64,000 nt of DNA from NCBI GenBank assembly GCA_020161815.1, contig JAIUOP010000014.1, positions 1 through 64,000 on the forward strand, read 5' to 3'. This DNA comes from Actinomycetota bacterium (GTDB taxonomy: Bacteria > Actinomycetota > Actinomycetes > Actinomycetales > Dermatophilaceae). Made by a program: the position numbers and the translations under genes. This document shows positions 1 through 64,000 of this stretch, piece after piece. Position 1 is the first letter of the stretch. The number at the start of each line of letters is the position of its first letter. Below the pieces are notes generated by a model. The model saw only the letters and a program-made list of their open reading frames with translations, did no database searches and was not told the origin of the DNA.

Positions 1-117
1 TTCAGCCACCTCAAGCACCATCGGGGATTCGCCACCCGCTACGACAAACTCGCCGTCCGCTTCGCCGCCACCGTCCACGTCGCCAGCATCGATCACTGGC
101 TGAAACGACTTTCATAA
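1..117 (+). CDS. IS5-family transposase, C-terminal end (partial)
   Basis: The window opens inside a reading frame that ends in TAA at 115-117. The 38 visible residues include RGFATRYDKLA and end in DHWLKRLS. This is the usual C-terminus of DDE transposases of the IS5 family (IS427-like group), which move the insertion sequence by cut-and-paste. The catalytic residues lie outside the window. The tail is followed directly by an inverted-repeat-like end, which supports a complete right end of the element. Whether the transposase is intact cannot be judged from here. Confidence 0.8.
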   Translation, partial: FSHLKHHRGFATRYDKLAVRFAATVHVASIDHWLKRLS

Positions 118-126
118 CAGGCCCTA
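100..126 (+). repeat. Right terminal inverted repeat of the IS5-like element (putative)
   Basis: The segment ends in TTTCATAACAGGCCCTAG, overlapping the last transposase codons. IS5/IS427-type elements commonly end with this kind of sequence (complement CTAGGGCCTGTTATGAAA) a few bases after the transposase stop. The exact boundary near 124-127 and the target duplication are inferred, because the left end is not in the window. Confidence 0.5.
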
Positions 127-144
127 GCTCGAGACTCTGAGAGA

Positions 145-161
145 ATACCCTCTGGGGGTAT
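145..161. promoter_or_regulatory. CsoR operator (putative copper-responsive site)
   Basis: ATACCC-TCTGG-GGGTAT is an inverted repeat 37 bp upstream of the csoR start codon. It matches the GC-rich ATACCC/GGGTAT form of known CsoR operators. The family's logic is autoregulation: apo-CsoR binds, Cu(I) releases it, and csoR-copA is transcribed. It lies about 20 bp from the IS end, so the insertion may have displaced upstream promoter DNA. Confidence 0.7.
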
Positions 162-197
162 GCTGTTGTCAGCGCTGAACGACGACAGGAGCACCCG

Positions 198-479
198 ATG
201 GCCGGCTACACGGGCACCAAGGAGGACTACCTCAAGCGGCTGCGCCGCATCGAGGGCCAGGTCCGCGGCATCCAGCGCATGGTCGACGAGGACACCTACT
301 GCATCGACGTCCTCACCCAGGTCAGCGCGATCACCAAGGCCCTCCAGGCCGTGAGCCTGGGCCTGCTCGAGGACCACATCGGTCACTGCGTCGTCGACGC
401 CGCCCGTGAGAGCGACGAGGCCGCCCAGACCAAGGTCCGCGAGGCGGCGGACGCCATCACCCGACTCGTCCGGAGCTGA
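198..479 (+). CDS. csoR: Copper-sensing transcriptional repressor CsoR
   Basis: This 93-residue all-helical DUF156 protein matches the family length. The Cu(I)-ligand pattern is visible: Cys in TYCIDVLTQ, then His and Cys in EDHIGHC, which gives the Cys-His-Cys set of copper-type members. CsoR represses its own operon until Cu(I) binds. The ATG at 198 is preceded by an ACAGGA ribosome site, and an ATACCC/GGGTAT operator lies upstream. The stop is one base before the copA start, so the two genes form an operon. Copper rather than nickel or persulfide sensing is inferred from the ligand set and the neighbour. Confidence 0.93.
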   Translation: MAGYTGTKEDYLKRLRRIEGQVRGIQRMVDEDTYCIDVLTQVSAITKALQAVSLGLLEDHIGHCVVDAARESDEAAQTKVREAADAITRLVRS

Positions 480-480
480 C

Positions 481-2754
481 ATGAGCACCGACCTCCCGAC
501 CACCGCCTCCAGCCACCCCGGTGTCCCGACCGGCACCAGCACCCCGACCGGCGTCGACCTGACCATCACCGGCATGACCTGCGCCTCCTGCTCCTCGCGC
601 ATCGAGCGCAAGCTCAACAAGCTCGACGGCGTCGAGGCCTCGGTCAACCTGCCCCTGGAGAAGGCCCACGTGTCCTACTCCGGACCAGTCACCGTCGAGC
701 AGCTGCTCTCCACCGTGCGCGGCCTGGGCTACGGCGCCGAGGTCATCGAGGAGAAGGCACCCGAGGTGACCCCCGATGATGTCGACACTCATGACCACCT
801 GAGCCATGACGTCGCACCCGCAGAGGCGCTCAAGCGCCGCGCCCTGGTCAGCCTCGTCCTCACCCTCCCGGTGTTCGTCCTCGCGATGGTCCCGGGCATC
901 CACGTGCCGGGCAATGCGTGGATCCAGTTCCTGCTCAGCACCCCCGTCGTGCTCTGGGCGGCGTGGCCCTTCCACCGGGCCGCCGCGATCAACGCCCGCC
1001 ACTTCGCCTCGACGATGGACACCCTCGTCTCGGTCGGCACCCTCTCGGCATACCTGTGGTCGACCGTCGCCGTCCTCACCGGCACCGCGATGACCGACAT
1101 GTCCGACATGAGTGGCGAGGGAGCCCACCTCTACTTCGAGGTCGCCGCCGTCGTCACGACCTTCCTGCTCATCGGCCGCTGGCTCGAGGCCCGCGCCAAG
1201 GCCCAGGGCAAGGAGGCGCTCACGACCCTGCTCAACCTCGGCGCGAAGGACGTAGCCGTCCAGCGCATCGACCCGACCACCAAGGCCACGACCGAGGTGC
1301 GCATCCCCATCGAGGCGCTCCACGCCGGCGACCACTTCGTCGTGCGACCCGGTGAGAAGGTCGCCACCGACGGCCGGATCCTCGACGGCCACTCGGCCAT
1401 CGATGCCAGCCTCGTCACCGGCGAGTCCCTGCCCGTCGACGTCACTCCCGGCGACGAGGTCACCGGCGGCACCATCAACGGTCAGGGCCGGCTGGTCGTC
1501 GAGGCGACCCGCGTCGGCAGCGAGACCACGCTCGCCGGCATCGCCCGCCTCGTCGAGAACGCGCAGACCGGCAAGGCCGGCATCGAGCGCCTCGCCGACC
1601 GGATCTCGGCGATCTTCGTGCCGATCGTCCTGGCGCTGGCACTCCTGACCTTCATCGGCTGGTGGATCGGCACCGGCGACCCGGCGCGCGCCCTGGCGGT
1701 CGCGATCTCGGTCCTCATCATCGCCTGCCCCTGCGCCCTCGGCCTGGCCACGCCGACCGCGATCCTCGTCGGCACCGGCCGCGGCGCCCAGCTGGGCGTC
1801 CTCATCAAGGGCCCGCAGGTGCTCGAGGACACCCGCACCATCGACACGATCGTGCTCGACAAGACCGGCACGCTCACGACCGGCGCCATGTCGCTCGCGG
1901 ACGTGACGACGCACGGCCGCCTCGACCCGTCGGCCGCCCTGCGCGCCGCGGCCGCCGTCGAGGCCGGCAGCGAGCACCCGATCGCGCGCGCCATCGTCGA
2001 GGGGGCCCGCAGCCGTGGGCTCGAGATCCCCACGGCCTCGGGCTTCCAGGCCCTCACCGGCGCGGGCGCCCGCGCCGCCGTGGGCGGCACAGAGGTGCTC
2101 GTCGGTCGCCGCGCGCTCTTCGGCACCGTCCCCGAGGAGCTCACCGCCCATCCCACCGGCTCCAGCGTGTGGGTGGGTTGGGAAGACACCGCGTATGCCG
2201 TCCTCAGCGTCGCCGACACCGTCCGGCCCGACGCCCAGCGCTCGGTGGGCGAGCTGCGGGACCTCGGGCTCACGGCATACCTGCTCACCGGTGACCAGGA
2301 GAGCACGGCCCGGGCCGTGGCGCGCGAGGTCGGCATCCCGGCCGAGCGGGTCGTGGCCGAGGTCCGGCCCGAGGACAAGCACGCCATGGTGGAGCGGCTC
2401 CAGCGACAGGGCCGCACGGTCGCCATGGTCGGCGACGGGGTCAACGATGCGGCCGCGCTGGCGCAGGCCGACCTCGGGATCGCGATGGGCAGCGGCACCG
2501 ACGTCGCCGCGGCGAGCGCGGACCTGGTGCTCATGCGCAGCGAGGTCGCCGCGATCGCCCAGGGCATCGGCCTGTCACGGGCGACGCTGCGGATCATCAA
2601 GCAGAACCTCGCGTGGGCCTTCGGCTACAACACCGCCGCGATCCCGCTCGCGATGGCCGGCCTGCTCAACCCGATGATCGCCGGGGGCGCGATGGCGCTG
2701 TCGAGCGTGCTCGTGGTGAGCAACAGCCTGAGGTTGCGCCGCTACGGCCGGTGA
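481..2754 (+). CDS. copA: Copper-translocating P1B-type ATPase
   Basis: This 757-residue membrane pump exports Cu(I) from the cytoplasm. One N-terminal heavy-metal domain carries GMTCASC (about residues 32-38). The P1B hallmarks follow: TGES actuator loop, CPC in IIACPCALGLA (membrane metal site), DKTGTLT phosphorylation site, SEHP in the nucleotide domain, and GDGVNDAAAL in the hinge. I chose ATG 481 because it starts one base after the csoR stop; the frame is open further upstream but there it overlaps csoR. Copper specificity follows from CPC plus linkage to csoR. Confidence 0.95.
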   Translation: MSTDLPTTASSHPGVPTGTSTPTGVDLTITGMTCASCSSRIERKLNKLDGVEASVNLPLEKAHVSYSGPVTVEQLLSTVRGLGYGAEVIEEKAPEVTPDDVDTHDHLSHDVAPAEALKRRALVSLVLTLPVFVLAMVPGIHVPGNAWIQFLLSTPVVLWAAWPFHRAAAINARHFASTMDTLVSVGTLSAYLWSTVAVLTGTAMTDMSDMSGEGAHLYFEVAAVVTTFLLIGRWLEARAKAQGKEALTTLLNLGAKDVAVQRIDPTTKATTEVRIPIEALHAGDHFVVRPGEKVATDGRILDGHSAIDASLVTGESLPVDVTPGDEVTGGTINGQGRLVVEATRVGSETTLAGIARLVENAQTGKAGIERLADRISAIFVPIVLALALLTFIGWWIGTGDPARALAVAISVLIIACPCALGLATPTAILVGTGRGAQLGVLIKGPQVLEDTRTIDTIVLDKTGTLTTGAMSLADVTTHGRLDPSAALRAAAAVEAGSEHPIARAIVEGARSRGLEIPTASGFQALTGAGARAAVGGTEVLVGRRALFGTVPEELTAHPTGSSVWVGWEDTAYAVLSVADTVRPDAQRSVGELRDLGLTAYLLTGDQESTARAVAREVGIPAERVVAEVRPEDKHAMVERLQRQGRTVAMVGDGVNDAAALAQADLGIAMGSGTDVAAASADLVLMRSEVAAIAQGIGLSRATLRIIKQNLAWAFGYNTAAIPLAMAGLLNPMIAGGAMALSSVLVVSNSLRLRRYGR

Positions 2755-2788
2755 GCGGACGGCATACCGGCGGGAGAGCCGGGAGGGC

Positions 2789-3436
2789 TCAGATGGTGAC
2801 CTGACCGGTCGGGGTGTTGAAGGACACCGAGAGCAGGCCCGGGGTGCCGTGCGGCGCCACGAAGTTCAGGCCGATCGACGGGCTGACCTTCTCGCCGTCC
2901 TGGAGGCCGATCCACTCGCGGACCCGCTGCGGGTCACCGGCGATCGTCAGCGTCGACAGCACGACCGACTCGGAGACCAGCTTCGAGGGGTGCGGGCTGT
3001 CGGCATCCCACATGACGAAGAAGGGCAGCTGCGGGTCGGCCTGCAGGCCCCTGACGCCGAGCTGCTGCCACCGGAGCTCGACCCCGTCGGGGCGGTGCCG
3101 GTTGCCGGAGACGGCCTTGCGGCCGAGGCGCTCCTCGTGGGCGCTCATGTCCTTGACCTCGATGACCCAGCCGAGCCAGCCGCCGCCGGCCTCGGAACGG
3201 GCGCGGACGACCTGCCCGAAGGGGGCCTTGTCGGAGGCGGGGTGGTCGAGGACCTCGACGACCTCGACGTAGCGCTCGTCGGCGAGCGGGAGGATGACGT
3301 TGCGGGTGCCGAAGCGCGGGTGGACCCCTCCGTTGACCGGCTCCACCCCGAGCCGCGCGCCCAGTCGCGCTGCGGTGGCGCGCGCGCCGTCCTGCTCGGC
3401 GGCGTAGACCACGTGATCAACTCGCATGCCGACCAT
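2789..3436 (-). CDS. VOC/glyoxalase-like domain protein
   Basis: This 215-residue cytoplasmic protein opens with VDHVVYAAEQDGARATAARLG and has VHPRFGTRNVILPL, typical of the glyoxalase-like (PF13468-type) branch of the vicinal oxygen chelate superfamily. The N-terminal His and the Glu in YVEVVEV could be metal ligands. The substrate is unknown. An alternative ATG lies three codons downstream of the chosen start. It converges on copA with a 34-bp gap and is apparently monocistronic. Confidence 0.75.
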   Translation of the reverse strand: MVGMRVDHVVYAAEQDGARATAARLGARLGVEPVNGGVHPRFGTRNVILPLADERYVEVVEVLDHPASDKAPFGQVVRARSEAGGGWLGWVIEVKDMSAHEERLGRKAVSGNRHRPDGVELRWQQLGVRGLQADPQLPFFVMWDADSPHPSKLVSESVVLSTLTIAGDPQRVREWIGLQDGEKVSPSIGLNFVAPHGTPGLLSVSFNTPTGQVTI

Positions 3437-3524
3437 GGTTACACACCGTTGAGGGTGCTCTTGACCACAGGGGCGGCCCCCGGGAGGCGCAACCGTTTAC
3501 ATCGAACCGGCGGCCTCCGAGGGG

Positions 3525-4331
3525 TCAGGACTGGCGCTGCCGGACCGCCTCGAAGAGCACGATCGCCGCCGCCACGCCCGCGTTGAGGGAGTTGATCTGC
3601 CCCGCCATCGGAATGCGCACGGCGGCATCCGCACCGGCGAGGAAGGCGTCGGTGAGGCCGTACTTCTCGGTGCCCACGGCGATCGCGACGCCCCCCGTGA
3701 GGTCGGCCTGCGTGTGCAGCACCTCGGTGTCGGGGGTGGTGGCGATGAGGCGTATGCCGCGTGCCGCCAACCACGGCAGGAGGGCTCCCAGCGTGGTCGA
3801 GGCAACGGGCACGGCATACACCGCGCCCTTGCTGCCCCGGACGACGTTCGGGTTGCCCCAGTCGGTGACCGGGTCGACGGCGATGACCGCGTCGGCGCCG
3901 GCGGCCTCGGCCGAGCGGAGCATGGCGCCGAGGTTGCCGGGCTTCTCGATGCCTTCGGCGACGAGGAGGAAGGGCCGGTCCGGGAGGTCGAGCTCTTCGA
4001 GGGTGACCCCCAGGGCGGGGAGGACGGCAAGGAAGCCGTCCGGGCCCTCGCGGTAGGCGACCTTCTCGAAGGCTGCCCGCGACAGGGAGATCGTCTCCAC
4101 CCCCCGGGCGCGCAGCTCGTCGACCAGGCGCTCCTGGCGCTCGGGGTCGAGCATGAGCTCGCGGCAGTGGAAGAGGGTGCGGGGACGGACGCCGGCCGCC
4201 ACGGCGAGCTCGAGCTCCTCGAAGCCCTCCGCGAGGGTGACGCCCGCCTCGTCGCGTGCCCGGCGACGACGCAACCGCACGAGCGCCTTGAGGCGGGGGT
4301 TGGTCGCGGAGGTGATGTGCAGGTCGGTCAT
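3525..4331 (-). CDS. SpoU/TrmH-family RNA 2'-O-ribose methyltransferase
   Basis: The 268-residue protein has an N-terminal substrate-binding domain (ITSATNPRLKALVRLRRRRARDE) and a C-terminal SPOUT knot. The SPOUT motifs are visible: EGIEKPGNLGAMLRSAEAAGAD (motif 1), VGTEKYGLT (motif 2) and IPMAGQINSLNAGVAAAIVLFEAVRQR (motif 3). It should methylate a ribose of rRNA or tRNA with SAM; the target nucleotide cannot be assigned. I chose ATG 4331 because homology begins there. A rare ATA Ile codon occurs where the frame runs through the over-represented 9-mer at 3752. Confidence 0.88.
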   Translation of the reverse strand: MTDLHITSATNPRLKALVRLRRRRARDEAGVTLAEGFEELELAVAAGVRPRTLFHCRELMLDPERQERLVDELRARGVETISLSRAAFEKVAYREGPDGFLAVLPALGVTLEELDLPDRPFLLVAEGIEKPGNLGAMLRSAEAAGADAVIAVDPVTDWGNPNVVRGSKGAVYAVPVASTTLGALLPWLAARGIRLIATTPDTEVLHTQADLTGGVAIAVGTEKYGLTDAFLAGADAAVRIPMAGQINSLNAGVAAAIVLFEAVRQRQS

Positions 4332-4375
4332 GGCGGCACCAGCATGACAGTCGGGGGACGCCGCGTCCCTATGCT

Positions 4376-5104
4376 GTGCCCGTGGGGAGCAGCGGGACCC
4401 AGGCGGGAGGGCCGGGTGGCGACGTGCGTGCACTGGCGCAGGGCGGCCTCAGGCGTGCACTCGCGTGGCTCAGGGGGCGCCCGCTCAAGCAGCTCGCCGC
4501 GTGGATCGGCGCACTCGGCCTGGCCCTGACCGCGCCCTTCGGCGGCTTGGACGAGGCGGCGCGGCCCCAGCTCGGGCTGGTCAAGGCCGAGCAGGTGGTC
4601 CCCACCGGGCCGATCGACGTCTCCATCACCCGGGTCAGTGCGACGACCCGGCCGGGCCAGAACTTCAGCGAGATTGAGGACGGCTACTACCTCCTCGTCT
4701 TCGGCACGGCCCGCAGCACGTCCAGCACCACCCTCACCAACTCCGAGCTGCGGGACGCGGTCCGGCTCAGCGGTGTCGACGGGCTCGAGAAGGGCCTCAT
4801 GATCGAGGACTACCTCCCCGCCGCCGAGGCACTCAAGGCCCAACCCATGGTGTACGCCGTGCAGGACTCGACGCTCATGACCTCGCTCGTGCCCGAGCTG
4901 AAATACGAGGTGGCGTGGATCTGGCGCCGCCAGGGCGCCGGTGCACCGAGCAGTGTCGACGTGCAGGTGCAGGGGTTCACGTGGCGCCAGCGCGTGCTCG
5001 ACGACTACGAGGGCTGGCTCGATCCCGCGCCGATGGCGCACCTGCGCCTGCCGGTCACGGTCAAGCCCGGCTGGGTGCGGCCCGCGACCGAGGGCGCGTC
5101 ATGA
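4376..5104 (+). CDS. Membrane-anchored protein of unknown function (first of three coupled genes)
   Basis: The GTG-started protein of 242 residues has a basic N-terminus, one hydrophobic segment (about residues 39-55), then a predicted extracellular beta-rich domain containing IDVSITRVSATTRPGQNF. I recognise no catalytic motif. The stop overlaps the next start as ATGA, so the three genes 4376-6365 are translationally coupled. All three share the plan of anchor plus a domain opening with a V-x-(I/V)-x-x-V strand, which suggests they are paralogues and possibly subunits of one envelope complex. That role is inference. Confidence 0.6.
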   Translation: MPVGSSGTQAGGPGGDVRALAQGGLRRALAWLRGRPLKQLAAWIGALGLALTAPFGGLDEAARPQLGLVKAEQVVPTGPIDVSITRVSATTRPGQNFSEIEDGYYLLVFGTARSTSSTTLTNSELRDAVRLSGVDGLEKGLMIEDYLPAAEALKAQPMVYAVQDSTLMTSLVPELKYEVAWIWRRQGAGAPSSVDVQVQGFTWRQRVLDDYEGWLDPAPMAHLRLPVTVKPGWVRPATEGAS

Positions 5105-5700
5105 GGGGGCGAGTGGGCGAGTGGTTCGCCGGGCGGGGGCGCAGCCTCGGCGCCGGGGCCCTGGTGCTGGCCGCGCTCGCCGTGGGTCGGGTCGTCACCG
5201 ACCGCCTGCCCGACGCCGAGGCGGTCATCGAGGCCCCCGTCGAGCGCCACGCAGCGATCGGCGAGGCAGCGCACCTGCGGGTCGGTGAGGTCACCGTCCG
5301 CGAGGTCACCGGCTCGACCGAGTGGGCCGGGGTCATCGAGGGCAAGCGCACCACGGGTGTGTGGCTGGCCGCGGACATCGACCTGCTGCCGAGTCGGCGG
5401 GAGTCGGGCATCAGCTATGCCGCCGTGCGCGACGCCGGCGGCCACGTGTGGGACCTGGGCCGGGGCACCTCGACCTGCAAGGGGACCATTGCCGGGGTGC
5501 CGATGCGCTGCCAGGTCGTCATCGAGCTCCCGGCCCGCGCCATCCCCGGCGCTGAGCTGGTGCTGCGGTGGACCGACTTCGACGAGCGATTCGACGACCA
5601 GGCCGTCGTGCCCCTGCGCCTGGACGAGGCCACCATGAAGGGATGGGCGGCCAGCACCACGCCGATCCAGGTCCCCAACGCCACCCTGGGGGCGCCATGA
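5101..5700 (+). CDS. Membrane-anchored protein of unknown function (second of three)
   Basis: The 199-residue protein has one N-terminal hydrophobic segment (LGAGALVLAALAVGRVV) and an exported domain containing VGEVTVREVTGSTEW. Two cysteines in the domain (STCKGTIAGVPMRCQ) could form an extracellular disulfide. The start overlaps the upstream stop and the stop overlaps the downstream start (ATGA twice). It resembles its two neighbours in architecture, as in DUF4352-like domains, but I cannot name a family. Confidence 0.6.
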   Translation: MRGRVGEWFAGRGRSLGAGALVLAALAVGRVVTDRLPDAEAVIEAPVERHAAIGEAAHLRVGEVTVREVTGSTEWAGVIEGKRTTGVWLAADIDLLPSRRESGISYAAVRDAGGHVWDLGRGTSTCKGTIAGVPMRCQVVIELPARAIPGAELVLRWTDFDERFDDQAVVPLRLDEATMKGWAASTTPIQVPNATLGAP

Positions 5701-6365
5701 CCTGGCTACGGCGCAACCGGTGGGGGCTGATCCTGCTCCCGGTGGCCCTACTCGTGGCCGTTGCGGCCTCGAGCAGCCGGCTCGTGCACTTCTGGCTGCC
5801 CTATGTCGCCAGCGATGTGACGACCGGAGCGGTCGGGGAGAAGGTCCACCTCTCGCAGGAGTGGCTCGACCGCCTGGGTCGCCACCAGCGGGACGTGGAC
5901 GTGACGATCACCGGTGTCGAGCGCACCGACGTGATCCGCGACTGGGACGGCGAGGACGTGCCCGGTGAGGGACCCAAGGGCACCACGCTGTGGCGCGTGT
6001 CGATGACCCTGGCCGCGGAGCCGGACCAGGTGCTCAGGGGCTGCGTCGTCGAGATCGAGGACACCCAGGGTCGGCGCTACCAGTACGACTCCATGCACGT
6101 CACGCCCGCGGAGCTCAAGCTGAGCGCCTGCCTCAACCCGGACGAGGAGGGGCCCAGCTTTGCCTTCACCGACAAGGACGCCTCTCCCTCGCCGACGACC
6201 TCCACCGACGCGAGCACCTCGGCGCTGGACACCGAGCGCCCGCGACCACCCCGATGGGACACGGTCGCCGACATCATCCTGCCCAGCGATGCCGTCCCGG
6301 CGAAGGTCCGCATCTGGTGGGACCTTCCGACGGTCATCGACGTGCCCCTGACGCCTACCTCGTAG
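5697..6365 (+). CDS. Membrane-anchored protein of unknown function (third of three)
   Basis: The 222-residue protein has a single N-terminal membrane segment (WGLILLPVALLVAVAA), then a domain with VDVTITGVERTDVIRDWDGED, two cysteines (RGCVVEIED and LSACLNPDE), and a Ser/Thr/Pro-rich linker before a short C-terminal beta strand (IDVPLTP). It ends the coupled trio and is followed by a strong hairpin. No enzymatic signature is visible. Confidence 0.6.
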   Translation: MTWLRRNRWGLILLPVALLVAVAASSSRLVHFWLPYVASDVTTGAVGEKVHLSQEWLDRLGRHQRDVDVTITGVERTDVIRDWDGEDVPGEGPKGTTLWRVSMTLAAEPDQVLRGCVVEIEDTQGRRYQYDSMHVTPAELKLSACLNPDEEGPSFAFTDKDASPSPTTSTDASTSALDTERPRPPRWDTVADIILPSDAVPAKVRIWWDLPTVIDVPLTPTS

Positions 6366-6373
6366 ACGGCCGA

Positions 6374-6419
6374 GTCGTGTGACTCTCGACGCGGCAGAGC
6401 GCGTCGAGACTCACACGAC
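6374..6419. terminator. Hairpin between convergent genes
   Basis: Two 20-nt arms (6374-6393 and 6400-6419) pair with one mismatch around a 6-base loop GCAGAG. The hairpin starts 9 bp after the stop at 6365 and lies between two convergent genes. It has no U-tract, which is common for actinobacterial terminators. A bidirectional terminator role is inferred from stability and location. Confidence 0.7.
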
Positions 6420-6448
6420 CCAAGATTGTTCGGGGCCGGACCCGGACG

Positions 6449-7795
6449 TCAGGCCGGGACCGACTCTGGGGCCGCAACCTCGTCCTGCTCGGCGGGGTCC
6501 GGACGGAGGATCCGGTCGATCGCTGCCGCCAGGAGCGCGACCGTCACCACGGTGTAGGCGCCCCGGGTGAGCAGTGCGGCATACGGCGTGAGGATCTCGG
6601 CCAGGCTCGGCTCGAGCGGCCCGACGGCGCGCGTGAGGAGCCACGCGACGCCGGTCTCGACCTGGGAGGCGAGGACGAAGACGAGGCAGAACAGGAGCAT
6701 CGGTGCGAGCCCGGCGCGGGCGAAGGTGCGCAGGGCACCGGCCAAGCCCTTGAAGCGGTCGATCGGTCCGGCGAAGACCTCGGCACCGACGCGCCGGACC
6801 GGACCGGGCACCTTCTCGATCCGCTTCGCCCAGGCGCTGGTCGACTCGCTGGCGGACTCGGCCCGGCGTTGTGACAAGGAGCGTCCGTAGACGACGGCCC
6901 CGACGGTCAGCCAGGCCATCGGGACGATGATGATCGCGTCGGCCTGCCCGATGGCCGAGGTGACGAAGCCGACGACCTTGTCGATGGCGTCCCCGACGGT
7001 CCCCAGGCTGGAGGTGGCGCCCTCGTAGGCGCTCTGGGTGCTCACCGCGGCCTGGCGGTTCTTCAGCCAGTCGACCCATTCACCGAACTTGTTCGCGATG
7101 ACCCGGGCGAAGAGCGCCACCCAGGCGACCTCGATGTAGGCCGCGAGCCAGCCCCACCCCATGTGCCGTCGGGGCAGGCCGAGGCGGTCGATGCCCCATC
7201 GCAGCGCGAAGGCCAGGGCCACGGTCGCCCAGAAGAGCCAGCCCTCGGGGATGAGCACCCGCTGGAGGTTGAGCGAGCCGCCACCGAGCCAGAAGTCGGC
7301 GTTGTTCTTGAACTCGTCGGCCGCGGTCTCGTTGAGGAACTGCCGGGTGTCCTCCTTGAGGTAGCCCTGGGCGGCGTAGACCGCGAAGAACGGGATGAGC
7401 GTCGCGGACAGCAGGGCGAGGCGGTCCTCGACCAGGCCCCGGCGACGCGTGCGCTGCTGCGCCGGCGTGGTGCCACCGCCACCAGCGCCGCCCTCGCCCT
7501 CGACGACCTCGTCGGTCGGTGGAGCCTGGAAGTTGGCCCAACGCAACGACGGCGCGAGCACGCGCAGGGCGAGGATCAGCGCCGAGACGACCGCGAGTGG
7601 AGCGATCGGCACGAGGAGGAAGCCGGCCAAGCCCGACCACGTGGTCGTCTTCATCGCCGCCCACAGGGCCGCTGCCCGCACGGCCTGCCCGAAGAGGAAG
7701 ATCGTGAGCAGGGTCGGCCAGTACTGCCGCAACAGGACCAGTCCGTGGCGCACCACCGACGTGGCATCGCCGAGCGCCCCCCGAATCGCCGTCAC
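6449..7795 (-). CDS. Polytopic membrane protein of unknown function
   Basis: The 448-residue GTG-started protein has several hydrophobic segments, including YWPTLLTIFLFG, AGFLLVPIAPLAVVSALILALRV and MLLFCLVFVLASQV. A glycine-rich cytosolic linker (EGEGGAGGGG) and a long central soluble loop separate them. No transporter or enzyme motif was recognised. The start overlaps the HAD phosphatase stop upstream as GTGA, so the two genes are coupled. A membrane role served by a phosphatase cannot be claimed from this alone. Confidence 0.65.
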   Translation of the reverse strand: MTAIRGALGDATSVVRHGLVLLRQYWPTLLTIFLFGQAVRAAALWAAMKTTTWSGLAGFLLVPIAPLAVVSALILALRVLAPSLRWANFQAPPTDEVVEGEGGAGGGGTTPAQQRTRRRGLVEDRLALLSATLIPFFAVYAAQGYLKEDTRQFLNETAADEFKNNADFWLGGGSLNLQRVLIPEGWLFWATVALAFALRWGIDRLGLPRRHMGWGWLAAYIEVAWVALFARVIANKFGEWVDWLKNRQAAVSTQSAYEGATSSLGTVGDAIDKVVGFVTSAIGQADAIIIVPMAWLTVGAVVYGRSLSQRRAESASESTSAWAKRIEKVPGPVRRVGAEVFAGPIDRFKGLAGALRTFARAGLAPMLLFCLVFVLASQVETGVAWLLTRAVGPLEPSLAEILTPYAALLTRGAYTVVTVALLAAAIDRILRPDPAEQDEVAAPESVPA

Positions 7796-8595
7796 GGCAG
7801 CAAGGATCGCAGGACCGGCACCAATCCGTCATCAACGACATCGAGGGTGACCTCGTCGGCGACGGCCTTGACCTCGTCCGGCGCATTGCCCATGGCCACG
7901 CCGCGAGCCGCCCACTGGAGCATCTCGAGGTCGTTGCGCTGGTCACCGACGGCGACGGTGTGCATCGGCTCGACCCGCAGCTGGCGCCGGATCTGCTCCA
8001 GCGCACTGGCTTTCGACACCCCTTCGGGGTTGATGTCGAGCCAGGCGGTGTAGCCCACGCCGTAGTTGAACCCGTGCAGGCCGATCCGCTCGGCGAGGTG
8101 GACGAAGTCCTCGGTCGAGGCCGTCGGGCTGCGCAGGGTGAGACGGGTGACCGGAGTCGCCGACAGCTCCTCCCACGGCACGACGACGACCTGCCCCTCG
8201 AGCTCACCCTCGGGGAAGGGCGCGCTCACCTTGAAGCCCACGCCGAGCTCCTCGACCGCGACGACCGCGTCGGGCCACGACCCGTGGAGCAGCTCGAGCG
8301 CCGGCCCCGGGTCGAAGGTGACGGCCTCGAGCACCTCGTAGCCACCGGGGCTCACCGGATCGAGGGCGATGGTGACCGCCCCGTTGGAGCACACGGCATA
8401 CCCGTGGGCGAGCGAGAGCGCGGAGAGGATCGGCTGGGTTCCCACGATCGCCCGGCCGGTCGCGATGACGACGTGGTGGCCGGCGTCGGCGACCGCGCGC
8501 ACGGCGTCCCGGACGGCCTCGGTCATCCGGCCGCCGTGGTCGATGGTCGTGCCGTCGATGTCCAGGGCGATCAGGTGGGGGACGAACGCGTTCAC
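7792..8595 (-). CDS. HAD-superfamily (Cof-type, IIB) phosphatase
   Basis: The 267-residue GTG-started protein carries HAD motif I as ALDIDGTTI (nucleophile and acid/base Asp), motif II within VIATGRA, and the C-terminal motif III/IV as VAVGDQRNDLEML preceded by a Lys in GVSKASALEQI. The large IIB cap lies between. Such enzymes hydrolyse sugar phosphates, FMN or related phosphomonoesters; the substrate is not predictable. It is the upstream gene of a two-gene unit with the membrane protein. Confidence 0.88.
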   Translation of the reverse strand: MNAFVPHLIALDIDGTTIDHGGRMTEAVRDAVRAVADAGHHVVIATGRAIVGTQPILSALSLAHGYAVCSNGAVTIALDPVSPGGYEVLEAVTFDPGPALELLHGSWPDAVVAVEELGVGFKVSAPFPEGELEGQVVVVPWEELSATPVTRLTLRSPTASTEDFVHLAERIGLHGFNYGVGYTAWLDINPEGVSKASALEQIRRQLRVEPMHTVAVGDQRNDLEMLQWAARGVAMGNAPDEVKAVADEVTLDVVDDGLVPVLRSLLP

Positions 8596-8611
8596 GCCAG
8601 AACGCTATCGG

Positions 8612-8690
8612 CTCCCCTTCAGCTCCCCCGATTCGAGGTATTACGGCGCGGGTACCCGCGCGGTAATACCTCGAATCGGGGGAAGGGGAG
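8612..8690. repeat. Long palindromic repeat, copy 1 (probable terminator)
   Basis: Arms CCCCCGATTCGAGGTATTAC (8625-8644) and their exact complement (8663-8682) flank a central palindrome GCGCGGGTACCCGCGC. Together they form a 58-nt palindrome with a single G-G mismatch. Outer 8-base arms CTCCCCTT/AAGGGGAG extend it, with a 5-base bulge on one side. It lies 9 bp beyond the stop of the ABC permease gene. A diverged second copy sits at 13102-13158, so this is a repeat family rather than a chance hairpin. Confidence 0.85.
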
Positions 8691-8698
8691 GACAGCCG

Positions 8699-9946
8699 TC
8701 ACTCGGCGGCGGCCCAGGCCTGACGGATCGAGAGCCGACCCTGCGTCTGGAGGAGCGCCCGGCGATAGAGCCGCTCCGCGACGAGCACGACCGCACCGGC
8801 GGCGAGGATGCTCAGGGCGAGGGCGACGAGGGGCTGCCACACCGGCACGCCCCCCTGGAGGATCCGCATCGGCATGAGCACCGCCGAGAAGAGGGGGACG
8901 AAGGAGAGCACCGTGGCGACCGTGCCCTTGGCGAGGAAGAGCGAGAACCACACGAGCATGAGCATCATCGACAACGGCATGGCGGTCTGCTGCAGGTCCT
9001 CGCTACGCGAGGCCAGGGAGCCCGCGACCGCCCAGAGGCAGGCGAGGAGGAGGAAGCCGACGAGGAAGAAGGCGAGGAACCAGCCGATGCCCTGGGAGAC
9101 CGAGGAGAGGTAGGACTTGTCGGGCGTGAAGGTGAGCCCGATGAGCCCGATCCCGAGGTAGAGGCCCATCTGGCCCAGCGCGAGGACGACATTGCCCAGT
9201 ACCTTGCCGGCGAGCAACTGGCGCACCGGGATCCGAGTCGTGATGATCTCGACGATCCGGCTCGCCTTCTCCTCCACCACACTCCCGGCGAGCATCATCC
9301 CGAAGCCGAGCGAGGCCATGTAGAAGAGGAAGGCGAGGACGAAGGCGACGGCCTTGGCGAAGCCCTGCCGCTCGGCATCCCCGTTGAGGATGTCCACGCC
9401 GAGGGCGGACCCCTGGGTCAGCTGGGACACCGTGGTCCCGGCGGCTGCGGCATTGCGCTCCAGGGTGTCCGTGCGGATCGCGGCCTCGGCCGAGGCCACG
9501 AGCGCGGAGGGGACCTCGTCGCGTGCCGTCACGGTCCAGCCGTTGGGTCCCTCGTGGAACCAGACCGTGTCGTCCTCGTCCCGCACGAGCGCCGTGGCGG
9601 CGGCCTCGTCCGCCACCTCGCGGGTGGTGACGCGCACCTTGTCGTCGACGGCGGAGATCTTCGGGCCGAGCCGGGCGGCGGTGTCGTGGGCTGCCGCAGA
9701 GGTGGTGACGAGGGTGTAGGTCGTCGCCTTGGCGTCGAGGTAGCTCGAGATGCCCATGAACGCGCCGATGATGGCGACGGTGATGACGGTGGAGAAGATG
9801 AACGACTTCTCCATCAGCTTGGCCAGGATCTCGCGCCGGGCGACGATCACCCAGGCCGGCGCCTGCAGGTCGCGGTCGGGCGCGCTCGCGGCACGGCTCG
9901 CGGAACCACTCGAGGAACCGGTCGTCGACGGGGTCACGGAGTTCAT
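8699..9946 (-). CDS. ABC-2-type transporter permease (NatB-like)
   Basis: The 415-residue protein has a cytosolic N-terminus, a first membrane helix (FIFSTVITVAIIGAFMG), a large extracellular domain (about residues 60-210), then about five C-terminal membrane segments. This is the topology of sodium/drug exporters of the NatB/ABC2_membrane_3 group. The sequence EEKASRIVEIITTRIPVRQLLAGK after the domain is the typical coupling loop. The ATPase gene lies directly upstream with an ATGA overlap. The transported substrate is unknown. Confidence 0.88.
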   Translation of the reverse strand: MNSVTPSTTGSSSGSASRAASAPDRDLQAPAWVIVARREILAKLMEKSFIFSTVITVAIIGAFMGISSYLDAKATTYTLVTTSAAAHDTAARLGPKISAVDDKVRVTTREVADEAAATALVRDEDDTVWFHEGPNGWTVTARDEVPSALVASAEAAIRTDTLERNAAAAGTTVSQLTQGSALGVDILNGDAERQGFAKAVAFVLAFLFYMASLGFGMMLAGSVVEEKASRIVEIITTRIPVRQLLAGKVLGNVVLALGQMGLYLGIGLIGLTFTPDKSYLSSVSQGIGWFLAFFLVGFLLLACLWAVAGSLASRSEDLQQTAMPLSMMLMLVWFSLFLAKGTVATVLSFVPLFSAVLMPMRILQGGVPVWQPLVALALSILAAGAVVLVAERLYRRALLQTQGRLSIRQAWAAAE

Positions 9947-10830
9947 GCGGTCACCTCACGGTAGATCTCGGACAGCGGCGGCACGATGCGGGAGAACTCG
10001 AGCACCCGGCCACGGCGCATCGCCTCGGCCAGCAGGGCCTGGTCGGCTCCGGGGACCTCGTCACCGATCTCGAGGAGCGCGGTGCTGCCGTCGACGTCAT
10101 GGACGTGGACACCGGGGAGGTCCCGGACCCAGCCGGCGTCACCGTCGAGCACCAGGCGGTGTCGCGCCGGGCCCTGGTGCCGCAGGTCGTCGGCGCGACC
10201 GTCGGCGACGACCCGGCCGCCGGCGAGGATGACGAGCCGGTCGCAGAGCCGCTCGACGAGGTCGAGCTGGTGCGAGGAGAAGAGGATCGGGATGCCGCGG
10301 GCCTGGTGCTCACGGAGCAGGTCGGCCATCGAGTCGACCGCCGCCGGGTCCAGGCCGGAGAACGGCTCGTCGAGGATGAGGGCGGCCGGGTTGGTCATGA
10401 GGGCGGCGGTGATCTGCACCCGCTGCTGGTTGCCCAGGGAGAGCTTCTCCACCTTGTCGCCGGCCCGGTCGGCCAGGCCGAAGCGCTCGAGGTGCTCCAT
10501 GACGGCCTGCTTCGCCGCATCCGCCGACATGCCGGCCAGCTCACCGAGGTAGACGAGCTGGTCGAGGATCCGCTGCTTGGGGTAGAGCCCCCGCTCCTCG
10601 GGCATGTAGCCCACGGCCCGGCGGTCGGCCGCGGTGATCGGCCGCCCGTCCCAGGTGACGCGGCCGCCGTCGAGCGCGAGCAGCCCCATGATCATTCGCA
10701 TCGTCGTCGTCTTGCCGGCGCCGTTGCCACCGACGAACCCGGTCATCAGGCCGTCGTGCACCGCGAACGACACGTCGTCGACGGCCACCACGTCCCCGAA
10801 CCGCCTGCTCAGTCCCTGCACCTCGATCAT
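9943..10830 (-). CDS. ABC transporter ATP-binding protein (NatA-like)
   Basis: The 295-residue ATPase shows Walker A GGNGAGKTTTMR, signature LSLGNQQRVQ (a variant of LSGGQ), Walker B AALILDEPFSG and the switch His in LFSSHQLDL. The C-terminal DUF4162-type extension is usual for exporter ATPases. ATG 10830 begins MIEVQGLSRRFG, the normal family start; the frame is open ten codons upstream. It is coupled to the permease by an ATGA overlap, so the two form one exporter. Confidence 0.92.
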   Translation of the reverse strand: MIEVQGLSRRFGDVVAVDDVSFAVHDGLMTGFVGGNGAGKTTTMRMIMGLLALDGGRVTWDGRPITAADRRAVGYMPEERGLYPKQRILDQLVYLGELAGMSADAAKQAVMEHLERFGLADRAGDKVEKLSLGNQQRVQITAALMTNPAALILDEPFSGLDPAAVDSMADLLREHQARGIPILFSSHQLDLVERLCDRLVILAGGRVVADGRADDLRHQGPARHRLVLDGDAGWVRDLPGVHVHDVDGSTALLEIGDEVPGADQALLAEAMRRGRVLEFSRIVPPLSEIYREVTA

Positions 10831-10912
10831 GACCACGACGCTAGGTGAGCGGCACGGCATACGGATCAGTCGTGAGGGTGAACCGCGGCCTCCTCCCCCG
10901 GGGGGAGGGAGC

Positions 10913-11629
10913 TCAGCTGGTCAGGCCGTGCTCGAAGGCATAGACGACGAGCTGGACGCGGTCGCGCACCTGGAGCTTGGACAGGCAGTTCGAGACGTGG
11001 GTCTTGATCGTCGCCTCGCCGAGGAAGAGCTCGCGCGCGATCTCGGCGTTGGACAGGCCGCGGGCCACGAGGGTGAGCACCTCGGCCTCGCGCTCGGTGA
11101 GGTGCTCACCGGCAGGAGTCCGTATGCCGTGTGCTCCGTTCCCGGAGCCGGGCTCGCCGTGGGTGGGCCCGTCGGTGGTGGCGGCACCGGCGGTCATGGC
11201 GGCGATGACGCGGCGGGTCACCTCGGGGGCGAGCAGGGCGTGGCCGTCGGCGACGGCCCGGATCGCCTCGAGGAGCTGCTCGGGCCCGGCGTTCTTGAGC
11301 AGGAAGCCGGAGGCGCCGGCGCGCAGGGCGTCGAAGAGGTAGTCGTCGCGGTCGAAGGTGGTGAGGATGACGACCTTGGCCAGTGCCTCGTCGACGACGA
11401 CGCGCGTGGCCTCGATGCCGTCCATGACCGGCATCTGCACGTCCATGAGGATGAGGTCGGGACGGTGCAGGCGGGCGAGCTCCAGGGCTCGGCTGCCGTC
11501 GGCGACCTCGCCCACGACGTCGATGTCGTCCTCGACCGAGAGCATCATCGCGAAGCCGGAGCGGACCAGCTGCTGGTCGTCGACGATGAGCACCCGGATC
11601 GGTCGCGATTCATTCTCCGTGTCGGACAT
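10913..11629 (-). CDS. LuxR/NarL-family response regulator
   Basis: The 238-residue protein has a receiver domain (VLIVDDQQ acidic pocket, phospho-acceptor Asp in LILMDVQMP, Lys in GFLLKNAGP) and a C-terminal LuxR helix-turn-helix (LTEREAEVLTLVARGLSNAEIARELF). The start overlaps the end of the histidine kinase gene by 20 bp, so the kinase is its partner. The position next to the ABC exporter suggests, without proof, that it controls efflux genes. A rare ATA codon appears at 11122 inside the 9-mer motif. Confidence 0.93.
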   Translation of the reverse strand: MSDTENESRPIRVLIVDDQQLVRSGFAMMLSVEDDIDVVGEVADGSRALELARLHRPDLILMDVQMPVMDGIEATRVVVDEALAKVVILTTFDRDDYLFDALRAGASGFLLKNAGPEQLLEAIRAVADGHALLAPEVTRRVIAAMTAGAATTDGPTHGEPGSGNGAHGIRTPAGEHLTEREAEVLTLVARGLSNAEIARELFLGEATIKTHVSNCLSKLQVRDRVQLVVYAFEHGLTS

Positions 11630-13028
11630 GGCTCTCCCCCAATGGAATCCGGACCCTGACACGGTATCCCCCGGTGGCCCTCGGGCCGATGTCGACCAGG
11701 GCTCCCAGGGACTGGGCCCGCTCGCGGATGCCGAGCTGGCCCAGGCCGGAGCCCGAGGTGCCCGGCCGTGGTCGCCCGGCATCGAGCACCTCGACCTCGG
11801 CGTGCGGGGAGGGGCCCTCGGTCCGGACCCGGACGACCAGGCTGGCTCGGGTCGCCGTCGAGTGCCGGGCGACGTTGGCGAGCGCCTCCTGCGCGATGCG
11901 GAAGACGGTCAGGGACACCGGTCCCGGCAGCGCCTCGGCAGCACCCTCCGGGGACTCGACGAGGTCGTAGCTCACGTCGAGGCCGGCAGCCCGGCGGGCC
12001 GCGACCAGGGTCGGCAGGTCGGGTATGTGCGGTTCGGGGGCGCGGTGGCCGGCCTCCGCGGACCCGTCCACGGGCATGGAGCCCTCGATGTCGCGCAGGG
12101 TGCCCAGCAGGCCACGCATCTGGTTCACCGCATCGCGAGAGCTCGCCTCGATCGCCTCCAGGGCACCCGTTGCGGTCGTCGGGTCCTTGGTGAGGACCCG
12201 ACGAGCGGCACCGGCCTGCACCCCGATGACCGAGACGTGGTGGCCGACGACGTCGTGGAGCTCACGGGCGATCCGCAGCCGCTCGTCGAGCACGGCCTGG
12301 CGCTGCAGGGCTGCACTCTGCGAGGTGATGGTCTCGGCCTGCTCGGCCAGGCGGGCACGCTGGCGCGCGCTCCGCCACGAGAACTGGCCGCCTCCGATGG
12401 CGCCGCCGAAGAAGATCAGGTTGATGAGGAAGGTCAGCAGGACCCCGGCGGTCACCGGCGAGAAGGCGCCCCACCGCCGACGACCCTTGATCGAGTCGAG
12501 GATCTCCTGGACCCCGCTGCCGAGGGTGAACTGCCACAGCAACCACCCCGCCATGAAGAGCACGATGCCGCTCACCACGAGCAGCATGAGGCGCCGGTCG
12601 CGAGCCCACGCCACAGCCGAGAACAAGGCGATGAAGTAGGCCACCTGCAGGGTCATCTGCCCCATGACCATCGGCATCGTGACGCCGACGACGAACATGT
12701 GCGTGGCCGCGAGGATCCCGACGGTGAGGGGGTGGCGGCGCCGCCACAGCAGCAGCAGTGCGCCGCTCGCCACCGCCAGCCACTGCCCCCACACCGGGGC
12801 CGTGGTGTCCTCGAAGGCGCCGACGCTGCGGACCAGCTCGAGGGCGAAGAGCCCGACGCCCATGACCGCGGCCACGAGGACCAGGTCGCGCCGCTCCAGC
12901 GGCGGCCGCGGCCTGGTCCACGAGGAGGACAGGCCGAAGAAGTCACCGATCCGGGCGCCCCACCCGCGCCGAGCGGGCGCGGCGGGGTCCTGCGCGGGGT
13001 GAGCACCCGGCATACCGATGGCGACCAT
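11610..13028 (-). CDS. NarL-type sensor histidine kinase
   Basis: The 472-residue protein has about six N-terminal membrane segments (residues 45-210), a HisKA_3 dimerisation box with the phospho-acceptor His in RELHDVVGHHVSVI, and a C-terminal ATPase domain with AQEALANVARHS (N box) and GSGLGQLGIRERAQSLG (G box). The kinase precedes and overlaps the response regulator gene. There is no large extracellular sensor domain, so it probably senses within the membrane, as many cell-envelope-stress kinases do. Confidence 0.92.
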   Translation of the reverse strand: MVAIGMPGAHPAQDPAAPARRGWGARIGDFFGLSSSWTRPRPPLERRDLVLVAAVMGVGLFALELVRSVGAFEDTTAPVWGQWLAVASGALLLLWRRRHPLTVGILAATHMFVVGVTMPMVMGQMTLQVAYFIALFSAVAWARDRRLMLLVVSGIVLFMAGWLLWQFTLGSGVQEILDSIKGRRRWGAFSPVTAGVLLTFLINLIFFGGAIGGGQFSWRSARQRARLAEQAETITSQSAALQRQAVLDERLRIARELHDVVGHHVSVIGVQAGAARRVLTKDPTTATGALEAIEASSRDAVNQMRGLLGTLRDIEGSMPVDGSAEAGHRAPEPHIPDLPTLVAARRAAGLDVSYDLVESPEGAAEALPGPVSLTVFRIAQEALANVARHSTATRASLVVRVRTEGPSPHAEVEVLDAGRPRPGTSGSGLGQLGIRERAQSLGALVDIGPRATGGYRVRVRIPLGESHVRHGE

Positions 13029-13101
13029 GGAACTCAGCCTAGGGACGGAGGGTGCGGCCCCGGATCCCCCGCGAGGTGGAAGCCCCCTCCCCCGTCCCCC
13101 T

Positions 13102-13158
13102 CCCCCGATTCGAGGTATTACCGCGCGGATGTCCGGGCGGTCATACCTCGAATCAGCG
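13102..13158. repeat. Long palindromic repeat, copy 2 (probable terminator)
   Basis: The left arm repeats CCCCCGATTCGAGGTATTAC from copy 1 exactly (13102-13121) and continues CGCGCGG. The right arm CCGGGCGGTCATACCTCGAATC is its diverged complement. The right arm runs into the serS stop codon (13153-13155). Both copies sit immediately 3' of a minus-strand gene, which supports a terminator role, while the conserved arm sequence marks a repeat family. Confidence 0.8.
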
Positions 13159-14433
13159 GGCGGGGCGGAGGACGTCGAGACCGACGCCGGCGCGCAGCGC
13201 CTCGGGGACGACCACTGACCCGTCGGCCTGCTGGTGGTTCTCGAGGATCGCGACGAGCCAGCGGGTGGTCGACAGCGTGCCGTTGAGGGTGGCGGCGATC
13301 TCGTTGCCCGTGCCCGTCGCCGACTCCCTCTTGAAGCGGGTGTTCAACCGGCGCGCCTGGAAGGTCGTGCAGTTCGAGGTCGAGGTGATCTCGCGATACT
13401 TGCCCTGCGTCGGCACCCACGCCTCGCAGTCGAACTTGCGCGCGGCCGGGCCGCCGAGGTCACCGGCGGCGACGTCGATGACGCGGTAGGGCAGCTCCAT
13501 GAGGTCGATCATCTCCCGCTCCATCGCGAGCAAGGCGCGGTGCTGCTCCTGCGCGTCCTCGGGGCGGCAGTAGACGAACATCTCGATCTTGTTGAACTGG
13601 TGCACGCGGATGATGCCTCGGGTGTCCTTGCCATAGGACCCGGCCTCGCGGCGATAGCAGCTGGACTGACCGGCATAGCGGATCGGGCCGGCGGAGAAGT
13701 CGACGATCTCGCCCGCGTGGTAGCCGGCGAGCGCGACCTCCGAGGTGCCGGTGAGGAAGAGGTCGTCGGCGGGCAGGTGGTAGACCTCGTCGAGGTGGTT
13801 GTCGATGAAGCCGGCGCCGGCCATGGTCGCGCGGTTGACCAGGGTCGGGGTGATCATGGGGGTGAAGCCGGCCGCGATGGCGCGCTGCATCGCGAGGTGG
13901 AGCATCGCCATCTCCAGGCGCGCGCCCACGCCCTTGAGGAAGTAGAAGCGGGCGCCGGCGACCTTGGCACCACGGTCCATGTCGATCGCGTCGAGGCCTT
14001 GCGCGAGCTCGAGGTGGTCCTTGGGCTCGAAGCCCTCGGCGGCAAAGTCCCGTGGGGTGCCGACCGTCTCGAGCACGACGAAGTCGTCCTCACCGCCGGC
14101 GGGCACGCCCTCCTCGACGACATTGCCGATGCGCGTCATGAGGGTGTCGAGCTCGGCCTGGGCGGCCCCGGCGGCGGCGTCGAGCTCCTTGACGCGGGCG
14201 GCCAGGTCCTTGACGCGCCCGAGGATGGCCTGCTTCTCCTCGCCCTGGGCGCGGGCGACGTCCTTGCCGATCGCCTTCTGCTCGGCGCGGGCCTGCTCGA
14301 ACTCGGTGAGGCTGGCGCGGCGCGACTCGTCGGCGGCGAGGATCTGGTCGACGACCGACTCGTCCTCACCACGGACGCGCTGGCTCGCCTTGACGAGGTC
14401 GGGGTTGTCGCGCAGGAGCTTGATGTCGATCAC
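13153..14433 (-). CDS. serS: Serine--tRNA ligase
   Basis: The 426-residue class II synthetase charges tRNA-Ser. It starts [15 protein letters not shown], has the long N-terminal antiparallel coiled coil (about residues 30-105) that grips the tRNA variable arm, then the catalytic core: [13 protein letters not shown], motif 2 in [27 protein letters not shown] and motif 3 as [18 protein letters not shown]. The length is normal. The stop codon lies inside a palindromic repeat. No tRNA gene is adjacent. Confidence 0.97.
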
Positions 14434-14493
14434 GGGCCAAGTCTACGAATCCCGCGCGTGCCCTTCCCCCGGGTTTGTGCGAAGCGCGGCCGG

Positions 14494-15123
14494 TCAGGCG
14501 AGGAGGAGGGTGACGGCGAGGACGATCATCATCGCGCCACCGATCGCACTCATGGCCGCCAGCCGCCCGGGCGAGCGCGCGAACCAGGCGCGCGCCGTGC
14601 CCGCCGCGAGCGCGAAGGCGCCGTCGCTGATGATCGCGATCACGGCGAAGACCATCCCGAGGATCAGCATCTGGAGCCCGATGCGCCCGGCTGCGCGGTC
14701 AACGAACTGCGGCAGCAGCGCCGCGAAGAAGACGATCGTCTTGGGGTTGGTAAGGCCCACGAGGTAGCCGTCCCGCAGCGCGTGCAACGAGGGCGTGCCC
14801 GGCGGCAGGTCGGTCTCGAGCGCGGCGGCGGCCGCTCGCCGCTGGACGATCGTGCGGGCGCCGAGGTAGGCCAGGTAGCCCGCTCCCACCACTTTCAACA
14901 CCAGGTATGCCGTGGGGCTGGCCGCCAGCACCGGCCCCAGTCCCAGCGCCAACCCGGCGATCTGGGTGAGCAGGCCGGCCGCGTTGCCGACGACGGTGAG
15001 CAGGGCGGCGCGACGGCCCGCGGCGAGGGCTCGACCAATGGTGAAGAGCAGGCTCGGCCCGGGGATGAGCACGATGATGACGGCCGCGACCACGAAGCCG
15101 AGCAGGTGAGTGGTCGAGGGCAC
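14494..15123 (-). CDS. LysE/RhtB-family amino-acid exporter
   Basis: The 209-residue integral membrane protein has about six hydrophobic segments and the family signature at the N-terminus: VIIVLIPGPSLLFTIGRALAAGRRAALLTVVGNAAG. GTG 15123 begins PSTTHLLGF, and the first helix follows at the usual distance; the longer upstream frame has no membrane-protein character. RhtB-type members export amino acids such as homoserine or threonine; the substrate here is unknown. A second LysE-type gene with its own regulator is at 38567. Confidence 0.85.
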   Translation of the reverse strand: MPSTTHLLGFVVAAVIIVLIPGPSLLFTIGRALAAGRRAALLTVVGNAAGLLTQIAGLALGLGPVLAASPTAYLVLKVVGAGYLAYLGARTIVQRRAAAAALETDLPPGTPSLHALRDGYLVGLTNPKTIVFFAALLPQFVDRAAGRIGLQMLILGMVFAVIAIISDGAFALAAGTARAWFARSPGRLAAMSAIGGAMMIVLAVTLLLA

Positions 15124-15203
15124 CCCGCGAAGTGTGCCACCCCGCGCCGCGCGGCGCTGGCAGGGCCTGTGGATATCCGGATGCTGATGCCGCCAGACCA
15201 CCC

Positions 15204-15231
15204 TATCGTCGGTGGTATCACCAGCGATACC
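15204..15231. promoter_or_regulatory. Operator-like inverted repeat of the toxin-antitoxin operon
   Basis: Two nested palindromes are present: GGTATC-N6-GATACC (15214-15231), and the larger TATCG-N16-CGATA (15204-15229) with pairing in between. They lie 15 bp before the antitoxin ATG at 15246, where ribbon-helix-helix antitoxins normally bind to repress their own operon. Binding is inferred from position and symmetry. Confidence 0.6.
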
Positions 15232-15245
15232 ATGGAGGAGTGGCC

Positions 15246-15443
15246 ATGACCCTTCGACTGTCCGAGGACGAGACTCGGCAACTGCGCGACCGTGCCGAGC
15301 GCGAGGGTCGTTCGATGCAGGACGTCGCCAAGAGTGCGATCCGCGACTACATCGACCGCGCTGATCGGCGCGAGTCCCTGGAGGAGGTGCTGGCCACTGA
15401 GCTCCCGCGCTATGCGGACGCGCTCGAGCGGCTGGGCCAGTGA
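15246..15443 (+). CDS. Ribbon-helix-helix antitoxin
   Basis: This 65-residue protein opens with a short beta strand (MTLRLSEDE) followed by two helices (TRQLRDRAEREG and SMQDVAKSAIRDYIDR), the CopG/RHH DNA-binding fold, and a C-terminal tail likely to wrap the toxin. GAGGAG at 15235-15240 serves as the ribosome site. The stop overlaps the toxin start as GTGA, the classic type II toxin-antitoxin layout with antitoxin first. An RHH antitoxin paired with a Doc toxin, rather than a Phd-type one, is seen in actinobacteria. Confidence 0.85.
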   Translation: MTLRLSEDETRQLRDRAEREGRSMQDVAKSAIRDYIDRADRRESLEEVLATELPRYADALERLGQ

Positions 15444-15814
15444 GCATCCGCCACCTGACGCTGGAGGACATCCTCCGCGTCGCTGAGGTGACCCTGGGAC
15501 AGGTCGAGGTGAGGGACATCGGCCTCCTGGAATCAGCGGTGTCGCGTCCGCGCACGACTGTCTTCGGTGCGGACGCCTACCCCACTCTCGGCCTCAAGGT
15601 GGCAGCGCTCGTGCATTCGATCGCCCGCAACCACGCCCTTGTCGACGGCAACAAGCGACTTGCCCTAGCCGCCGCCATCGCCTTCTTCGGTGTCAATGGT
15701 TGGCGCCTGACACTGACCAATGACGAGGCCTACGACCTCATCATCGAGGTGGCGACGGGAGCTCTGGATGACGTGCCCGCGATCGCGGAGCGGCTGAGCG
15801 TGCGTGAACGCTGA
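15440..15814 (+). CDS. doc: Doc-type (Fic-fold) toxin, death-on-curing family
   Basis: The 124-residue protein has the Fic/Doc active-site loop as HALVDGNKRLA (family HxFx(D/N)GNKR), preceded by the helix VAALVHSIARN. Doc enzymes phosphorylate elongation factor EF-Tu and stop translation; the RHH partner upstream neutralises it. The GTG start overlaps the antitoxin stop. Length and the intact catalytic His, Asp, Asn, Lys and Arg indicate a functional toxin. The usual aromatic after H-x is replaced by Leu. Confidence 0.9.
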   Translation: MSIRHLTLEDILRVAEVTLGQVEVRDIGLLESAVSRPRTTVFGADAYPTLGLKVAALVHSIARNHALVDGNKRLALAAAIAFFGVNGWRLTLTNDEAYDLIIEVATGALDDVPAIAERLSVRER

Positions 15815-15889
15815 CGTACGGTTGGTGACGAGAGGAGCCCTGCGGAGCCCGGGGAGCCCCGGGAGCACCGGAGAGCGTGGAGTCCTCGG

Positions 15890-16420
15890 TCAGGAGGGGT
15901 CGGAGCGTACGTCCCAGAGGTGATGGGCCAGGTCGTGCAGGCCATACTGGCTCAGGGTGAGCACGGTGAAGCGAGAGCCGTTGGAGCGGACGCCGGTGCA
16001 CTCCCAGGCCGCACCCTCGACGGAAGCCAGCACCGCGGCATACGACTGCGCCGCCTCGGCGACCTCGGTGGCGACGGTGGCGGGGTCCTGGCCGGCGTAG
16101 TCGTCCTCGATCGCGGTGAGGTCCTGGTCCCAGTTCGTGAAGGTGGGGCTGTCCTCGTCGAGCATGAGGCGGGTGCGGTCGGCGAAGAGGCGACAGACGT
16201 CGCGGACGTGGGCGGCGTACTCCAACGGCGACCAGGTGGCCGGCTCGGGTCGCTCGCGCACATCGGGTCGGGTGAGGACCTGCGCCCACGGACTAGTCAG
16301 CACCTCGACCGATCCCGGCAGGAGCTCGGCCACGACGGTCGAGGCCTCGAAGCCGCAGTCCGGACACGCCCGCTCGAGGGTCCAGGTCCAGTCCTTGTCA
16401 TCGGGGACGATCGCGCTCAT
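15890..16420 (-). CDS. DinB-superfamily protein (mycothiol-enzyme type)
   Basis: The 176-residue protein starts WTWTLERACPDCGFEAS, and has WSPLEYAAHVRDVC in the middle and YGLHDLAHHLWDV near the end. The three His residues in those positions are the metal ligands of DinB/MDMPI four-helix-bundle proteins. Relatives use mycothiol or other thiols as cofactor in actinobacteria; the reaction here is unknown. ATG 16420 is chosen because homology starts there. Confidence 0.75.
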   Translation of the reverse strand: MSAIVPDDKDWTWTLERACPDCGFEASTVVAELLPGSVEVLTSPWAQVLTRPDVRERPEPATWSPLEYAAHVRDVCRLFADRTRLMLDEDSPTFTNWDQDLTAIEDDYAGQDPATVATEVAEAAQSYAAVLASVEGAAWECTGVRSNGSRFTVLTLSQYGLHDLAHHLWDVRSDPS

Positions 16421-16487
16421 GAACCGAAGAGTACGGCCGAGCCGGGGATGGCCCTGCTGCGAGGCCGGCGTGCGATAGCGTGCCCGC

Positions 16488-17669
16488 GTGGAGCAGGAGT
16501 GGCTGAAGGTCCTCGCGATCGTCGTCGGGATCATCGCGATCGCCCTGCTCATCACCGTCGCCCTGGCCATCCGCTCCGACCGAAGGGCGGAGTCCGGGCG
16601 GCATGCCAAGGCCCGACCACCGCGTGACGCCTTCCGCCAGGTCGAGGAGCCCCCACCGCCGAAGAAGCGCGCCGCGGTCATCGTCAACCCGACGAAGATC
16701 GAGTCGATGGAGGCCCTCCGCGCGCGCCTCGACGCCGCCATGACGGCTCAGGACTGGCAGGAGCCACTCGTCATGGAGACCACGGCAGAGGACCCCGGGC
16801 TCGGCCAGACCCGGGCCGCGCTGTCCGAGGGCGTCGACCTGGTCTGTGCCATGGGCGGCGACGGGACCGTGCGCGCCGTGGCGCAGGCCCTCACCGGCAG
16901 CACGACCCCCATGGGCCTGCTGCCCGCCGGAACCGGGAACCTGCTCGCGCGGAACCTGTTGGTGCCGATGGACTCGATCGAGGACGCCGTGGTCGTCGCG
17001 ACCGGGGGACGCAACCGGCACATCGACGTCGGCTGGATCACGCTCGACCCGACTGACGTACCCCCGACTGAGGGCCACGACAAGCCGGACGAGGAGCCGG
17101 GCGAGGGCGCCGGCAGCCCGAACCCCGGACCGGAGCGCCAGGCCTTCCTCGTCATGGCCGGCATCGGTTTCGACGCGCACGTCATGGAGGCGACGAGCGA
17201 GGAGTTCAAGGCACGGGTGGGCGTCGCGGCCTACTTCGCCCAGGGGGCCAAGCACATCTTCCGGCCGCGCTTCACGACCACCCTCGTCATGGACGGCGGG
17301 GCGCCGGTCACGTGCAAGGCCCGGACCATCCTCGCGGGCAACTGTGGACGCCTCACCGGGGGCATCCAGCTCATGCCCGATGCCGTCGTCGACGACGGCG
17401 AGCTCAACGTCGTCGCCATCACCGCCAAGGGCATCTACGGCCTCGCCGGGGCGGCGACCCACATCCTCGCGCGCAAGCCCGAGAGCCACGCCCAGCTCGA
17501 CCGGTGGACCGCGCGCACCCTCGAGGTCACCGTCGAGGACCCGCAGAAGGTCGAGATCGACGGCGACGTCATCGGCGAGGCCCGGCACGCGCTCATCGAG
17601 GTCGAGCCGCGCAGCCTCGTCGTGCGGGTCTCGACGGCCGTGCCGGCGACCCCCACGCTCATCGACTGA
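16488..17669 (+). CDS. Diacylglycerol/sphingosine-kinase-like lipid kinase
   Basis: The 393-residue GTG-started protein has an N-terminal membrane helix (VLAIVVGIIAIALLITVALAI), then a DAGK catalytic domain: AAVIVNPTK, CAMGGDGTVRAVAQAL (nucleotide-binding GGDGT) and LLPAGTGNLLARNL. The C-terminal beta sandwich ends in EIDGDVIGEARHALIEVEP. It should phosphorylate a lipid hydroxyl at the cytosolic membrane face, recycling diacylglycerol. A Pro/Glu/Gly-rich insertion (about residues 190-215) interrupts the domain and may be disordered. Confidence 0.88.
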   Translation: MEQEWLKVLAIVVGIIAIALLITVALAIRSDRRAESGRHAKARPPRDAFRQVEEPPPPKKRAAVIVNPTKIESMEALRARLDAAMTAQDWQEPLVMETTAEDPGLGQTRAALSEGVDLVCAMGGDGTVRAVAQALTGSTTPMGLLPAGTGNLLARNLLVPMDSIEDAVVVATGGRNRHIDVGWITLDPTDVPPTEGHDKPDEEPGEGAGSPNPGPERQAFLVMAGIGFDAHVMEATSEEFKARVGVAAYFAQGAKHIFRPRFTTTLVMDGGAPVTCKARTILAGNCGRLTGGIQLMPDAVVDDGELNVVAITAKGIYGLAGAATHILARKPESHAQLDRWTARTLEVTVEDPQKVEIDGDVIGEARHALIEVEPRSLVVRVSTAVPATPTLID

Positions 17670-17720
17670 CTCGCCGGCCGCCTCGGGTCGCCGTCACCCG
17701 ACGCCCGCGGAGCCCGCTCC

Positions 17721-18472
17721 TCAGACCGGCAGCCGCAGCCGGCAGGCTCCCGGCAGCGCGAACGGCTCGAGCGTCACGTCCCCCGCGACCTCGACCGACT
17801 CTGCGCCCAGGGCCTCCCGCGCTCCCTCGACGAGGCCGAGGTGGACCGAGCAGATGACCTCGGGGTTGGCGCTCGCCGAGGCGAGGATCGGGCAGGTCCG
17901 CAGCAGCACCGACTCTCCGTCGCCGCCTCCGCGGGACCGAAGCCGAGGTCCGCGAGCAGGCCGAGGACCCGCGTGCGCACCGCGGTCGCCGAGCGCGCCC
18001 GCCGCCCTCGGGCGGAGCCCTCGACGAGACGACTCCCCCACAGCGCTCCGACCTCCCGGGCCTGCGCGGCGGCGCCGCGGCGGCGGGAGAGGTGGCTCGC
18101 GAAGGCCTCGGCGAGCATCCGGTAGTCGCCACCGCCCTCCGACCCGGCGCGCACTACGGCGAGCATCGAGCGGGCGGCGGCGGACGCGGCATACCGGTGC
18201 GCGGGTCGCCCACGTCCCGCGGGGGTCTCGGTCACGACGTGGACGAGACCATCGTCGGCGAGGCTGGCGAGCGCACCGCGCACGGAGTTCGGGTGGACAC
18301 CCAGGGCACGGGCGAGGTCGTCCACCCCGGCGCCACCGCCCGCGCTGCTCGACCCCTCGGCGCGCTCGGCGAGCGCCTCGAGGACGTCGCGGCGCGTGCC
18401 GGTGAGCGACCGGGGCACCGTCGGCGTGGCGACGGGCCCCAGGGCACCACCCGCAGGCATCGAATTTGTCAC
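17721..18472 (-). pseudogene. COG2345 (SufR-like) winged-helix regulator, frameshifted
   Basis: The N-terminal part encodes a winged helix (TGTRRDVLEALAER, ALGVHPNSVRGALASLADDGLV, GRGRPAHRYAAS) and reads correctly to LADLGFGPAEA near 17925. The C-terminal part, ESVLLRTCPILASASANPEV then ICSVHLGLVEGA and ending PGACRLRL, continues only in another frame. One missing base around 17918-17930 explains this. The three C-terminal cysteines match the iron-sulfur ligands of SufR-type members. It is divergent from the NO-detoxification/nirK genes, so an NO- or redox-sensing repressor is inferred. The start is ATG 18460 or GTG 18472. Confidence 0.75.
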
Positions 18473-18532
18473 GGCTCCCACTGTAATAAATAATGGCGGC
18501 ACAGGGACCACCCACCCGAGACGGAGGCCCCC

Positions 18533-18826
18533 ATGGTCCACCAGATTCCCCTCACCGAGAAGCCCTCCGGCGGCTGCGGCTGCGGCCACGCCCACGACGA
18601 GTCGGCGCCCGAGCTCGACGTGCGCGCCATCCCCCACGCGATCCGCCACGCAACGGTCTTCGGCGCGCTCTCGGCGATCCCGTCGGGCCGCTCGCTCGTC
18701 CTCGTCGCCCCGCACGACCCCAAGCCACTCCTCGCCCAGATCGCCGAGCGCGAGCAGGGCACGATCGCCGTGACCTACCTCGACGAGGGCCCCGAAACCT
18801 GGCGCCTGCGTCTCACCCGCGCCTGA
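18533..18826 (+). CDS. DUF2249-domain protein
   Basis: This 97-residue protein has a Cys/His-rich N-terminus (GGCGCGHAH) and a DUF2249 fold, with VRAIPHAIRHATVFGALSAIPSGRSLVLVAPHDPKPLLAQI ending in a Trp-containing strand. DUF2249 (TusA/SirA-like) proteins are usually encoded beside hemerythrins, nitrite reductase and NnrS and are thought to act in NO metabolism; the biochemistry is not established. The ATG is preceded by GACGGAGG. It heads the plus-strand operon 18533-23121. Confidence 0.85.
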   Translation: MVHQIPLTEKPSGGCGCGHAHDESAPELDVRAIPHAIRHATVFGALSAIPSGRSLVLVAPHDPKPLLAQIAEREQGTIAVTYLDEGPETWRLRLTRA

Positions 18827-18834
18827 CCTGCGCG

Positions 18835-19284
18835 ATGTGCTCCTACTGCGGCTGCGAGAGCGTCGAGGTCATCGGGCGCTTCATGCGCGAGCACACCGAG
18901 ATCGTCAACGCCTCGGGTGCCCTCCACGCCGCCTGCCGCGACGGAGACCCGCAGGCCCTGCACGCCGCCGCGGACCGGGTGCGCGCCCTCTTCGGGCCGC
19001 ACTCGGTCGCCGAGGAGGCCGGCATCTTCACCGTCCTCGCTGAGGACCCGGACTTCACCGAGCACGTCCACCAGCTGTGCCGGGAGCACGTTCGCCTCGA
19101 GGAGCTCCTCGACGGGGTCGTCACGGCACCGGACCCGGCCGCCCGGGAGGCGGCGTGGGCCGCCTACGAGCATCTGCTCCGCCACCACATCGACCGCGAG
19201 GACAACTCCCTCTTCCCGGCGGCGGCGATCGCCTTCGCCGGGCCCGAGTGGGAGCGGGTCACCGCGCTCACCCCGGACGCCTGA
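18835..19284 (+). CDS. Hemerythrin-like HHE domain protein
   Basis: The 149-residue four-helix-bundle protein shows spaced di-iron ligands: His in MREHTEI, His and Glu in PHSVAEE, His in EHVHQLCREH with Glu in RLEE, and His/Asp in LLRHHIDREDNSLFP. The N-terminus MCSYCGCE adds a CxxCxC cluster. Such proteins bind oxygen or NO, or sit beside denitrification enzymes to handle nitrosative stress. The start is eight bases after the DUF2249 stop; the next gene starts two bases after its own stop. Confidence 0.88.
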   Translation: MCSYCGCESVEVIGRFMREHTEIVNASGALHAACRDGDPQALHAAADRVRALFGPHSVAEEAGIFTVLAEDPDFTEHVHQLCREHVRLEELLDGVVTAPDPAAREAAWAAYEHLLRHHIDREDNSLFPAAAIAFAGPEWERVTALTPDA

Positions 19285-19285
19285 C

Positions 19286-20383
19286 GTGCACCGGAGGTCG
19301 TGGCTGCTGCTCCCGGCCGGCGTCGCGCTCCTCGCCGGCCTGGACGCCGGCCTGCTCCTCCTCGAGGTCCGGGCGCCCTTCGGCGCGTCCCACCTGCCCG
19401 GGGTGCACGGGGTCCTCATGGTGCTCGGCTTCCTCGGCACGCTGGTCGCCCTCGAGCGCGCCGTCGCCCTGCGCACCCCTTGGGCGTATGCCGCGCCCGC
19501 CCTCCTCGGCGCCGGCGCCCTCGCGCTCGTTGCCGGGGCGCGACTGCTCGGCCAGGTCCTCCTCGTCGACGGCCTCGTCGTCTTCCTCGGTGTCGCGGCG
19601 ATGTTGTGGCGGCGCCAGCGGGACGGGGCGGTGGCCGTCGAGGTGCTCGCCGTCGCGCACGGCCTCGCGGCCGCGGTGCTCTGGACCCGCCTCGAGGTCG
19701 CGGCCGTCCTCCCCCTCCTCGTCGGGTTCGTCGTCCTCACGATCGCCGCCGAGCGGGTCGAACTCGCGCGTCTCTCCCTCGGGCGTCGCGCCGACACCAC
19801 CCTGCTCCTCGTCGCCGGGGCGTATGCCGTCGCCGCCCTGGCCGCCCTCCTCCAGCCCGCCGTGGGGTCGCGCCTTGTGGCGCTCGTCCTCGTCGGGCTC
19901 TGTGCCTGGCTGGTCCGCCATGACGTCGCCCGGCGCACGATTCGGTCGACGGGGCTGCCGCGCTTCAGCGCCGCCGCGATGCTCACCGGCTGGGGCTGGC
20001 TGGCCGTGGCCGCGGCCACTTGGGCCGTCGTCGGGCCGCCGACCTCCCGACCCGCCTATGACGTCGTCGTCCACGGCGTCTTCCTCGGGTTCGCGATGAG
20101 CATGGTCCTGGCGCACGCGCCCGTCATCCTCCCCGCGGTCGTCCGCCGCCCGCTCCCCTACCGCCCCGTCCTCTGGCTCCCCCTCGTGGCGCTCCACGTC
20201 TCCCTCCTGGCCCGCGTGGCCGGGGACGCGCTGGGGGCGGACGTGCTGTGGCGGGCCGGTGGCGTCGGGACGGTCCTCGCCCTCCTGCTCCTGCCCGTCA
20301 CGGCCGCCCTGTCGGCCGCGCTCGGACCACCGCCCGCGCCATCTCGCGCCCCGGCGCGCCCACACGACAGGGCCCTCGCATGA
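19286..20383 (+). CDS. NnrS-like polytopic membrane protein
   Basis: The 365-residue GTG-started protein has about ten to twelve hydrophobic segments and conserved-looking intramembrane His residues (SHLPGVHGVLMVLGF, HGVFLGFAMSMVLAHAPVILPAV). This matches NnrS-related heme/copper membrane proteins found with nitrite and NO reductases. NnrS is linked to relief of nitrosative stress. The GTG at 19286 is two bases after the hemerythrin stop, and the stop overlaps the nirK start as ATGA. Confidence 0.7.
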   Translation: MHRRSWLLLPAGVALLAGLDAGLLLLEVRAPFGASHLPGVHGVLMVLGFLGTLVALERAVALRTPWAYAAPALLGAGALALVAGARLLGQVLLVDGLVVFLGVAAMLWRRQRDGAVAVEVLAVAHGLAAAVLWTRLEVAAVLPLLVGFVVLTIAAERVELARLSLGRRADTTLLLVAGAYAVAALAALLQPAVGSRLVALVLVGLCAWLVRHDVARRTIRSTGLPRFSAAAMLTGWGWLAVAAATWAVVGPPTSRPAYDVVVHGVFLGFAMSMVLAHAPVILPAVVRRPLPYRPVLWLPLVALHVSLLARVAGDALGADVLWRAGGVGTVLALLLLPVTAALSAALGPPPAPSRAPARPHDRALA

Positions 20384-23121
20384 GCGTCTCCAGCCCGCCC
20401 CGCCCGGGGAAGCCGACCGGCGCACGACCCACCGGGACCCGCGGCGTGTGGGCCCTGCGTGACCGCCCCGGCGTCGTCTGGCTCGCCCTCGCGGCGCTGC
20501 TCACGCTGGGGCACCCCTTCGTCCCCGGCTCGCGCTGGCTCATGGTGCACCTGGTCCTGCTCGGAGCGCTCACCCACTCGATCCTCGTGTGGTCGACCCA
20601 CTTCACCCAGGCCCTGCTCAAGACCCCGACCAGCCTCGACGACCGACGGCGGCAGTCGATCCGGCTCTCGCTCAACATCGTCGGGGTCACCCTCGTGCTC
20701 ATCGGGGTACCGACGACGCTGTGGCCGGTGACGCTCACCGGGGCGGTGCTCTTCTCCGCGGCCGTCGGGTGGCACGGCGCGATGCTCCGGGTCCGGCTGC
20801 GACGCGCCCTGCCCGGCCGCTTCCGGGTCACCGTGCGCTACTACCTCGCGGCGGCTGCCCTCGTCCCCGTCGGCGCGACCTTCGGGGTCCTCCTCGCGCG
20901 CGGGCTCGACGACGAGACCCAGGGTCGGCTGCTGCTCGCCCACACGATGACGATGCTCCTGGGCTGGGTCGGTCTCACCGTCACCGGGACCCTCGTCACC
21001 CTCTGGCCGACGATGCTCCGCACCCGCATGGACGACCGCGCCGAAACCCTTGCGCGGCAGGCCCTTCCGCTGCTCCTCCTGGGGATCGTGGTCGTGGCCA
21101 CCGGGGCCACGCTGGGGCTCGAGGCGGTCGCCCTGGCCGGGCTCGCGGCATACGTCCTCGGAGTCGGGTGGTGGGGGCGGGCACTGTGGCGCCCCGCCCG
21201 CCAGGCCCCGCCACGCCACTTCGCGACGTGGTCGGTGACCGCCGCCCTCGGCTGGGCCCTCGCCGGCCTCGCCCTCGTCGTGACCACCCTCGTGGCGGCG
21301 CCGAGCTGGGCGCGCGTCGGGGAGACCTACGGGCGCGTGACGGCGGTCGTCGTCGTGGGCTTCGCGGCGCAGCTGCTCACCGGCGCGCTCTCGCACCTCG
21401 TGCCGTCCGTCCTCGGCGGCGGCCCGTCGGTCGTGCGCGCGGGCTCCGCATGGTTCGACCGGTATGCCGTGTGGCGGCTCGTCGTCGTCAACCTCGGGCT
21501 CGCGCTGTGCCTCCTGCCGGTGCCGAGCGTCGTGCGGGTCATCGTCTCCACGCTCGTGCTCGTCGCGCTCGTGGCCTTCATCCCGCTCATGCTCGCGGCG
21601 GTGCGGGCGGCCGTCGCCGCGCGGCGTTCCCTCGTCGAGGGGGTCGCCGCGGCGGCCGAGGCCGGGCACCGACCCGCGCGGATCGGGCCCGAGCCGCGCG
21701 TCTTCTCCTCGGGGCAGCTCGTCGGCGGGCTCGCGACCCTGCTGCTCGCCACCTCGGTCGGCATCGCCTTGGACCCGGCGGCGGCGGGCTTCGTCACCGC
21801 GGCGGGGTCGTCGGTGGCAGCACCGGCCGACCCGGCGGCCCCCCTCGCAGGCTCGGTCACCCCGACCGGCGAGACGACGACGGTCACCGTCGAGGCGCAC
21901 GACATGAGCTACTCCCCCGCGTCGGTCACCGTCCCGGCCGGCAACCGCCTCGTCATCGAGCTCGTCAACAGGGACGACCGCTCACCCCACGACCTCGCCT
22001 TCTCAGCGAGCCTCAAGACGCACCGGGTCATGCCGGGCCAGCGCGCGACCCTCGACGTCGGTGTCGTCGGCGCCTCGGGCGAGGGCTGGTGCACGATCGT
22101 CGGTCACCGCCAGATGGGAATGGTGCTCCAGGTCGTCGTCGAGGGCGGCGAGCCGGCGGCCTCGGGCGTTGGCGCGGCCCCCGCACCCGGCGACGCGGCG
22201 GCACCGCAGGGCGATGCCGGCATCCGGCTGGGGCAGCAGCCCGCTCCCGGCTTCCGGGCCGTCGACGCGACCCTGCCGCCGCTGACGACACCGGCCGGCA
22301 CGACCCACGAGGTCACCCTGACCGTCGAGGAGACCGTGCTCGAGGTCGCCCCCGGCATCCGCCAGGAGCGATGGACCTACAACGGGCAGGTGCCCGGGCC
22401 GACCCTCCACGGCCGGATCGGCGACACCTTCGTCGTGACGCTCGTCAACAAGGGGAGCATGGGGCACTCGATCGACTTCCACGCCGGCGAGCGAGCCCCC
22501 GACGAGGTGATGCGCACGGTGCCACCGGGCGAGTCCCTCACCTACCGCTTCACCGCGGCGCGGGCCGGGATCTGGATGTACCACTGCTCGACGATGCCGA
22601 TGTCGGCGCACATCGCCGCCGGCATGCACGGCGCCGTCGTCATCGAGCCCGACGGCCTGCCCGCGGTGTCCCGCAGCTACGTCCTCGTCCAGTCCGAGGT
22701 CCACGTCGACGGGCCGGGCACCGGCGAGCCGCGCGAGGTCGACGCGGACGCCGCCGCCGTGGACCGCCCGGACGCGGTGACCTTCAACGGCATCGCGAAC
22801 CAGTACGACGCGCGACCCCTCACGGCAGCCGTCGGCGAGCGGGTGCGCGTGTGGGTGCTGGCCGCCGGACCGAACCGCGGGATCGACTTCCACGTCGTCG
22901 GTGGACAGTTCGACACCGTGTGGTCGGAGGGTGGCTACCTGCTCCGGGCCGGCACTGACGCCTTCGGCGGGCGCGGCGGCGGCAGCCAGGTGCTCTCCCT
23001 CGGCGCGGCGCAGGGCGGATTCGTCGAGCTGGCGCTGCCCGAGCCCGGCCACTACCCCTTCGTCACGCACGCGATGGCGGACGCCGAGAAGGGCGCCCAC
23101 GGGGTGCTCAAGGTCAGGTGA
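20380..23121 (+). CDS. nirK: Membrane-cupredoxin-copper nitrite reductase fusion (NirK type)
   Basis: The 913-residue protein has three modules. Residues 30-490 hold about twelve membrane helices resembling the preceding NnrS-like protein. Residues 530-615 form a cupredoxin with type-1 copper ligands (His in SPHDLAF; Cys, His and Met in WCTIVGHRQMGM). Residues 650-913 form a two-domain NirK: type-1/2 ligands in GHSIDFHAG and MYHCSTMPMSAHIAAGMHG, active-site Asp in SIDFH, catalytic His in GIDFHVVGG, last type-2 His in FVTHAMADAEKGAH. It reduces nitrite to NO outside the membrane, the cupredoxin probably relaying electrons from the membrane module. Single-polypeptide fusion of all three is notable; parts are known in actinobacteria. 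Confidence 0.9.
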   Translation: MSVSSPPRPGKPTGARPTGTRGVWALRDRPGVVWLALAALLTLGHPFVPGSRWLMVHLVLLGALTHSILVWSTHFTQALLKTPTSLDDRRRQSIRLSLNIVGVTLVLIGVPTTLWPVTLTGAVLFSAAVGWHGAMLRVRLRRALPGRFRVTVRYYLAAAALVPVGATFGVLLARGLDDETQGRLLLAHTMTMLLGWVGLTVTGTLVTLWPTMLRTRMDDRAETLARQALPLLLLGIVVVATGATLGLEAVALAGLAAYVLGVGWWGRALWRPARQAPPRHFATWSVTAALGWALAGLALVVTTLVAAPSWARVGETYGRVTAVVVVGFAAQLLTGALSHLVPSVLGGGPSVVRAGSAWFDRYAVWRLVVVNLGLALCLLPVPSVVRVIVSTLVLVALVAFIPLMLAAVRAAVAARRSLVEGVAAAAEAGHRPARIGPEPRVFSSGQLVGGLATLLLATSVGIALDPAAAGFVTAAGSSVAAPADPAAPLAGSVTPTGETTTVTVEAHDMSYSPASVTVPAGNRLVIELVNRDDRSPHDLAFSASLKTHRVMPGQRATLDVGVVGASGEGWCTIVGHRQMGMVLQVVVEGGEPAASGVGAAPAPGDAAAPQGDAGIRLGQQPAPGFRAVDATLPPLTTPAGTTHEVTLTVEETVLEVAPGIRQERWTYNGQVPGPTLHGRIGDTFVVTLVNKGSMGHSIDFHAGERAPDEVMRTVPPGESLTYRFTAARAGIWMYHCSTMPMSAHIAAGMHGAVVIEPDGLPAVSRSYVLVQSEVHVDGPGTGEPREVDADAAAVDRPDAVTFNGIANQYDARPLTAAVGERVRVWVLAAGPNRGIDFHVVGGQFDTVWSEGGYLLRAGTDAFGGRGGGSQVLSLGAAQGGFVELALPEPGHYPFVTHAMADAEKGAHGVLKVR

Positions 23122-23791
23122 CCTCGGTGGCCGGGGCGGCGTTCGGCAGCAGGTCCATGATTGCCGCCATGATCGCGGCCGTGTCCGCGACCGCGCCGCC
23201 GCCGGCCAGGACGACCGGTGGCCCGATGCGCACCCGCACGGTGACCGGATCGCGCCACCGTCCCAGGCGTGGCACCTTCGACTCCCGCGGCCACAGCACG
23301 TCGGTCCCCCACAGACCGAAGGGGATCACCGGGGCCCCGGTCTCGGCCGCGATCCGCGCCACCCCCGTCTTGCCCTTGAGCACCGGGTCGTGGAAGGCCA
23401 CGCCGCGCGGGATCGTGCCCTGCGGCATCATGCCGACGAGCTCGCCAGCCCGCAGCGCCTCGATGGCCGCGGCATACGCGTCCAAGGCACGCGCGGAGTT
23501 GCGTTCGACGGGGATGCCTCCCATCGCGTGGCAGACCCGCCCGACCACGGGGGCGTCGAAGATCTCCTTCTTGGCCATCATGCGGATCGGGCGGCCACCA
23601 CGCCGCACCAGCTGGGCCAGGACGAAGAAGTCGAAGTACGAACGGTGGTTGCCCGCGAGGATCGCCGCACCGGTGCGCGGCAGGTGTTCCAAGCCCTCGA
23701 TGTCGAAGCGCACCCAGCGCTGCCAGCGCGGGTTGAACAGGCGCGAGAGCCGCATCTGGACCTTGGTCACGGAAGCAACACTAGGGGCCAC
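23114..23791 (-). CDS. 1-acylglycerol-3-phosphate acyltransferase (PlsC-like)
   Basis: The 225-residue enzyme has the acyltransferase motif I as NHRSYFDF (His and Asp four apart), motif II in GGIPVERNSARALD and motif III in MMPQGTIPRG, where Glu of EGT is replaced by Gln, a variant seen in actinobacterial members. It acylates lysophosphatidate during phospholipid synthesis. ATG 23791 is the longest start; ATG 23752 (MRLSRLF) is an alternative. Its 3' end overlaps the convergent nirK gene by 8 bp. Confidence 0.85.
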   Translation of the reverse strand: MAPSVASVTKVQMRLSRLFNPRWQRWVRFDIEGLEHLPRTGAAILAGNHRSYFDFFVLAQLVRRGGRPIRMMAKKEIFDAPVVGRVCHAMGGIPVERNSARALDAYAAAIEALRAGELVGMMPQGTIPRGVAFHDPVLKGKTGVARIAAETGAPVIPFGLWGTDVLWPRESKVPRLGRWRDPVTVRVRIGPPVVLAGGGAVADTAAIMAAIMDLLPNAAPATEVT

Positions 23792-23802
23792 GGTCCTCCC
23801 GG

Positions 23803-25133
23803 TCAGGTGAAGAGGGCACGCCCCCAGACGTCGCTCGGGTCGTCGGCATCGATACCGGGCGGGCAGGCAAAGAGCGCCGAGCCGTCATGGACGATGTATT
23901 CGTTCAGGCGATCCTTGGCCGCGAGCGCCCGCTGCATCGGCACGAACTGCGCGTGCGCATCGCGCATGAACGCAATGAAGAACAGGCCCGCGTCGAGGCG
24001 CCCGAGTCCGTCGGTCCCGTCGGTGAAGTTGTAGCCCCGACGCAGGATCCGTATGCCGTCCAGCTGGCTTGCGTGGGCCAGGAAGACATGGCTGTCGCGC
24101 GGGATCGCCGGCTCACCATCGCTGCCGAGCGCGGCGAAGTCCGGCTCGTCGAACTCCTCCGATCCGCCCATCGGCTCACCCTTGAGCTTGCGTCGGCCGA
24201 AGGTCGCGTCCTGCTCCTGCAGGGAGGTGCGGTCCCACACCTCGATGTGCATCCGGATCCGGCGCGCCACCAAGTAGGACCCGCCGGCCAGCCACGCAGC
24301 GGCGCCGGGCACGTCGTCGGGCTGAACCCACACGTGCCGCTCGAGCAACTCAGGCTCCTCGGCCTTGAGATTGTTGGTGCCGTCCTTGTAGCCGAAGAGG
24401 TTCCGCGGCGTTGCCTGGGAGGTCGATGTCGATGAGGTGCGGCCGAAGCCCAGTTGGCTCCAGCGCACCGAGACCCTGCCTGCTCCGATGCGCACGAGGT
24501 TGCGGATCGCATGGACCGCGACCTGGGGGTCATGGGCGCATGCCTGGAGCGCCATGTCCCCACCGGAGCGTTCTGGGCGCAGCGCGTCCCCGCGAAAGGC
24601 GGGCAACTCGATCAACGCCTCCGGACGCCGGTCAGCCAAACCGAAGCGATCGTCGAAGAGGGAAGGGCCGAAGCCGATCGTCACCGTCAGGCCCGAGGCG
24701 GGCAGGCCCATCGCCTCACCGGTGTCGGCCGGTGCCGCGAGCGGATTGCCCCCCGCGACACCACCGGGCGCCGCCTCGGCCCCGAGCGTCATTCGCTCCG
24801 TGGCCTTGGTCCAGGCGCGGAGCAGAGCCGTGAGCTCTTCGCGCGTCGTGCCCGGCACGACGTCCAGGGCGACGAGTGCATCCGGTCCTGCGCCGGGGTG
24901 ACGATCCCGGCCTGGTGGACGCCGCGGAACGGGACGGCCGCGGACATGTCCTCGCCTGCCGGTGCAGCCATGGAGTCGGCCCCGCTGGAACCGGAGGCCG
25001 CAGCGCCCGCCCGGCTCCCGGCATACACCGCTCCGGCCGTGGCCGCCGCGAGCCCGGCGCCGACACCCGTGCTCAGCACGGCCCGGCGGCTCGCCGCACC
25101 GCGTCCAGTCGCCTGCGCCTCGCGCTCGGTCAC
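23803..25133 (-). pseudogene. efeB: Deferrochelatase/Dyp-type peroxidase EfeB, frameshifted
   Basis: The GTG start at 25133 overlaps the efeO stop. The N-terminus has a Tat signal (SRRAVLSTGVGAG) and reaches PAQDRMH, where the frame breaks at about 24876-24880. Adding one C after ATGCA restores DRMHLVALDVVPGTTREEL and the rest: heme motif YKDGTNN, Arg-rich IRMHIEVWDRTSLQEQ and the C-terminal DGLGRLDAGLFFIAFMRD. EfeB removes iron from heme or oxidises Fe(II) for EfeU. The remainder shows no decay, so either a recent mutation or a sequencing error is likely. Confidence 0.85.
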
Positions 25134-26251
25134 TGGGTGGCCAGCGCGGCGCCGACCCTGCCGACCTGCTCCCCGACCGCAGTCAGCGCGTCGGACAGGG
25201 CCTTGATCTCGGCCTGCGGGACGTCGGTGTAGAGGCGGTAGCCCTCGCCCTCCCGCTGCGCCGCGATGAGCCCGTCGAGGGTGGTGGCGGCCTGGTTGTA
25301 GTCCGCGACGAGGTCCTGGTTGCGGTCGGTGAGGATCGGCTTGAGAACCTCCATGCCCTTCTTCGAGCCCTCCCAGTTGGCGGCGAAGTCGTGGAGGTCG
25401 GTGTGGCTGTAGCGGTCCTCCTCGCCGGTGATCTTGCCGGTCGCCATCTCGTCGAGGAGTTCCTTGGCGCCATTGGCGATCTTGAGGCCGTCGAGGTCTG
25501 CGGCCTTGGACTTCTCGACGATGGTGGTCACGTCGGCGAGCAGCCGGTCGGCGATCGCATCGCTGTCGGCCTGGAGGCCGTCGACCCACAGGTCCTTCTC
25601 CAGTCGGTGGAAGCCGGTGAACTCCAGACCCTCCGCGATCACGTCCTCGCGGCCGTCGATCGCGGGGTCGAGGTCCCCGAACGACTCGGCGACCGGCTCG
25701 ATCCGCTCCCACGGGGCCCGCGCCACGGCATACAGGCTCTTGGCCTGCGCCACGTCCTTGGCCTTCACCGCAGCGACGAATTCCGCTGTGCGGATGAGGA
25801 GTTCGTCAGCCTGGGCGGACACCCACGCCTGGTACTCCCCGGCCGCCGCCTCGAGCTTGGGGTCGGTGTCCGTGGTGATGGTGTCACCGGTCACCGCCAG
25901 CGCGGCATCGATCCCGTCGCCGACCATGCCCGGCTTGCAGTTGCCCTTGTAGGCTCCCGGCCTCTTCAGCGTCACATGGAGTGAGCGGGTCATCCCCGGC
26001 GTGAGGTTCTCGACCTCGGAGACCACCATGCCGTCCTCGGTGAGGACGTAGAACTCGGTGACCTTGGTCCCCGTGTTGGTGATCCTGAACTCGCGATCCC
26101 CCGTCGTCGTGGTGCTTGTTGACATGGTGCAGGCGTCATCGGAGGCGTCGACGGTGATGGCCGAGCCCCCGGCGGACTTGGCCTGGGTGCAGGCGCCGAG
26201 CGCCACGACGAGGAGGGGCGCGAGCAGGACGGTGGTGGCGCGGGTGCGCAT
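25130..26251 (-). CDS. efeO: Iron uptake lipoprotein EfeO
   Basis: The 373-residue protein has a lipobox signal (LLVVALGACTQA, lipidated Cys about residue 21), an N-terminal cupredoxin-like domain (TITVDASDDACTM to GNCKPGM), and a C-terminal imelysin-type M75 helical domain with the metal motif in GFHRLEKDLW. It captures iron outside the membrane and hands it to EfeU. ATG 26251 fits the signal peptide; the frame is open upstream without homology. It lies between efeU and efeB in one operon. Confidence 0.92.
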   Translation of the reverse strand: MRTRATTVLLAPLLVVALGACTQAKSAGGSAITVDASDDACTMSTSTTTTGDREFRITNTGTKVTEFYVLTEDGMVVSEVENLTPGMTRSLHVTLKRPGAYKGNCKPGMVGDGIDAALAVTGDTITTDTDPKLEAAAGEYQAWVSAQADELLIRTAEFVAAVKAKDVAQAKSLYAVARAPWERIEPVAESFGDLDPAIDGREDVIAEGLEFTGFHRLEKDLWVDGLQADSDAIADRLLADVTTIVEKSKAADLDGLKIANGAKELLDEMATGKITGEEDRYSHTDLHDFAANWEGSKKGMEVLKPILTDRNQDLVADYNQAATTLDGLIAAQREGEGYRLYTDVPQAEIKALSDALTAVGEQVGRVGAALATQ

Positions 26252-26304
26252 GCGGAGGTTCTCCTTGGGGGTGGTCCCCGTTGGCGGCATGCCGTGGGGC
26301 TGGG

Positions 26305-27165
26305 TCAGGCGGGGGCGTTGGCCTCGGCCGCGGGCGCGGGGGTGGCCGCCACCGGGTCGGCGGTCTTCGGACCGCGGAGGAAGAGTGGGAGCACGATGGC
26401 GACATAGAGGAGCCAGACGGCGGCCTCGAGGACCGTGGTGCGAGGCGAGAAGTTGAAGATGCCCTTCAGGAGGGTGCCGTACCACGAGTCCGGTGCGATG
26501 ACGTGGGAGACGTCGAACGCGAGGGTGCTCAGACCGGGGACGACGCCGGCCTCCTGCAGGTCGTGGAAGCCGTAGGCGAGGATGCCCGCCGCGACCAGGA
26601 TGAGGAAGATACCGGTCCACCGGAAGAACGTCGTGAGGTTGATCCGCAGGGCGCCGCGATAGATCAGCAGGCCGAGGACGATCGCGCCGCCGATGCCGAC
26701 GACCCAGCCCAGGAGCGGGACATTGTTGCCGGCGCCGGCGCTCTGCGCGGTGGCGTAGAAGAAGACCGCGGTCTCCAGACCCTCACGACCGACGGCAAGG
26801 AAGCCGACGAGCGCGATCGCGAGCGGGCCCAGGTCGAGGGCGCGGTCGAGTTGGCCCTTGAGTTCGCCACTGAGGCTGCGGGCGGCCGACTTCATCCAGA
26901 AGACCATGACCGTGACGAAGCCGACGGCGATGATGCTCGCGATCCCGCCGATCAGTTCCTGCGCCTCGAAGGTGAGCTCCCGCGTCCCGAAGGTGAGGGC
27001 GGCCCCCAGGAGCACCGACAGCGCAATCGCCACGCCGACGCCGACCCAGACGTACTTCAGAGCCCAGGTGCGCCGGGTCTTGACGAGGAAGGCGACGAGG
27101 ATGACGACGACGAGGGCGGCCTCGAGGCCTTCACGCAGCCCGACGAGGGCATTGGCGAGGAACAC
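26305..27165 (-). CDS. efeU: Ferrous/ferric iron permease EfeU (FTR1 family)
   Basis: The 286-residue protein has seven hydrophobic segments and the two iron-binding motifs REGLEAALVV (helix 1, residue 11 on) and GREGLETAVFF (helix 4). It imports iron across the cytoplasmic membrane together with EfeO and EfeB. The GTG start at 27165 is 6 bp from an IdeR-type box and has no visible Shine-Dalgarno sequence, so a leaderless transcript is possible. The low-complexity Ala/Pro C-terminus is normal for the family. Confidence 0.93.
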   Translation of the reverse strand: MFLANALVGLREGLEAALVVVILVAFLVKTRRTWALKYVWVGVGVAIALSVLLGAALTFGTRELTFEAQELIGGIASIIAVGFVTVMVFWMKSAARSLSGELKGQLDRALDLGPLAIALVGFLAVGREGLETAVFFYATAQSAGAGNNVPLLGWVVGIGGAIVLGLLIYRGALRINLTTFFRWTGIFLILVAAGILAYGFHDLQEAGVVPGLSTLAFDVSHVIAPDSWYGTLLKGIFNFSPRTTVLEAAVWLLYVAIVLPLFLRGPKTADPVAATPAPAAEANAPA

Positions 27166-27171
27166 AGTTAG

Positions 27172-27190
27172 AAAGGTAAGCCTTACCTAA
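27172..27190. promoter_or_regulatory. IdeR/DtxR iron box upstream of efeUOB
   Basis: AAAGGTAAGCCTTACCTAA is a 19-bp near-palindrome (AGGTAAG/CTTACCT core). It fits the DtxR/IdeR consensus TWAGGTWAGSCTWACCTWA at most positions. It lies just before the efeU GTG, so binding of the iron-loaded regulator would block transcription at its start. Iron repression of efeUOB is the established logic of such boxes; the regulator gene is not in the window. Confidence 0.88.
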
Positions 27191-27215
27191 CTCCTCATGC
27201 AAGCCGGGTGGGGAC

Positions 27216-28145
27216 TCATACGGAGTGACGAATAGCGTTGAGCCAGTCCCGCGCGGCCGCAAAGTCGGCGTCGCTGTTGCGGGGCGCGATCGTGGCCTCC
27301 TGGCCGTCGGCCCGCGGGTACGACCCGAGGAAGACCACGTCGGCACACACCCGCTTCAGCCCCATGAGCGCCTCGCCGATCCGCTCGTCGAGGACATGCC
27401 CCTCGAGGTCGATCGAGAAGCAGTAGGACCCCATCGAGTCCTTCGTCGGGCGCGACTCCAACCGCGTCATGTTGATGCCGCGCGTGGCGAACTGCTCGAG
27501 CAGCTCGAGCAGGCCACCACTGTGGTCCGAGCGCTGGAAGAGCACGACGGTCGTCTTGTCCGCACCGGTGGGCGCCGGCAGTGCACCCGGCCGGGCGATG
27601 AGCACGAAGCGGGTGACCGCACTCTTGATGTCACCGATGTCGTGCGCCAGCACCGTCAGCCCGTCCCGCTCGGCGGCGACCGGCGCACACACGGCCGCTT
27701 GGTAGGCCTGCGGCCCCTCGGCGAGCCCGGCGGCCGCCGACGCCGTCGACAGGGTGGGCACATAGGTCGCGCCGGGGCGGTGGTCGCGCACCCAGCGCCG
27801 CACCTGCGCCCAGGCGTGGCTGTGGGTGCCGATCGCCGTCACGTCCTCCAGCCGGGTCCCGGCCCGCGCGGCGAGGACGAAGGTGATCGGCACGAGCACC
27901 TCACCGATGACGACGAGCGGGTCGCCCGTGGCGAGGTTGTCGAGCGTGGCCGTGACCCCGCCCTCGACCGAGTTCTCGATCGGCACCATGCCGGCCTCGA
28001 CCTCGCCCGACCGCACCGCGGCCAGGGTGGAGTCCACCGAGTCGTATGCCGTGTGCTCGCCTCCCGCCGCCGGCCCCCAGGCCTGCAGGGCCATCTGGGT
28101 GAAGGTGCCCGGCGGTCCGAAGTAGCCGTATCCCTGGGGCGTCAT
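27216..28145 (-). CDS. pheA: Prephenate dehydratase
   Basis: The 309-residue enzyme converts prephenate to phenylpyruvate in phenylalanine synthesis. The catalytic domain is visible in YFGPPGTFTQMAL, VPIENSVEGGVTATLDNL and the Thr-Arg-Phe of SAVTRFVLIARP (catalytic Thr). The C-terminal ACT domain carries GINMTRLESRPTKDSMGSYCFSIDLEGH, the phenylalanine feedback site (ESRP). It is monofunctional, without chorismate mutase, as usual in actinobacteria. It is followed closely upstream by the DUF4446 gene on the same strand. Confidence 0.95.
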   Translation of the reverse strand: MTPQGYGYFGPPGTFTQMALQAWGPAAGGEHTAYDSVDSTLAAVRSGEVEAGMVPIENSVEGGVTATLDNLATGDPLVVIGEVLVPITFVLAARAGTRLEDVTAIGTHSHAWAQVRRWVRDHRPGATYVPTLSTASAAAGLAEGPQAYQAAVCAPVAAERDGLTVLAHDIGDIKSAVTRFVLIARPGALPAPTGADKTTVVLFQRSDHSGGLLELLEQFATRGINMTRLESRPTKDSMGSYCFSIDLEGHVLDERIGEALMGLKRVCADVVFLGSYPRADGQEATIAPRNSDADFAAARDWLNAIRHSV

Positions 28146-28155
28146 GGCGAACCCT

Positions 28156-28587
28156 TCATGCGTCGTCGCGACCGGTGCGGGCAGCGGCCAGCGCCTGCTG
28201 CTCCTCTGGAGTGAGCGTGGTGTCGGCGGCGCCGCGGACCACGCCCTTGGCGTAGGTGCGGGACTCCCCTCGCGCGTGGATCGAGGAGATGACCAGGCCA
28301 TCGCCCTCGTCGTCGACGACGGCCGCGCTGAAGGAGAGCCGGCCCCCCATGTCGGAGAAGGCGTCGTAGCGGACGACCGCGACGTGCCGCAGCGCCTGGG
28401 CGATGTCCGCCCGCAGGGCCGCGAGGTCGCCCTGTCCGATCGGCCGCTGGGCCTCGAGGTGGGCGATCCGCTCCCGCAGGCGCCGCTGCTGCCGCAGGAC
28501 GAGGACGAGGAGTGCGAGCCCCACGAGCAGGGGCACGACGAGAACCAGGAGGAGCAGCGCTCCCTCGGTCCCGTTGACGCCCAGCAC
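28156..28587 (-). CDS. DUF4446-family membrane-anchored protein
   Basis: The 143-residue protein has one N-terminal membrane helix (LLLLVLVVPLLVGLALLVLVL), a short basic coiled coil (RQQRRLRERIAHLEAQ), and the DUF4446 core (VRYDAFSDMGGRLSFSAAVVDDEGDGLVISSIHARGESRTYAK). The function is unknown. I chose GTG 28587 because it places the helix at the N-terminus; the longer frame has no support. It is 10 bp upstream of pheA, so cotranscription is likely. Confidence 0.75.
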   Translation of the reverse strand: MLGVNGTEGALLLLVLVVPLLVGLALLVLVLRQQRRLRERIAHLEAQRPIGQGDLAALRADIAQALRHVAVVRYDAFSDMGGRLSFSAAVVDDEGDGLVISSIHARGESRTYAKGVVRGAADTTLTPEEQQALAAARTGRDDA

Positions 28588-28663
28588 GACCCACAGGGTA
28601 TGCCGTGGGCTCCCCACGGTGCCCACGCGTCCGGGACTCCGCCCGGACGGCATACTGTCCCTC

Positions 28664-29281
28664 GTGCTCGACCTCTCGACGATCGCCGTCGTCTTCGGCC
28701 TGATCTTCCTCGTCGAACTGCCGGACAAGACCTTCATCGCCACCCTCGTGATGGCCACGCGCTTCCGCCCCCTGCTCGTGTGGATCGGCGTGGCCGCCGC
28801 CTTCTTCGTGCAGACGCTCGTCGCGGTCGCCATCGGCGGTGTCCTCACCAAGCTGCCGAAGACGCCCATCGAGGTCTTCGCCACCCTCATGTTCCTGGTC
28901 GGGGGCATCCTGCTGCTTCGCGGGGCCGGTCAGGCCGACGCCGAGGAGGCCGAGACCGAGGAGGAGTTCGCGGCCAAGGCGAGCCGGCAGGCCAAGGGCT
29001 GGCACGTCGTGACGATGTGCTTCGGCATTCTCTTCCTCGCCGAGTGGGGCGACCTGTCCCAGATCCTCACGGCCTCGCTGGTGCTGAAGTACCACGACCC
29101 GGTGTCGGTCTTCCTCGGCGCCTTCCTCGCGCTGGCCACCGTCTCCGGCCTGGGCGCCGTCCTCGGGCGCGCGCTGCTCACGCGGATGCGGCTGTCGACG
29201 CTACGGCGCGTGGGTGGCGTGGTGTGCCTGCTGCTCGCCGCCCTGTCGGTGCTCCAGCTCACCGGCGTCATCGGCGGCTGA
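28664..29281 (+). CDS. GDT1/TMEM165 (UPF0016) cation transporter
   Basis: The 205-residue GTG-started membrane protein has six hydrophobic segments and two copies of the family's ExGD(K/R)(T/S) motif: ELPDKTFIA near the start and EWGDLSQI past the middle. The first motif has Pro in place of Gly and the second has Leu-Ser, both recurrent variants in actinobacteria. Family members export Mn(II) or Ca(II). No manganese riboswitch was recognised upstream. Its 3' end is overlapped by 81 bp by the opposing glycosyltransferase gene. Confidence 0.85.
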   Translation: MLDLSTIAVVFGLIFLVELPDKTFIATLVMATRFRPLLVWIGVAAAFFVQTLVAVAIGGVLTKLPKTPIEVFATLMFLVGGILLLRGAGQADAEEAETEEEFAAKASRQAKGWHVVTMCFGILFLAEWGDLSQILTASLVLKYHDPVSVFLGAFLALATVSGLGAVLGRALLTRMRLSTLRRVGGVVCLLLAALSVLQLTGVIGG

Positions 29282-30490
29282 CCCCGGGCGCAGCACCCAC
29301 CAGAGCAGGCCCAGGGCGAGCAGGGCACCGAGCGGATCGGCGTTCTGGAGCAGCCTTCCGGGGACCCGCGGCCATCCCCGGTCGATCCACGCGATCCCCC
29401 ACCACGGGAGGCGGCAGAGGAACCACGCGGTGACCAGCCCCGCGGCATACAGCCCTCGGCGGCCCCGCCCACGCCACGGTCCGGCCCCGAGGAGGGCGAA
29501 GACCACCGGCACGACCCAGTGGTAGTGGTGGACCCAGGCGACCGGCGAGACCAGACACGCGAGGAGCCCGACGACACCGACCTCCGCCACCGACTCGCCG
29601 GCGCGCCAGCACCGACGGGCCAGCCAGAAGCCGCCCCCGGAGACGAGCAGCACCAGGGTGAGCCAGAGGACCGTGCCCGCCGCGCCGTCGGGGCCCAGGC
29701 GAAGCAGCACCCCACGGATCGACTGGTTGGACGTGCCGGCGTTCGGGCCCAGGCGGGAGGGGTCCTCGAGGGCACCGCCCCAGAAGGCGAAGGACGCCGA
29801 CGGCAGGAGCACCCAGGTCGCCAGGGTCGCGGCCGCCGCGGTCCCGATCGCGGTCGCGGCCTCCTTCCACCGCCGGCAGACGAGGTAGTGGACGACGAAC
29901 ACCCCGGGGGTGAGCTTGATCGCCAGGGCCAGGCCGACGAGGACTCCCGCAGGGACGCGGCGCAACAGGGTCGGCCGCGGCCGACGGAGGTCGGCCAGGC
30001 AGAGCAGGACGAGGAAGGCGTTGACCTGACCGAACCGGATCCCGTCGGCGACCGGGTGCAGCCACAGGATGGGCGCGGTGAGGCCGGCCAGTGCGACCGG
30101 CCACCACCGCCCGGTCCGGGGCAGCAGCCGGTGCGCCGAGAGGGCCACGGTCGCCGTGACGGCGAGCACCTGGGCAACGGTCCAGAGCCAGCCGGCCACG
30201 CCGAAGGGCACGAGGGCGAGCGGGATGGCCAGGACGGCGGCGAACGGCGGATAGGTGAACGGCAGGAGCTGGGGGGCCTCGGTCAGGGCGGCATAGACGG
30301 GCCGACCGGTGAGGATCGAGACCCCGGCCTGGCGGTAGACCTCGACGTCGACCTGCCACTGGTCGAGCGGCCAGAAGACGAGGTAGCGCAGCACGACCGG
30401 GGCCGCGGCGAGGGCGAGCAGGGCCGCCGCGAGCGGCCACACCAGGGCCGGCCGTGGTCCCCCGCTCGTCGAAGTGCTCGTCTGCGCCAC
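29201..30490 (-). CDS. GT87-family (DUF2029) polyprenyl-phosphate-mannose mannosyltransferase-like
   Basis: The 429-residue GTG-started protein has about ten membrane segments. The first extracellular loop has the GT-C feature DVEVYRQAG, followed by YPPFAAVLAIPLALVP. GT87 enzymes transfer mannose from polyprenyl-phosphate mannose to lipoglycans or mannan outside the membrane. The C-terminal 28 residues overlap the GDT1 gene antisense and look non-conserved (Gln/His-rich), so the real end may be the result of a lost stop. Substrate assignment is inference. Confidence 0.8.
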   Translation of the reverse strand: MAQTSTSTSGGPRPALVWPLAAALLALAAAPVVLRYLVFWPLDQWQVDVEVYRQAGVSILTGRPVYAALTEAPQLLPFTYPPFAAVLAIPLALVPFGVAGWLWTVAQVLAVTATVALSAHRLLPRTGRWWPVALAGLTAPILWLHPVADGIRFGQVNAFLVLLCLADLRRPRPTLLRRVPAGVLVGLALAIKLTPGVFVVHYLVCRRWKEAATAIGTAAAATLATWVLLPSASFAFWGGALEDPSRLGPNAGTSNQSIRGVLLRLGPDGAAGTVLWLTLVLLVSGGGFWLARRCWRAGESVAEVGVVGLLACLVSPVAWVHHYHWVVPVVFALLGAGPWRGRGRRGLYAAGLVTAWFLCRLPWWGIAWIDRGWPRVPGRLLQNADPLGALLALGLLWWVLRPGSAADDAGELEHRQGGEQQAHHATHAP

Positions 30491-30535
30491 CCGTCCATTT
30501 TCGGGGTATGCCGTCCGCTTCCGTAGCCTTGGGGG

Positions 30536-32722
30536 GTGCCTCGTCGTGTGGTCCCGGTCCTCGCCGTCCTCGTCGCCCTCCTCGTGGGCTGGGGCGCGGC
30601 GGCGAGTGCGACGGCTCCCACGGCGACGCCGAGGCAGCTCCCGCCGGTGGCCACCGTCGTCATCGGCACCGGCGGCCTCTCGTGGTCGGATGTCTCCGAG
30701 AAGGCCACCCCGAACCTCTGGGCCCTCCTGCGCGACGGGTCCGCCGGCGCGATGTCGATCCGGTCGGTCATGCGCAACACCTGCCCGGTCGACGGCTGGC
30801 TCGGCCTGTCCGCCGGTGGCCGGGCGGCTGCGGACCGGGCCGACGGGTCCTCTTCGTCCTCCGCGCCCTGCCCCGACCTGCCGGCCGTGCCCGCTCCGGC
30901 CGCCGACGGCACCCTCGCGGTGCCCGGCTGGGAGGGCTACCTCGCCGCGGCGGCCACGGCCAACTTCGACTCCCGGCTGGGCACCCTGGGTGAGGCCGCG
31001 GCCAAGGGCGGGCAGTGCATCAGTGCAATCGGCCCGGGGGCCGGTCTGGCTGCGGCGCGGGCCGACGGCACGGTGGGCCGATGGACGTCATGGAGCGCCG
31101 ACACCGTCCTGCGCGACCTCAACTCGTGCCCGATCAGCATCGTCGACGTGGGCGCGCTCCGCGACGACGTCGCTGCCGGGGAGAGCGCGCCGAGCGGCTC
31201 GCACGCGCAGCAGCTGACCGAGATCGACGACCGGATCGGCCTGGTCGCCGCGGCCGCACCGGGTGGAGCCGACGTGGTGGTGGCCAGCCTCGCGGACGCC
31301 GGGGTGCAGGAGCGACTTCGCCTGGTCGTCGCCCGCGGCCCGCACTTCGGTGCGGGTGAGCTGAGGTCCTCCTCGACCCGTCAGCCCGGGCTGGTGCAGG
31401 CCCAGGACATCACCGTCACGCTGCTGGCCAACCAGGGCCTCACCGTCCCGGACACCCTGGGCGGGGCGCCCCTGTCCTTCGCGCCCGCCGACGGCAACAC
31501 GGTCGAGGCCACCCAGGCGCGCCTGACCCACCTCGTCGACTACGACCAGGCGAGCCACAAGGTGCACGCCCTCGTGCCGCCCTTCTTCAACACCTTCGCC
31601 TATGGCCAGCTCGTGGTCTACCTCCTCGTCCTCCTGCTCTGGCGCGGCAAGCTCGGCTCGGAGAGCTCACGCTTGCAGGTGCTGCGCTGGGTGCGGGTGC
31701 TCGCCGTGAGCGCGGCGAGTGTCCCTGCGTCGACCTTCCTGGCCAATCTCATCCCGTGGTGGCGCTTCTCGGTGCCCATGCTGTCGGTCGTGGCTGCCGT
31801 CGGCCTCTTCGTGGCCCTCATCGCCGCCCTGGCCCTGGCCGGACCGTGGGGGCGCACCGCGTGGGGTCCGATGCTCGTGGTCTCCGCCGTGACCGTGGCC
31901 GTCCTCGCACTCGACGTCATGACCGGATCCCGCCTCCAGCTGTCCTCGCTCATGGGGCTGCAGCCGGTCGTCGCCGGAAGGTTCTACGGCATGGGCAACG
32001 TGACCTTCGCGATCTTCGTCACCGCGGCGCTCCTCCTGGCCACCGCCCTGTCCTCCCTGCTCGTGCGAGCGCGTGGGCCGCGACTGGCCGCCGCCCTCGT
32101 CGTCCTCATCGGGGCCGCGACGGTGCTCGTGGACGGGGCGCCCTTCTGGGGTGCCGACGGAGGGGGGCCGCCCGCGGCCATCCCCGGCTTCGCCTTCCTC
32201 ACTCTGTCCATCCTCGGCATCGCGATGACCTGGAAGCGGGTCCTGGCGATCGGCCTGGGCAGTGCAGCCCTCTTCTTCGCCGTCGCCCTCCTCGACTGGT
32301 TGCGGGCACCGGCCGAGCGCAGCCATCTGGGCCGCTTCATCCAGGCGATGATCGACGGAGGGGCGCTCGACATCGTCAAGCGCAAGGCGCTGCAGAACTG
32401 GACGATCCTCACCGGCAATGCGCCCCTGACCCTGCTCGTCCCGGCGGCGCTGCTCTTCGTCATCTACGTCCTGGCCCGCCCGACGAGCTGGGGGTCGCGT
32501 GCGCTCCAGCGCTCCTTCCAGACGCTGCCGACGCTGCGCGCCGGACTCATCGCCCTCGTCATCACGCTGACCATCGGCTTCCTCATCAACGACTCCGGCA
32601 CGGCGATCCCCGCCGTCGGGGCCACCGTCGCGGTGCCACTCATCGTGGCGGTCGCGGTCACGACCCTCAGTGACGAGGCGCGGGTGCTCGCCCGCAGCCG
32701 CACCGGTCGTCGCCTGCACTGA
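30536..32722 (+). CDS. Alkaline-phosphatase-fold membrane protein of unknown function
   Basis: The 728-residue GTG-started protein has a signal sequence (VVPVLAVLVALLVGWGAAASA), an extracellular domain (residues 30-345) that starts ATVVIGTGGLSWSDV and has PNLWALL, as in alkaline-phosphatase/sulfatase-like folds, then about ten membrane segments to the C-terminus. The nucleophile residue of active phosphatases is not obvious. It lies between two GT87-type genes, one divergent and one convergent, which points to envelope polysaccharide work. That role is inference. Confidence 0.65.
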   Translation: MPRRVVPVLAVLVALLVGWGAAASATAPTATPRQLPPVATVVIGTGGLSWSDVSEKATPNLWALLRDGSAGAMSIRSVMRNTCPVDGWLGLSAGGRAAADRADGSSSSSAPCPDLPAVPAPAADGTLAVPGWEGYLAAAATANFDSRLGTLGEAAAKGGQCISAIGPGAGLAAARADGTVGRWTSWSADTVLRDLNSCPISIVDVGALRDDVAAGESAPSGSHAQQLTEIDDRIGLVAAAAPGGADVVVASLADAGVQERLRLVVARGPHFGAGELRSSSTRQPGLVQAQDITVTLLANQGLTVPDTLGGAPLSFAPADGNTVEATQARLTHLVDYDQASHKVHALVPPFFNTFAYGQLVVYLLVLLLWRGKLGSESSRLQVLRWVRVLAVSAASVPASTFLANLIPWWRFSVPMLSVVAAVGLFVALIAALALAGPWGRTAWGPMLVVSAVTVAVLALDVMTGSRLQLSSLMGLQPVVAGRFYGMGNVTFAIFVTAALLLATALSSLLVRARGPRLAAALVVLIGAATVLVDGAPFWGADGGGPPAAIPGFAFLTLSILGIAMTWKRVLAIGLGSAALFFAVALLDWLRAPAERSHLGRFIQAMIDGGALDIVKRKALQNWTILTGNAPLTLLVPAALLFVIYVLARPTSWGSRALQRSFQTLPTLRAGLIALVITLTIGFLINDSGTAIPAVGATVAVPLIVAVAVTTLSDEARVLARSRTGRRLH

Positions 32723-32793
32723 GCGAGGCTTCCCCCTGGACAGTGGGGCGCCTCACGGCCGCCGCCGCTGCACGCCGCGCACCCGCGGCCCGG

Positions 32794-34275
32794 TCACCGA
32801 GCGAGGCGACGCTGCTGCGCCTTCGCGACGAGAACCCACGCGATCGTGGCGAGCCAGACCACCAGTTGCAGTTGGGGCACGAGCCCTCGCCGCACCCCCA
32901 TCGTCAGCGTGACCGCCTCCGGTGTCATCCCGGCCACCCGGCCCGGGACGTAGGCCGCCGTGATGAGGGCCAGGCGGACCAGGAGCACGCCGTCGAGGAC
33001 TCCGACCGCGACGGCCGGGAGCATGGCCCAGGGCAGCAGGTCGTACCACGGCAGGGTGTAGGGCGCGGCGAGGCTGTAGGCGCCGGCCAGCACCGCGATC
33101 CACCAGGCCGCCCGCAGCGCGACCGCCCGGGGGTCCTCGCCCCCAGCCCTCACCGATCGAGCGTCCCCTGGCGCACTGCCCACGGGTCGGGTGGCCCAGG
33201 CGAGGACGGCCGCCAGGAGCACCGCCAGCACCGCTGCCCCCACGGTGACGACGGCCCGCGTGCCGGCCTCCCCCAGGGAGGGCTTGAGCTCGACGAGCAG
33301 CAGCCGCCATGGGGAGGCGAATCCCACCGCGTGCCGAGCCCGGTCCAGCTGCTCATAGACGTGCGGCCCGGTGCCCAGGTGGACGAGCGCAAGGGTCGCG
33401 GCGGCACTGGCCGCGAGTGCTGGGCCGCGCCGGAGGGCCGTGCGCCAGCCCCAGGCGAGGAGGAGCGCGAGCCCGGCCACGGCATACGTGAACTTCGTCC
33501 CGGCGGCCAGACCGATGGCCAACCCGGCCGCCATGGCTCCCGGGACGGGCGCCCACCGAGCGATCGCCACGAGGGCGAGGACGACGAGGGCGGTGGCGAC
33601 CGTGTCGACGTGCGCGCCGAGGAGGCCGGCCCAGAGCAGGAGCGGGTTGAGGGTCCAGAGCACGTCGATGCGGCCGTGGTGCTCCGGCGGCACGAGGGTG
33701 CGCAGGCCCCAGCGCACCGCGAGCCAGGCGGCGACGACGACGAGCTGCCAGGCGAGGACGACGAGGCGCAGCCGGTCGCCGCCCACCCACGCGGCGGCCG
33801 CGTGGAGCGCCGTGGCCACCGGCCCGTAGACGCTGGGTTGGTGGCGCCAGGGGTCCTCGACCGCCGAGGTGATCGGGTCGGCGCCACCGGCCCAGCCGGA
33901 CGGGTCCGCGACCCAGGGGTCACCCCCGGCGAGGAGGATCCGGCCGTATGCCGCGTAGTTGAGGTGGTCGCCGGACCCGGTCGGGGCGGCCAGCAGGCCC
34001 ACGGCCGCCAGGGCGAGCGGTGTGGCCCGGCCGACGGGTGGGATCGGTCCGAGGAGGCCGACGGCGACCGCCAGGACCCCGACGCCCACGGCACCCCAGA
34101 GCAGCCAGGTGACCTGGAGGGGCGTGGGGGCCCAGGGCAGGAGCTGGTCCAGCGGCCAGCCGGAGCGGAGGTCGGGCTTGGCGGCGTTGGGGGCGGCGAG
34201 CGCGACCGCGAGCATCGGGACCAGCGCGAGGATCACGAGGACGCGGTGCCACGTCGTCGGGGCTGGGCGTCGCAC
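32794..34275 (-). CDS. GT-C (GT87-like) mannosyltransferase
   Basis: The 493-residue protein has about twelve membrane segments and the GT-C loop GSGDHLNYAAYGRILLAGGDPWVADP, with an Asp after the first helices. GTKFTYAVAGLALLLAW is typical of actinobacterial alpha-mannosyltransferases acting on decaprenyl-phosphate mannose. GTG 34275 puts the first helix close to the N-terminus. It follows a GT2 gene by 27 bp on the same strand, so the soluble GT2 may make the activated lipid-sugar and this enzyme use it. Confidence 0.8.
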   Translation of the reverse strand: MRRPAPTTWHRVLVILALVPMLAVALAAPNAAKPDLRSGWPLDQLLPWAPTPLQVTWLLWGAVGVGVLAVAVGLLGPIPPVGRATPLALAAVGLLAAPTGSGDHLNYAAYGRILLAGGDPWVADPSGWAGGADPITSAVEDPWRHQPSVYGPVATALHAAAAWVGGDRLRLVVLAWQLVVVAAWLAVRWGLRTLVPPEHHGRIDVLWTLNPLLLWAGLLGAHVDTVATALVVLALVAIARWAPVPGAMAAGLAIGLAAGTKFTYAVAGLALLLAWGWRTALRRGPALAASAAATLALVHLGTGPHVYEQLDRARHAVGFASPWRLLLVELKPSLGEAGTRAVVTVGAAVLAVLLAAVLAWATRPVGSAPGDARSVRAGGEDPRAVALRAAWWIAVLAGAYSLAAPYTLPWYDLLPWAMLPAVAVGVLDGVLLVRLALITAAYVPGRVAGMTPEAVTLTMGVRRGLVPQLQLVVWLATIAWVLVAKAQQRRLAR

Positions 34276-34301
34276 GGGGCTCGGCGGGTCGGGAGCCGGG
34301 C

Positions 34302-35093
34302 TCAGGAGCCGCGCGCGGCACGGGTGGCGGTGCGCACCCGCAGCCCGCGGGCGCGCAGGGCACGCAGGACGTCGCGGTACTGCTTGGCGCGGTGCACCTG
34401 CCCGCGCCAGTCCGATCCGGTGACCCTGTGGTGGAGCTCGCACGGCACCTCGAGCACGGTGAGCCCGGCCCGGAGGATGTCGACGGTGAGGCCCACCTCG
34501 ACACCCCAGCCGGGGGCGAGCGGGCTGGCCGCGTCGTAGGCCTCCGCCGTCAGGCAGCGCATGCCGGAGAGGGGTTGGCGGGCCTGGAATCCGGTGAGCT
34601 CGCGGATGCCGTCCCGCGCGAGCCGCACGACGAGCCCGCGACCCCCACCGGCTGACTTCTGGGGCGGCAGGGTGGCGATCGTCATGTCGGCCGCGCCCGA
34701 GCGCACGTCGGGGACGAGCACCCCGACCTCAGCGGCCGACTCCTGGAGGTCGCCGTCGACGAAGAGGTAGTGGTGGCGACCCGCCCCACCCGCGTTGCCC
34801 TCGGTCTCGCGGACGAACCGCACGCCGGTGACGAGGGCCGCCGCCTTGCCGGCGTTGACGCTGTGCCGGATGACGTGTGCTCCGGCGTCATGGGCGCGGC
34901 CCGAGGTCTCGTCCGTCGAGCCGTCGTCGACGACGACCACGAGGTCGACCCCCGGGATGGCGCGCACGGCGCGAACGGTCGCGGCGATCCGGTCGGCCTC
35001 GTCCTTGCACGGGATGACCGCGGCGACCGGTCGGGCCGCCACGGACGCGTCGGCCCGGCCCTCAGGGGCGCTCGGCGTCGTCGGGGTGGACAC
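34302..35093 (-). CDS. Family 2 glycosyltransferase
   Basis: The 263-residue protein has the GT-A start VAAVIPCKDEADRIAATVRA, the UDP/GDP-binding VVVVDDGSTDETS, and the metal-binding D-x-D-like FVDGDLQ. LSGMRCLTAEAYDAASPL and WGVEVGLTVDILRAG follow, as in polyprenyl-phosphate and glucosyl-3-phosphoglycerate-type synthases. No membrane helices are present. GTG 35093 is the likely start; the longer frame upstream overlaps the DUF5926 gene. It probably feeds sugar donors to the adjacent GT-C enzyme. Confidence 0.8.
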   Translation of the reverse strand: MSTPTTPSAPEGRADASVAARPVAAVIPCKDEADRIAATVRAVRAIPGVDLVVVVDDGSTDETSGRAHDAGAHVIRHSVNAGKAAALVTGVRFVRETEGNAGGAGRHHYLFVDGDLQESAAEVGVLVPDVRSGAADMTIATLPPQKSAGGGRGLVVRLARDGIRELTGFQARQPLSGMRCLTAEAYDAASPLAPGWGVEVGLTVDILRAGLTVLEVPCELHHRVTGSDWRGQVHRAKQYRDVLRALRARGLRVRTATRAARGS

Positions 35094-35100
35094 GGGGGCC

Positions 35101-36030
35101 TCAGCGCAGGGTGACCTGGCGCCCGAGGAGGCCGTTGCGGGCCCTGCGCTCCTCGGAGGTGAGAGGGGTTCTCGAGGCGGCCGCCTCGGCATACCGGTTC
35201 GACCAGGCGGCGAGCGCCTCCTCGTGGGCGGTCGGCTCGGCTGCGGGGTCGACCTCGATGACGGGGACGAGCGCCCCACAGGCCCGGAAGGCCCCGAGGA
35301 GGCGGGTGCCCTCGCCGAGGGCGTCCGCGCCGGCGGCGTGAAGGCGGGCAAGTGCATCGGTGGCGGGGTCCTCGTCCTCGGCGAGGACGACCCGGATGAA
35401 GGCCCGGTCGCCATAGGCGACGTGGTAGGCCGAGTCCGCGCCGCGGAGGCGGACCATCGGGACGATCGAGGCGTTCGCGCGCTCCAGGGAGGCCTTGGCG
35501 TCGGCGTCGAGCTCTCCGTCGCCGACCCAGAACTCGAACCCGTCGTGGAGGGTGACCTCGAGCTCCTGGCCGGGAGCGAGGAGGTCCTGGAGACGGGGCG
35601 TGGCGGCCGTGACGGCCGGCACCTGCGTCAGCGGCGTCCCGGCCGGCAGCGCCCGGGTCGCGAGGACGGCGGCGGCGAGGTCGCGGGAGGCGTCCCCGCT
35701 CGAGCTGCCGGACTGGGTCGCGACGAGGACGGTGCCGTCGGCGCGGTGCAGCCCCGGCCAGGCCATCGGCAGCACGGTCGCGATGGTCACCTCGTCGGAG
35801 GAGTTCTCCCCCGAGGCATCGGCGGGGCCGGCCCCCGCGACGCTCGGGTCGAGGCGCACGGTCGCGGTGGCGGCCGGGAGGATCTCGCGGATCGCCACCC
35901 AGTCCGGCTCATTGCCCAGGCCCGCGAAGGGGCGGGCGACATAGGGCGCGGGAGCGACCTTGCCGGACTTGCCGGCCCTGCCCGCCGCGGAGCCGGCAGT
36001 GGATCGTGGACGACGCGAAGCCTTACCCAT
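35101..36030 (-). CDS. DUF5926-family protein
   Basis: The 309-residue protein begins MGKASRRPRS with a basic Lys/Arg/Ala tail, then APYVARPFAGLGNEPDWVAIREILPAATATV, the hallmark of the actinobacterial DUF5926 family. Its members are often mislabelled as SecA-related because some carry a metal-binding tail, which this one lacks. The function is unknown. It is 7 bp upstream of the GT2 gene on the same strand and may share its transcript. Confidence 0.85.
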   Translation of the reverse strand: MGKASRRPRSTAGSAAGRAGKSGKVAPAPYVARPFAGLGNEPDWVAIREILPAATATVRLDPSVAGAGPADASGENSSDEVTIATVLPMAWPGLHRADGTVLVATQSGSSSGDASRDLAAAVLATRALPAGTPLTQVPAVTAATPRLQDLLAPGQELEVTLHDGFEFWVGDGELDADAKASLERANASIVPMVRLRGADSAYHVAYGDRAFIRVVLAEDEDPATDALARLHAAGADALGEGTRLLGAFRACGALVPVIEVDPAAEPTAHEEALAAWSNRYAEAAASRTPLTSEERRARNGLLGRQVTLR

Positions 36031-36048
36031 GGGCCAACTCTTCCAGAC

Positions 36049-36477
36049 TCAGGTGGCGCGGCGCCGCGAGGGCCCGCCCATGGTGGCCCAGACGGTGCGG
36101 CTGCCGCGGTCCTCGGTCACGCCCCACTCGTGCGCGAGGGCACGCACGATCCGCAGGCCCCGACCAGAGGGTGCCCACACCGCACGCGGCGCCGGGCGCG
36201 GCTCGGTCGGCCCCCCACCGTCGGTGACCTCGACCTCGACGACCTCGAAGCGCACCTTCCAGCGCACGCGCAGCGTGCCGTCGGCGAGGGGCGGCGCGTG
36301 CCGGATGGCGTTGGTGAGCAGCTCGGTGACGACGAGCTCGACCTCGTCGATGGTCTCCTCGGACAGCCCGCGCTCGGTGAGGTCGTCGACGATCGTGCGA
36401 CGAACCTTGGGGACGGACTCGGTGCTGGGGGGGACGCGGATCGCCTGGACCTGGGTCAGGGGATCGACGCTCGTCAC
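36049..36477 (-). CDS. RsbW-like GHKL ATP-binding protein
   Basis: The 142-residue GTG-started protein is a stand-alone HATPase_c domain: N box in ELVVTELLTNAIRHA, Asp-Gly-Gly box in VEVTDGGG, and GRGLRIVRALAHEWG. Such small kinases in actinobacteria act as anti-sigma-factor serine kinases or partners of PP2C phosphatases. The divergent sigma factor gene (36597) is a possible target, but sigma-B-type and ECF-like factors differ, so this link is only a suggestion. Confidence 0.82.
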   Translation of the reverse strand: MTSVDPLTQVQAIRVPPSTESVPKVRRTIVDDLTERGLSEETIDEVELVVTELLTNAIRHAPPLADGTLRVRWKVRFEVVEVEVTDGGGPTEPRPAPRAVWAPSGRGLRIVRALAHEWGVTEDRGSRTVWATMGGPSRRRAT

Positions 36478-36596
36478 AAGGCCGCACTGTAATCCGTGGC
36501 GGCGGGCGGGTCGAGTTGCTGCCGGCCCGGGCTCCGCAGTGGGCTCCACAGCAGGCGAGGCGCTCACATCGCGGGGCGTCCTACCGTTGACCCATC

Positions 36597-37079
36597 GTGG
36601 ACCTTCCTCCCTTCCAGCAGCTCGTGGACGCGCACTGGCGTGACGTCGCGCGGCTTGCCCACGCCCTGGCCGGACCGAGCCACGGTGACGACGTCGCCCA
36701 GCAGGCATGGACCAGGGCGCTGGCGGCCTATCCGGGGCTGACGAGCACCCGCAACCTGCGGGCTTGGCTGCTCACGATCACTCGCAATTGCGCCATGGAC
36801 GTCCACCGGGCTGCCCGGCGGACGGTGCCGGTCGAGAAACCGGGCCTGCTCGCCGAGGCACCCGTCACCAGCGCGGCCGCCGATCCTCGGCCCGAGCTGT
36901 GGGCCGCCGTCGCGGGCCTGCCCGAACGACAGCGCGCCGCGATCGCCCTGAAGTACGTCACCGACCTCGACCACCGCGCCATTGCTCACGTGCTCGACAC
37001 CTCTCCCGCAATGAGCCGCCGCCTCGTCAGCGACGGCCTCGCCACCCTTCGCCTCACCCTCCCCGAGGAGTCCCGATGA
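36597..37079 (+). CDS. Sigma-70 family (ECF-like) RNA polymerase sigma factor
   Basis: The 160-residue GTG-started protein has region 2 (FQQLVDAHWRDVARLAHALAG, DDVAQQAWTRALAAY, LRAWLLTITRNCAMDVHR) and region 4 (LPERQRAAIALKYVTDLDHRAIAHVL then SPAMSRRLVSDGLATLR). It lacks a large extension or visible linked anti-sigma gene downstream. The stop overlaps the ogt start as ATGA, so the sigma factor is cotranslated with a DNA-repair methyltransferase, which suggests control by DNA alkylation or a related stress. Confidence 0.88.
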   Translation: MDLPPFQQLVDAHWRDVARLAHALAGPSHGDDVAQQAWTRALAAYPGLTSTRNLRAWLLTITRNCAMDVHRAARRTVPVEKPGLLAEAPVTSAAADPRPELWAAVAGLPERQRAAIALKYVTDLDHRAIAHVLDTSPAMSRRLVSDGLATLRLTLPEESR

Positions 37080-37654
37080 GCTCCCCCTTCGCCTTCGATC
37101 CCCCGCTCACCCCGCCGGTCCTCCCGGAGTCCGACGTCTCGTACGCCGTGCACCCCACCTCCGTGGGCCGCCTCCTCCTCGCCTCCGCCGGGGGTCGCCT
37201 CGTGCTCTGTGCGTATGCCGTCGACACGGCTGCCGAGGACGCCCTCCTTCGGCGTGTGGCCGGGGCAGTGAGCCCGCGGGTCCTGCGCCACGAACGTCCC
37301 CTCGACGCGGCCCGCCGTCAGGTCGACGAGTACCTCACCGGTCGGCGGCGACGCTTCGACCTGCCGGTGGAGCTGACGCTGGCGAGCCCCTTCCAACGCA
37401 AGGTGCTCGCGGGATTGGGGCGGACGGCATACGGGGAACGAACGACCTATGGGGCGCTGGCCCGCGCCATCGACCACGCGGGAGCCGCCCGAGCGGTCGG
37501 GACGGCGCTCGGGGCAAACCCGCTGTGCCTGGTCCTGCCCTGCCACCGGGTGCTGCCGAGCAGTGGCGGGATCGGCGGCTACGCCGGTGGGCCCGCTGCC
37601 AAGGAGGCCCTGCTGGCCCTCGAGGCGGCCGGACGGAGCTGCCTGGCGAGGTAG
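37076..37654 (+). CDS. ogt: Methylated-DNA--protein-cysteine methyltransferase
   Basis: The 192-residue suicide enzyme removes methyl groups from O6-methylguanine. The active-site Cys lies in LVLPCHRVLPSSGGIGGYAGG; the DNA-binding region is ARAVGTALGANP with the arginine finger, and SPFQRKVLAGLGRTAYGERTTYG precedes it. The start overlaps the sigma factor stop. The 3' end (37579-37654) overlaps the convergent lysG gene by 76 bp. The N-terminal pseudo-domain is short, as in Ogt rather than Ada. Confidence 0.93.
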   Translation: MSSPFAFDPPLTPPVLPESDVSYAVHPTSVGRLLLASAGGRLVLCAYAVDTAAEDALLRRVAGAVSPRVLRHERPLDAARRQVDEYLTGRRRRFDLPVELTLASPFQRKVLAGLGRTAYGERTTYGALARAIDHAGAARAVGTALGANPLCLVLPCHRVLPSSGGIGGYAGGPAAKEALLALEAAGRSCLAR

Positions 37655-38496
37655 CGCACGGTGTCGGTGAGGCGGTCCAGGGGCGGGGAGCCCACCCGCC
37701 ACCGCTGCCAGTGGAGCACGACGTCGCGGTGCTCGCGCCGATGGAGACGGACGAGCTCACCGGTGTCGAGGGCGGCGCCGACCTGCGCCTCGGGCAGCAT
37801 CCCCCAGCCGAGGCCGGCGCGCACGGCATGCGCGAAGGCGGTGGAGTCGGGCACCTGGGACCAGGGCGGGTCGGCACCCGGCGCGAGCGAGGTGAGGACA
37901 TCGGACTGCATCGCGTCCTTGGCGTTGAAGCGCAGCACCGGGAGCCGGGCCCAGTCCACCGCCCCGCGCGCAGCGCGATGGCGGGCCACGAGGTCGGGGT
38001 GGGCGACCGGGAGGTAGCGCATGACCCCGAGGGGCTCCACGGCGCACCCGGTGACCGGTTGGGGGTCGGTGGTGAGCGCCGCGACGACGGCACCAGAACG
38101 GAGCAGGGCGCTCGTGTGCTCCTGGTCCTCGACGTGGAGGCGGAGCGAGACATCGGGCCAGTCGGCCGCCGCCTCGAGCACCGCGCCGAACCAGGTGGCC
38201 AGGGAGTCGGCGTTCACCGCCACGGGCAGTGGAATGGGATCGGTGCGTGCACCCAGCTCCCGCAGGGTCTCGGCCTCGAGGGCGACGACCTGGCGCGCGA
38301 GGCGGACGATCGGCTCCCCCGCCTCGGTGGGCATGCAGGGTTGGCGGCGCGTGACGAGCACGCCGCCGACGGATGCCTCGAGGGCCCTGATCCGCTGGCT
38401 CACGGCCGACGGGGTGACGCCGAGCCGCCCGGCGGCCTCGTCGAAGGTCCCGGCGTCGACGACGGCGGCGAGGGCTCGCAGTTGGTCGAGCTGCAT
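37579..38496 (-). CDS. lysG: LysR-family regulator of the LysG/ArgP type
   Basis: The 305-residue protein has the winged helix MQLDQLRALAAVVDAGTFDEAAGRLGVTPSAVSQRIRALEASVGG (N-terminal 50 residues) and a periplasmic-binding-like effector domain. Sequence and divergent pairing with lysE identify the LysG/ArgP group, which activates the exporter when lysine, arginine or His-containing dipeptides accumulate. The last 25 residues overlap ogt antisense. A TCTAA-N7-TTAGA repeat lies between it and lysE. Confidence 0.9.
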   Translation of the reverse strand: MQLDQLRALAAVVDAGTFDEAAGRLGVTPSAVSQRIRALEASVGGVLVTRRQPCMPTEAGEPIVRLARQVVALEAETLRELGARTDPIPLPVAVNADSLATWFGAVLEAAADWPDVSLRLHVEDQEHTSALLRSGAVVAALTTDPQPVTGCAVEPLGVMRYLPVAHPDLVARHRAARGAVDWARLPVLRFNAKDAMQSDVLTSLAPGADPPWSQVPDSTAFAHAVRAGLGWGMLPEAQVGAALDTGELVRLHRREHRDVVLHWQRWRVGSPPLDRLTDTVRYLARQLRPAASRASRASLAAGPPA

Positions 38497-38504
38497 GAAG
38501 CAAC

Positions 38505-38521
38505 TCTAATGATCCGTTAGA
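38505..38521. promoter_or_regulatory. Candidate LysG-binding site
   Basis: TCTAATGATCCGTTAGA is a 5-bp inverted repeat with 7-base spacer, 9 bp from the lysG start and 46 bp from the lysE start. LysR-type regulators bind T-N11-A-like dyads in divergent promoter regions and act on both genes. The region is AT-rich compared with the surroundings. Assignment rests on symmetry and place alone. Confidence 0.5.
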
Positions 38522-38566
38522 TCCTGTTGTTTCTCTTCAACCATCGGGTTCGGTCAGGATGGGGAC

Positions 38567-39172
38567 GTGCCGACCACCTACCTCGCCGGGTTCCTCACCG
38601 GCCTCTCCCTCATCGTGGCCATCGGGGCCCAGAACGCCTTCGTGCTCCGGCAGGGGATCCTGCGTCGGCACGTCGTGCCCGTCGTCGCCATCGCCATGCT
38701 GGCCGACGCCGCGCTCATCGCGCTCGGCACCGCCGGGGCCGGCGCGGTCGTCAAGGCCCACCCCGATGTCCTCGCCGTCCTGCGGTGGGTGGGTGCGGCA
38801 TACCTGCTCTGGTTCGGCCTGCGGACGCTGTGGGAGGCCCGGCACCCGCAAGGCCTGCAGGCCGCGGCGTCGGCCTCGGGGCGCAACGTCATCCTCACGG
38901 CCTTGGCCCTGACCTTCCTCAACCCCCACGTCTACCTCGACACCGTGGTGATGCTCGGCATCATCAGCACCTCCTTCGGCGAGACCCGGTGGCTGTTCGC
39001 GGCCGGGGCGGTGACCGCCAGCACCCTGTGGTTCCCCGCGCTCGCCTGGGTCGGCGCTCGGCTGGCTCCATGGCTGGCTCGACCGCGTGTCTGGCAGGTC
39101 ATCGGTGTGGCCATCGGGGTGGTCATGATCGCCCTGGCCGCGGCCCTCGCCCTCGCGCCGACCACAGGGTAG
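38567..39172 (+). CDS. lysE: Basic amino-acid exporter LysE
   Basis: The 201-residue GTG-started membrane protein has six hydrophobic segments and the LysE hallmark GLSLIVAIGAQNAFVLRQGILRRHV near the N-terminus, then ALTFLNPHVYLDTVVMLG. LysE proteins export L-lysine and L-arginine when the cell accumulates them from peptides. It is divergent from lysG, the same arrangement as in Corynebacterium, which supports lysine or arginine as substrate. Confidence 0.93.
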   Translation: MPTTYLAGFLTGLSLIVAIGAQNAFVLRQGILRRHVVPVVAIAMLADAALIALGTAGAGAVVKAHPDVLAVLRWVGAAYLLWFGLRTLWEARHPQGLQAAASASGRNVILTALALTFLNPHVYLDTVVMLGIISTSFGETRWLFAAGAVTASTLWFPALAWVGARLAPWLARPRVWQVIGVAIGVVMIALAAALALAPTTG

Positions 39173-39183
39173 GTTCCGCCTCC

Positions 39184-40575
39184 ATGGAGGCTCTCCCTCG
39201 CCCACGCCGTCGCGGCCGCATCGTCCGACGGGTCCTCGGTGGCCTGCTGGCGCTCGTGCTGCTCGCCCTCGTCGGGGCCTACTGGTACGCCCGTCCGCTG
39301 CTCCTCACCGGCACCGGGTATGCCGCCCACAACGCCTGCGCCGTCACCTTCGTCGCCGGGCGGACCGACCCCGACGCCGACCTCCCGCCGAACCCGCTCG
39401 TGCCCTACCTGCGGACCTCGGTGGAGAAGCTCGGCACCGACGGGGGCGTGGCCACGACGTCGGTCTTCGGCCTCTTGGCCGAGCAGAAGGCGTGGTACAC
39501 ACCGGGCTTGGGCTGCGTCATCGGCAAGGAGAAGGGCGAGTACGGCCAGGTGACGGCCATCCCGGCCGGCGCGAACCCGTTCACGGCCGCACCCGCCCCG
39601 ACCGCGGATGCCGATGTCCAGGCGGCGGTGGACCGGGCCTTCGGCGACGACCTGGACCCGGCGACCAAGAAGGCCCTCGGCACCCGCGGCATCGTCGTGG
39701 CCCGTGGCGGTCACCTCGTCGCAGAGAGGTATGCCGACGGCTTCGATGAGCACACCCCGCAGCTCGGGTGGTCGATGACCAAGAGCGTGGCCAGCCTGCT
39801 CACCGGCGTCCTCGTCAAGGAGGGCAAGGTGACCCTGGAGGACAAGGCGTTGCAGCCCAGCTGGACGGACCAGCGCAAGGACATCACCGTCGAGGACCTG
39901 CTGCGCATGACGAGCGGCCTGGAGTGGGACGAGACCTACGACCTCGGCACCCCGATCACGACAATGCTCTACACCGAGGGCAGCATGGCCGGCTACGTCG
40001 CCGACCAGCCCGCCGCCCACGCCCCGGGGACGGTCCAGCAGTACTCCTCCGGCTCCACGAACCTGCTCTGCTCGGTCCTCCAGCAGCGAGCGGGCGGCGC
40101 CGAGCAGTCGCCGGCGGACTTTCCCCGTCGTCTGCTCTTCGAGCCGCTCGGCCTCACCTCGGCCGTGCTCGAGCCGGACGGCACCGGCCTGCCGGTGTGC
40201 AGCTCCTACCTGTGGGCCACCCCTCGGGACTGGACGGCGCTCGGGCAGTTCGCACTGCAGAACGGTCAGTGGGACGGGCAGCAGCTGTTGCCGACCGACT
40301 GGATGGCGACGACGACGAAGGTCACCGCGGTCGACCGGACCGACGACGAGGCCTACGCCCTGGGCTGGCGCTCGAACACCCTGCCCGATGGCAGCCTGCT
40401 CGTGCCCACGCTCCCCGCGGACACCTACTGGGCCCAGGGGCACGACGGGCAGCGGCTCTATGTCGTGCCGTCCGCCGACCTGGTCGTCACCCGGCTCGGG
40501 TTCTCACCCGACGCCGAGGACCTGCGGGTCGAGGAGCTCGTCGCGACGCTGGCCAATCTCCCCCGCGGCGGCTGA
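39184..40575 (+). CDS. Serine hydrolase of the beta-lactamase class C family
   Basis: The 463-residue protein has an N-terminal membrane anchor (VLGGLLALVLLALVGAYWYA) and an extracellular hydrolase domain: SxxK as SMTK (residues 197-200), the YxS-like YSSG at about 282, and HGD-like QGHDGQR near the C-terminus in place of KTG. Esterase, D-aminopeptidase or 6-aminohexanoate-dimer-hydrolase-like activity is possible. ATG 39184 is 12 bp past the lysE stop, so cotranscription is possible. Confidence 0.85.
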   Translation: MEALPRPRRRGRIVRRVLGGLLALVLLALVGAYWYARPLLLTGTGYAAHNACAVTFVAGRTDPDADLPPNPLVPYLRTSVEKLGTDGGVATTSVFGLLAEQKAWYTPGLGCVIGKEKGEYGQVTAIPAGANPFTAAPAPTADADVQAAVDRAFGDDLDPATKKALGTRGIVVARGGHLVAERYADGFDEHTPQLGWSMTKSVASLLTGVLVKEGKVTLEDKALQPSWTDQRKDITVEDLLRMTSGLEWDETYDLGTPITTMLYTEGSMAGYVADQPAAHAPGTVQQYSSGSTNLLCSVLQQRAGGAEQSPADFPRRLLFEPLGLTSAVLEPDGTGLPVCSSYLWATPRDWTALGQFALQNGQWDGQQLLPTDWMATTTKVTAVDRTDDEAYALGWRSNTLPDGSLLVPTLPADTYWAQGHDGQRLYVVPSADLVVTRLGFSPDAEDLRVEELVATLANLPRGG

Positions 40576-40626
40576 CGCGCCGCCGCTGGACAGGCTCGCC
40601 GCCGCTGGACAGGCCCAGCGACGCGC

Positions 40627-41424
40627 TCAGAACGAGTTCTTGGCGCGGACCTCGGTCGCGGCGGAGATGTCCTTGGTCAGCGGCAGGCAGGAGATCTCGG
40701 TCTTGCCGGTCTCGGCCGAGCACATGCTCGTGTCGATGACCTCCTCGCCGTTCATGAACTCGAGGTCGAAGAGCACGTACTCCTCGGTCGGCGGCGTCAC
40801 CGCGGTCATGCCGTCGATGGTGTACATGTCGAGGAAGTCCATCTTGGTGACGGTCCAGCCGTCGGCGACCGTGACGGTGTCGAGCGCGAAGCCCTTGCCG
40901 ATCGCCGCGGACAGCACGAGCGGTGACGACGACTCGTCGGGAGACGGCGAGGCCGGCTCGAGCGAGGGGAGCCCGGGGTCGCTGCTCGGCGCCGCGCTGC
41001 TCGTGGCGGTCGTGATCTTGTCGACCTCGTCCTTGGCCCTGTTGAAGAGCATGACGCCGAGGACGGCGATCAGGGCGAGGATGACCAGGCCGATGATGCC
41101 GGCGATCAGGCAGCCCTTGCCGAGCCCGCTCTTGCCGGTGCTCGCCGGGGGCGTGCCGTAGGCGCCGGCCTGCCCCGGCTGGCCATAGGCGGGCTGACCG
41201 TAGGCGGGCTGGCCATAGGTCGTCTCGACAGCGGACGGCTGGCCGTCGCCCTGGCCATAGCCCTGGGCGCCGGCGGGCACCTCGGTGGCCGACGGCGTGG
41301 ATGCCTCGCCGGCCGAGGGCACCTCGGGCGTGGCCTCACCGTGGAAGTGCTCGGTCCACTGGGCCCCGTCCCAGTAGCGCTGGCGGCCATCGGGCTGCGG
41401 GTACCACCCGGCAGGTGCACTCAT
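40627..41424 (-). CDS. DUF2510 membrane protein
   Basis: The 265-residue protein has the N-terminal DUF2510 motif APAGWYPQPDGRQRYWDGAQWTEHF, a low-complexity segment with three tandem YGQPAYGQP-like repeats, one membrane helix (GCLIAGIIGLVILALIAVLGVMLF), and an external domain with two Cys (TSMCSAETGK, ISCLPLTKD). The WYPDP/WWDG part sits in the cytosol. DUF2510 proteins are common in actinobacteria; no enzyme activity is known. The start is ATG 41424. Confidence 0.8.
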   Translation of the reverse strand: MSAPAGWYPQPDGRQRYWDGAQWTEHFHGEATPEVPSAGEASTPSATEVPAGAQGYGQGDGQPSAVETTYGQPAYGQPAYGQPGQAGAYGTPPASTGKSGLGKGCLIAGIIGLVILALIAVLGVMLFNRAKDEVDKITTATSSAAPSSDPGLPSLEPASPSPDESSSPLVLSAAIGKGFALDTVTVADGWTVTKMDFLDMYTIDGMTAVTPPTEEYVLFDLEFMNGEEVIDTSMCSAETGKTEISCLPLTKDISAATEVRAKNSF

Positions 41425-41563
41425 CGTCGTCGTCCTCCCCTGTCTTCGGCGCTCGGTCGTGAGCGCCCGCACCAAGGGTAGTGCCCGCCGGAGTCGGGCA
41501 TGATGGACGGTCGTCGGGCGTTGGGTCCGGCGTCCGACCCCTCTCTCCCGCCCAGGAGCCCGT

Positions 41564-42736
41564 ATGCCGCGCAGCCCCCGCGAGGTGGTGCGCTCGGCCG
41601 TGCCCCTGGTCACCTCCACGGCACTTGGCCGGGCCGCCGTCGGTGTCGGCGAGGGCCTGCGCCGGCGACCACGGGTGGACCCGGCGGGCTGGAGCGCACC
41701 GGAGCTCACGGCATACCTCGACGCGCCCCGCGCGAGCCTGGTGCCGCCGCGCCGGGCCGGCCACGAGGCGGTCCGGCTGGTCCACGAGCTCGACGGGACC
41801 CTGCCGGTCGAGGCGGTCCTGCTGGCGCGGGCCGTCGCCGATGCCGCACCGCCGAGCGGGCACGAGCTGAGCCCGACGCTGGGGCAGATCCTCCAGCGCT
41901 ACCTCCCGGACACCCTCGTGGCCTACCGCAACAGCGGCTCGGCCGCCCAGAGCGCGGAAGGGCACCGGTTGATCGTCGAGCAGCTGCGCCTGCTCCACCA
42001 GGTGACACGGGACGTCGCCCGCGCGGAGGCCGAGCACGACGACCGGGAGCTGCGGCTGCAGCAGGCCTTCCTCTCGGAGCGGTTCGACCGGCCGAGCAAT
42101 GGGCTGGACCTCACCCCTGCGGTGCGGCGCCCGGTCGCTCCCAGTGCGGCGGGCACGCCCGTGCCCCCGATGCAGCCGCGTGGCCTCGCGTCCTCGGCGC
42201 AGAGCACGCACCACCGCCTCGGCGTCGAGGTCAGGCCCACGGCGGTCTTCACGCCGGACCCCGACACCCAGGGCATCCTGCGCGGGCGGCTGGCGCTGCC
42301 GAGCGGCCTGGCGGTGACCCTGGGTGCGGTCTACGAGAAGCACTCAGGCGCGGTGGAGTTCGTGACGGCGACCTCGAAGCGCTGGCAGGCCAAGCGGCGC
42401 CAGCGTGGCTTCGGCGCAGCCCAGCTCGACGTCGCCGTGCACTTGCCGCTGCGCGAGATCCGCCGCTTCGTGATCCACGCGACCGCACGCCCGGCGCCGC
42501 GACCGGCGGACATCGTCCTCTTCCTCACCGAGGGTGCCTCGAACACGGCGGAGCTGCCGACGACCCTGGTCCGGCGCCCCGGCGCGTCGACCACCGTCAT
42601 CGCCTCCGGGCACGACACCAGCGACGGGCTCTTCGTGCGCAACGAGTCGACCGTCTTCGGCTCGTTGCGGGCGGCCTGCGAGGGCTTCGATTACCGCGGC
42701 GTCACCTGGCTGTCCGCGGACACGCCGGCGGTCTAG
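41564..42736 (+). CDS. Hypothetical protein (390 residues)
   Basis: The soluble protein has no signal peptide. Its N-terminal half is helical (LTAYLDAPRASLVPPRRAGHEAVRLVHELDG, TLGQILQRYLPDTLVAYRN) and its C-terminal half is beta-rich (THHRLGVEVRPTAVFTPDP). It contains arginine-rich stretches. I do not recognise a family. The codon pattern is fully coding, so the gene is real. It converges on the MFS gene with a 4-bp overlap. Confidence 0.6.
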   Translation: MPRSPREVVRSAVPLVTSTALGRAAVGVGEGLRRRPRVDPAGWSAPELTAYLDAPRASLVPPRRAGHEAVRLVHELDGTLPVEAVLLARAVADAAPPSGHELSPTLGQILQRYLPDTLVAYRNSGSAAQSAEGHRLIVEQLRLLHQVTRDVARAEAEHDDRELRLQQAFLSERFDRPSNGLDLTPAVRRPVAPSAAGTPVPPMQPRGLASSAQSTHHRLGVEVRPTAVFTPDPDTQGILRGRLALPSGLAVTLGAVYEKHSGAVEFVTATSKRWQAKRRQRGFGAAQLDVAVHLPLREIRRFVIHATARPAPRPADIVLFLTEGASNTAELPTTLVRRPGASTTVIASGHDTSDGLFVRNESTVFGSLRAACEGFDYRGVTWLSADTPAV

Positions 42737-44055
42737 GCAGACGCCGCTCGGGCCTGGGCCGGGCCAGCCACGTCGTCGAGGGGGTGGGCCACCTCGTCGG
42801 CCGGCAGCCGGGCCAGCAGCACGGCGGCCACGGCGAAGACCGGGGGCGCGAAGGCGGCGATGAGGAAGGTGTTGCGCAGCCCGATCGCGTGGCTCACCGG
42901 GCCGGCGAGCGCCATCGAGGCCGGCATGAGCGAGATCGAGACGAAGAAGTCGAGCGAGGACACGCGGCCGAGGAGCTCAGGCGGCACGCGGCGCTGGAGC
43001 AGCGTGCCCCAGATGACCTGGGGCGCCCCGAACATCACGCCCATGACGAGGCCGCACCCGACGAGCACGGCGATGTGCCGGGTCGTGGCGATGAGGGCGA
43101 AGGGCAGGCAGGCCAGGCCCCAGAGCAGGATCATCACGCTGAGGTAGCGCCGCGGCATGCGGCGGGCCGCCATGGCGAAGGACCCGGCGGCGCCCCCGAC
43201 GCCGAAGGCAGCGAGGACGTAGGAGTGGTCGCGGGCTCCGCCGCCGAGCGTGTCCTTGATGAGGAAGGGGATGAGGACCTCGAGCGGGCCCATCATCACC
43301 AGGATCATGAGCGAGGCGAAGAGCAGCGTGGCGAGCAGCCAGGGCGTCCTGAAGAGGTAGCGGACGGCCTCGCGCAGGTCGCGGAAGACCGCCGAGACCG
43401 TGTGCCCGCCGTCGACGGCGCGCCGCAGCGCGGTCCGGGGCACGCTCGTCAGGGCCAGCAGCCCGAGCCCGGAGGCCACGGCCGCGACCGTCATGGCCGC
43501 CGCCGGGTTGAGTGCGGCGACCACTGCTCCCGCGACGGCCGGGCCGATCGCCTGGTGGACGCCGGGGCGCACCATGCCCTCGAAGCCGTTGACGGCCTGG
43601 AGCTCCTCGGCCGGGACCAGGGCGGGCAGCCAGGCCGAGTAGGCCGGGTAGTAGAAGGCCATCGCCACGCCGAGCACGAAGCTGATCGCGGCCAGCGACA
43701 CCACCCCGGTGCGATCGCCGGCGGCCAGGACCGCGGCGAGCGCCATCCCCACCGTCTCGGCACCGGCCACGCAGAGCAGCACCAGCTTCTGGGGGACCCG
43801 GTCGGCGACGACCCCACCGAGCAGGGCCGGGATGAGCACGCCGAGGGTGCCGGCGGCCGCGACGACGGAGAGCTGACCCGGTCCGCCGCCGATCCGGATG
43901 ACGTCCCAGACGATGGCGACCGCCCAGACCCCACTGGCGAAGGTCGAGAAGACGAGGGCGACCGCGAGCCGCCGGTAGGCCGCGTGCCGGAAGGGTGCCA
44001 GCGCACGCCGCAGCCCCCGGTGCGGGGCCACCACGGGCGGTGCGTCAGCGGGCAC
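42733..44055 (-). CDS. MFS transporter
   Basis: The 440-residue protein has about twelve hydrophobic segments and an MFS loop pattern between helices 2 and 3 (GGVVADRVPQKLVLL, the D-R-(x)4-K/R motif). RYLFRTPWLLATLLFASLMILVMMGPLEVL in the middle is typical of the enterobactin-exporter-like (MFS_3) group. The export substrate is unknown. No regulator is linked. Confidence 0.85.
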   Translation of the reverse strand: MPADAPPVVAPHRGLRRALAPFRHAAYRRLAVALVFSTFASGVWAVAIVWDVIRIGGGPGQLSVVAAAGTLGVLIPALLGGVVADRVPQKLVLLCVAGAETVGMALAAVLAAGDRTGVVSLAAISFVLGVAMAFYYPAYSAWLPALVPAEELQAVNGFEGMVRPGVHQAIGPAVAGAVVAALNPAAAMTVAAVASGLGLLALTSVPRTALRRAVDGGHTVSAVFRDLREAVRYLFRTPWLLATLLFASLMILVMMGPLEVLIPFLIKDTLGGGARDHSYVLAAFGVGGAAGSFAMAARRMPRRYLSVMILLWGLACLPFALIATTRHIAVLVGCGLVMGVMFGAPQVIWGTLLQRRVPPELLGRVSSLDFFVSISLMPASMALAGPVSHAIGLRNTFLIAAFAPPVFAVAAVLLARLPADEVAHPLDDVAGPAQARAASA

Positions 44056-44173
44056 GAACGGCTCTCTCTGGCTCGGGTCGACGGGACGGGGCGGTCAGTC
44101 ATGGCGCTGGCCGCCCCCGACGGCCTCCTGCATCACCGACGATCTCGACGGCCCCGCCCACGCTAGTGCGGGG

Positions 44174-45133
44174 TCAGCGGCCTCGCACCCGGGAGAGCAC
44201 GTCGGCCATGAGCCGCTGCACGGCGAGCGTGTCCGCCAGCGGCATGACCGGGCTCTCGCTCAGGCCGGCCGCGAGGCACTCCCCCACGTGGTCGACCTCG
44301 TGCTCGAAGCCGAAGGCGAACTCCTCGTCGGCGATGCGCTCACGGCCCCGCCACACGGTCAGCGCGGGGGCCCGGTGGAAGCGGGGGTGCAGGTCGATCC
44401 AGCCCTGCGTGCCCAGGACCATCATCCGCCCGGGTCCGTAGGTCGTGAAGCCGCCGGAGAGGGTGGCCGAGCGGCCGTCGGCGTAGCCGAGCAGGACCGA
44501 GAAGTCGCTCTCCACCCCGGTGGCGAAGGTGCCTCCGACGGCATGGACGACGTCCGGCACGCCGAGGAGGTGCTGCGCGAAGGACAGGACGTAGACCCCG
44601 AGGTCGAGCACGGCGCCGCCCCCGAGCGCGGGGTCGAAGAGCCGGTCGGTGGGCACGAACTCCCGGAAGGCCGTGAGGTCACCGTGGACGCCACGCACCT
44701 CACCGATCGCCCCCTGGGCGATGAGCTCGCGGAGGCGGACCACCCCCGGGTTGAAGCGCGTCCACATCGCCTCCATCGCGAACACCCCGGCGGTGCGCGC
44801 GGCCTCGATGATCCGCTCGGTGTCCTCGACGGAGGCGGTGAAGGCCTTCTCGACGAGGATCGCCTTGCCGGCGGCGATCGCCTCGAGGGCGATGTCGGTG
44901 TGCTGCGGGTGCGGGGTCGCGATGTAGATCGCGTCGACGCCGGGATCGGCCGCCAGGTCGGCATACGAGCCGTGGGCCCGCGGTATGCCGTGGGCCCCGG
45001 CGAACTCGTCGGCCCGCTCCTGGGAACGGGACCCGACGGCGACGAGCTCGCCCGTGGTGACCCTGCCGAAGTCGGCGTCCATGGCCGCCGCCTGCTTGCC
45101 CGGACCGGCGATCCCCCAACGCACGCGTGTCAT
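44174..45133 (-). CDS. Gfo/Idh/MocA-family oxidoreductase
   Basis: The 319-residue enzyme begins with a Rossmann fold (VRWGIAGPGKQAAAMDADFG) and has the family EKP-like motif as LVEKAFTASVEDTERIIEAA (catalytic Lys), DAIYIATPHPQH before it, and GGGAVLDLGVYVLSF in the C-terminal alpha/beta domain. It should oxidise or reduce a sugar or inositol derivative with NAD(P). ATG 45133 is chosen at the first Rossmann strand. An ATA Ile codon occurs at the 9-mer (44983). Confidence 0.88.
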   Translation of the reverse strand: MTRVRWGIAGPGKQAAAMDADFGRVTTGELVAVGSRSQERADEFAGAHGIPRAHGSYADLAADPGVDAIYIATPHPQHTDIALEAIAAGKAILVEKAFTASVEDTERIIEAARTAGVFAMEAMWTRFNPGVVRLRELIAQGAIGEVRGVHGDLTAFREFVPTDRLFDPALGGGAVLDLGVYVLSFAQHLLGVPDVVHAVGGTFATGVESDFSVLLGYADGRSATLSGGFTTYGPGRMMVLGTQGWIDLHPRFHRAPALTVWRGRERIADEEFAFGFEHEVDHVGECLAAGLSESPVMPLADTLAVQRLMADVLSRVRGR

Positions 45134-45197
45134 GGAGCCCAGCCTAGGAGCGGCGGCAACCTCCCCGCGCAGGCGAGCGCACGGCATACTCACTGGC

Positions 45198-45674
45198 ATG
45201 GAGATCACCGACAACGGCCCCCAGCCCAATGCCTTCGACATCGAGACAGCGACGGTCGAGAACGAGAACTACCGCACGGTGGCGTGGACCGGGAAGTACC
45301 TCCAGGTGACGCTCATGTCGATCGCACCCGGTGAGTCGATCGGGCTCGAGGTGCACCCGGAGACCGACCAGTTCCTGCGCATCGACGCCGGTCAGGGCCG
45401 CTGCGTCATGGGCCCGGCCGAGGACGACCTGCCGTTCTCCCAGGAGGTCGGCGACGGCTGGAGCATCCAGGTCCCGGCCGGCACGTGGCACGACGTCGTC
45501 AACACCGGCGAGGAGGACCTCAAGGTGTATGCCGTGTACGCGCCGTCCCACCACGCCGCCGGCAAGGTGCATGCCACCTTCGCCGACGCCGAGGCGGACG
45601 AGGAGGCCGGCGGTGACGAGCCGCCGTCGTGGACGGTTCAGCCCGGCTCCGGCGCCTCCGACGAGACCGCCTGA
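45198..45674 (+). CDS. Cupin-domain protein
   Basis: The 158-residue protein has cupin motif 1 as GESIGLEVHPETDQFLRIDAG, with His and Glu-type metal ligands, and motif 2 as VPAGTWHDVVNTG with the second His. It may be an isomerase, dioxygenase or storage-type cupin; the substrate is unknown. The C-terminal tail is acidic and disordered. Its end overlaps the opposing gene by 37 bp. Confidence 0.85.
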   Translation: MEITDNGPQPNAFDIETATVENENYRTVAWTGKYLQVTLMSIAPGESIGLEVHPETDQFLRIDAGQGRCVMGPAEDDLPFSQEVGDGWSIQVPAGTWHDVVNTGEEDLKVYAVYAPSHHAAGKVHATFADAEADEEAGGDEPPSWTVQPGSGASDETA

Positions 45675-46036
45675 CCGGGTCGCCGGTAGGCCGCCTTGAC
45701 GACGGGGCGGGTGAGGATCCACCGGATGAGGAGCAGGACGGCGCTGAAGGCGACCTGCTCGATGACCATCCACCAGGGATACAGGCCCGGGACGAGGCAG
45801 GTCGCGATCGCGACGACCGGGAAGACGATCGCGAACAGCGACAGGCGCGAGTAGGCCCACCACCAGCCGAGGCGAGCCCGCCACCGGAAGTAGAACAGCG
45901 TCGCCTCCGGGATCCGGTGGGCTGCATGGCGGCCACCGGCCAGCCGGTCCAGCCGACGGAAGAGCGGCTCGAGGGTGCCCAGCGCGACCGAGAGCCGACC
46001 CGAGGGGGCAGCAGGGGCGACGCGGCTCATGTCCAT
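45638..46036 (-). CDS. Small membrane protein
   Basis: The 132-residue protein has an N-terminal amphipathic region and two hydrophobic segments (LSLFAIVFPVVAIATCLVPGLY and WWMVIEQVAFSAVLLLIRWIL). It has no recognised family. It is divergent from the acyl-CoA dehydrogenase with 13 bp between the starts, so promoters must overlap. ATG 46036 or ATG 46030 can be the start. Confidence 0.55.
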   Translation of the reverse strand: MDMSRVAPAAPSGRLSVALGTLEPLFRRLDRLAGGRHAAHRIPEATLFYFRWRARLGWWWAYSRLSLFAIVFPVVAIATCLVPGLYPWWMVIEQVAFSAVLLLIRWILTRPVVKAAYRRPGQAVSSEAPEPG

Positions 46037-46049
46037 CAAACTAACGGGT

Positions 46050-47873
46050 ATGACGGTGAGCATCCTCTCGGCCCGGGACGTCGACTTCCTCCTCTTCGAC
46101 TGGCTGCGGACGCAGGAGCTGCTCGAGCGTCCGGCCTTCGCATCCCACTCGCGGGAGACCTTCGCGTCCGTGCTCGAGCTCGCCGAGACCCTGGCCCGTG
46201 AGAAGTACGCCCCCCACCACCGCGCCAACGACCTGCAGGAGCCGCGCTTCGACGGCACGAGCGTCACCCTCATCCCCGAGGTCGGCACCGCAGTCCGGGC
46301 CTTCGCCGACGCCGGCTTCCTCATGGCCGGCCTGCCCGAGGAGGACGGCGGTGGCGGCCTGCCACTCTCGATCGGGTCGGCGTGCATGGCGTGGTTCCAC
46401 GCGGCGAACACGGCGACGGCGGCCTACTCGCTGCTGAGCATGGCGGCGGGCAACCTCATCCGCACCCACGGCACCGACGAGCAGCGTCGCCTCTTCGCCG
46501 AGCCGCTGGCCGAAGGCCGCTTCACCGGGACGATGGCCCTCTCCGAGCCGGACGCCGGCTCCAACCTCGCCGACCTCCAGACCCGCGCGATCCCGCAGGA
46601 CGACGGGACGTACCGACTCTTCGGGCGCAAGATATGGATCTCCGGCGGCGACCACGAGCTGAGCGAGAACATCGTCCACCTCGTCCTCGCCCGCACGCCC
46701 GACGCCGCCCCGGGCACGAGGGGCATCTCGCTGTTCATCGTGCCGAAGTACCTTGTCGCACAGAACGGTTCGCTCGGTGAGCGCAATGACGTCGTCCTCG
46801 CCGGCATCAACCACAAGATGGGCTCACGGGGCACCGTCAACACCGCCCCGGTCCTCGGCGACGGCGCCCACACACCGGGAGGCGCGCCCGGCGCGGTCGG
46901 TCACCTCGTCGGCTCGGTCGGCCAGGGCCTGCCGATCATGTTCTCGATGATGAACGAGGCCCGGCTCGGGGTCGGCATCGCCGGCACGGCCGTGGGCTAC
47001 GCCGGCTACCTCGAGTCCCTCGCCTACGCCCGCGCGCGCCTGCAGGGTCGCCGGGCGGGCCAGTCGCCGGCCGACCCGCAGGTGCCGATCACCGAGCACC
47101 CCGATGTCCGGCGGATGCTCCTCGCCCAGAAGTCCTACGTCGAGGGCGCGCTGGCGCTCATGTTCTACTGCTCGCGGCTCATCGACGACGCGCACTCGCT
47201 CGACGGCGAGGCCGCCGCGGAGGCCGCCGCCCTCACCGGCCTGCTCACGCCGATCGCCAAGAGCTGGCCGGCCCAGTGGTGCCTCGAGGCGAACTCGCTC
47301 GCCATCCAGGTGCTGGGTGGGGCGGGATACACGCGCGACCACAGCGTCGAGCAGCACTACCGCGACAACCGGCTCAACGCCATCCACGAGGGCACGCACG
47401 GCATCCAGGGCCTGGACCTGCTCGGCCGCAAGGTGCTCCTCGACGGCGGGCGCGCCCTCGGGATGCTCGTCACGCGGATCACCGCCACCGCCGAGCGGGC
47501 GCAGGCGGTCGCCGGCCCCGAGTCCGTGGTCAGCGTGGGCCAGCGGTATGCCGCTGACCTCCTCGCGATGACCTCTCGCCTCGTCGAGGTGAGCGGCTCG
47601 GTCGGCGGGGTGACGGCGAGCGACCCGGAAGGCGGGGCGCGGGTGATGGCCGAGGCCACGGCATACCTCGAGGCCATGGGGCACCTCGTCATCGCGTGGC
47701 TGTGGGTCGAGCAGTGGCTGGTGGCCCGCGAGGGTGACGACGCGCTCCACGCGGGCAAGCGGGCCGCGGCGGAGTACTTCATGACGCGCGAGCTGCCCAA
47801 GGTCGCGCACCTGCTCGACCTGGTCGCCGCCCACGACGGTCTCACGACCGGACTGGACCCTGACGTGCTCTAG
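46050..47873 (+). CDS. Acyl-CoA dehydrogenase
   Basis: The 607-residue flavoenzyme belongs to the long acyl-CoA dehydrogenase type with C-terminal extension. It has SEPDAGSNLADLQTRA (flavin/acyl-CoA site), FGRKIWISGGDHEL, QVLGGAGYTRDHSVEQHYRDNRLNAIHEGTHGIQGLDLLGRK (FAD contact and catalytic-Glu region). It should introduce the alpha-beta double bond in a fatty acyl-CoA during beta-oxidation. ATG 46050 matches the family start. Confidence 0.92.
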   Translation: MTVSILSARDVDFLLFDWLRTQELLERPAFASHSRETFASVLELAETLAREKYAPHHRANDLQEPRFDGTSVTLIPEVGTAVRAFADAGFLMAGLPEEDGGGGLPLSIGSACMAWFHAANTATAAYSLLSMAAGNLIRTHGTDEQRRLFAEPLAEGRFTGTMALSEPDAGSNLADLQTRAIPQDDGTYRLFGRKIWISGGDHELSENIVHLVLARTPDAAPGTRGISLFIVPKYLVAQNGSLGERNDVVLAGINHKMGSRGTVNTAPVLGDGAHTPGGAPGAVGHLVGSVGQGLPIMFSMMNEARLGVGIAGTAVGYAGYLESLAYARARLQGRRAGQSPADPQVPITEHPDVRRMLLAQKSYVEGALALMFYCSRLIDDAHSLDGEAAAEAAALTGLLTPIAKSWPAQWCLEANSLAIQVLGGAGYTRDHSVEQHYRDNRLNAIHEGTHGIQGLDLLGRKVLLDGGRALGMLVTRITATAERAQAVAGPESVVSVGQRYAADLLAMTSRLVEVSGSVGGVTASDPEGGARVMAEATAYLEAMGHLVIAWLWVEQWLVAREGDDALHAGKRAAAEYFMTRELPKVAHLLDLVAAHDGLTTGLDPDVL

Positions 47874-47895
47874 TTCGTGATGAGGTCGTCTCGGC

Positions 47896-49155
47896 TCAGG
47901 CACCGGGATGGGCGAAGAGCTGCTCGCCGGTGGGGCCTTCGACCTTGGCCGACGGGTGCGTGCCCAGGTCGAGAGTCACGGTGATGCGCTCGTCCGGCCC
48001 TGGCCCGGTCGACTCGTAGCGAATCGTGGTGCCCTCCTTGGCGAGCACTGTCGTGCGTGCCCGCTGGAGCCAGGAATGCCTGCGGCGCAACGCAATCAGC
48101 TCCTGGTGCACGCGATACATCCACCAGCCCTCCGCCATGAGGGAGTCGGGGGCCGGAGGGAACGCGGGCCGCACCTCGTCGTCACCGCCGAGGCGCTCGG
48201 TCTTCTCGCCGCGGAAGGCCTGCTCGTCGCCGTAGTAGAGCGAGGGGGTGCCGCCGACGGTCATGAGCAGCGTGAGCGCGACGACCGCGCCGGCGTCGCC
48301 GACCGTGGTGGCGATGCGGGTGACGTCGTGGTTTCCGACGAAGGTCATCGGCAGGAAGGTCGCCATGAGCGCGTCGTGCCGCTCGAGGGTGTGGCCGAGC
48401 TCCCACGGGTTGTGGTCGACGAGCGAGCTCCACGTCGCCTTCCACAGTTCGTACTCGGTGACCGAGTCCAGGCCTCCCTCGGTGACGAAGGCGGTGTAGT
48501 CGCCGTGGATCACCTCGCCGACGAAGACGGCCTCCGGGTATGCCGTCCGCACCCGTTCGGTGACCGCCCGCCAGAAGGCGAGCGGCACGGCATACGCGAC
48601 GTCGAGTCGCCACCCGGCGATGCCGCGACCCAGCCAGTGCTCCATGATGCCGGCGACGAGGTCGAGGGCCCGGGGGTCGGCGTGGTTGACCTCGACGAGG
48701 TCGTGGTGTCCCTCCCACCCCGCGGAGCGGCCGCCCTCGTCGTCCCAGTGGAGGCGGAAGAGGCCGGCGAGCTCCCCGTCGGGGCCCTCGGCGAGGGCGC
48801 GCTGGACGAGTGGATGCGCGGCACCGACGTGGTTGAAGACACCGTCGAGCATGAGGAGGACGCCGCGGGCCCGACAGCCGGCCACGAGCGCGTCGAACAT
48901 GACGTCGCCACCCAGGCGCGGATCGATGCTCAAGTGGTCGGTGGTGTCGTAGCCGTGGCTGGTCGAGGTGAAGATCGGGCCCAGCTGGAGCCCGTTGGCG
49001 CCGAGGCCGACGGCGTAGTCGAGCCAGGCCGTGAGGTCACCCGGGGTCGGTGGTGCGGGCGCCGCCTCAGGGACCTCGGAGTCCGGTCGGATGGGCGCCC
49101 CGACGAAGCCGAGCGGATAGACGTGCCACCAGATGGCGTGGTCGAGCACCGACAT
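47896..49155 (-). CDS. Alpha-amylase family (GH13) glycoside hydrolase
   Basis: The 419-residue cytosolic enzyme has the four GH13 regions: LDGVFNHVG, GWRLDVAYAVP (nucleophile Asp), VFVGEVIHGD (acid/base Glu) and FVGNHDVTR (His-Asp). GTPSLYYGDEQ follows. There is no signal peptide. It could act on trehalose, maltodextrin or sucrose-type substrates; the specificity cannot be read from these motifs. The gene is divergent from the HNH endonuclease gene. Confidence 0.9.
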   Translation of the reverse strand: MSVLDHAIWWHVYPLGFVGAPIRPDSEVPEAAPAPPTPGDLTAWLDYAVGLGANGLQLGPIFTSTSHGYDTTDHLSIDPRLGGDVMFDALVAGCRARGVLLMLDGVFNHVGAAHPLVQRALAEGPDGELAGLFRLHWDDEGGRSAGWEGHHDLVEVNHADPRALDLVAGIMEHWLGRGIAGWRLDVAYAVPLAFWRAVTERVRTAYPEAVFVGEVIHGDYTAFVTEGGLDSVTEYELWKATWSSLVDHNPWELGHTLERHDALMATFLPMTFVGNHDVTRIATTVGDAGAVVALTLLMTVGGTPSLYYGDEQAFRGEKTERLGGDDEVRPAFPPAPDSLMAEGWWMYRVHQELIALRRRHSWLQRARTTVLAKEGTTIRYESTGPGPDERITVTLDLGTHPSAKVEGPTGEQLFAHPGA

Positions 49156-49268
49156 GGGCCCATCCTGTCAGTGGCTCGTGGCTTGGCGCCAACGTCACCG
49201 AGGTTTTGTTCGAATCACCTGTCCCACAGGCAAATTCCCGATTCTTGCTGGGGTGAAACCCTTGCGTC

Positions 49269-49284
49269 TCGAACAGGTGTTCGA
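49269..49284. promoter_or_regulatory. LexA (SOS) box before the DUF222-HNH gene
   Basis: TCGAACAGGTGTTCGA has perfect 7-bp arms around two bases and matches the mycobacterial/actinobacterial SOS box TCGAAC-N4-GTTCGA. It ends 2 bp before the first possible start codon (49287). LexA-controlled members of the 13E12/DUF222 repeat family are known in mycobacteria. So the gene is very probably DNA-damage induced. Confidence 0.9.
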
Positions 49285-49298
49285 GTATGATGTGGGGT

Positions 49299-50771
49299 AT
49301 GGACCTCCACCCCCTCACCGCCGCCGCCGCGGGCGCGTATGCCGCCGCGCGGGCTGGTCGTGGACGGTTGGGTTTGGGTGAGGTCCTCGACGCGGTGAGC
49401 GCGCTGCAGGCGGCAAGGAATGTCCTGGATGCCTGTGAAGCAGAGTTGCTGGCGCAGGCCGGCGCCATCGAGCTCCTCCCCGAGGAGGACGGCACCACCC
49501 GTGAGGTCCACCACGTGGTGGGGCACCAGGAGATGGACGCCCCCGAGCTGGTCGCGCCCCGTCTCGGGGTGTCGGTGCACGTGGCCGCCTCCCGCCTGTC
49601 TCGGGCGGTGAGCCTGGTGACCCGCACCCCGCAACTTCTTGAGGAGATGGCCGCCGGTCGCCTCGACGGGTTCCGCGCCCGCGTCGTCGCTGAAGAGCTC
49701 GACGACGCCCCCGCCGCGGTCGCCGCCACCGTGGTCGCCGAACTGGTCGCCCGGGCCGAGCAGGTCGGGGGGTGGCGCGAGAGCGCGGGCCCGTTGCGGC
49801 GCCGGGCCGCGTCCACCCTCACCCGCGTTGATGCCTCCCTCGCCCGGGTCCGTGCCGAGCGCGAACGGGCCCGGCGGGGCCTGACCCGGCGCGTGGAGTC
49901 CTCCAGCCTGGACGCGTGGGAAGGCTGCTACCCGGTCGAGGACGCCCGCCGCGCCTGGGACGCCATCGACACCCTCGCCCGCCGCATCCACGCCGACGGC
50001 GGCACCGACACCCTCACCCAGGCCCGCGCCGACGCCCACATGCAACTCCTCCTCGGCCAGGTCACCACCGTCATCCACCTCCACCCCGCCATCGCCGCCC
50101 CCACCACCGCGCCGGCATTGCCGTTGATCGGTGAGGGTGAGGGAGTGGTCGAGCTCTCCGGGTTCGGCGGCACCGGCTCCTGCACCATCCCCGCGCGCTG
50201 GTTGGCCGCCGCGCTCACCGACGGCTCCGCCGTGCTCGCGGCACCGATCACCTGCCACCCCGACACCGGCGCCGCACTGACCACCCCCACCGGCGAGCCC
50301 ACCGGCGTCGAAGAGCGCTACCGACCCAGCACCCGGCTGCGGGCACAGATCGGCCTGCGCGACGCAGGGTGCCGCTTCCCCGGCTGCACCATCGCCTACC
50401 GGTTCTGCGACCTCGACCACGTCCGCCCCTGGCCGACCGGCCCCACCGCCCCCGACAACCTCATCGCACTCTGCCGACGCCACCACCGCCTCAAGCAACG
50501 CCCCGGCTGGCGCGTCCACCTCGACCCCGACGGCACCACCCACTGGTGGGCCCCCGACGGGCAGCACCACACCACCGCACCCATAGACCACCTCGCGACC
50601 ACCCGCACCCCACTCAACGCCCCGGCCGGCCCCGAGCAGCCGCCGGCCGAGGAGAAGGGCACGGACCAGCAGCCACCCGAGCAGCAGCCACCCGAGCAGC
50701 AAGGGCCCGAGCAGCCGAGCCCACCAGAGGCGCCCGCGCGCAGCCGGACCGTGGAGTTCGACGACCCCTAA
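49299..50771 (+). CDS. DUF222-HNH endonuclease family protein (13E12-like)
   Basis: The 490-residue protein has the helical DUF222 domain (residues 20-300: GEVLDAVSALQAARNVLDACEAELLAQ, RLGVSVHVAASRLSRAVSLVTRTPQLLEEMAAG) and a C-terminal HNH nuclease: CRFPGC, FCDLDHVRPWPTGPTAPDNLIALCRRHHRLKQ. The two CxxC-type pairs bind zinc and Asp-His-N...His is the active site. The tail is Gln/Pro/Glu-rich with tandem PPEQQ. Starts at 49287, 49290 or 49299 are possible. The LexA box indicates SOS control; the function is unknown. Confidence 0.92.
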   Translation: MDLHPLTAAAAGAYAAARAGRGRLGLGEVLDAVSALQAARNVLDACEAELLAQAGAIELLPEEDGTTREVHHVVGHQEMDAPELVAPRLGVSVHVAASRLSRAVSLVTRTPQLLEEMAAGRLDGFRARVVAEELDDAPAAVAATVVAELVARAEQVGGWRESAGPLRRRAASTLTRVDASLARVRAERERARRGLTRRVESSSLDAWEGCYPVEDARRAWDAIDTLARRIHADGGTDTLTQARADAHMQLLLGQVTTVIHLHPAIAAPTTAPALPLIGEGEGVVELSGFGGTGSCTIPARWLAAALTDGSAVLAAPITCHPDTGAALTTPTGEPTGVEERYRPSTRLRAQIGLRDAGCRFPGCTIAYRFCDLDHVRPWPTGPTAPDNLIALCRRHHRLKQRPGWRVHLDPDGTTHWWAPDGQHHTTAPIDHLATTRTPLNAPAGPEQPPAEEKGTDQQPPEQQPPEQQGPEQPSPPEAPARSRTVEFDDP

Positions 50772-50792
50772 GGCATCCGCGACCACTCACCC

Positions 50793-51044
50793 TTGGTCGA
50801 GCACTACACCCGCGCCCTCCTCGACCACAACGCCCTCGACCGCCCCCTCACCCGCACCGAAGGCACCGCCTGGCACGCCCGCGAACAAGCCGAGCTCCGT
50901 GCACTCAACGGCACACCCCTGGTCACGATCGCCGGCCTCCCCTTCAGCCGGCGCCGCGTCCACCACCAACTCACCACCCCCGGCTGCCGCACCACCGTCG
51001 ACATCTGCACCCACCTCCCGGACTGGGACGGCCCACCCTTCTGA
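50793..51044 (+). CDS. Small protein of unknown function
   Basis: The 83-residue frame starts with TTG and encodes VEHYTRALLDHNALDRPLTR followed by a part ending HLPDWDGPPF. Third codon positions are almost all G or C, as in the neighbouring genes, which argues for real coding. It begins 21 bp after the HNH stop. No domain is recognised. It may be cotranscribed with the HNH gene and so be SOS-controlled, or be a remnant. Confidence 0.4.
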   Translation: MVEHYTRALLDHNALDRPLTRTEGTAWHAREQAELRALNGTPLVTIAGLPFSRRRVHHQLTTPGCRTTVDICTHLPDWDGPPF

Positions 51045-51063
51045 GTCGATCGCATCGGCTCGT

Positions 51064-51088
51064 GCTCCACACGGCGGGACTGTGGAGC
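51064..51088. terminator. Candidate terminator hairpin
   Basis: GCTCCACA (51064-51071) and TGTGGAGC (51081-51088) form an 8-bp stem with a 9-base loop, 20 bp after the small ORF stop. It sits in the 190-bp gap before the GNAT gene. No U-tract follows. Confidence 0.4.
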
Positions 51089-51235
51089 GTCCTGGGACCG
51101 AGGCCGAGCACCGCGAGCGGCCGGCTCAGTGCGCCAATGGGTGCGTGCAGTCCGCGCCGCCGGCGTCAGGTCCGTGACAGGCGGGCGACAGGCCTGGCGC
51201 GAAGGCTCCTCCTCATCATCTCCAGGAGGAAGCCC

Positions 51236-51763
51236 ATGAGCGTCGCCCAGCCCAACAACTCGGCCATTCGATCCCTGCAACCCGGGGAGACCGGCCCTCT
51301 GCTCGAGGTCTTCGCAGGGCTTTCGGCACGATCCCGGTTGAGCCGGTTCCACACCCCGGTCCCGCGCCTGGGACCGTCGATGGTCACCCACCTGACCGCA
51401 CACGAGAAGGGCTGGCACGAGGCCTTCCTGGCCTCGGTCGATGGTCGCCCGGTCGGCATCGGACGATGGATCCGGTATGCCGCCAAGCCCCACCGTGCCG
51501 ACGTCGCCCTCGAAGTGGTGGACTCGCATCAGCGCCGTGGGGTCGGCCGGACCTTGCTGGCGGCTGTCGCCGAGAGCGCTGCCGAGGCGGGGGTGGCCTT
51601 CCTCCTCTTCACCGTCAGTCGGGACAACACACCGGTCCGGCGCTCTTTGGCGCGCGCGGGAGCGGTGGTCGAACCGCATGAGCCGGAGCAGTTGTGGATC
51701 CCGACAGCAGTCCTGCTTGGGTACCTCACTGCGACAGGGTCGTGCGCGCTGCGTGCCGGCTGA
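51236..51763 (+). CDS. GNAT-family N-acetyltransferase
   Basis: The 175-residue protein has a GNAT fold: SIRSLQPGETGPLLEVFAGLS-type strand/helix start (AIRSLQPGETGPL), central VDGRPVGIGRW, and the acetyl-CoA pyrophosphate loop in HQRRGVGRTLLAAVAESA (R/Q-x-x-G-x-G). LFTVSRDNTPVRRSLARAGA follows. The substrate is unknown. A strong AGGAGGA ribosome site is buried in a predicted hairpin. The 3' end overlaps the start of the downstream fragment by 11 bp. Confidence 0.85.
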   Translation: MSVAQPNNSAIRSLQPGETGPLLEVFAGLSARSRLSRFHTPVPRLGPSMVTHLTAHEKGWHEAFLASVDGRPVGIGRWIRYAAKPHRADVALEVVDSHQRRGVGRTLLAAVAESAAEAGVAFLLFTVSRDNTPVRRSLARAGAVVEPHEPEQLWIPTAVLLGYLTATGSCALRAG

Positions 51764-52388
51764 AGACGTTCACCGTCGGCTCAACTACAACCTCCTCGCA
51801 GGCAGCGGCACCGACCGGAGCACGGTCCGGCTCCGGCTGTCCGAGGCGGCCGGGAGCACCAAGAAGGCCCTCGACACGATGCTCCTTCCGGCCCCCGTCG
51901 AGCTGCCCTGCCGCGACAACCGCATGGCAGGGCTGTGCAGCCGGGCGGTCTCGGTGGCCGACGTCTCCCGCCGGTTCGACGAGCGCCGGGCGACCGCCGA
52001 CATGCTTCACTGGCTCTGCGGCCCGGTCGCCCCCGGCCCCGTGCAGAGCTGCACCCGGACCATCCGCGAGCCCGGCACCATCCGGGCCGTCGCCGGGCAC
52101 ATGCACCTGCTCGGGCGGGCCATCACCGTCGACGTCGCCAAGGGCAGCGCGGCGGCCCGGCGGGTGCTCGACATCGCGAACTGGGACTTCGACGACCAGG
52201 GCAGCATCCCCCTCGAGAAGCCCGTGGAGGTCGCTGCCGGTGACGAGATCACCGTCAGCTGCCGCCACGACCAGTCGCTGCGCGACGTGCTGCCCTCGTT
52301 CGCCGGGCAGCGGGAGCGCTACGTCGTCTGGGGCGAGGGCCCCACCGACGAGATGTGCCTCGGCATCGTCCTGCTGACCCGGCCCTGA
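51753..52388 (+). pseudogene. Copper type II monooxygenase-like protein, 5'-truncated
   Basis: The visible 211 residues from YNLLAGSGTDRSTVRLRL to CLGIVLLTRP correspond to the C-terminal half of actinobacterial PHM/DBH-like monooxygenases: HMHLLGRAITVDVAKG (a His-x-His metal site), DIANWDFDDQGSIPL and VVWGEGPTDEMCLGIVL. The signal peptide and first domain are missing. The homology begins about 20 bp after the GNAT stop, inside or next to GNAT DNA. GTG 51753 is only a formal start. It is probably a deletion remnant. Confidence 0.7.
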
Positions 52389-52479
52389 CGCCACGGCCGG
52401 GGTTCGCGACGGCCCCTTGGCGGGCAGGTGGCGGGTCAGTGTCGTGGTGCCGACCGGCCTACCGGGCGAGACTGGGCGG

Positions 52480-53028
52480 GTGAGTCTTCGAGAGCTGCGG
52501 ACGCAGCGCGGCTGGAGCCAGGAGGACCTGGCCGACGCCAGCGGCGTGAGCGTGCGGACCATCCAGCGGATCGAGGGCGGCCGCCCGCCCGGGCGCGCGA
52601 CGGCGCGCGCCCTGGCGGCCGCCCTGGAGGTCGACCCCGGGATGCTGACCGGGCCGGGAGCCGAGCCCGCCGCCGACGGCGCCCCGGCGCCGGAGGTGTC
52701 CTTCGCCGAGGCGGTGCGCCGCGGGGTCTCCGGGTGGGGCGACTTCGAGGGCCGCGCGAGCCGGTCGGAGTTCTGGTTCGCGTTCCTCGCCGTCCTGGTC
52801 GTCGCGGGAGCCCTGGCCGCACTCGACGAACGCCTGGGGGCCGCCGTCCTCGTCCTCTGTACCGTCCCCCTGCTCGCCGTCGGGACGCGGCGGCTGCGCG
52901 ACGCCGGGCAGAGCCCGTGGTGGCAGCTCTTCTACCTCGCGCCGATGGGCTTCGTCGTCCCGCTCACGCTGATGGCGATGCGGGGGAGGGCCGAGGGCCC
53001 GGTGCCGGTCGACCCGCGCCTCCCATGA
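52480..53028 (+). CDS. HTH-DUF805 fusion membrane protein
   Basis: The 182-residue protein has an N-terminal XRE-type helix-turn-helix (LRELRTQRGWSQEDLADASGVSVRTIQRIEGG), a short linker, then a DUF805 domain with Trp-containing FEGRASRSEFWFAFLAVLVV and two membrane segments, ending WWQLFYLAPMGFVVPL. It may be a membrane-tethered transcription regulator. GTG 52480 is in frame just before SLRELRTQRG. DUF805 normally stands alone; the HTH fusion is less usual. Confidence 0.75.
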   Translation: MSLRELRTQRGWSQEDLADASGVSVRTIQRIEGGRPPGRATARALAAALEVDPGMLTGPGAEPAADGAPAPEVSFAEAVRRGVSGWGDFEGRASRSEFWFAFLAVLVVAGALAALDERLGAAVLVLCTVPLLAVGTRRLRDAGQSPWWQLFYLAPMGFVVPLTLMAMRGRAEGPVPVDPRLP

Positions 53029-53650
53029 GCACCGCGGCGGCCTCGGACACGTCGTCGACGAGGTGCACCCGCTCGGCCATCGGGCGTCCGGCGGCGAGCG
53101 CGGTCAGTGCCGGCCACACCGGGACCGTCTCGCTCCAGTGCCGGCGCCCCACGAGCACGAGCTGCGGCAGCGGCGCACCGTCCGTCGGCTCGACCCCGTA
53201 GTACAACCGGGTCGCGGCCTGGAACACCTCCTGCACCGTGTCGGCAGCGCCCTCCAGCACCACGACCCCGGCGATGCACCGGGCGAGCAGGCCGTCCTCG
53301 CGGATGGCGTTGGAGAAGAACTTCGCGATGCCGTCGCAGAACACGTTCGGCGGTTCGTGGCCGTAGAACCACGTCGGGATGCCGATGCTGCGGGGCGCGG
53401 CCCCAGCCGGCGGCACGCCCAGGCGCTCGCGGACGTCGAGAGCGAGGGCGGCCCAGGCGCGCACGTCGGGCCGGAACGACGGCACCGCAAGGAGCGCCTC
53501 GAGGGCGTCGGCGAGGGCGTCGGCGGTGGGGGCCAGCGCCCCGAGGTTCGCGGCCTCCATCGCGCCCGGGCCACCGCCGGTGGCGACGACCAGCCCGGTG
53601 CGGGCCAGGGCGTGACCGAGCGCGGCCGCGTGCGCGAACCGTGGGTCGGT
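52964..53650 (-). pseudogene. LOG-family Rossmann nucleotide-binding protein, 5'-truncated
   Basis: The part readable from DPRFAHAAALGHALARTGLVVATGGGPGAMEAANLG to HLVDDVSEAAAVL matches the C-terminal half of LOG-like Rossmann proteins: GGGPGAMEA nucleotide motif, IGIPTWFYGHEPPNVF and REDGLLARCIAGVVVLEGAADTVQEVFQ. The first half is absent. No ATG or GTG precedes ATG 53560 in frame until an in-frame TAG at 53738. Upstream codons belong to another gene's tail. It overlaps the DUF805 3' end by 65 bp. Confidence 0.7.
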
Positions 53651-54214
53651 CGAGTAGTCGGTCCACGTCAGCGGATATGAGCCACGCAGGTCGAGTGCCG
53701 CTTCTCTGCCGCGAGAGGTGCCGCCGGTGTTGGGCCCCTAGGCGCGAGAGCCCTCCAGAACGGCGCCTTCGCCGAGCCGGAAGGCGTCGGCATTGGTGAT
53801 CCGGCCGTGGGTGCGTGGCCGCCAGTAACTGGCGTCGTTGGTCAGGACAACCACCAGCCCTGTCCACCCTGGCCGATTGAGTGTGAAGCGTTCCACGCGG
53901 TGGATGTCCTTGACGACGTCGTAGCCGCGCAGGTCCGAGGCTCCATGGTTCTTCAGTGCGAAGGATTCGCTGCGATCCGTCCCCGCCCAGAGCCGAGTCA
54001 TGTACTTCAGTTCGACTGCGACCCCACGGTCTCCCGCGGGCGTGATCAGCTCCAGATCGAGACGGACTGCTGGCTCGGGGTGAGTCTCGAGCCGCACCTC
54101 CAAGTCTGGCCGTTGCCGCTTGGCCTCCCACGCGAACGCGAACTGGAAGTCAGCCTCGGAGTGAAAGACGGGTCGAGTTGCAGCCAGGCTCCGAAGCACA
54201 GCTCGCGCCGGCAT
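53651..54214 (-). pseudogene. PD-(D/E)XK nuclease-like protein with nonsense codon
   Basis: From ATG 54214 the frame reads RPVFHSEADFQFAFAWEAKR, then DLELITPAGDRGVAVELKYMTRL (PD-(D/E)XK core: Asp, then Glu-x-Lys), and GYDVVKDIHRVERF, RPGWTGLVVVLTNDASYWRP. A TAG at 53738-53740 stops it after EGSRA. The same frame then continues GPNTGGTSRGREAALDLRGSY and TWTDYS, which is the family's usual C-terminus, where Trp (TGG) is expected in place of TAG. Then it runs into a different gene. The catalytic core is intact; the tail is cut and the gene is probably dead or shortened. Confidence 0.7.
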
Positions 54215-54430
54215 AGGTCATGACCGACGGGTGGTCCACACCCGGGATCGACGGCACGCGCGGCTCGACTCCCGTCGCCACGACGACCTCGTCGAAGCCG
54301 CCGTCACGCAGCTGGGCAGCCGTCACCGGGGATCCCAGGTGCAGCCCCACGCCGGTCACCTCGATACGACGCCGGAAGTAGCGGATCGACTCCGAGAACT
54401 CCTCCTTGCCCGGGATGCGACCGCGATCAA
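54215..54430 (-). pseudogene. Fragment of 2,4-dienoyl-CoA reductase (FadH-like)
   Basis: The codons give IPGKEEFSESIRYFRRRIEV, LHLGSPVTAAQLRDGGFDEV and VVATGVEPRVPSIPGVDHPSVMTYA, which match a stretch between the FAD- and NAD-binding domains of FadH-type flavoenzymes. The N-terminal TIM barrel and the end of the NAD domain are missing. The fragment abuts the nuclease-like gene so tightly that the ATG of the latter lies within the fragment's Tyr-Ala codons. It is non-functional. Confidence 0.75.
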
Positions 54431-54460
54431 CCGCCAGATAGGGATGTGACCGGAGAAGCT

Positions 54461-54550
54461 GTCTCAAACTCCGCGGCTGGTGTCTCAAAGTCCGCCGCTG
54501 GAGCGGCGATCTGTCTCACGCCGTCTCGTACTCCCGGGTAAGTCTCAAAA
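54461..54550. repeat. Cluster of GTCTC(A)AA direct repeats
   Basis: GTCTCAAAC (54461), GTCTCAAAG (54482), GTCTCACG (54513), GTCTCGTA (54523) and GTCTCAAAA (54542) lie in direct orientation within 90 bp. The first two share the longer unit GTCTCAAAnTCCGCnGCTGG. They lie between the FadH fragment and the AAA+ ATPase stop. Clustered repeats of this kind occur at mobile-element ends or as iterons; the origin is unknown. Confidence 0.6.
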
Positions 54551-54578
54551 TCGCTCGCCGTTGACACGCCTGATCTCG

Positions 54579-55793
54579 CTACGTGTGGTCGCGCAGGTAC
54601 TTGCCGAAGTGGGGCACGGTGAACGCGATCTGCCCCCGCTCGCCCGAGAAGATCAGGCCCTTCTTGAGCAGGGCGTCCCGGGCGGGAGAGAGCGACTGCG
54701 GCTTCTTGCCCAGTACTCGCGCGACCTCGGCCGTCGGGACCGCCTCGGGCACCAGGTCCGGCGCGCCACCCGGGTCGCGGGCGGCCAGCCCGGCCCCAAC
54801 CTCGGCCATCGCCTTGAGGTACTCCCGCTCCCCCGGCGTCGCCCGCTCGTAGCGTGACCCGAAGAAGCCGACCGCCAGCTCCGACTCGGCCTCCGGGGCG
54901 GCCACCGCCACGTCCTCGGCCGTGATGACGGTCCCGGTTGCCTTGTCCCACACCGCCTTTCCATAGGCCTGGAGGAAGTAGGGATAGCCGCCGGTCGCCG
55001 CATACATCGCCGTCAGGGCCTCCGGCGCGTATGCCGCACCCTCCTCCTCCGCGGGCACCACCAGTGCCGCGTCGGCCGCCGAGCGATCCAGCCGATCGAT
55101 CCGCGAATAGCGGAACAGCCTCTCCGAGTACGACTTCGACGCGGACAGCACGGCCGGCAGGTGGGGCAGGCCGGCGCCGACGATGATGACCGGCAGTCGC
55201 GACTGCGAGAGCTCGTGGCACGCGGCGCACAGCGCGGACACGTCGTCCGGGCCGAGGTCCTGCATCTCGTCGATGAAGACCGCGATCCCTCGACCGGTGT
55301 CCGCGGCATACCCACCGACATCGGTGAGCAGCTCGACGAGGTCGATCTCGATGTCGCCGGAGTCCGCGCGTCCGGGCACAGCGGGGGCGGCGATGCCCGG
55401 GTTCCACCGGTCCCGCACCTTGGTCGATGCCGAATCCTTCTGGGCGAAGGACTTCACCACTCCGAGGACGTGCTCGTGGCCACCGCCGGCCTGACCGAGC
55501 TCGCGCACGGCCTGGTGCAGGGCCGAGGCCAGGGGCCGGCGCAGCGACTGCTCCGGGCGCGCCTCGAGCTTGCCGGTGCCCCAGCCGGCCCGCACCGCGG
55601 CCGAGCGCAGCGCGTTGAGCAGGACGGTCTTGCCGACTCCGCGCAGGCCGGTGAGCACGATCGAGCGCTCCGGCCGACCCCGGGGCACCCGCTCGAGGAC
55701 GATGTCGAAGGCGTCGAGCTGCTCGTCCCGGCCGGCGAGCTCCGGGGGGCGCTGGCCGGCGCCGGGGGCGTACGGGTTCCGGATCGGGTCCAC
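54579..55793 (-). CDS. AAA+ ATPase (archaeal-ATPase/Orc1-like)
   Basis: The 404-residue protein has Walker A in VLTGLRGVGKTVLLNALRS, Walker B in IAVFIDEMQDLG, sensor 1 in IVGAGLPHLPAVL, and LERVPRGRPERS before the P-loop, then a C-terminal winged-helix part (VPTAEVARVLGKKPQSLSPARDALLKKGLI). It resembles AAA_16 ATPases with a helix-turn-helix end, often carried on genomic islands. Its substrate is unknown. Broken genes flank it on both sides. Confidence 0.85.
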   Translation of the reverse strand: MDPIRNPYAPGAGQRPPELAGRDEQLDAFDIVLERVPRGRPERSIVLTGLRGVGKTVLLNALRSAAVRAGWGTGKLEARPEQSLRRPLASALHQAVRELGQAGGGHEHVLGVVKSFAQKDSASTKVRDRWNPGIAAPAVPGRADSGDIEIDLVELLTDVGGYAADTGRGIAVFIDEMQDLGPDDVSALCAACHELSQSRLPVIIVGAGLPHLPAVLSASKSYSERLFRYSRIDRLDRSAADAALVVPAEEEGAAYAPEALTAMYAATGGYPYFLQAYGKAVWDKATGTVITAEDVAVAAPEAESELAVGFFGSRYERATPGEREYLKAMAEVGAGLAARDPGGAPDLVPEAVPTAEVARVLGKKPQSLSPARDALLKKGLIFSGERGQIAFTVPHFGKYLRDHT

Positions 55794-55876
55794 GCCGGCA
55801 GGCTATCGCACGATCTACGGCTGTCTAGGACCAAAGCAATACATCGGGATAGTCCCCGATCGAAACCGATCGTCGC

Positions 55877-56380
55877 CTACTGGTAGGCCCCCGGCGTCAC
55901 GCTCCACACCGCGTCGGCGAAGAGGCCGACGATCTGGGTGGGGCCGGTGGCGACGCTGGCGGTGCCGCCGGTCGTGGTCGCGATGCGCGAGAGCACGGCC
56001 TGGTCCGGGCCCTCCCCGATGCCCAGCAGCATGAGCCGGACCGGGGCGGCCGGGTCCTGCGCCGCCTGCAGCTTCGCGACGAGCTCGTCCTCGGATATCC
56101 CGCCCGTGGGGTCGTCGTTCTTGCCGTGTCGTAGAGGCCGGTGTCCCCCTGCAGCAGGGTCGGCAGCCGATCGGTCGCACTCTTCATCGCGGCGGCCTGC
56201 GACGCCGGGTCGGTCGCCGAGCCCAGGATGGCCATCGGCAGCAGCTCGCGGTAGTCGACGCCGCCGAGCCGCTGGTTGCTCGAGAACACCCACAGGCTGG
56301 CCGACGACGTCGGGTTCATCTTCCCCAGGGCCCCCTGGACCGCCTGGGCGGCCAGCGCGGTGCGGGTCGCCGGCCGCGGG
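55877..56380 (-). pseudogene. vWA/substrate-binding protein, C-terminal remnant
   Basis: Two frames carry one protein's remains: ALGKMNPTSSASLWVFSSNQ to LLQGDTGLYDT (56319-56126), then KNDDPTGGISEDELVAKLQA and VRLMLLGIGEGPDQAVLSRI and ADAVWSVTPGAYQ. Between them about 20 residues (normally from the strand before the DGKND turn) are gone and the frame shifts. The family is the von Willebrand A domain with an upstream extracellular substrate-binding domain, which is absent. It is a dead remnant. Confidence 0.72.
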
Positions 56381-56531
56381 CACCCGATCCTGCCCCGGCG
56401 CGCCGCTCACGGCGTGAAGCACCCGAGGCCGCTGAGTGTCGACCCACGGGGCCACGCTAGGGCATCGGCCGGTCCGCTTGGCGCGAACCCCGGGCTTCAC
56501 CCCGTCCGCGGCCCGGACGGGAAGGACGTGC

Positions 56532-57392
56532 TCACTTGAGGAACTTGCTCGTCCGACGGTCGGCGAGGGGCTTGCCGCCGGTCTGGCAGGTCGCGCAGTA
56601 CTGCAGGGAGGAGTCCGCGAAGGACACCTCCCGCACGAGGTCCCCGCACTCCGGGCACACCTCACCGGTCCGGCCGTGCACCCGCATGCCGGCGCGCTTG
56701 GCGTCCTTGAGCTCGGCCGCCGGCTTCCCCGACGCCGCCGCGACGGCCTGCGTCAGCGTGACGCGCAACGCGGCATACAGGCGCGCGACGGTCTCCGCGT
56801 CCAGGCTGGCCGCGAGCGCGAAGGGCGAGAGCTTGGCGACGTGGAGGATCTCGTCGGAGTAGGCGTTGCCGATGCCCGCGATGACGCTCTGGTTGCGCAG
56901 CAGGCCCTTCACCTGCACCCGTTGTCCAGCAAGGAGGTCCGCGAACGCCGCCTCGGTGAACGCGTCGGCGAGCGGGTCGGGCCCGAGGGAGACGATGCCG
57001 GGCACCTCCGACACGTCGTGGACGATGTATGCCGCGAGCCGCTTCTTCGTCCCGGCCTCGGTGAGGTCGAAGCCGCTGCCGTCGTCGAGCCTGACCCGCA
57101 GGGCGATCGGGGACTTGCCCGGCCGGATCACCGTCTGCGGCAGGGCATCGGACCAGCGCAGCCAGCCGGCGCGCGCGAGGTGGAACACCAGGTGCGTGCC
57201 GCCACAGTCGATGTCGACGAACTTGCCGTGCCGGGACACGCCCGTCACCGGGGCACCCAAGAGGGCCTGGGGTGGCGGGTTGAAGGTCTTGAGCACCGAG
57301 ATCGAGCCCAGCTCGACCCCGACGACGGCCAGGCCGGCCAGTCGCCCCTGGAGAAAGTCGACCAGGGCCTGGACCTCGGGCAGCTCAGGCAT
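56532..57392 (-). CDS. Fpg/Nei-family DNA glycosylase
   Basis: The 286-residue enzyme starts PELPEVQ, with Pro1 after Met removal and Glu2 as catalytic residues. It has the helix-two-turn-helix with Lys/Asn in NQSVIAGIGNAYSDEILHVA and a C-terminal zinc finger (VCPECGDLV, QYCATCQTGGKPLADRRTSK). It removes oxidised bases such as 8-oxoguanine or ring-opened purines. The start overlaps the end of the DUF2183 gene by 8 bp. Confidence 0.93.
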   Translation of the reverse strand: MPELPEVQALVDFLQGRLAGLAVVGVELGSISVLKTFNPPPQALLGAPVTGVSRHGKFVDIDCGGTHLVFHLARAGWLRWSDALPQTVIRPGKSPIALRVRLDDGSGFDLTEAGTKKRLAAYIVHDVSEVPGIVSLGPDPLADAFTEAAFADLLAGQRVQVKGLLRNQSVIAGIGNAYSDEILHVAKLSPFALAASLDAETVARLYAALRVTLTQAVAAASGKPAAELKDAKRAGMRVHGRTGEVCPECGDLVREVSFADSSLQYCATCQTGGKPLADRRTSKFLK

Positions 57393-58575
57393 CCTCGTCC
57401 TCCTCGTCCGGGTCCTCGAGCTCGTCCTCGACGTCGTCCAGCTCGTCGACGGCGGACCCCGCGTGCGTGCCCATGCCCGATCGCGGGCCGCCGCCGCGGC
57501 CCGGACCGGGACCAGCCCCGAGGCCGAGGATCGGCCGGAGCAGTCGGGCCAGCTCGTAGCCGTCGGCCCCCCGCACGACAGGCATCGGCAGGTCCTCGGT
57601 CGGTGCCGGGACGAGGTCGTCGTTGGCCACGGGGAGTCCGTGGGAGAGGACCTGCTCGCCGGTGCTGAGCTGACGGATCGCGATCGCCTTGACCTGGTGG
57701 GGACGGGCTGCGGCGAACTCGGCATACAGCTTCGGGTCGTGCTGGCCGTCGTCACCGACGAGGATCCACGCCACCTGCGGGAACTCCCGCGCGAGCCGGT
57801 GCAGGCTGCTGCGCTTGTGCTGCTGCCCCGAGCGGAACCAGCCGGTGTTGGTCGGGCCCCAGTCGGTGAGCAGCATCGGGCCGGAGGGGAAGCCGTGGCG
57901 GCGCAGGAAGCGAGCCAGGTTGGGCGCGATGTTCCAGGAGCCGGTGGAGAGGTAGAGAACCGGCAGCCCCGGGTGCTGGGCGCGGATCTCGCGATAGAGC
58001 GTGGCCATGCCGGGGACGGCCCGTCGCGTGCCCTCCTCCCGGACGAAGGTGTTCCACGCGGCGACGAGGGGGCGCGGCAGCGAGGTGGACAGCACCGTGT
58101 CGTCGATGTCGCTGATGATCCCCAGGCGCTGCGTCGCGCCGATGATGACGACCTCGGCGGCCACGTCGTCGGCATCGGGCGAGGACAGTAGGACGCTGTG
58201 CACGCCCGGGGGCAGTCCGGGGCTGCGCACGGTGAGGTCGATCAGCCCGCTGTCGTCGGTGCGGGTGTCGAGCACCCGGTCCCCGATCGTCACGCTCACC
58301 GGGACCCGCATCGCCGGAGCGCCGATGAAGTCACGCCACCAGCGCTTCTCCGCCTCGAGGTCCCGAAGGGTCGGGCCACCCCTGCGCGGCGGCTCGTCGG
58401 TGCCATTGCGCCCATGGCGATCCATGACGACCCGACCGAGGACTCGCACGAATCCGGCCGAGCCGTAGCCTTGGTGCGCAATGATCCGCGTGCCCCACCC
58501 GCGCTCGCGCAACCGGCCCGAGACCCGCCGGCTCCACGCGTCGTGCACCAGGGCGGCGACGTGCGGTCGGGACAT
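57385..58575 (-). CDS. DUF2183 (App1-like) phosphatase-domain protein
   Basis: The 396-residue protein has the conserved HAD-like signature IISDIDDTVLSTSLP (DxDxT), YLSTGSWNIAPNLARFLRRHGFP and LVGDDGQHDPKLYAEFA. Yeast App1, of the same family, is a phosphatidate phosphatase. The C-terminal 40 residues are acidic (DEEDEDA). Activity on lipids here is by family analogy. It is coupled by overlap to the glycosylase gene downstream. Confidence 0.88.
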   Translation of the reverse strand: MSRPHVAALVHDAWSRRVSGRLRERGWGTRIIAHQGYGSAGFVRVLGRVVMDRHGRNGTDEPPRRGGPTLRDLEAEKRWWRDFIGAPAMRVPVSVTIGDRVLDTRTDDSGLIDLTVRSPGLPPGVHSVLLSSPDADDVAAEVVIIGATQRLGIISDIDDTVLSTSLPRPLVAAWNTFVREEGTRRAVPGMATLYREIRAQHPGLPVLYLSTGSWNIAPNLARFLRRHGFPSGPMLLTDWGPTNTGWFRSGQQHKRSSLHRLAREFPQVAWILVGDDGQHDPKLYAEFAAARPHQVKAIAIRQLSTGEQVLSHGLPVANDDLVPAPTEDLPMPVVRGADGYELARLLRPILGLGAGPGPGRGGGPRSGMGTHAGSAVDELDDVEDELEDPDEEDEDA

Positions 58576-58603
58576 GACAAGAGCCTAGGGGACACTGGAG
58601 CAC

Positions 58604-59842
58604 ATGGTCGGGGCGCTCGCAGGAGCCGAGCCGGTGGCGGCCGAGGTCGACGACTTCGTCCTCGGCATCCTCGGACTGCGCTGGCACGTGCGGCTCATCG
58701 GGGTCCCGGCACCGGTCGCCCAGAGCCTGCGCCACCTGTGGCAACGGGCGATCGTCCTCGGTGAGCGCGCGCCGTCGGCGTCGGGTCACGACGAGGAACC
58801 ACGGGACTACCTCATCGCCCCGACCGACGCCGTCCTCGAGGAGGCCGGACTCACCATCGACGAGCGCTGCCTCATCGGGACCGACGCCCAGGCCGCCCCC
58901 TACACCGTGTCGCGAGCCCTCACGCTGGCCTCGATCCTGCGCCGCCGGGGCGAGGCGCTCATGCTCCACGCCGTGGGGGTCTGTGGCCCCGACGGGCGCA
59001 CCGTGGCCCTCGTCGCGCCCTCGGGCACCGGCAAGACGACCGCGGCCGGCGTCCTGTGCCGCCCCCTGGGCTATGTCACCGACGAGACCGTCGTCATCGA
59101 GGCCGACGACCGGATCAGTCCCTATCCCAAGCCGCTGTCGATCATCACGGACACCGCGCGCCCCCACAGCAAGGACGAGTCGAGCCCCGACGACCTCGGG
59201 CTCGGCCCCACGCCGGAAGAGCCGACCCTGGCCGGGATCGTCGTCATGCGACGCGACCCGGACCTCCAGGAGCCGGAGTTCGAGCTGGTCCCGCTCGTCG
59301 AGGCCCTGCTCGCGACGATCCCGGAGACCTCCGCCCTGCCGGCGCTCCCGGACCCCCTGGCGCGGCTGTCCCGCGCCCTGTGCACTGGAGGTGGACCCTT
59401 CGCCCTCCGGTATGCCGAGATCACCGACTGCGTGGACCTCGTGGACTCCCTGACCCGCCCCGACGCGGAGCGCGAAGCCACGTCACCGGAGTGGGAGCAC
59501 CACCCCAAGTCGGTCCGAGAGCTGCCCGAGGCGCCGACCCACGTCGTGACCTGGGAGTCCGTCCTCACCCGGTGCGGCTGGGACGACGCCGTGACGAGCG
59601 AGGGCGAGACCGTCATCCTCCACGACTACGTCCCGAGTCGGCTCTCCCGGCTCGGGACCAACCTGTGGCTGCGCGCGGACGAGCCGACGCCCGTCGCCAC
59701 ACTCCACGACGCGATCGCCGCGGACATGGGCGAGCACCCGCGCTCGCAGGCCCTCGTCCTCGAGGGACTCCAGGTGCTCGTCGACGCCGGCGTGCTCCGC
59801 ATCGTCGCCGTCCTCGACCGCGACGTCACGGCGGACGCGTGA
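58604..59842 (+). CDS. HPr-kinase-like P-loop protein
   Basis: The 412-residue protein has VALVAPSGTGKTTAAGVLCRPLG (Walker A) preceded by MLHAVGVCGPDGRTVA, as in the HprK-like serine kinase group outside Firmicutes. The N-terminal 130 residues are a separate domain. It is not canonical HPr kinase: the capsule/regulatory histidine of that enzyme is not seen. The stop overlaps the ligase start as GTGA, so the two are cotranslated. Confidence 0.8.
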   Translation: MVGALAGAEPVAAEVDDFVLGILGLRWHVRLIGVPAPVAQSLRHLWQRAIVLGERAPSASGHDEEPRDYLIAPTDAVLEEAGLTIDERCLIGTDAQAAPYTVSRALTLASILRRRGEALMLHAVGVCGPDGRTVALVAPSGTGKTTAAGVLCRPLGYVTDETVVIEADDRISPYPKPLSIITDTARPHSKDESSPDDLGLGPTPEEPTLAGIVVMRRDPDLQEPEFELVPLVEALLATIPETSALPALPDPLARLSRALCTGGGPFALRYAEITDCVDLVDSLTRPDAEREATSPEWEHHPKSVRELPEAPTHVVTWESVLTRCGWDDAVTSEGETVILHDYVPSRLSRLGTNLWLRADEPTPVATLHDAIAADMGEHPRSQALVLEGLQVLVDAGVLRIVAVLDRDVTADA

Positions 59843-61383
59843 ACGACGTGGCCGAGGTGGTGCCCGGGCCGCTGGCCCTCAGCGAGGTGGCCGCGACCCT
59901 GCGCGAGCTGCGGGCCACGTCCGCGCGACGCGGCAAGGTCCAGGCACTCGCGGCCCTCCTGCGCCGGACCTCGCCGGAGGAGGTCGAGGCCCTCGTCGGA
60001 CTCCTCCTGGGACGCCCCCGCCAGGGGCGGATCGGCCTGGGCTGGCGCACCATGGGCGCGGCCCGCGAGGCTGCGCCGGCCGCCACGGACGCCACCCTCA
60101 CGGTCGCCGAGGTCGACGACACCCTCGATAGCATCGCCGGCCTCTCGGGCGCCGGGTCGAGCACGGCCCGGGCCGGCCTGGTCGCCGCGGTCCTCGGACG
60201 GGCCACCGAGGAGGAGCGTGACCTCATCACCGGCGCCGTCCTCGGCGACGTCCGGACCGGCGCCCTCGACGGGGTGCTCACCGACGCCCTCGCCAGCGCC
60301 GTCGACCTCCCGGCGGCCCACGTGCGGCGCGCCGTCATGCTCACCGGCGACCTCGGCCGCACGGCAGCCATGGCGCTGCGCGACCCGGCCTCCCTGGCCG
60401 CGGTCAACCTGACCGTCGGCGTCCCGGTGCAGCCCATGCTCGCCTCGACCGCCGCCGACGTCACCGAGGCCCTGGCCATCACCGGGCCGGCCTCGGTGGA
60501 GCACAAGCTCGATGGCGCCCGGATCCAGGTGCACCGCAACCGTGCCGACGTCCGCGTCTTCACCCGCAGTCTGGCCGACATCACCGGTCGGATGCCCGAG
60601 ATCGTCACCTTCGCCCTCGGGCTCGACGCCGACGGCTTCATCCTCGACGGCGAGACCCTGCTCCTCGACGAGGGCGGGACGCCGCGGCCATTCCAGGAGA
60701 CGATGAGCCGCTTCGGTCGCCAGGACGAGAGGACCGACGTCCTGGCCCCGCGCTTCTTCGACCTGCTCGCGCTCGACGGGGTCGATGTCACCGACCGGCC
60801 GCTCACCGAGCGCCGCGAGCTGCTGCGCGCCCTCGTGGGCTCGGCGCACGTCATCGCCGGCACGGTCACCGAGGACGCCACCGAGGCCGCGCAGGTCCTC
60901 GAGGACGCCCTCGCCGCCGGGCACGAAGGTGTCCTCGTCAAGGGCGTGGACTCGACCTACGCCGCGGGACGCCGGGGCAAGGCCTGGGTCAAGGTCAAGC
61001 CGGTCCACACCTACGACCTCGTCGTCCTCGCCGCCGAGTGGGGCTACGGCCGACGCACCGGCTGGCTCTCCAACCTCCACCTCGGCGCGCGCGACCCCGA
61101 CGGCGGGTTCGTCATGGTGGGCAAGACCTTCAAGGGGCTCACCGACGAGCTCCTCCGCTGGCAGACCCAGACCTTCCTCTCGTATGCCGTCCGCGAGACT
61201 CCCGGCGTGGTGTGGCTGCGGCCGGAGATCGTCGTCGAGATCGCTGTGGACGGGGTGCAGCGCTCGTCGCGCTACCCGGGGGGCGTGGCGCTGCGCTTCG
61301 CCCGCGTCAAGGGCTACCGGCCGGACAAGGCCGCGAGCGAAGCCGACACGATCGAGACAATTCGAGCCCTGCTCCGCGAGTGA
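59839..61383 (+). CDS. ligB: ATP-dependent DNA ligase (LigB type)
   Basis: The 514-residue enzyme has an N-terminal helical domain, the adenylation motif EHKLDGARIQVH (nucleophile Lys about residue 225), FILDGETLLLDEGG, HEGVLVKGVDSTYAAGRRG, and motif V/VI in WVKVKPV and RFARVKGYRPDK. It seals nicks with ATP. It lacks the polymerase and nuclease domains of LigD, so it is not an NHEJ ligase by itself. It is coupled to the HprK-like gene upstream. Confidence 0.93.
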   Translation: MNDVAEVVPGPLALSEVAATLRELRATSARRGKVQALAALLRRTSPEEVEALVGLLLGRPRQGRIGLGWRTMGAAREAAPAATDATLTVAEVDDTLDSIAGLSGAGSSTARAGLVAAVLGRATEEERDLITGAVLGDVRTGALDGVLTDALASAVDLPAAHVRRAVMLTGDLGRTAAMALRDPASLAAVNLTVGVPVQPMLASTAADVTEALAITGPASVEHKLDGARIQVHRNRADVRVFTRSLADITGRMPEIVTFALGLDADGFILDGETLLLDEGGTPRPFQETMSRFGRQDERTDVLAPRFFDLLALDGVDVTDRPLTERRELLRALVGSAHVIAGTVTEDATEAAQVLEDALAAGHEGVLVKGVDSTYAAGRRGKAWVKVKPVHTYDLVVLAAEWGYGRRTGWLSNLHLGARDPDGGFVMVGKTFKGLTDELLRWQTQTFLSYAVRETPGVVWLRPEIVVEIAVDGVQRSSRYPGGVALRFARVKGYRPDKAASEADTIETIRALLRE

Positions 61384-61428
61384 CGCACCCCTCGCTGCCG
61401 TGCGCCCTGCCCGACTCCTGCCTCCACG

Positions 61429-61492
61429 AGTCGAGTGGGCACTCGTTGTCGCCCTGACACCCGCTGAAGCGACAACAGGTGCCCACTCGACT
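61429..61492. terminator. Long hairpin downstream of ligB
   Basis: Two 24-nt arms (61429-61452 and 61469-61492) are complementary except for two adjacent positions, with a 16-base loop. It lies 45 bp after the ligB stop and between convergent genes, so a bidirectional terminator is likely. No T-run follows. Confidence 0.75.
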
Positions 61493-61520
61493 GCAGAACG
61501 GGGCGGCGGGGAGTCGCTCA

Positions 61521-61620
61521 GGGGCAGACAGGCAGGGGCAGACAGGCGGGGGCAGCGGGTCAGGGCCAGACGGTCAGAGACAGCGGCGCAGGGCCAGGCG
61601 GTCAGGGGCAGTGGCAGGGG
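61521..61620. repeat. Degenerate short tandem repeats
   Basis: GGGGCAGACAGGCN is repeated exactly twice (61521-61548), then decays through GGGCAGCGGGTCAGG-like units (CAGGGCCAGACGGTCAG, CAGGGCCAGGCGGTCAG) to 61620. The repeat region runs into the last codons of the MazG-like gene. It is probably replication-slippage DNA in the intergenic stretch. Confidence 0.55.
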
Positions 61621-61901
61621 ATGCCGGCGCAGCGCGGGCAGCCCGCGGCATACCGCTGGACCGCCTCGGTGAGGTCGATGTCCAGCTGGTTCGCGAGCGA
61701 GGCCACCCACGCCAACACGTCCCCGAACTCGTGCACCTGCTCCGCCCGCGTCCCCTTGCGCACCGCCTGCGCCAGCTCCCCGACCTCCTCGGCGATCCAG
61801 GCCACCGTCGAGGGCACGCCGCGTGCCGCGTCGCGGGCGCCGAAGGTCGCCTCGATGACCGCCTGCAGCTCGGCGATCGAGTGCACCGGGCGCCCTGTCA
61901 T
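61602..61901 (-). CDS. MazG-like nucleotide pyrophosphohydrolase
   Basis: The 99-residue protein has the MazG four-helix signature: AWIAEEVGELAQAVRKG (ExxE) and VHEFGDVLAWVASLANQL (ExxD). It ends with a Cys-rich tail (CPRCAGIPCHC) that could bind zinc. MazG-type enzymes hydrolyse (d)NTPs to monophosphates. ATG 61901 overlaps the stop of the TRIC-type gene (ATGA) and is supported by the domain start. Confidence 0.85.
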   Translation of the reverse strand: MTGRPVHSIAELQAVIEATFGARDAARGVPSTVAWIAEEVGELAQAVRKGTRAEQVHEFGDVLAWVASLANQLDIDLTEAVQRYAAGCPRCAGIPCHCP

Positions 61902-62626
61902 GACACGGGCCGATCCGCTGCCGGGTCGAGGCCCACGTCGGCGCCCACGTCGGGAGTCCGCGAGCTCCACGGGAGGCGCGGCAACGGCATACGGACGCGG
62001 AGGTCGGTCGGGTCCGGCAGCGACCACCCCCAGCGACGGGAAGCGAGCGCCACGACGGCGGCGACGACGATCGAGCCCCCCATCCCCAGCGTCGGCGCGC
62101 CGACACTGAACGCCACCGCCATGACGACGCTCGCGAGCAGCGCGACCGTGGCATAGAGGGTGCCGGGATAGAACACCTTGGGCACCTCGCGCACCACGAC
62201 GTCGCGGATCATGCCGCCGCCGACCGCGGTGACGATGCCGAGGAAGATCGCCGAGAGCCAGGGCAGGCCCAGGGACAGGGCCTTCGACGTGCCGGTGGCC
62301 GACCAGGCGCCGAGGGCGAGGGCATCGGCGACGAGCAGGCCGCGGCGGGCGTACTTGCCGCGCAGGTCCACGGTGAAGGCGATGAGCGCGCCGATGAGAG
62401 CCGTCGAGAGGTAGGCGAGGTTGGTAAGCGCGACGGGCGGCCCGTTCTGGAGGAGGGTGTCGCGCAGGACACCGCCGCCGAGGCCGGAGAGCACGGCGAG
62501 GACGACGAAGCCGACCGGGTCGAACTTCAACTGCCGCGCGAGCACCCCGCCGAGCACGCCATTGGCCAGCACCCCACCGAGGTCCACCGCCGAGTACAGC
62601 GCGCTGGGATCGAAGGGCTCGGCCAT
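61898..62626 (-). CDS. TRIC-family (UPF0126) cation channel
   Basis: The 242-residue membrane protein has seven hydrophobic segments and two repeats of the family motif GxGGGxxRD: LSGLGGGVLRDTLL and VTAVGGGMIRDVVV. TRIC-type proteins form homotrimeric cation channels. The C-terminus is a short hydrophilic tail. ATG 62626 begins MAEPFDPSALYSAVDLGG. It is coupled to the MazG-like gene. Confidence 0.9.
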   Translation of the reverse strand: MAEPFDPSALYSAVDLGGVLANGVLGGVLARQLKFDPVGFVVLAVLSGLGGGVLRDTLLQNGPPVALTNLAYLSTALIGALIAFTVDLRGKYARRGLLVADALALGAWSATGTSKALSLGLPWLSAIFLGIVTAVGGGMIRDVVVREVPKVFYPGTLYATVALLASVVMAVAFSVGAPTLGMGGSIVVAAVVALASRRWGWSLPDPTDLRVRMPLPRLPWSSRTPDVGADVGLDPAADRPVS

Positions 62627-62693
62627 GGCCGGAATCCTAGGTGCCCCGTCACATCTGCCGCCCTCGTCGGCGTCGGCGTGCGAAACTCCCGGC

Positions 62694-63623
62694 ATGCAGC
62701 ACTCCACCCTGGCGGTCCGCGCCACCGACGGCACCCCGATCCACGTCAACCGATGGCTGCCCGAGGGCTCGCCCCGCGCGGCGGTCCAGGTCGCCCACGG
62801 CATGGCCGAGCACTCCGACCGCTACGGCCGCTTCGCCGAGGCGCTCACCGCCGCCGGCTTCGCCGTGTATGCCGGTGACCACCGCGGTCACAAGGGCACC
62901 GCCTCGACCCATGACGAGGAGGGCTACTTCGCCGACAAGGACGGCTGGGCCACCGCGGTCGGCGACCTCGTGAGCATCACCGAGACCATCCGGGCCGAGC
63001 AGCCGGGGCTGCCCGTCGTGCTCTTCGGGCACAGCATGGGCTCCTTCCTCTCCCGTGCGTATGCCGCGGAGCCGGCCGGGCGTGAGCTCGCCGGTCTCGT
63101 GTTGTCGGGGACGGCCGGGGACCCAGGCGCTCTCGGTGCCGTCGGTGGGGTCATCGCCTCGCTGCAGGGCCGGATCCGTGGCCGCCGGCACCGCTCGGGC
63201 CTGATGAACACGCTGTCCTTCGGGCAGTACAACGCGGCGTTCAAGCCCAACCGCACCGAGTTCGACTGGCTGTCGCGGGACCCCGCCGAGGTGGACAAGT
63301 ACATCGCCGACGAGTGGTGCGGCAATGTCTTCACCGCCGGGTTCTATGCCGACCTGCTCGGGGGGCTGCGCGCGATCAACAGCGATGCCCTCGTGGCCAA
63401 GGTGCCGCACGACCTGCCGATCCTCGTCCTCTCGGGCGACCAGGACCCGGTCGGCGACAACGGCAAGGGCCCGACGGCGGTGGCCGAGCAGTACCGCAGG
63501 GCCGGGGTCACCGACGTGACGTTGACCCTCTATCCGGGTGGGCGCCACGAGATGCTCAACGAGACCAACCGCGACGAGGTCACGACCGACATCGTCGAGT
63601 GGATCGACCGCCTGCTCGACTGA
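62694..63623 (+). CDS. Monoacylglycerol lipase-type alpha/beta hydrolase
   Basis: The 309-residue protein has the hydrolase_4 layout: VAHGMAEHSDRYGRFAEAL, DHRGHKGT, nucleophile GHSMGS, acid Asp in LVLSGDQDPVGDNG, and His in YPGGRHEMLNET. These match monoacylglycerol lipases. No signal peptide is present. It is divergent from the TRIC gene with a 67-bp gap. A second 9-mer motif pair occurs in it at 62866 and 63058. Confidence 0.92.
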   Translation: MQHSTLAVRATDGTPIHVNRWLPEGSPRAAVQVAHGMAEHSDRYGRFAEALTAAGFAVYAGDHRGHKGTASTHDEEGYFADKDGWATAVGDLVSITETIRAEQPGLPVVLFGHSMGSFLSRAYAAEPAGRELAGLVLSGTAGDPGALGAVGGVIASLQGRIRGRRHRSGLMNTLSFGQYNAAFKPNRTEFDWLSRDPAEVDKYIADEWCGNVFTAGFYADLLGGLRAINSDALVAKVPHDLPILVLSGDQDPVGDNGKGPTAVAEQYRRAGVTDVTLTLYPGGRHEMLNETNRDEVTTDIVEWIDRLLD

Positions 63624-63678
63624 GCGGAGCTCGTCCGCGGCGCGGGCCCGGGCGCGCGTACGTGCGGCCCCGCGCGGG

Positions 63679-64000
63679 TCACTGCTCCTCGTGGGTCTCC
63701 GGGTCACCGTCGAAGAGGCGGCCGTCCGGGCGCCCGAGGGCGGTGATCGCCGCCACCTCGTCCGCGGTCAGCGCGACGTCGAAGATGTCGAGATTGGCGC
63801 GCTGCCGCTCGACCTGGCTCGACTTGGGCAGCGGCAGGACCCCCCGCTCGACGTGCCAGCGCAGCACGACCTGGGTGGCGCTGACCCCGTGGGCCTGCGC
63901 GGCCGCGTCGATCGGGCCACCGGTCAGGGACTCCATCCGCGCGAGCGGGCTCCACGCCTGGGTGCGGATGCCGAGCTCCTCGTGGACGGCGAGCATCTCC
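63679..64000 (-). CDS. Aldo/keto reductase, C-terminal part (runs off window end)
   Basis: The visible 107 residues include QAWSPLARMESLTGGPIDAAAQAHGVSATQVVLRWHVERGVLPLPKSSQVERQRANLDIFDVALT, the NADPH-binding half of the aldo/keto reductase barrel (substrate-side SPL and the KSSxxxR cofactor motif). The catalytic Tyr/Lys half lies beyond the window. The rest of the gene is not visible. Confidence 0.9.
   Translation of the reverse strand, partial: EMLAVHEELGIRTQAWSPLARMESLTGGPIDAAAQAHGVSATQVVLRWHVERGVLPLPKSSQVERQRANLDIFDVALTADEVAAITALGRPDGRLFDGDPETHEEQ

Follow-up and report, generated by a model that had tools for sequence, protein, structure and literature searches.

How electrons are supplied to the copper nitrite reductase (NirK) of Actinobacteria is unsettled, and work on Intrasporangium calvum assumes the bc1 complex as the route (PMC6349771). 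The locus described here, which lies in a window of 64,000 nucleotides (the whole stretch of DNA analyzed, from contig JAIUOP010000014.1 of a member of the Dermatophilaceae), raises this question by joining NirK to a large membrane module. A single open frame of 913 codons without internal stop encodes the membrane module, a cupredoxin, and a two-domain NirK, and its ATG overlaps the stop codon of the upstream gene (ATGA). Whether this exact layout had been described could not be checked in the first-pass annotation; it is in fact published. Decleyre et al. 2016 (PMC4770552) reported a NirK of ~900 aa from Propionibacterium acnes in which a transmembrane domain of 400 aa, listed as “of unknown function”, is combined with a CX4HX4M cupredoxin, and the window protein has the same layout, that is, ~900 aa, an N-terminal transmembrane part of ~400 aa, a C-x4-H-x4-M cupredoxin, and a complete NirK. 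All actinobacterial NirKs examined in that study carry the cupredoxin, and the transmembrane part is not found in all of them. The present analysis adds a predicted fold for that transmembrane domain, a pair of histidines invariant in it, and the existence of split relatives. The features of the locus are collected in Table 1.

Table 1. Features of the nirK operon (positions in the window)
Feature	Position	Strand	Basis and remarks
DUF2249 protein	18533..18826	+	PF10006, E 1.3e-24
Hemerythrin-domain protein	18835..19284	+	PF01814, E 5.5e-15
Upstream membrane protein, 365 aa	19286..20383	+	Overlaps fusion start (ATGA)
nirK fusion gene (membrane module, cupredoxin, two-domain NirK)	20380..23121	+	913 aa; layout in 71/80 public loci
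Membrane module, aa 21-425, 12 helices, heme-copper oxidase subunit I fold	20440..21654	+	AlphaFold2 model, Foldseek, conservation
Thirteenth hydrophobic segment, aa ~446-472	21715..21795	+	Hydropathy; predicted topology
Cupredoxin domain, aa ~490-595	21847..22164	+	PF13473; C-x4-H-x4-M; ligands invariant in 72 sequences
NirK, two cupredoxin domains, aa 628-913	22261..23118	+	TIGR02376 and PDB NirK matches; conservation

The copper-binding part of the protein is readily recognized. A Pfam search places Cupredoxin_1 at residues 496 to 560, and residues ~628 to 912 match the NCBIfam model TIGR02376 (158.3 bits, E = 2.8e-46) and, as the best PDB hit, the NirK structure 3x1e (E = 2.5e-44). The score stays below the curated TIGR02376 cut-off of 296.3 bits, which is a naming threshold and not a defining feature of the enzyme; functional NirK is instead recognized by its copper and catalytic ligand residues (PMC4770552). 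The cupredoxin has a full set of type-1 copper ligands (H537, C571, H576, and M581), and the NirK part has the type-1 ligands H696, C736, H744, and M749, the type-2 ligands H701, H735, and H897, and the catalytic residues D699 and H838; all of these are kept in 68 to 72 of 72 aligned sequences. The three-part layout with complete copper sites, as first proposed from the DNA letters, is thus borne out by the Pfam, NCBIfam, and PDB searches and by ligand conservation, and judged by these residues the fusion protein is predicted to be a dissimilatory NO-forming copper nitrite reductase.

A stop or frameshift between the modules would have pointed to an artificial join. The frame is intact in the window, and a frameshift or assembly artefact was rejected because the same one-frame layout of module, cupredoxin, and NirK is present in 71 of 80 public actinobacterial loci, which were retained from a scan of one genome per species that yielded 505 relatives of the membrane module. 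The fused proteins are ~875 to 1020 aa long, with a median of 903 (approximate values, counted from near the module start). Among the nine exceptions, three (L124, L141, and L172) show an assembly gap, written as a run of Ns, behind the module, four are truncated at or near contig ends (L154, L158, L171, and L185), and two (L166 and L173) carry the module by itself and no NirK in the locus. The nearest relatives belong to the Dermatophilaceae/Intrasporangiaceae, for instance Phycicoccus (the module of P. elongatus shares 78% identity), and the fused form is also present in a strain of I. calvum other than C5 (L163). Two further fusions, in records labelled as an Acidobacteria metagenome-assembled genome (L145) and as Bacillus sp. 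AZ43 (L184), look actinobacterial; these records are probably mislabelled or misbinned.

No Pfam family was matched by residues 1 to ~430, and PDB sequences searched with a profile of the module likewise gave no match. A single-sequence AlphaFold prediction of the full-length protein was unusable (pLDDT 40). From a 72-sequence alignment of the window module and 71 public relatives, AlphaFold2 gave a module model with a pLDDT of 94.8, a pTM of 0.92, and 12 long helices. When this model was compared with the PDB by Foldseek, ranks 1 to 46 were all occupied by subunit I of the heme-copper oxidase superfamily (probability >0.9 each), including cbb3, aa3, ba3, and bo3 oxidases and the NO reductases cNOR and qNOR; the best match was cbb3 3mk7 (E = 4.8e-4, probability 1.00), and cNOR 3o0r was also matched. 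TM-scores by query were mostly 0.5 to 0.7, at sequence identities of 8 to 17%. Weak COX1 Pfam matches were obtained for two members of the module family, over the region of the H188 helix.

The conserved residues of the module set it apart from these enzymes. H57 (codon 20548-20550), H66, H132, and H188 (codon 20941-20943) are invariant in the 72 fused sequences; among 101 fused and stand-alone members, the only invariant histidines are H57 on helix 2 and H188 on helix 6, and Q331 on helix 10 is kept in 99 of the 101. The module consists of three four-helix units, in which helices 2, 6, and 10 take pseudo-equivalent places. Subunit I of heme-copper oxidases and NO reductases has the 12-helix fold in common with the module, whereas the six-histidine set of heme and CuB ligands, including the helix-10 H-x-H, is absent from the 101 module sequences, with glutamine replacing histidine on helix 10. 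Modelled in this way, the module looks related to heme-copper oxidase subunit I but catalytically reduced: with only H57 and H188 invariant it is too ligand-poor for an oxidase, and these two residues could hold one heme b. Assigning them to one specific oxidase ligand pair was dropped, since the registers of the two COX1 matches disagree (COX1 positions 3 to 181 and 314 to 402), as follows from the pseudo-threefold fold.

The module had been called NnrS-like in the first-pass annotation. At the sequence level this membership was rejected (no PF05940 match in Pfam, and profile-profile probabilities of 0.4 to 1% in hhalign), and the term stands only for a wider superfamily in which NnrS is reportedly placed. 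The HCO-homology (HCOH) proteins, as Pei and colleagues are said to have defined them in 2014, include NnrS and reportedly combine two conserved histidines with 12 helices in three units; the model and alignment of the module show 12 helices and a pair of invariant histidines. NnrS and other HCOH proteins are said to have in common with it many helices, few conserved histidines, a denitrification context, and an oxidase-like fold. The module differs from NnrS in its lack of a detectable sequence relation, in having its histidines on helices 2 and 6, and in being fused to a cupredoxin-NirK. One explanation modelled on proposals for NnrS-type proteins is that NO formed by NirK is bound or channelled by a heme of the module, whether for protection, for delivery to an NO reductase, or for sensing. 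The module does belong to the same wide fold superfamily as the NO reductases, and in other families it lies beside regulators of the Rrf2 type (L106 and, by sequence, also L116), a family that includes the NO-sensing NsrR. The operon also encodes a hemerythrin and a DUF2249 protein, from families tied to NO and denitrification (PMC11218638). Even so, we consider NO handling unlikely: no NO reduction is expected from a module without a CuB/FeB ligand set, the covalent cupredoxin-NirK fusion fits electron delivery at least equally well, and no NnrS kinship is detectable at the sequence level.

The oxidase-core fold instead suggests how electrons might reach NirK. Our main reading, which we hold tentatively and put at a probability of about 0.4, is that the protein is a membrane-anchored NO-forming copper nitrite reductase that is probably fed through the oxidase-fold module. 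The module, with 12 helices in three pseudo-symmetric four-helix units and no CuB or high-spin ligand set, would use H57 and H188 to bind one heme b close to the outer side of the membrane, and the thirteenth hydrophobic segment is predicted to place the copper domains, cupredoxin and NirK, on that same side. Menaquinol is the probable source of electrons, and the membrane protein encoded just upstream may take part; heme b would reduce the cupredoxin copper, from which electrons would move on to the type-1 and then the type-2 copper of NirK, where nitrite would be reduced to NO. It is plausible that the cupredoxin acts as the protein's own electron carrier. The cupredoxin-tethered NirK of Hyphomicrobium denitrificans and cytochrome c-tethered NirKs also have a redox domain tethered to the NirK core but, unlike the window protein, they are without a multi-helix membrane module. 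For other NirKs, PMC4770552 considers the tethered cupredoxin too distant from the core, mentions a T1 mutant that was more active, and calls a role of this cupredoxin in electron transfer doubtful. A membrane-bound NirK activity of Bacillus azotoformans that accepts menaquinol is recounted in PMC3475470 (citing Suharti and de Vries 2005), with the route described there as unknown. That the window protein is a single-polypeptide menaquinol:nitrite oxidoreductase, in which the module is the quinol-oxidizing input and nitrite is reduced to NO without cytochrome bcc, is possible yet doubtful. Many NirKs function without such a module, which counts against it as an electron feed.

The module might also serve as an anchor only, holding the enzyme at the membrane while the bcc complex or its cytochrome c feeds the tethered cupredoxin and the histidines play a structural part. 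Actinobacteria have no Gram-negative-type periplasm, so anchoring would be useful to them; the NirKs of Bacillus and Geobacillus are anchored as predicted lipoproteins (PMC3475470), the bc1 route assumed for I. calvum would suit such an arrangement, and many actinobacterial cupredoxin-NirKs lack the membrane part (PMC4770552; L009 to L013 in our set). A lipid anchor, however, would cost far less than a 12-helix domain that keeps two histidines invariant, and unfused modules adjoin nirK without any covalent anchoring, which leaves this explanation somewhat unlikely in our judgment.

These unfused relatives were found in other actinobacterial families, in which a module gene lies close to nirK in seven sampled loci (L111 to L117); in two of them, L114 and L116, the module, the cupredoxin, and NirK are encoded side by side by one gene each. 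Since separate module genes adjoin nirK and cupredoxin genes, joint function is supported, and the three parts plausibly work together. In a module tree (a quick build with SH-aLRT support only), the fused forms cluster, with 3 label changes and none of 500 shuffles as low. The two loci that keep the module without NirK (L166 and L173) are related to Propionibacteriaceae and nested inside the fused clade, and look like losses of the NirK part. Stand-alone modules also occur with neither nirK nor the upstream-type gene nearby (L109 and L110), and the module may thus serve some other general purpose. In L104 (342-8330), where nirK is absent, an upstream-type gene and a stand-alone module neighbor COX1 and a gene for a subunit with a CuA motif.

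The operon order is DUF2249, hemerythrin, the 365-aa membrane protein, and the nirK fusion. The 365-aa protein matched no Pfam family; a member of its family immediately precedes the fusion in 55 of the 66 loci that could be tested, and within this family H263 and H277 are invariant and H41 is near-invariant. According to the first-pass annotation, the module resembles the product of this gene and the two may derive from one another. The first half of this idea finds weak support, in that hhalign with deep profiles gives a probability of 80% (E = 1.4e-5, 303 colinear columns; reversed control 0.3%), whereas shallower profiles give only 21%; remote homology of the module and the upstream protein is likely. 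A recent or local duplication was rejected, because both families are old and occur as separate neighbors in other actinobacterial families, and because the upstream type also adjoins stand-alone modules (L104 to L106), which makes the pair itself an old one. A dedicated, conserved membrane gene upstream of a copper enzyme, together with a CsoR-like regulator elsewhere in the window, could suggest that the three copper domains are supplied with their metal by the module and the upstream protein. We regard copper loading or assembly as very unlikely, as the conserved residues in the 101 module sequences include no Cys/Met-rich copper-transport motif and the fold of the module is of an electron-transfer type.

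In the host genome, narG scored above cut-off, a heme-copper protein of NO-reductase-like type is present, and nosZ was not found above cut-off. This context resembles that of I. calvum C5, which denitrifies as far as N2O and shows increasing nirK transcript levels with nitrite (PMC6349771), and fits a membrane-embedded nitrite reductase. If the module does take electrons directly from menaquinol, this would alter the energy accounting for Gram-positive denitrifiers, of which some stop at N2O, and the models of their pathway choice; the split gene neighbors allow a direct, part-by-part test. The NO-reductase-like protein (G000:C2:44598-46034; L075) is preceded by a cupredoxin-like subunit (L075:815-1426) without the usual CuA cysteines and is possibly an eNOR-like enzyme.

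Two other gene groups in the window are of note. Convergent with the nirK fusion, at 23803-27186 on the minus strand, are genes for a Dyp-type peroxidase, an imelysin with a cupredoxin-like domain, and an FTR1 permease, an EfeUOB-like iron uptake cluster. The CsoR-like metal repressor (PF02583) lies in the region 141-2754 and is followed there by a long frame that may encode a copper P-type ATPase.
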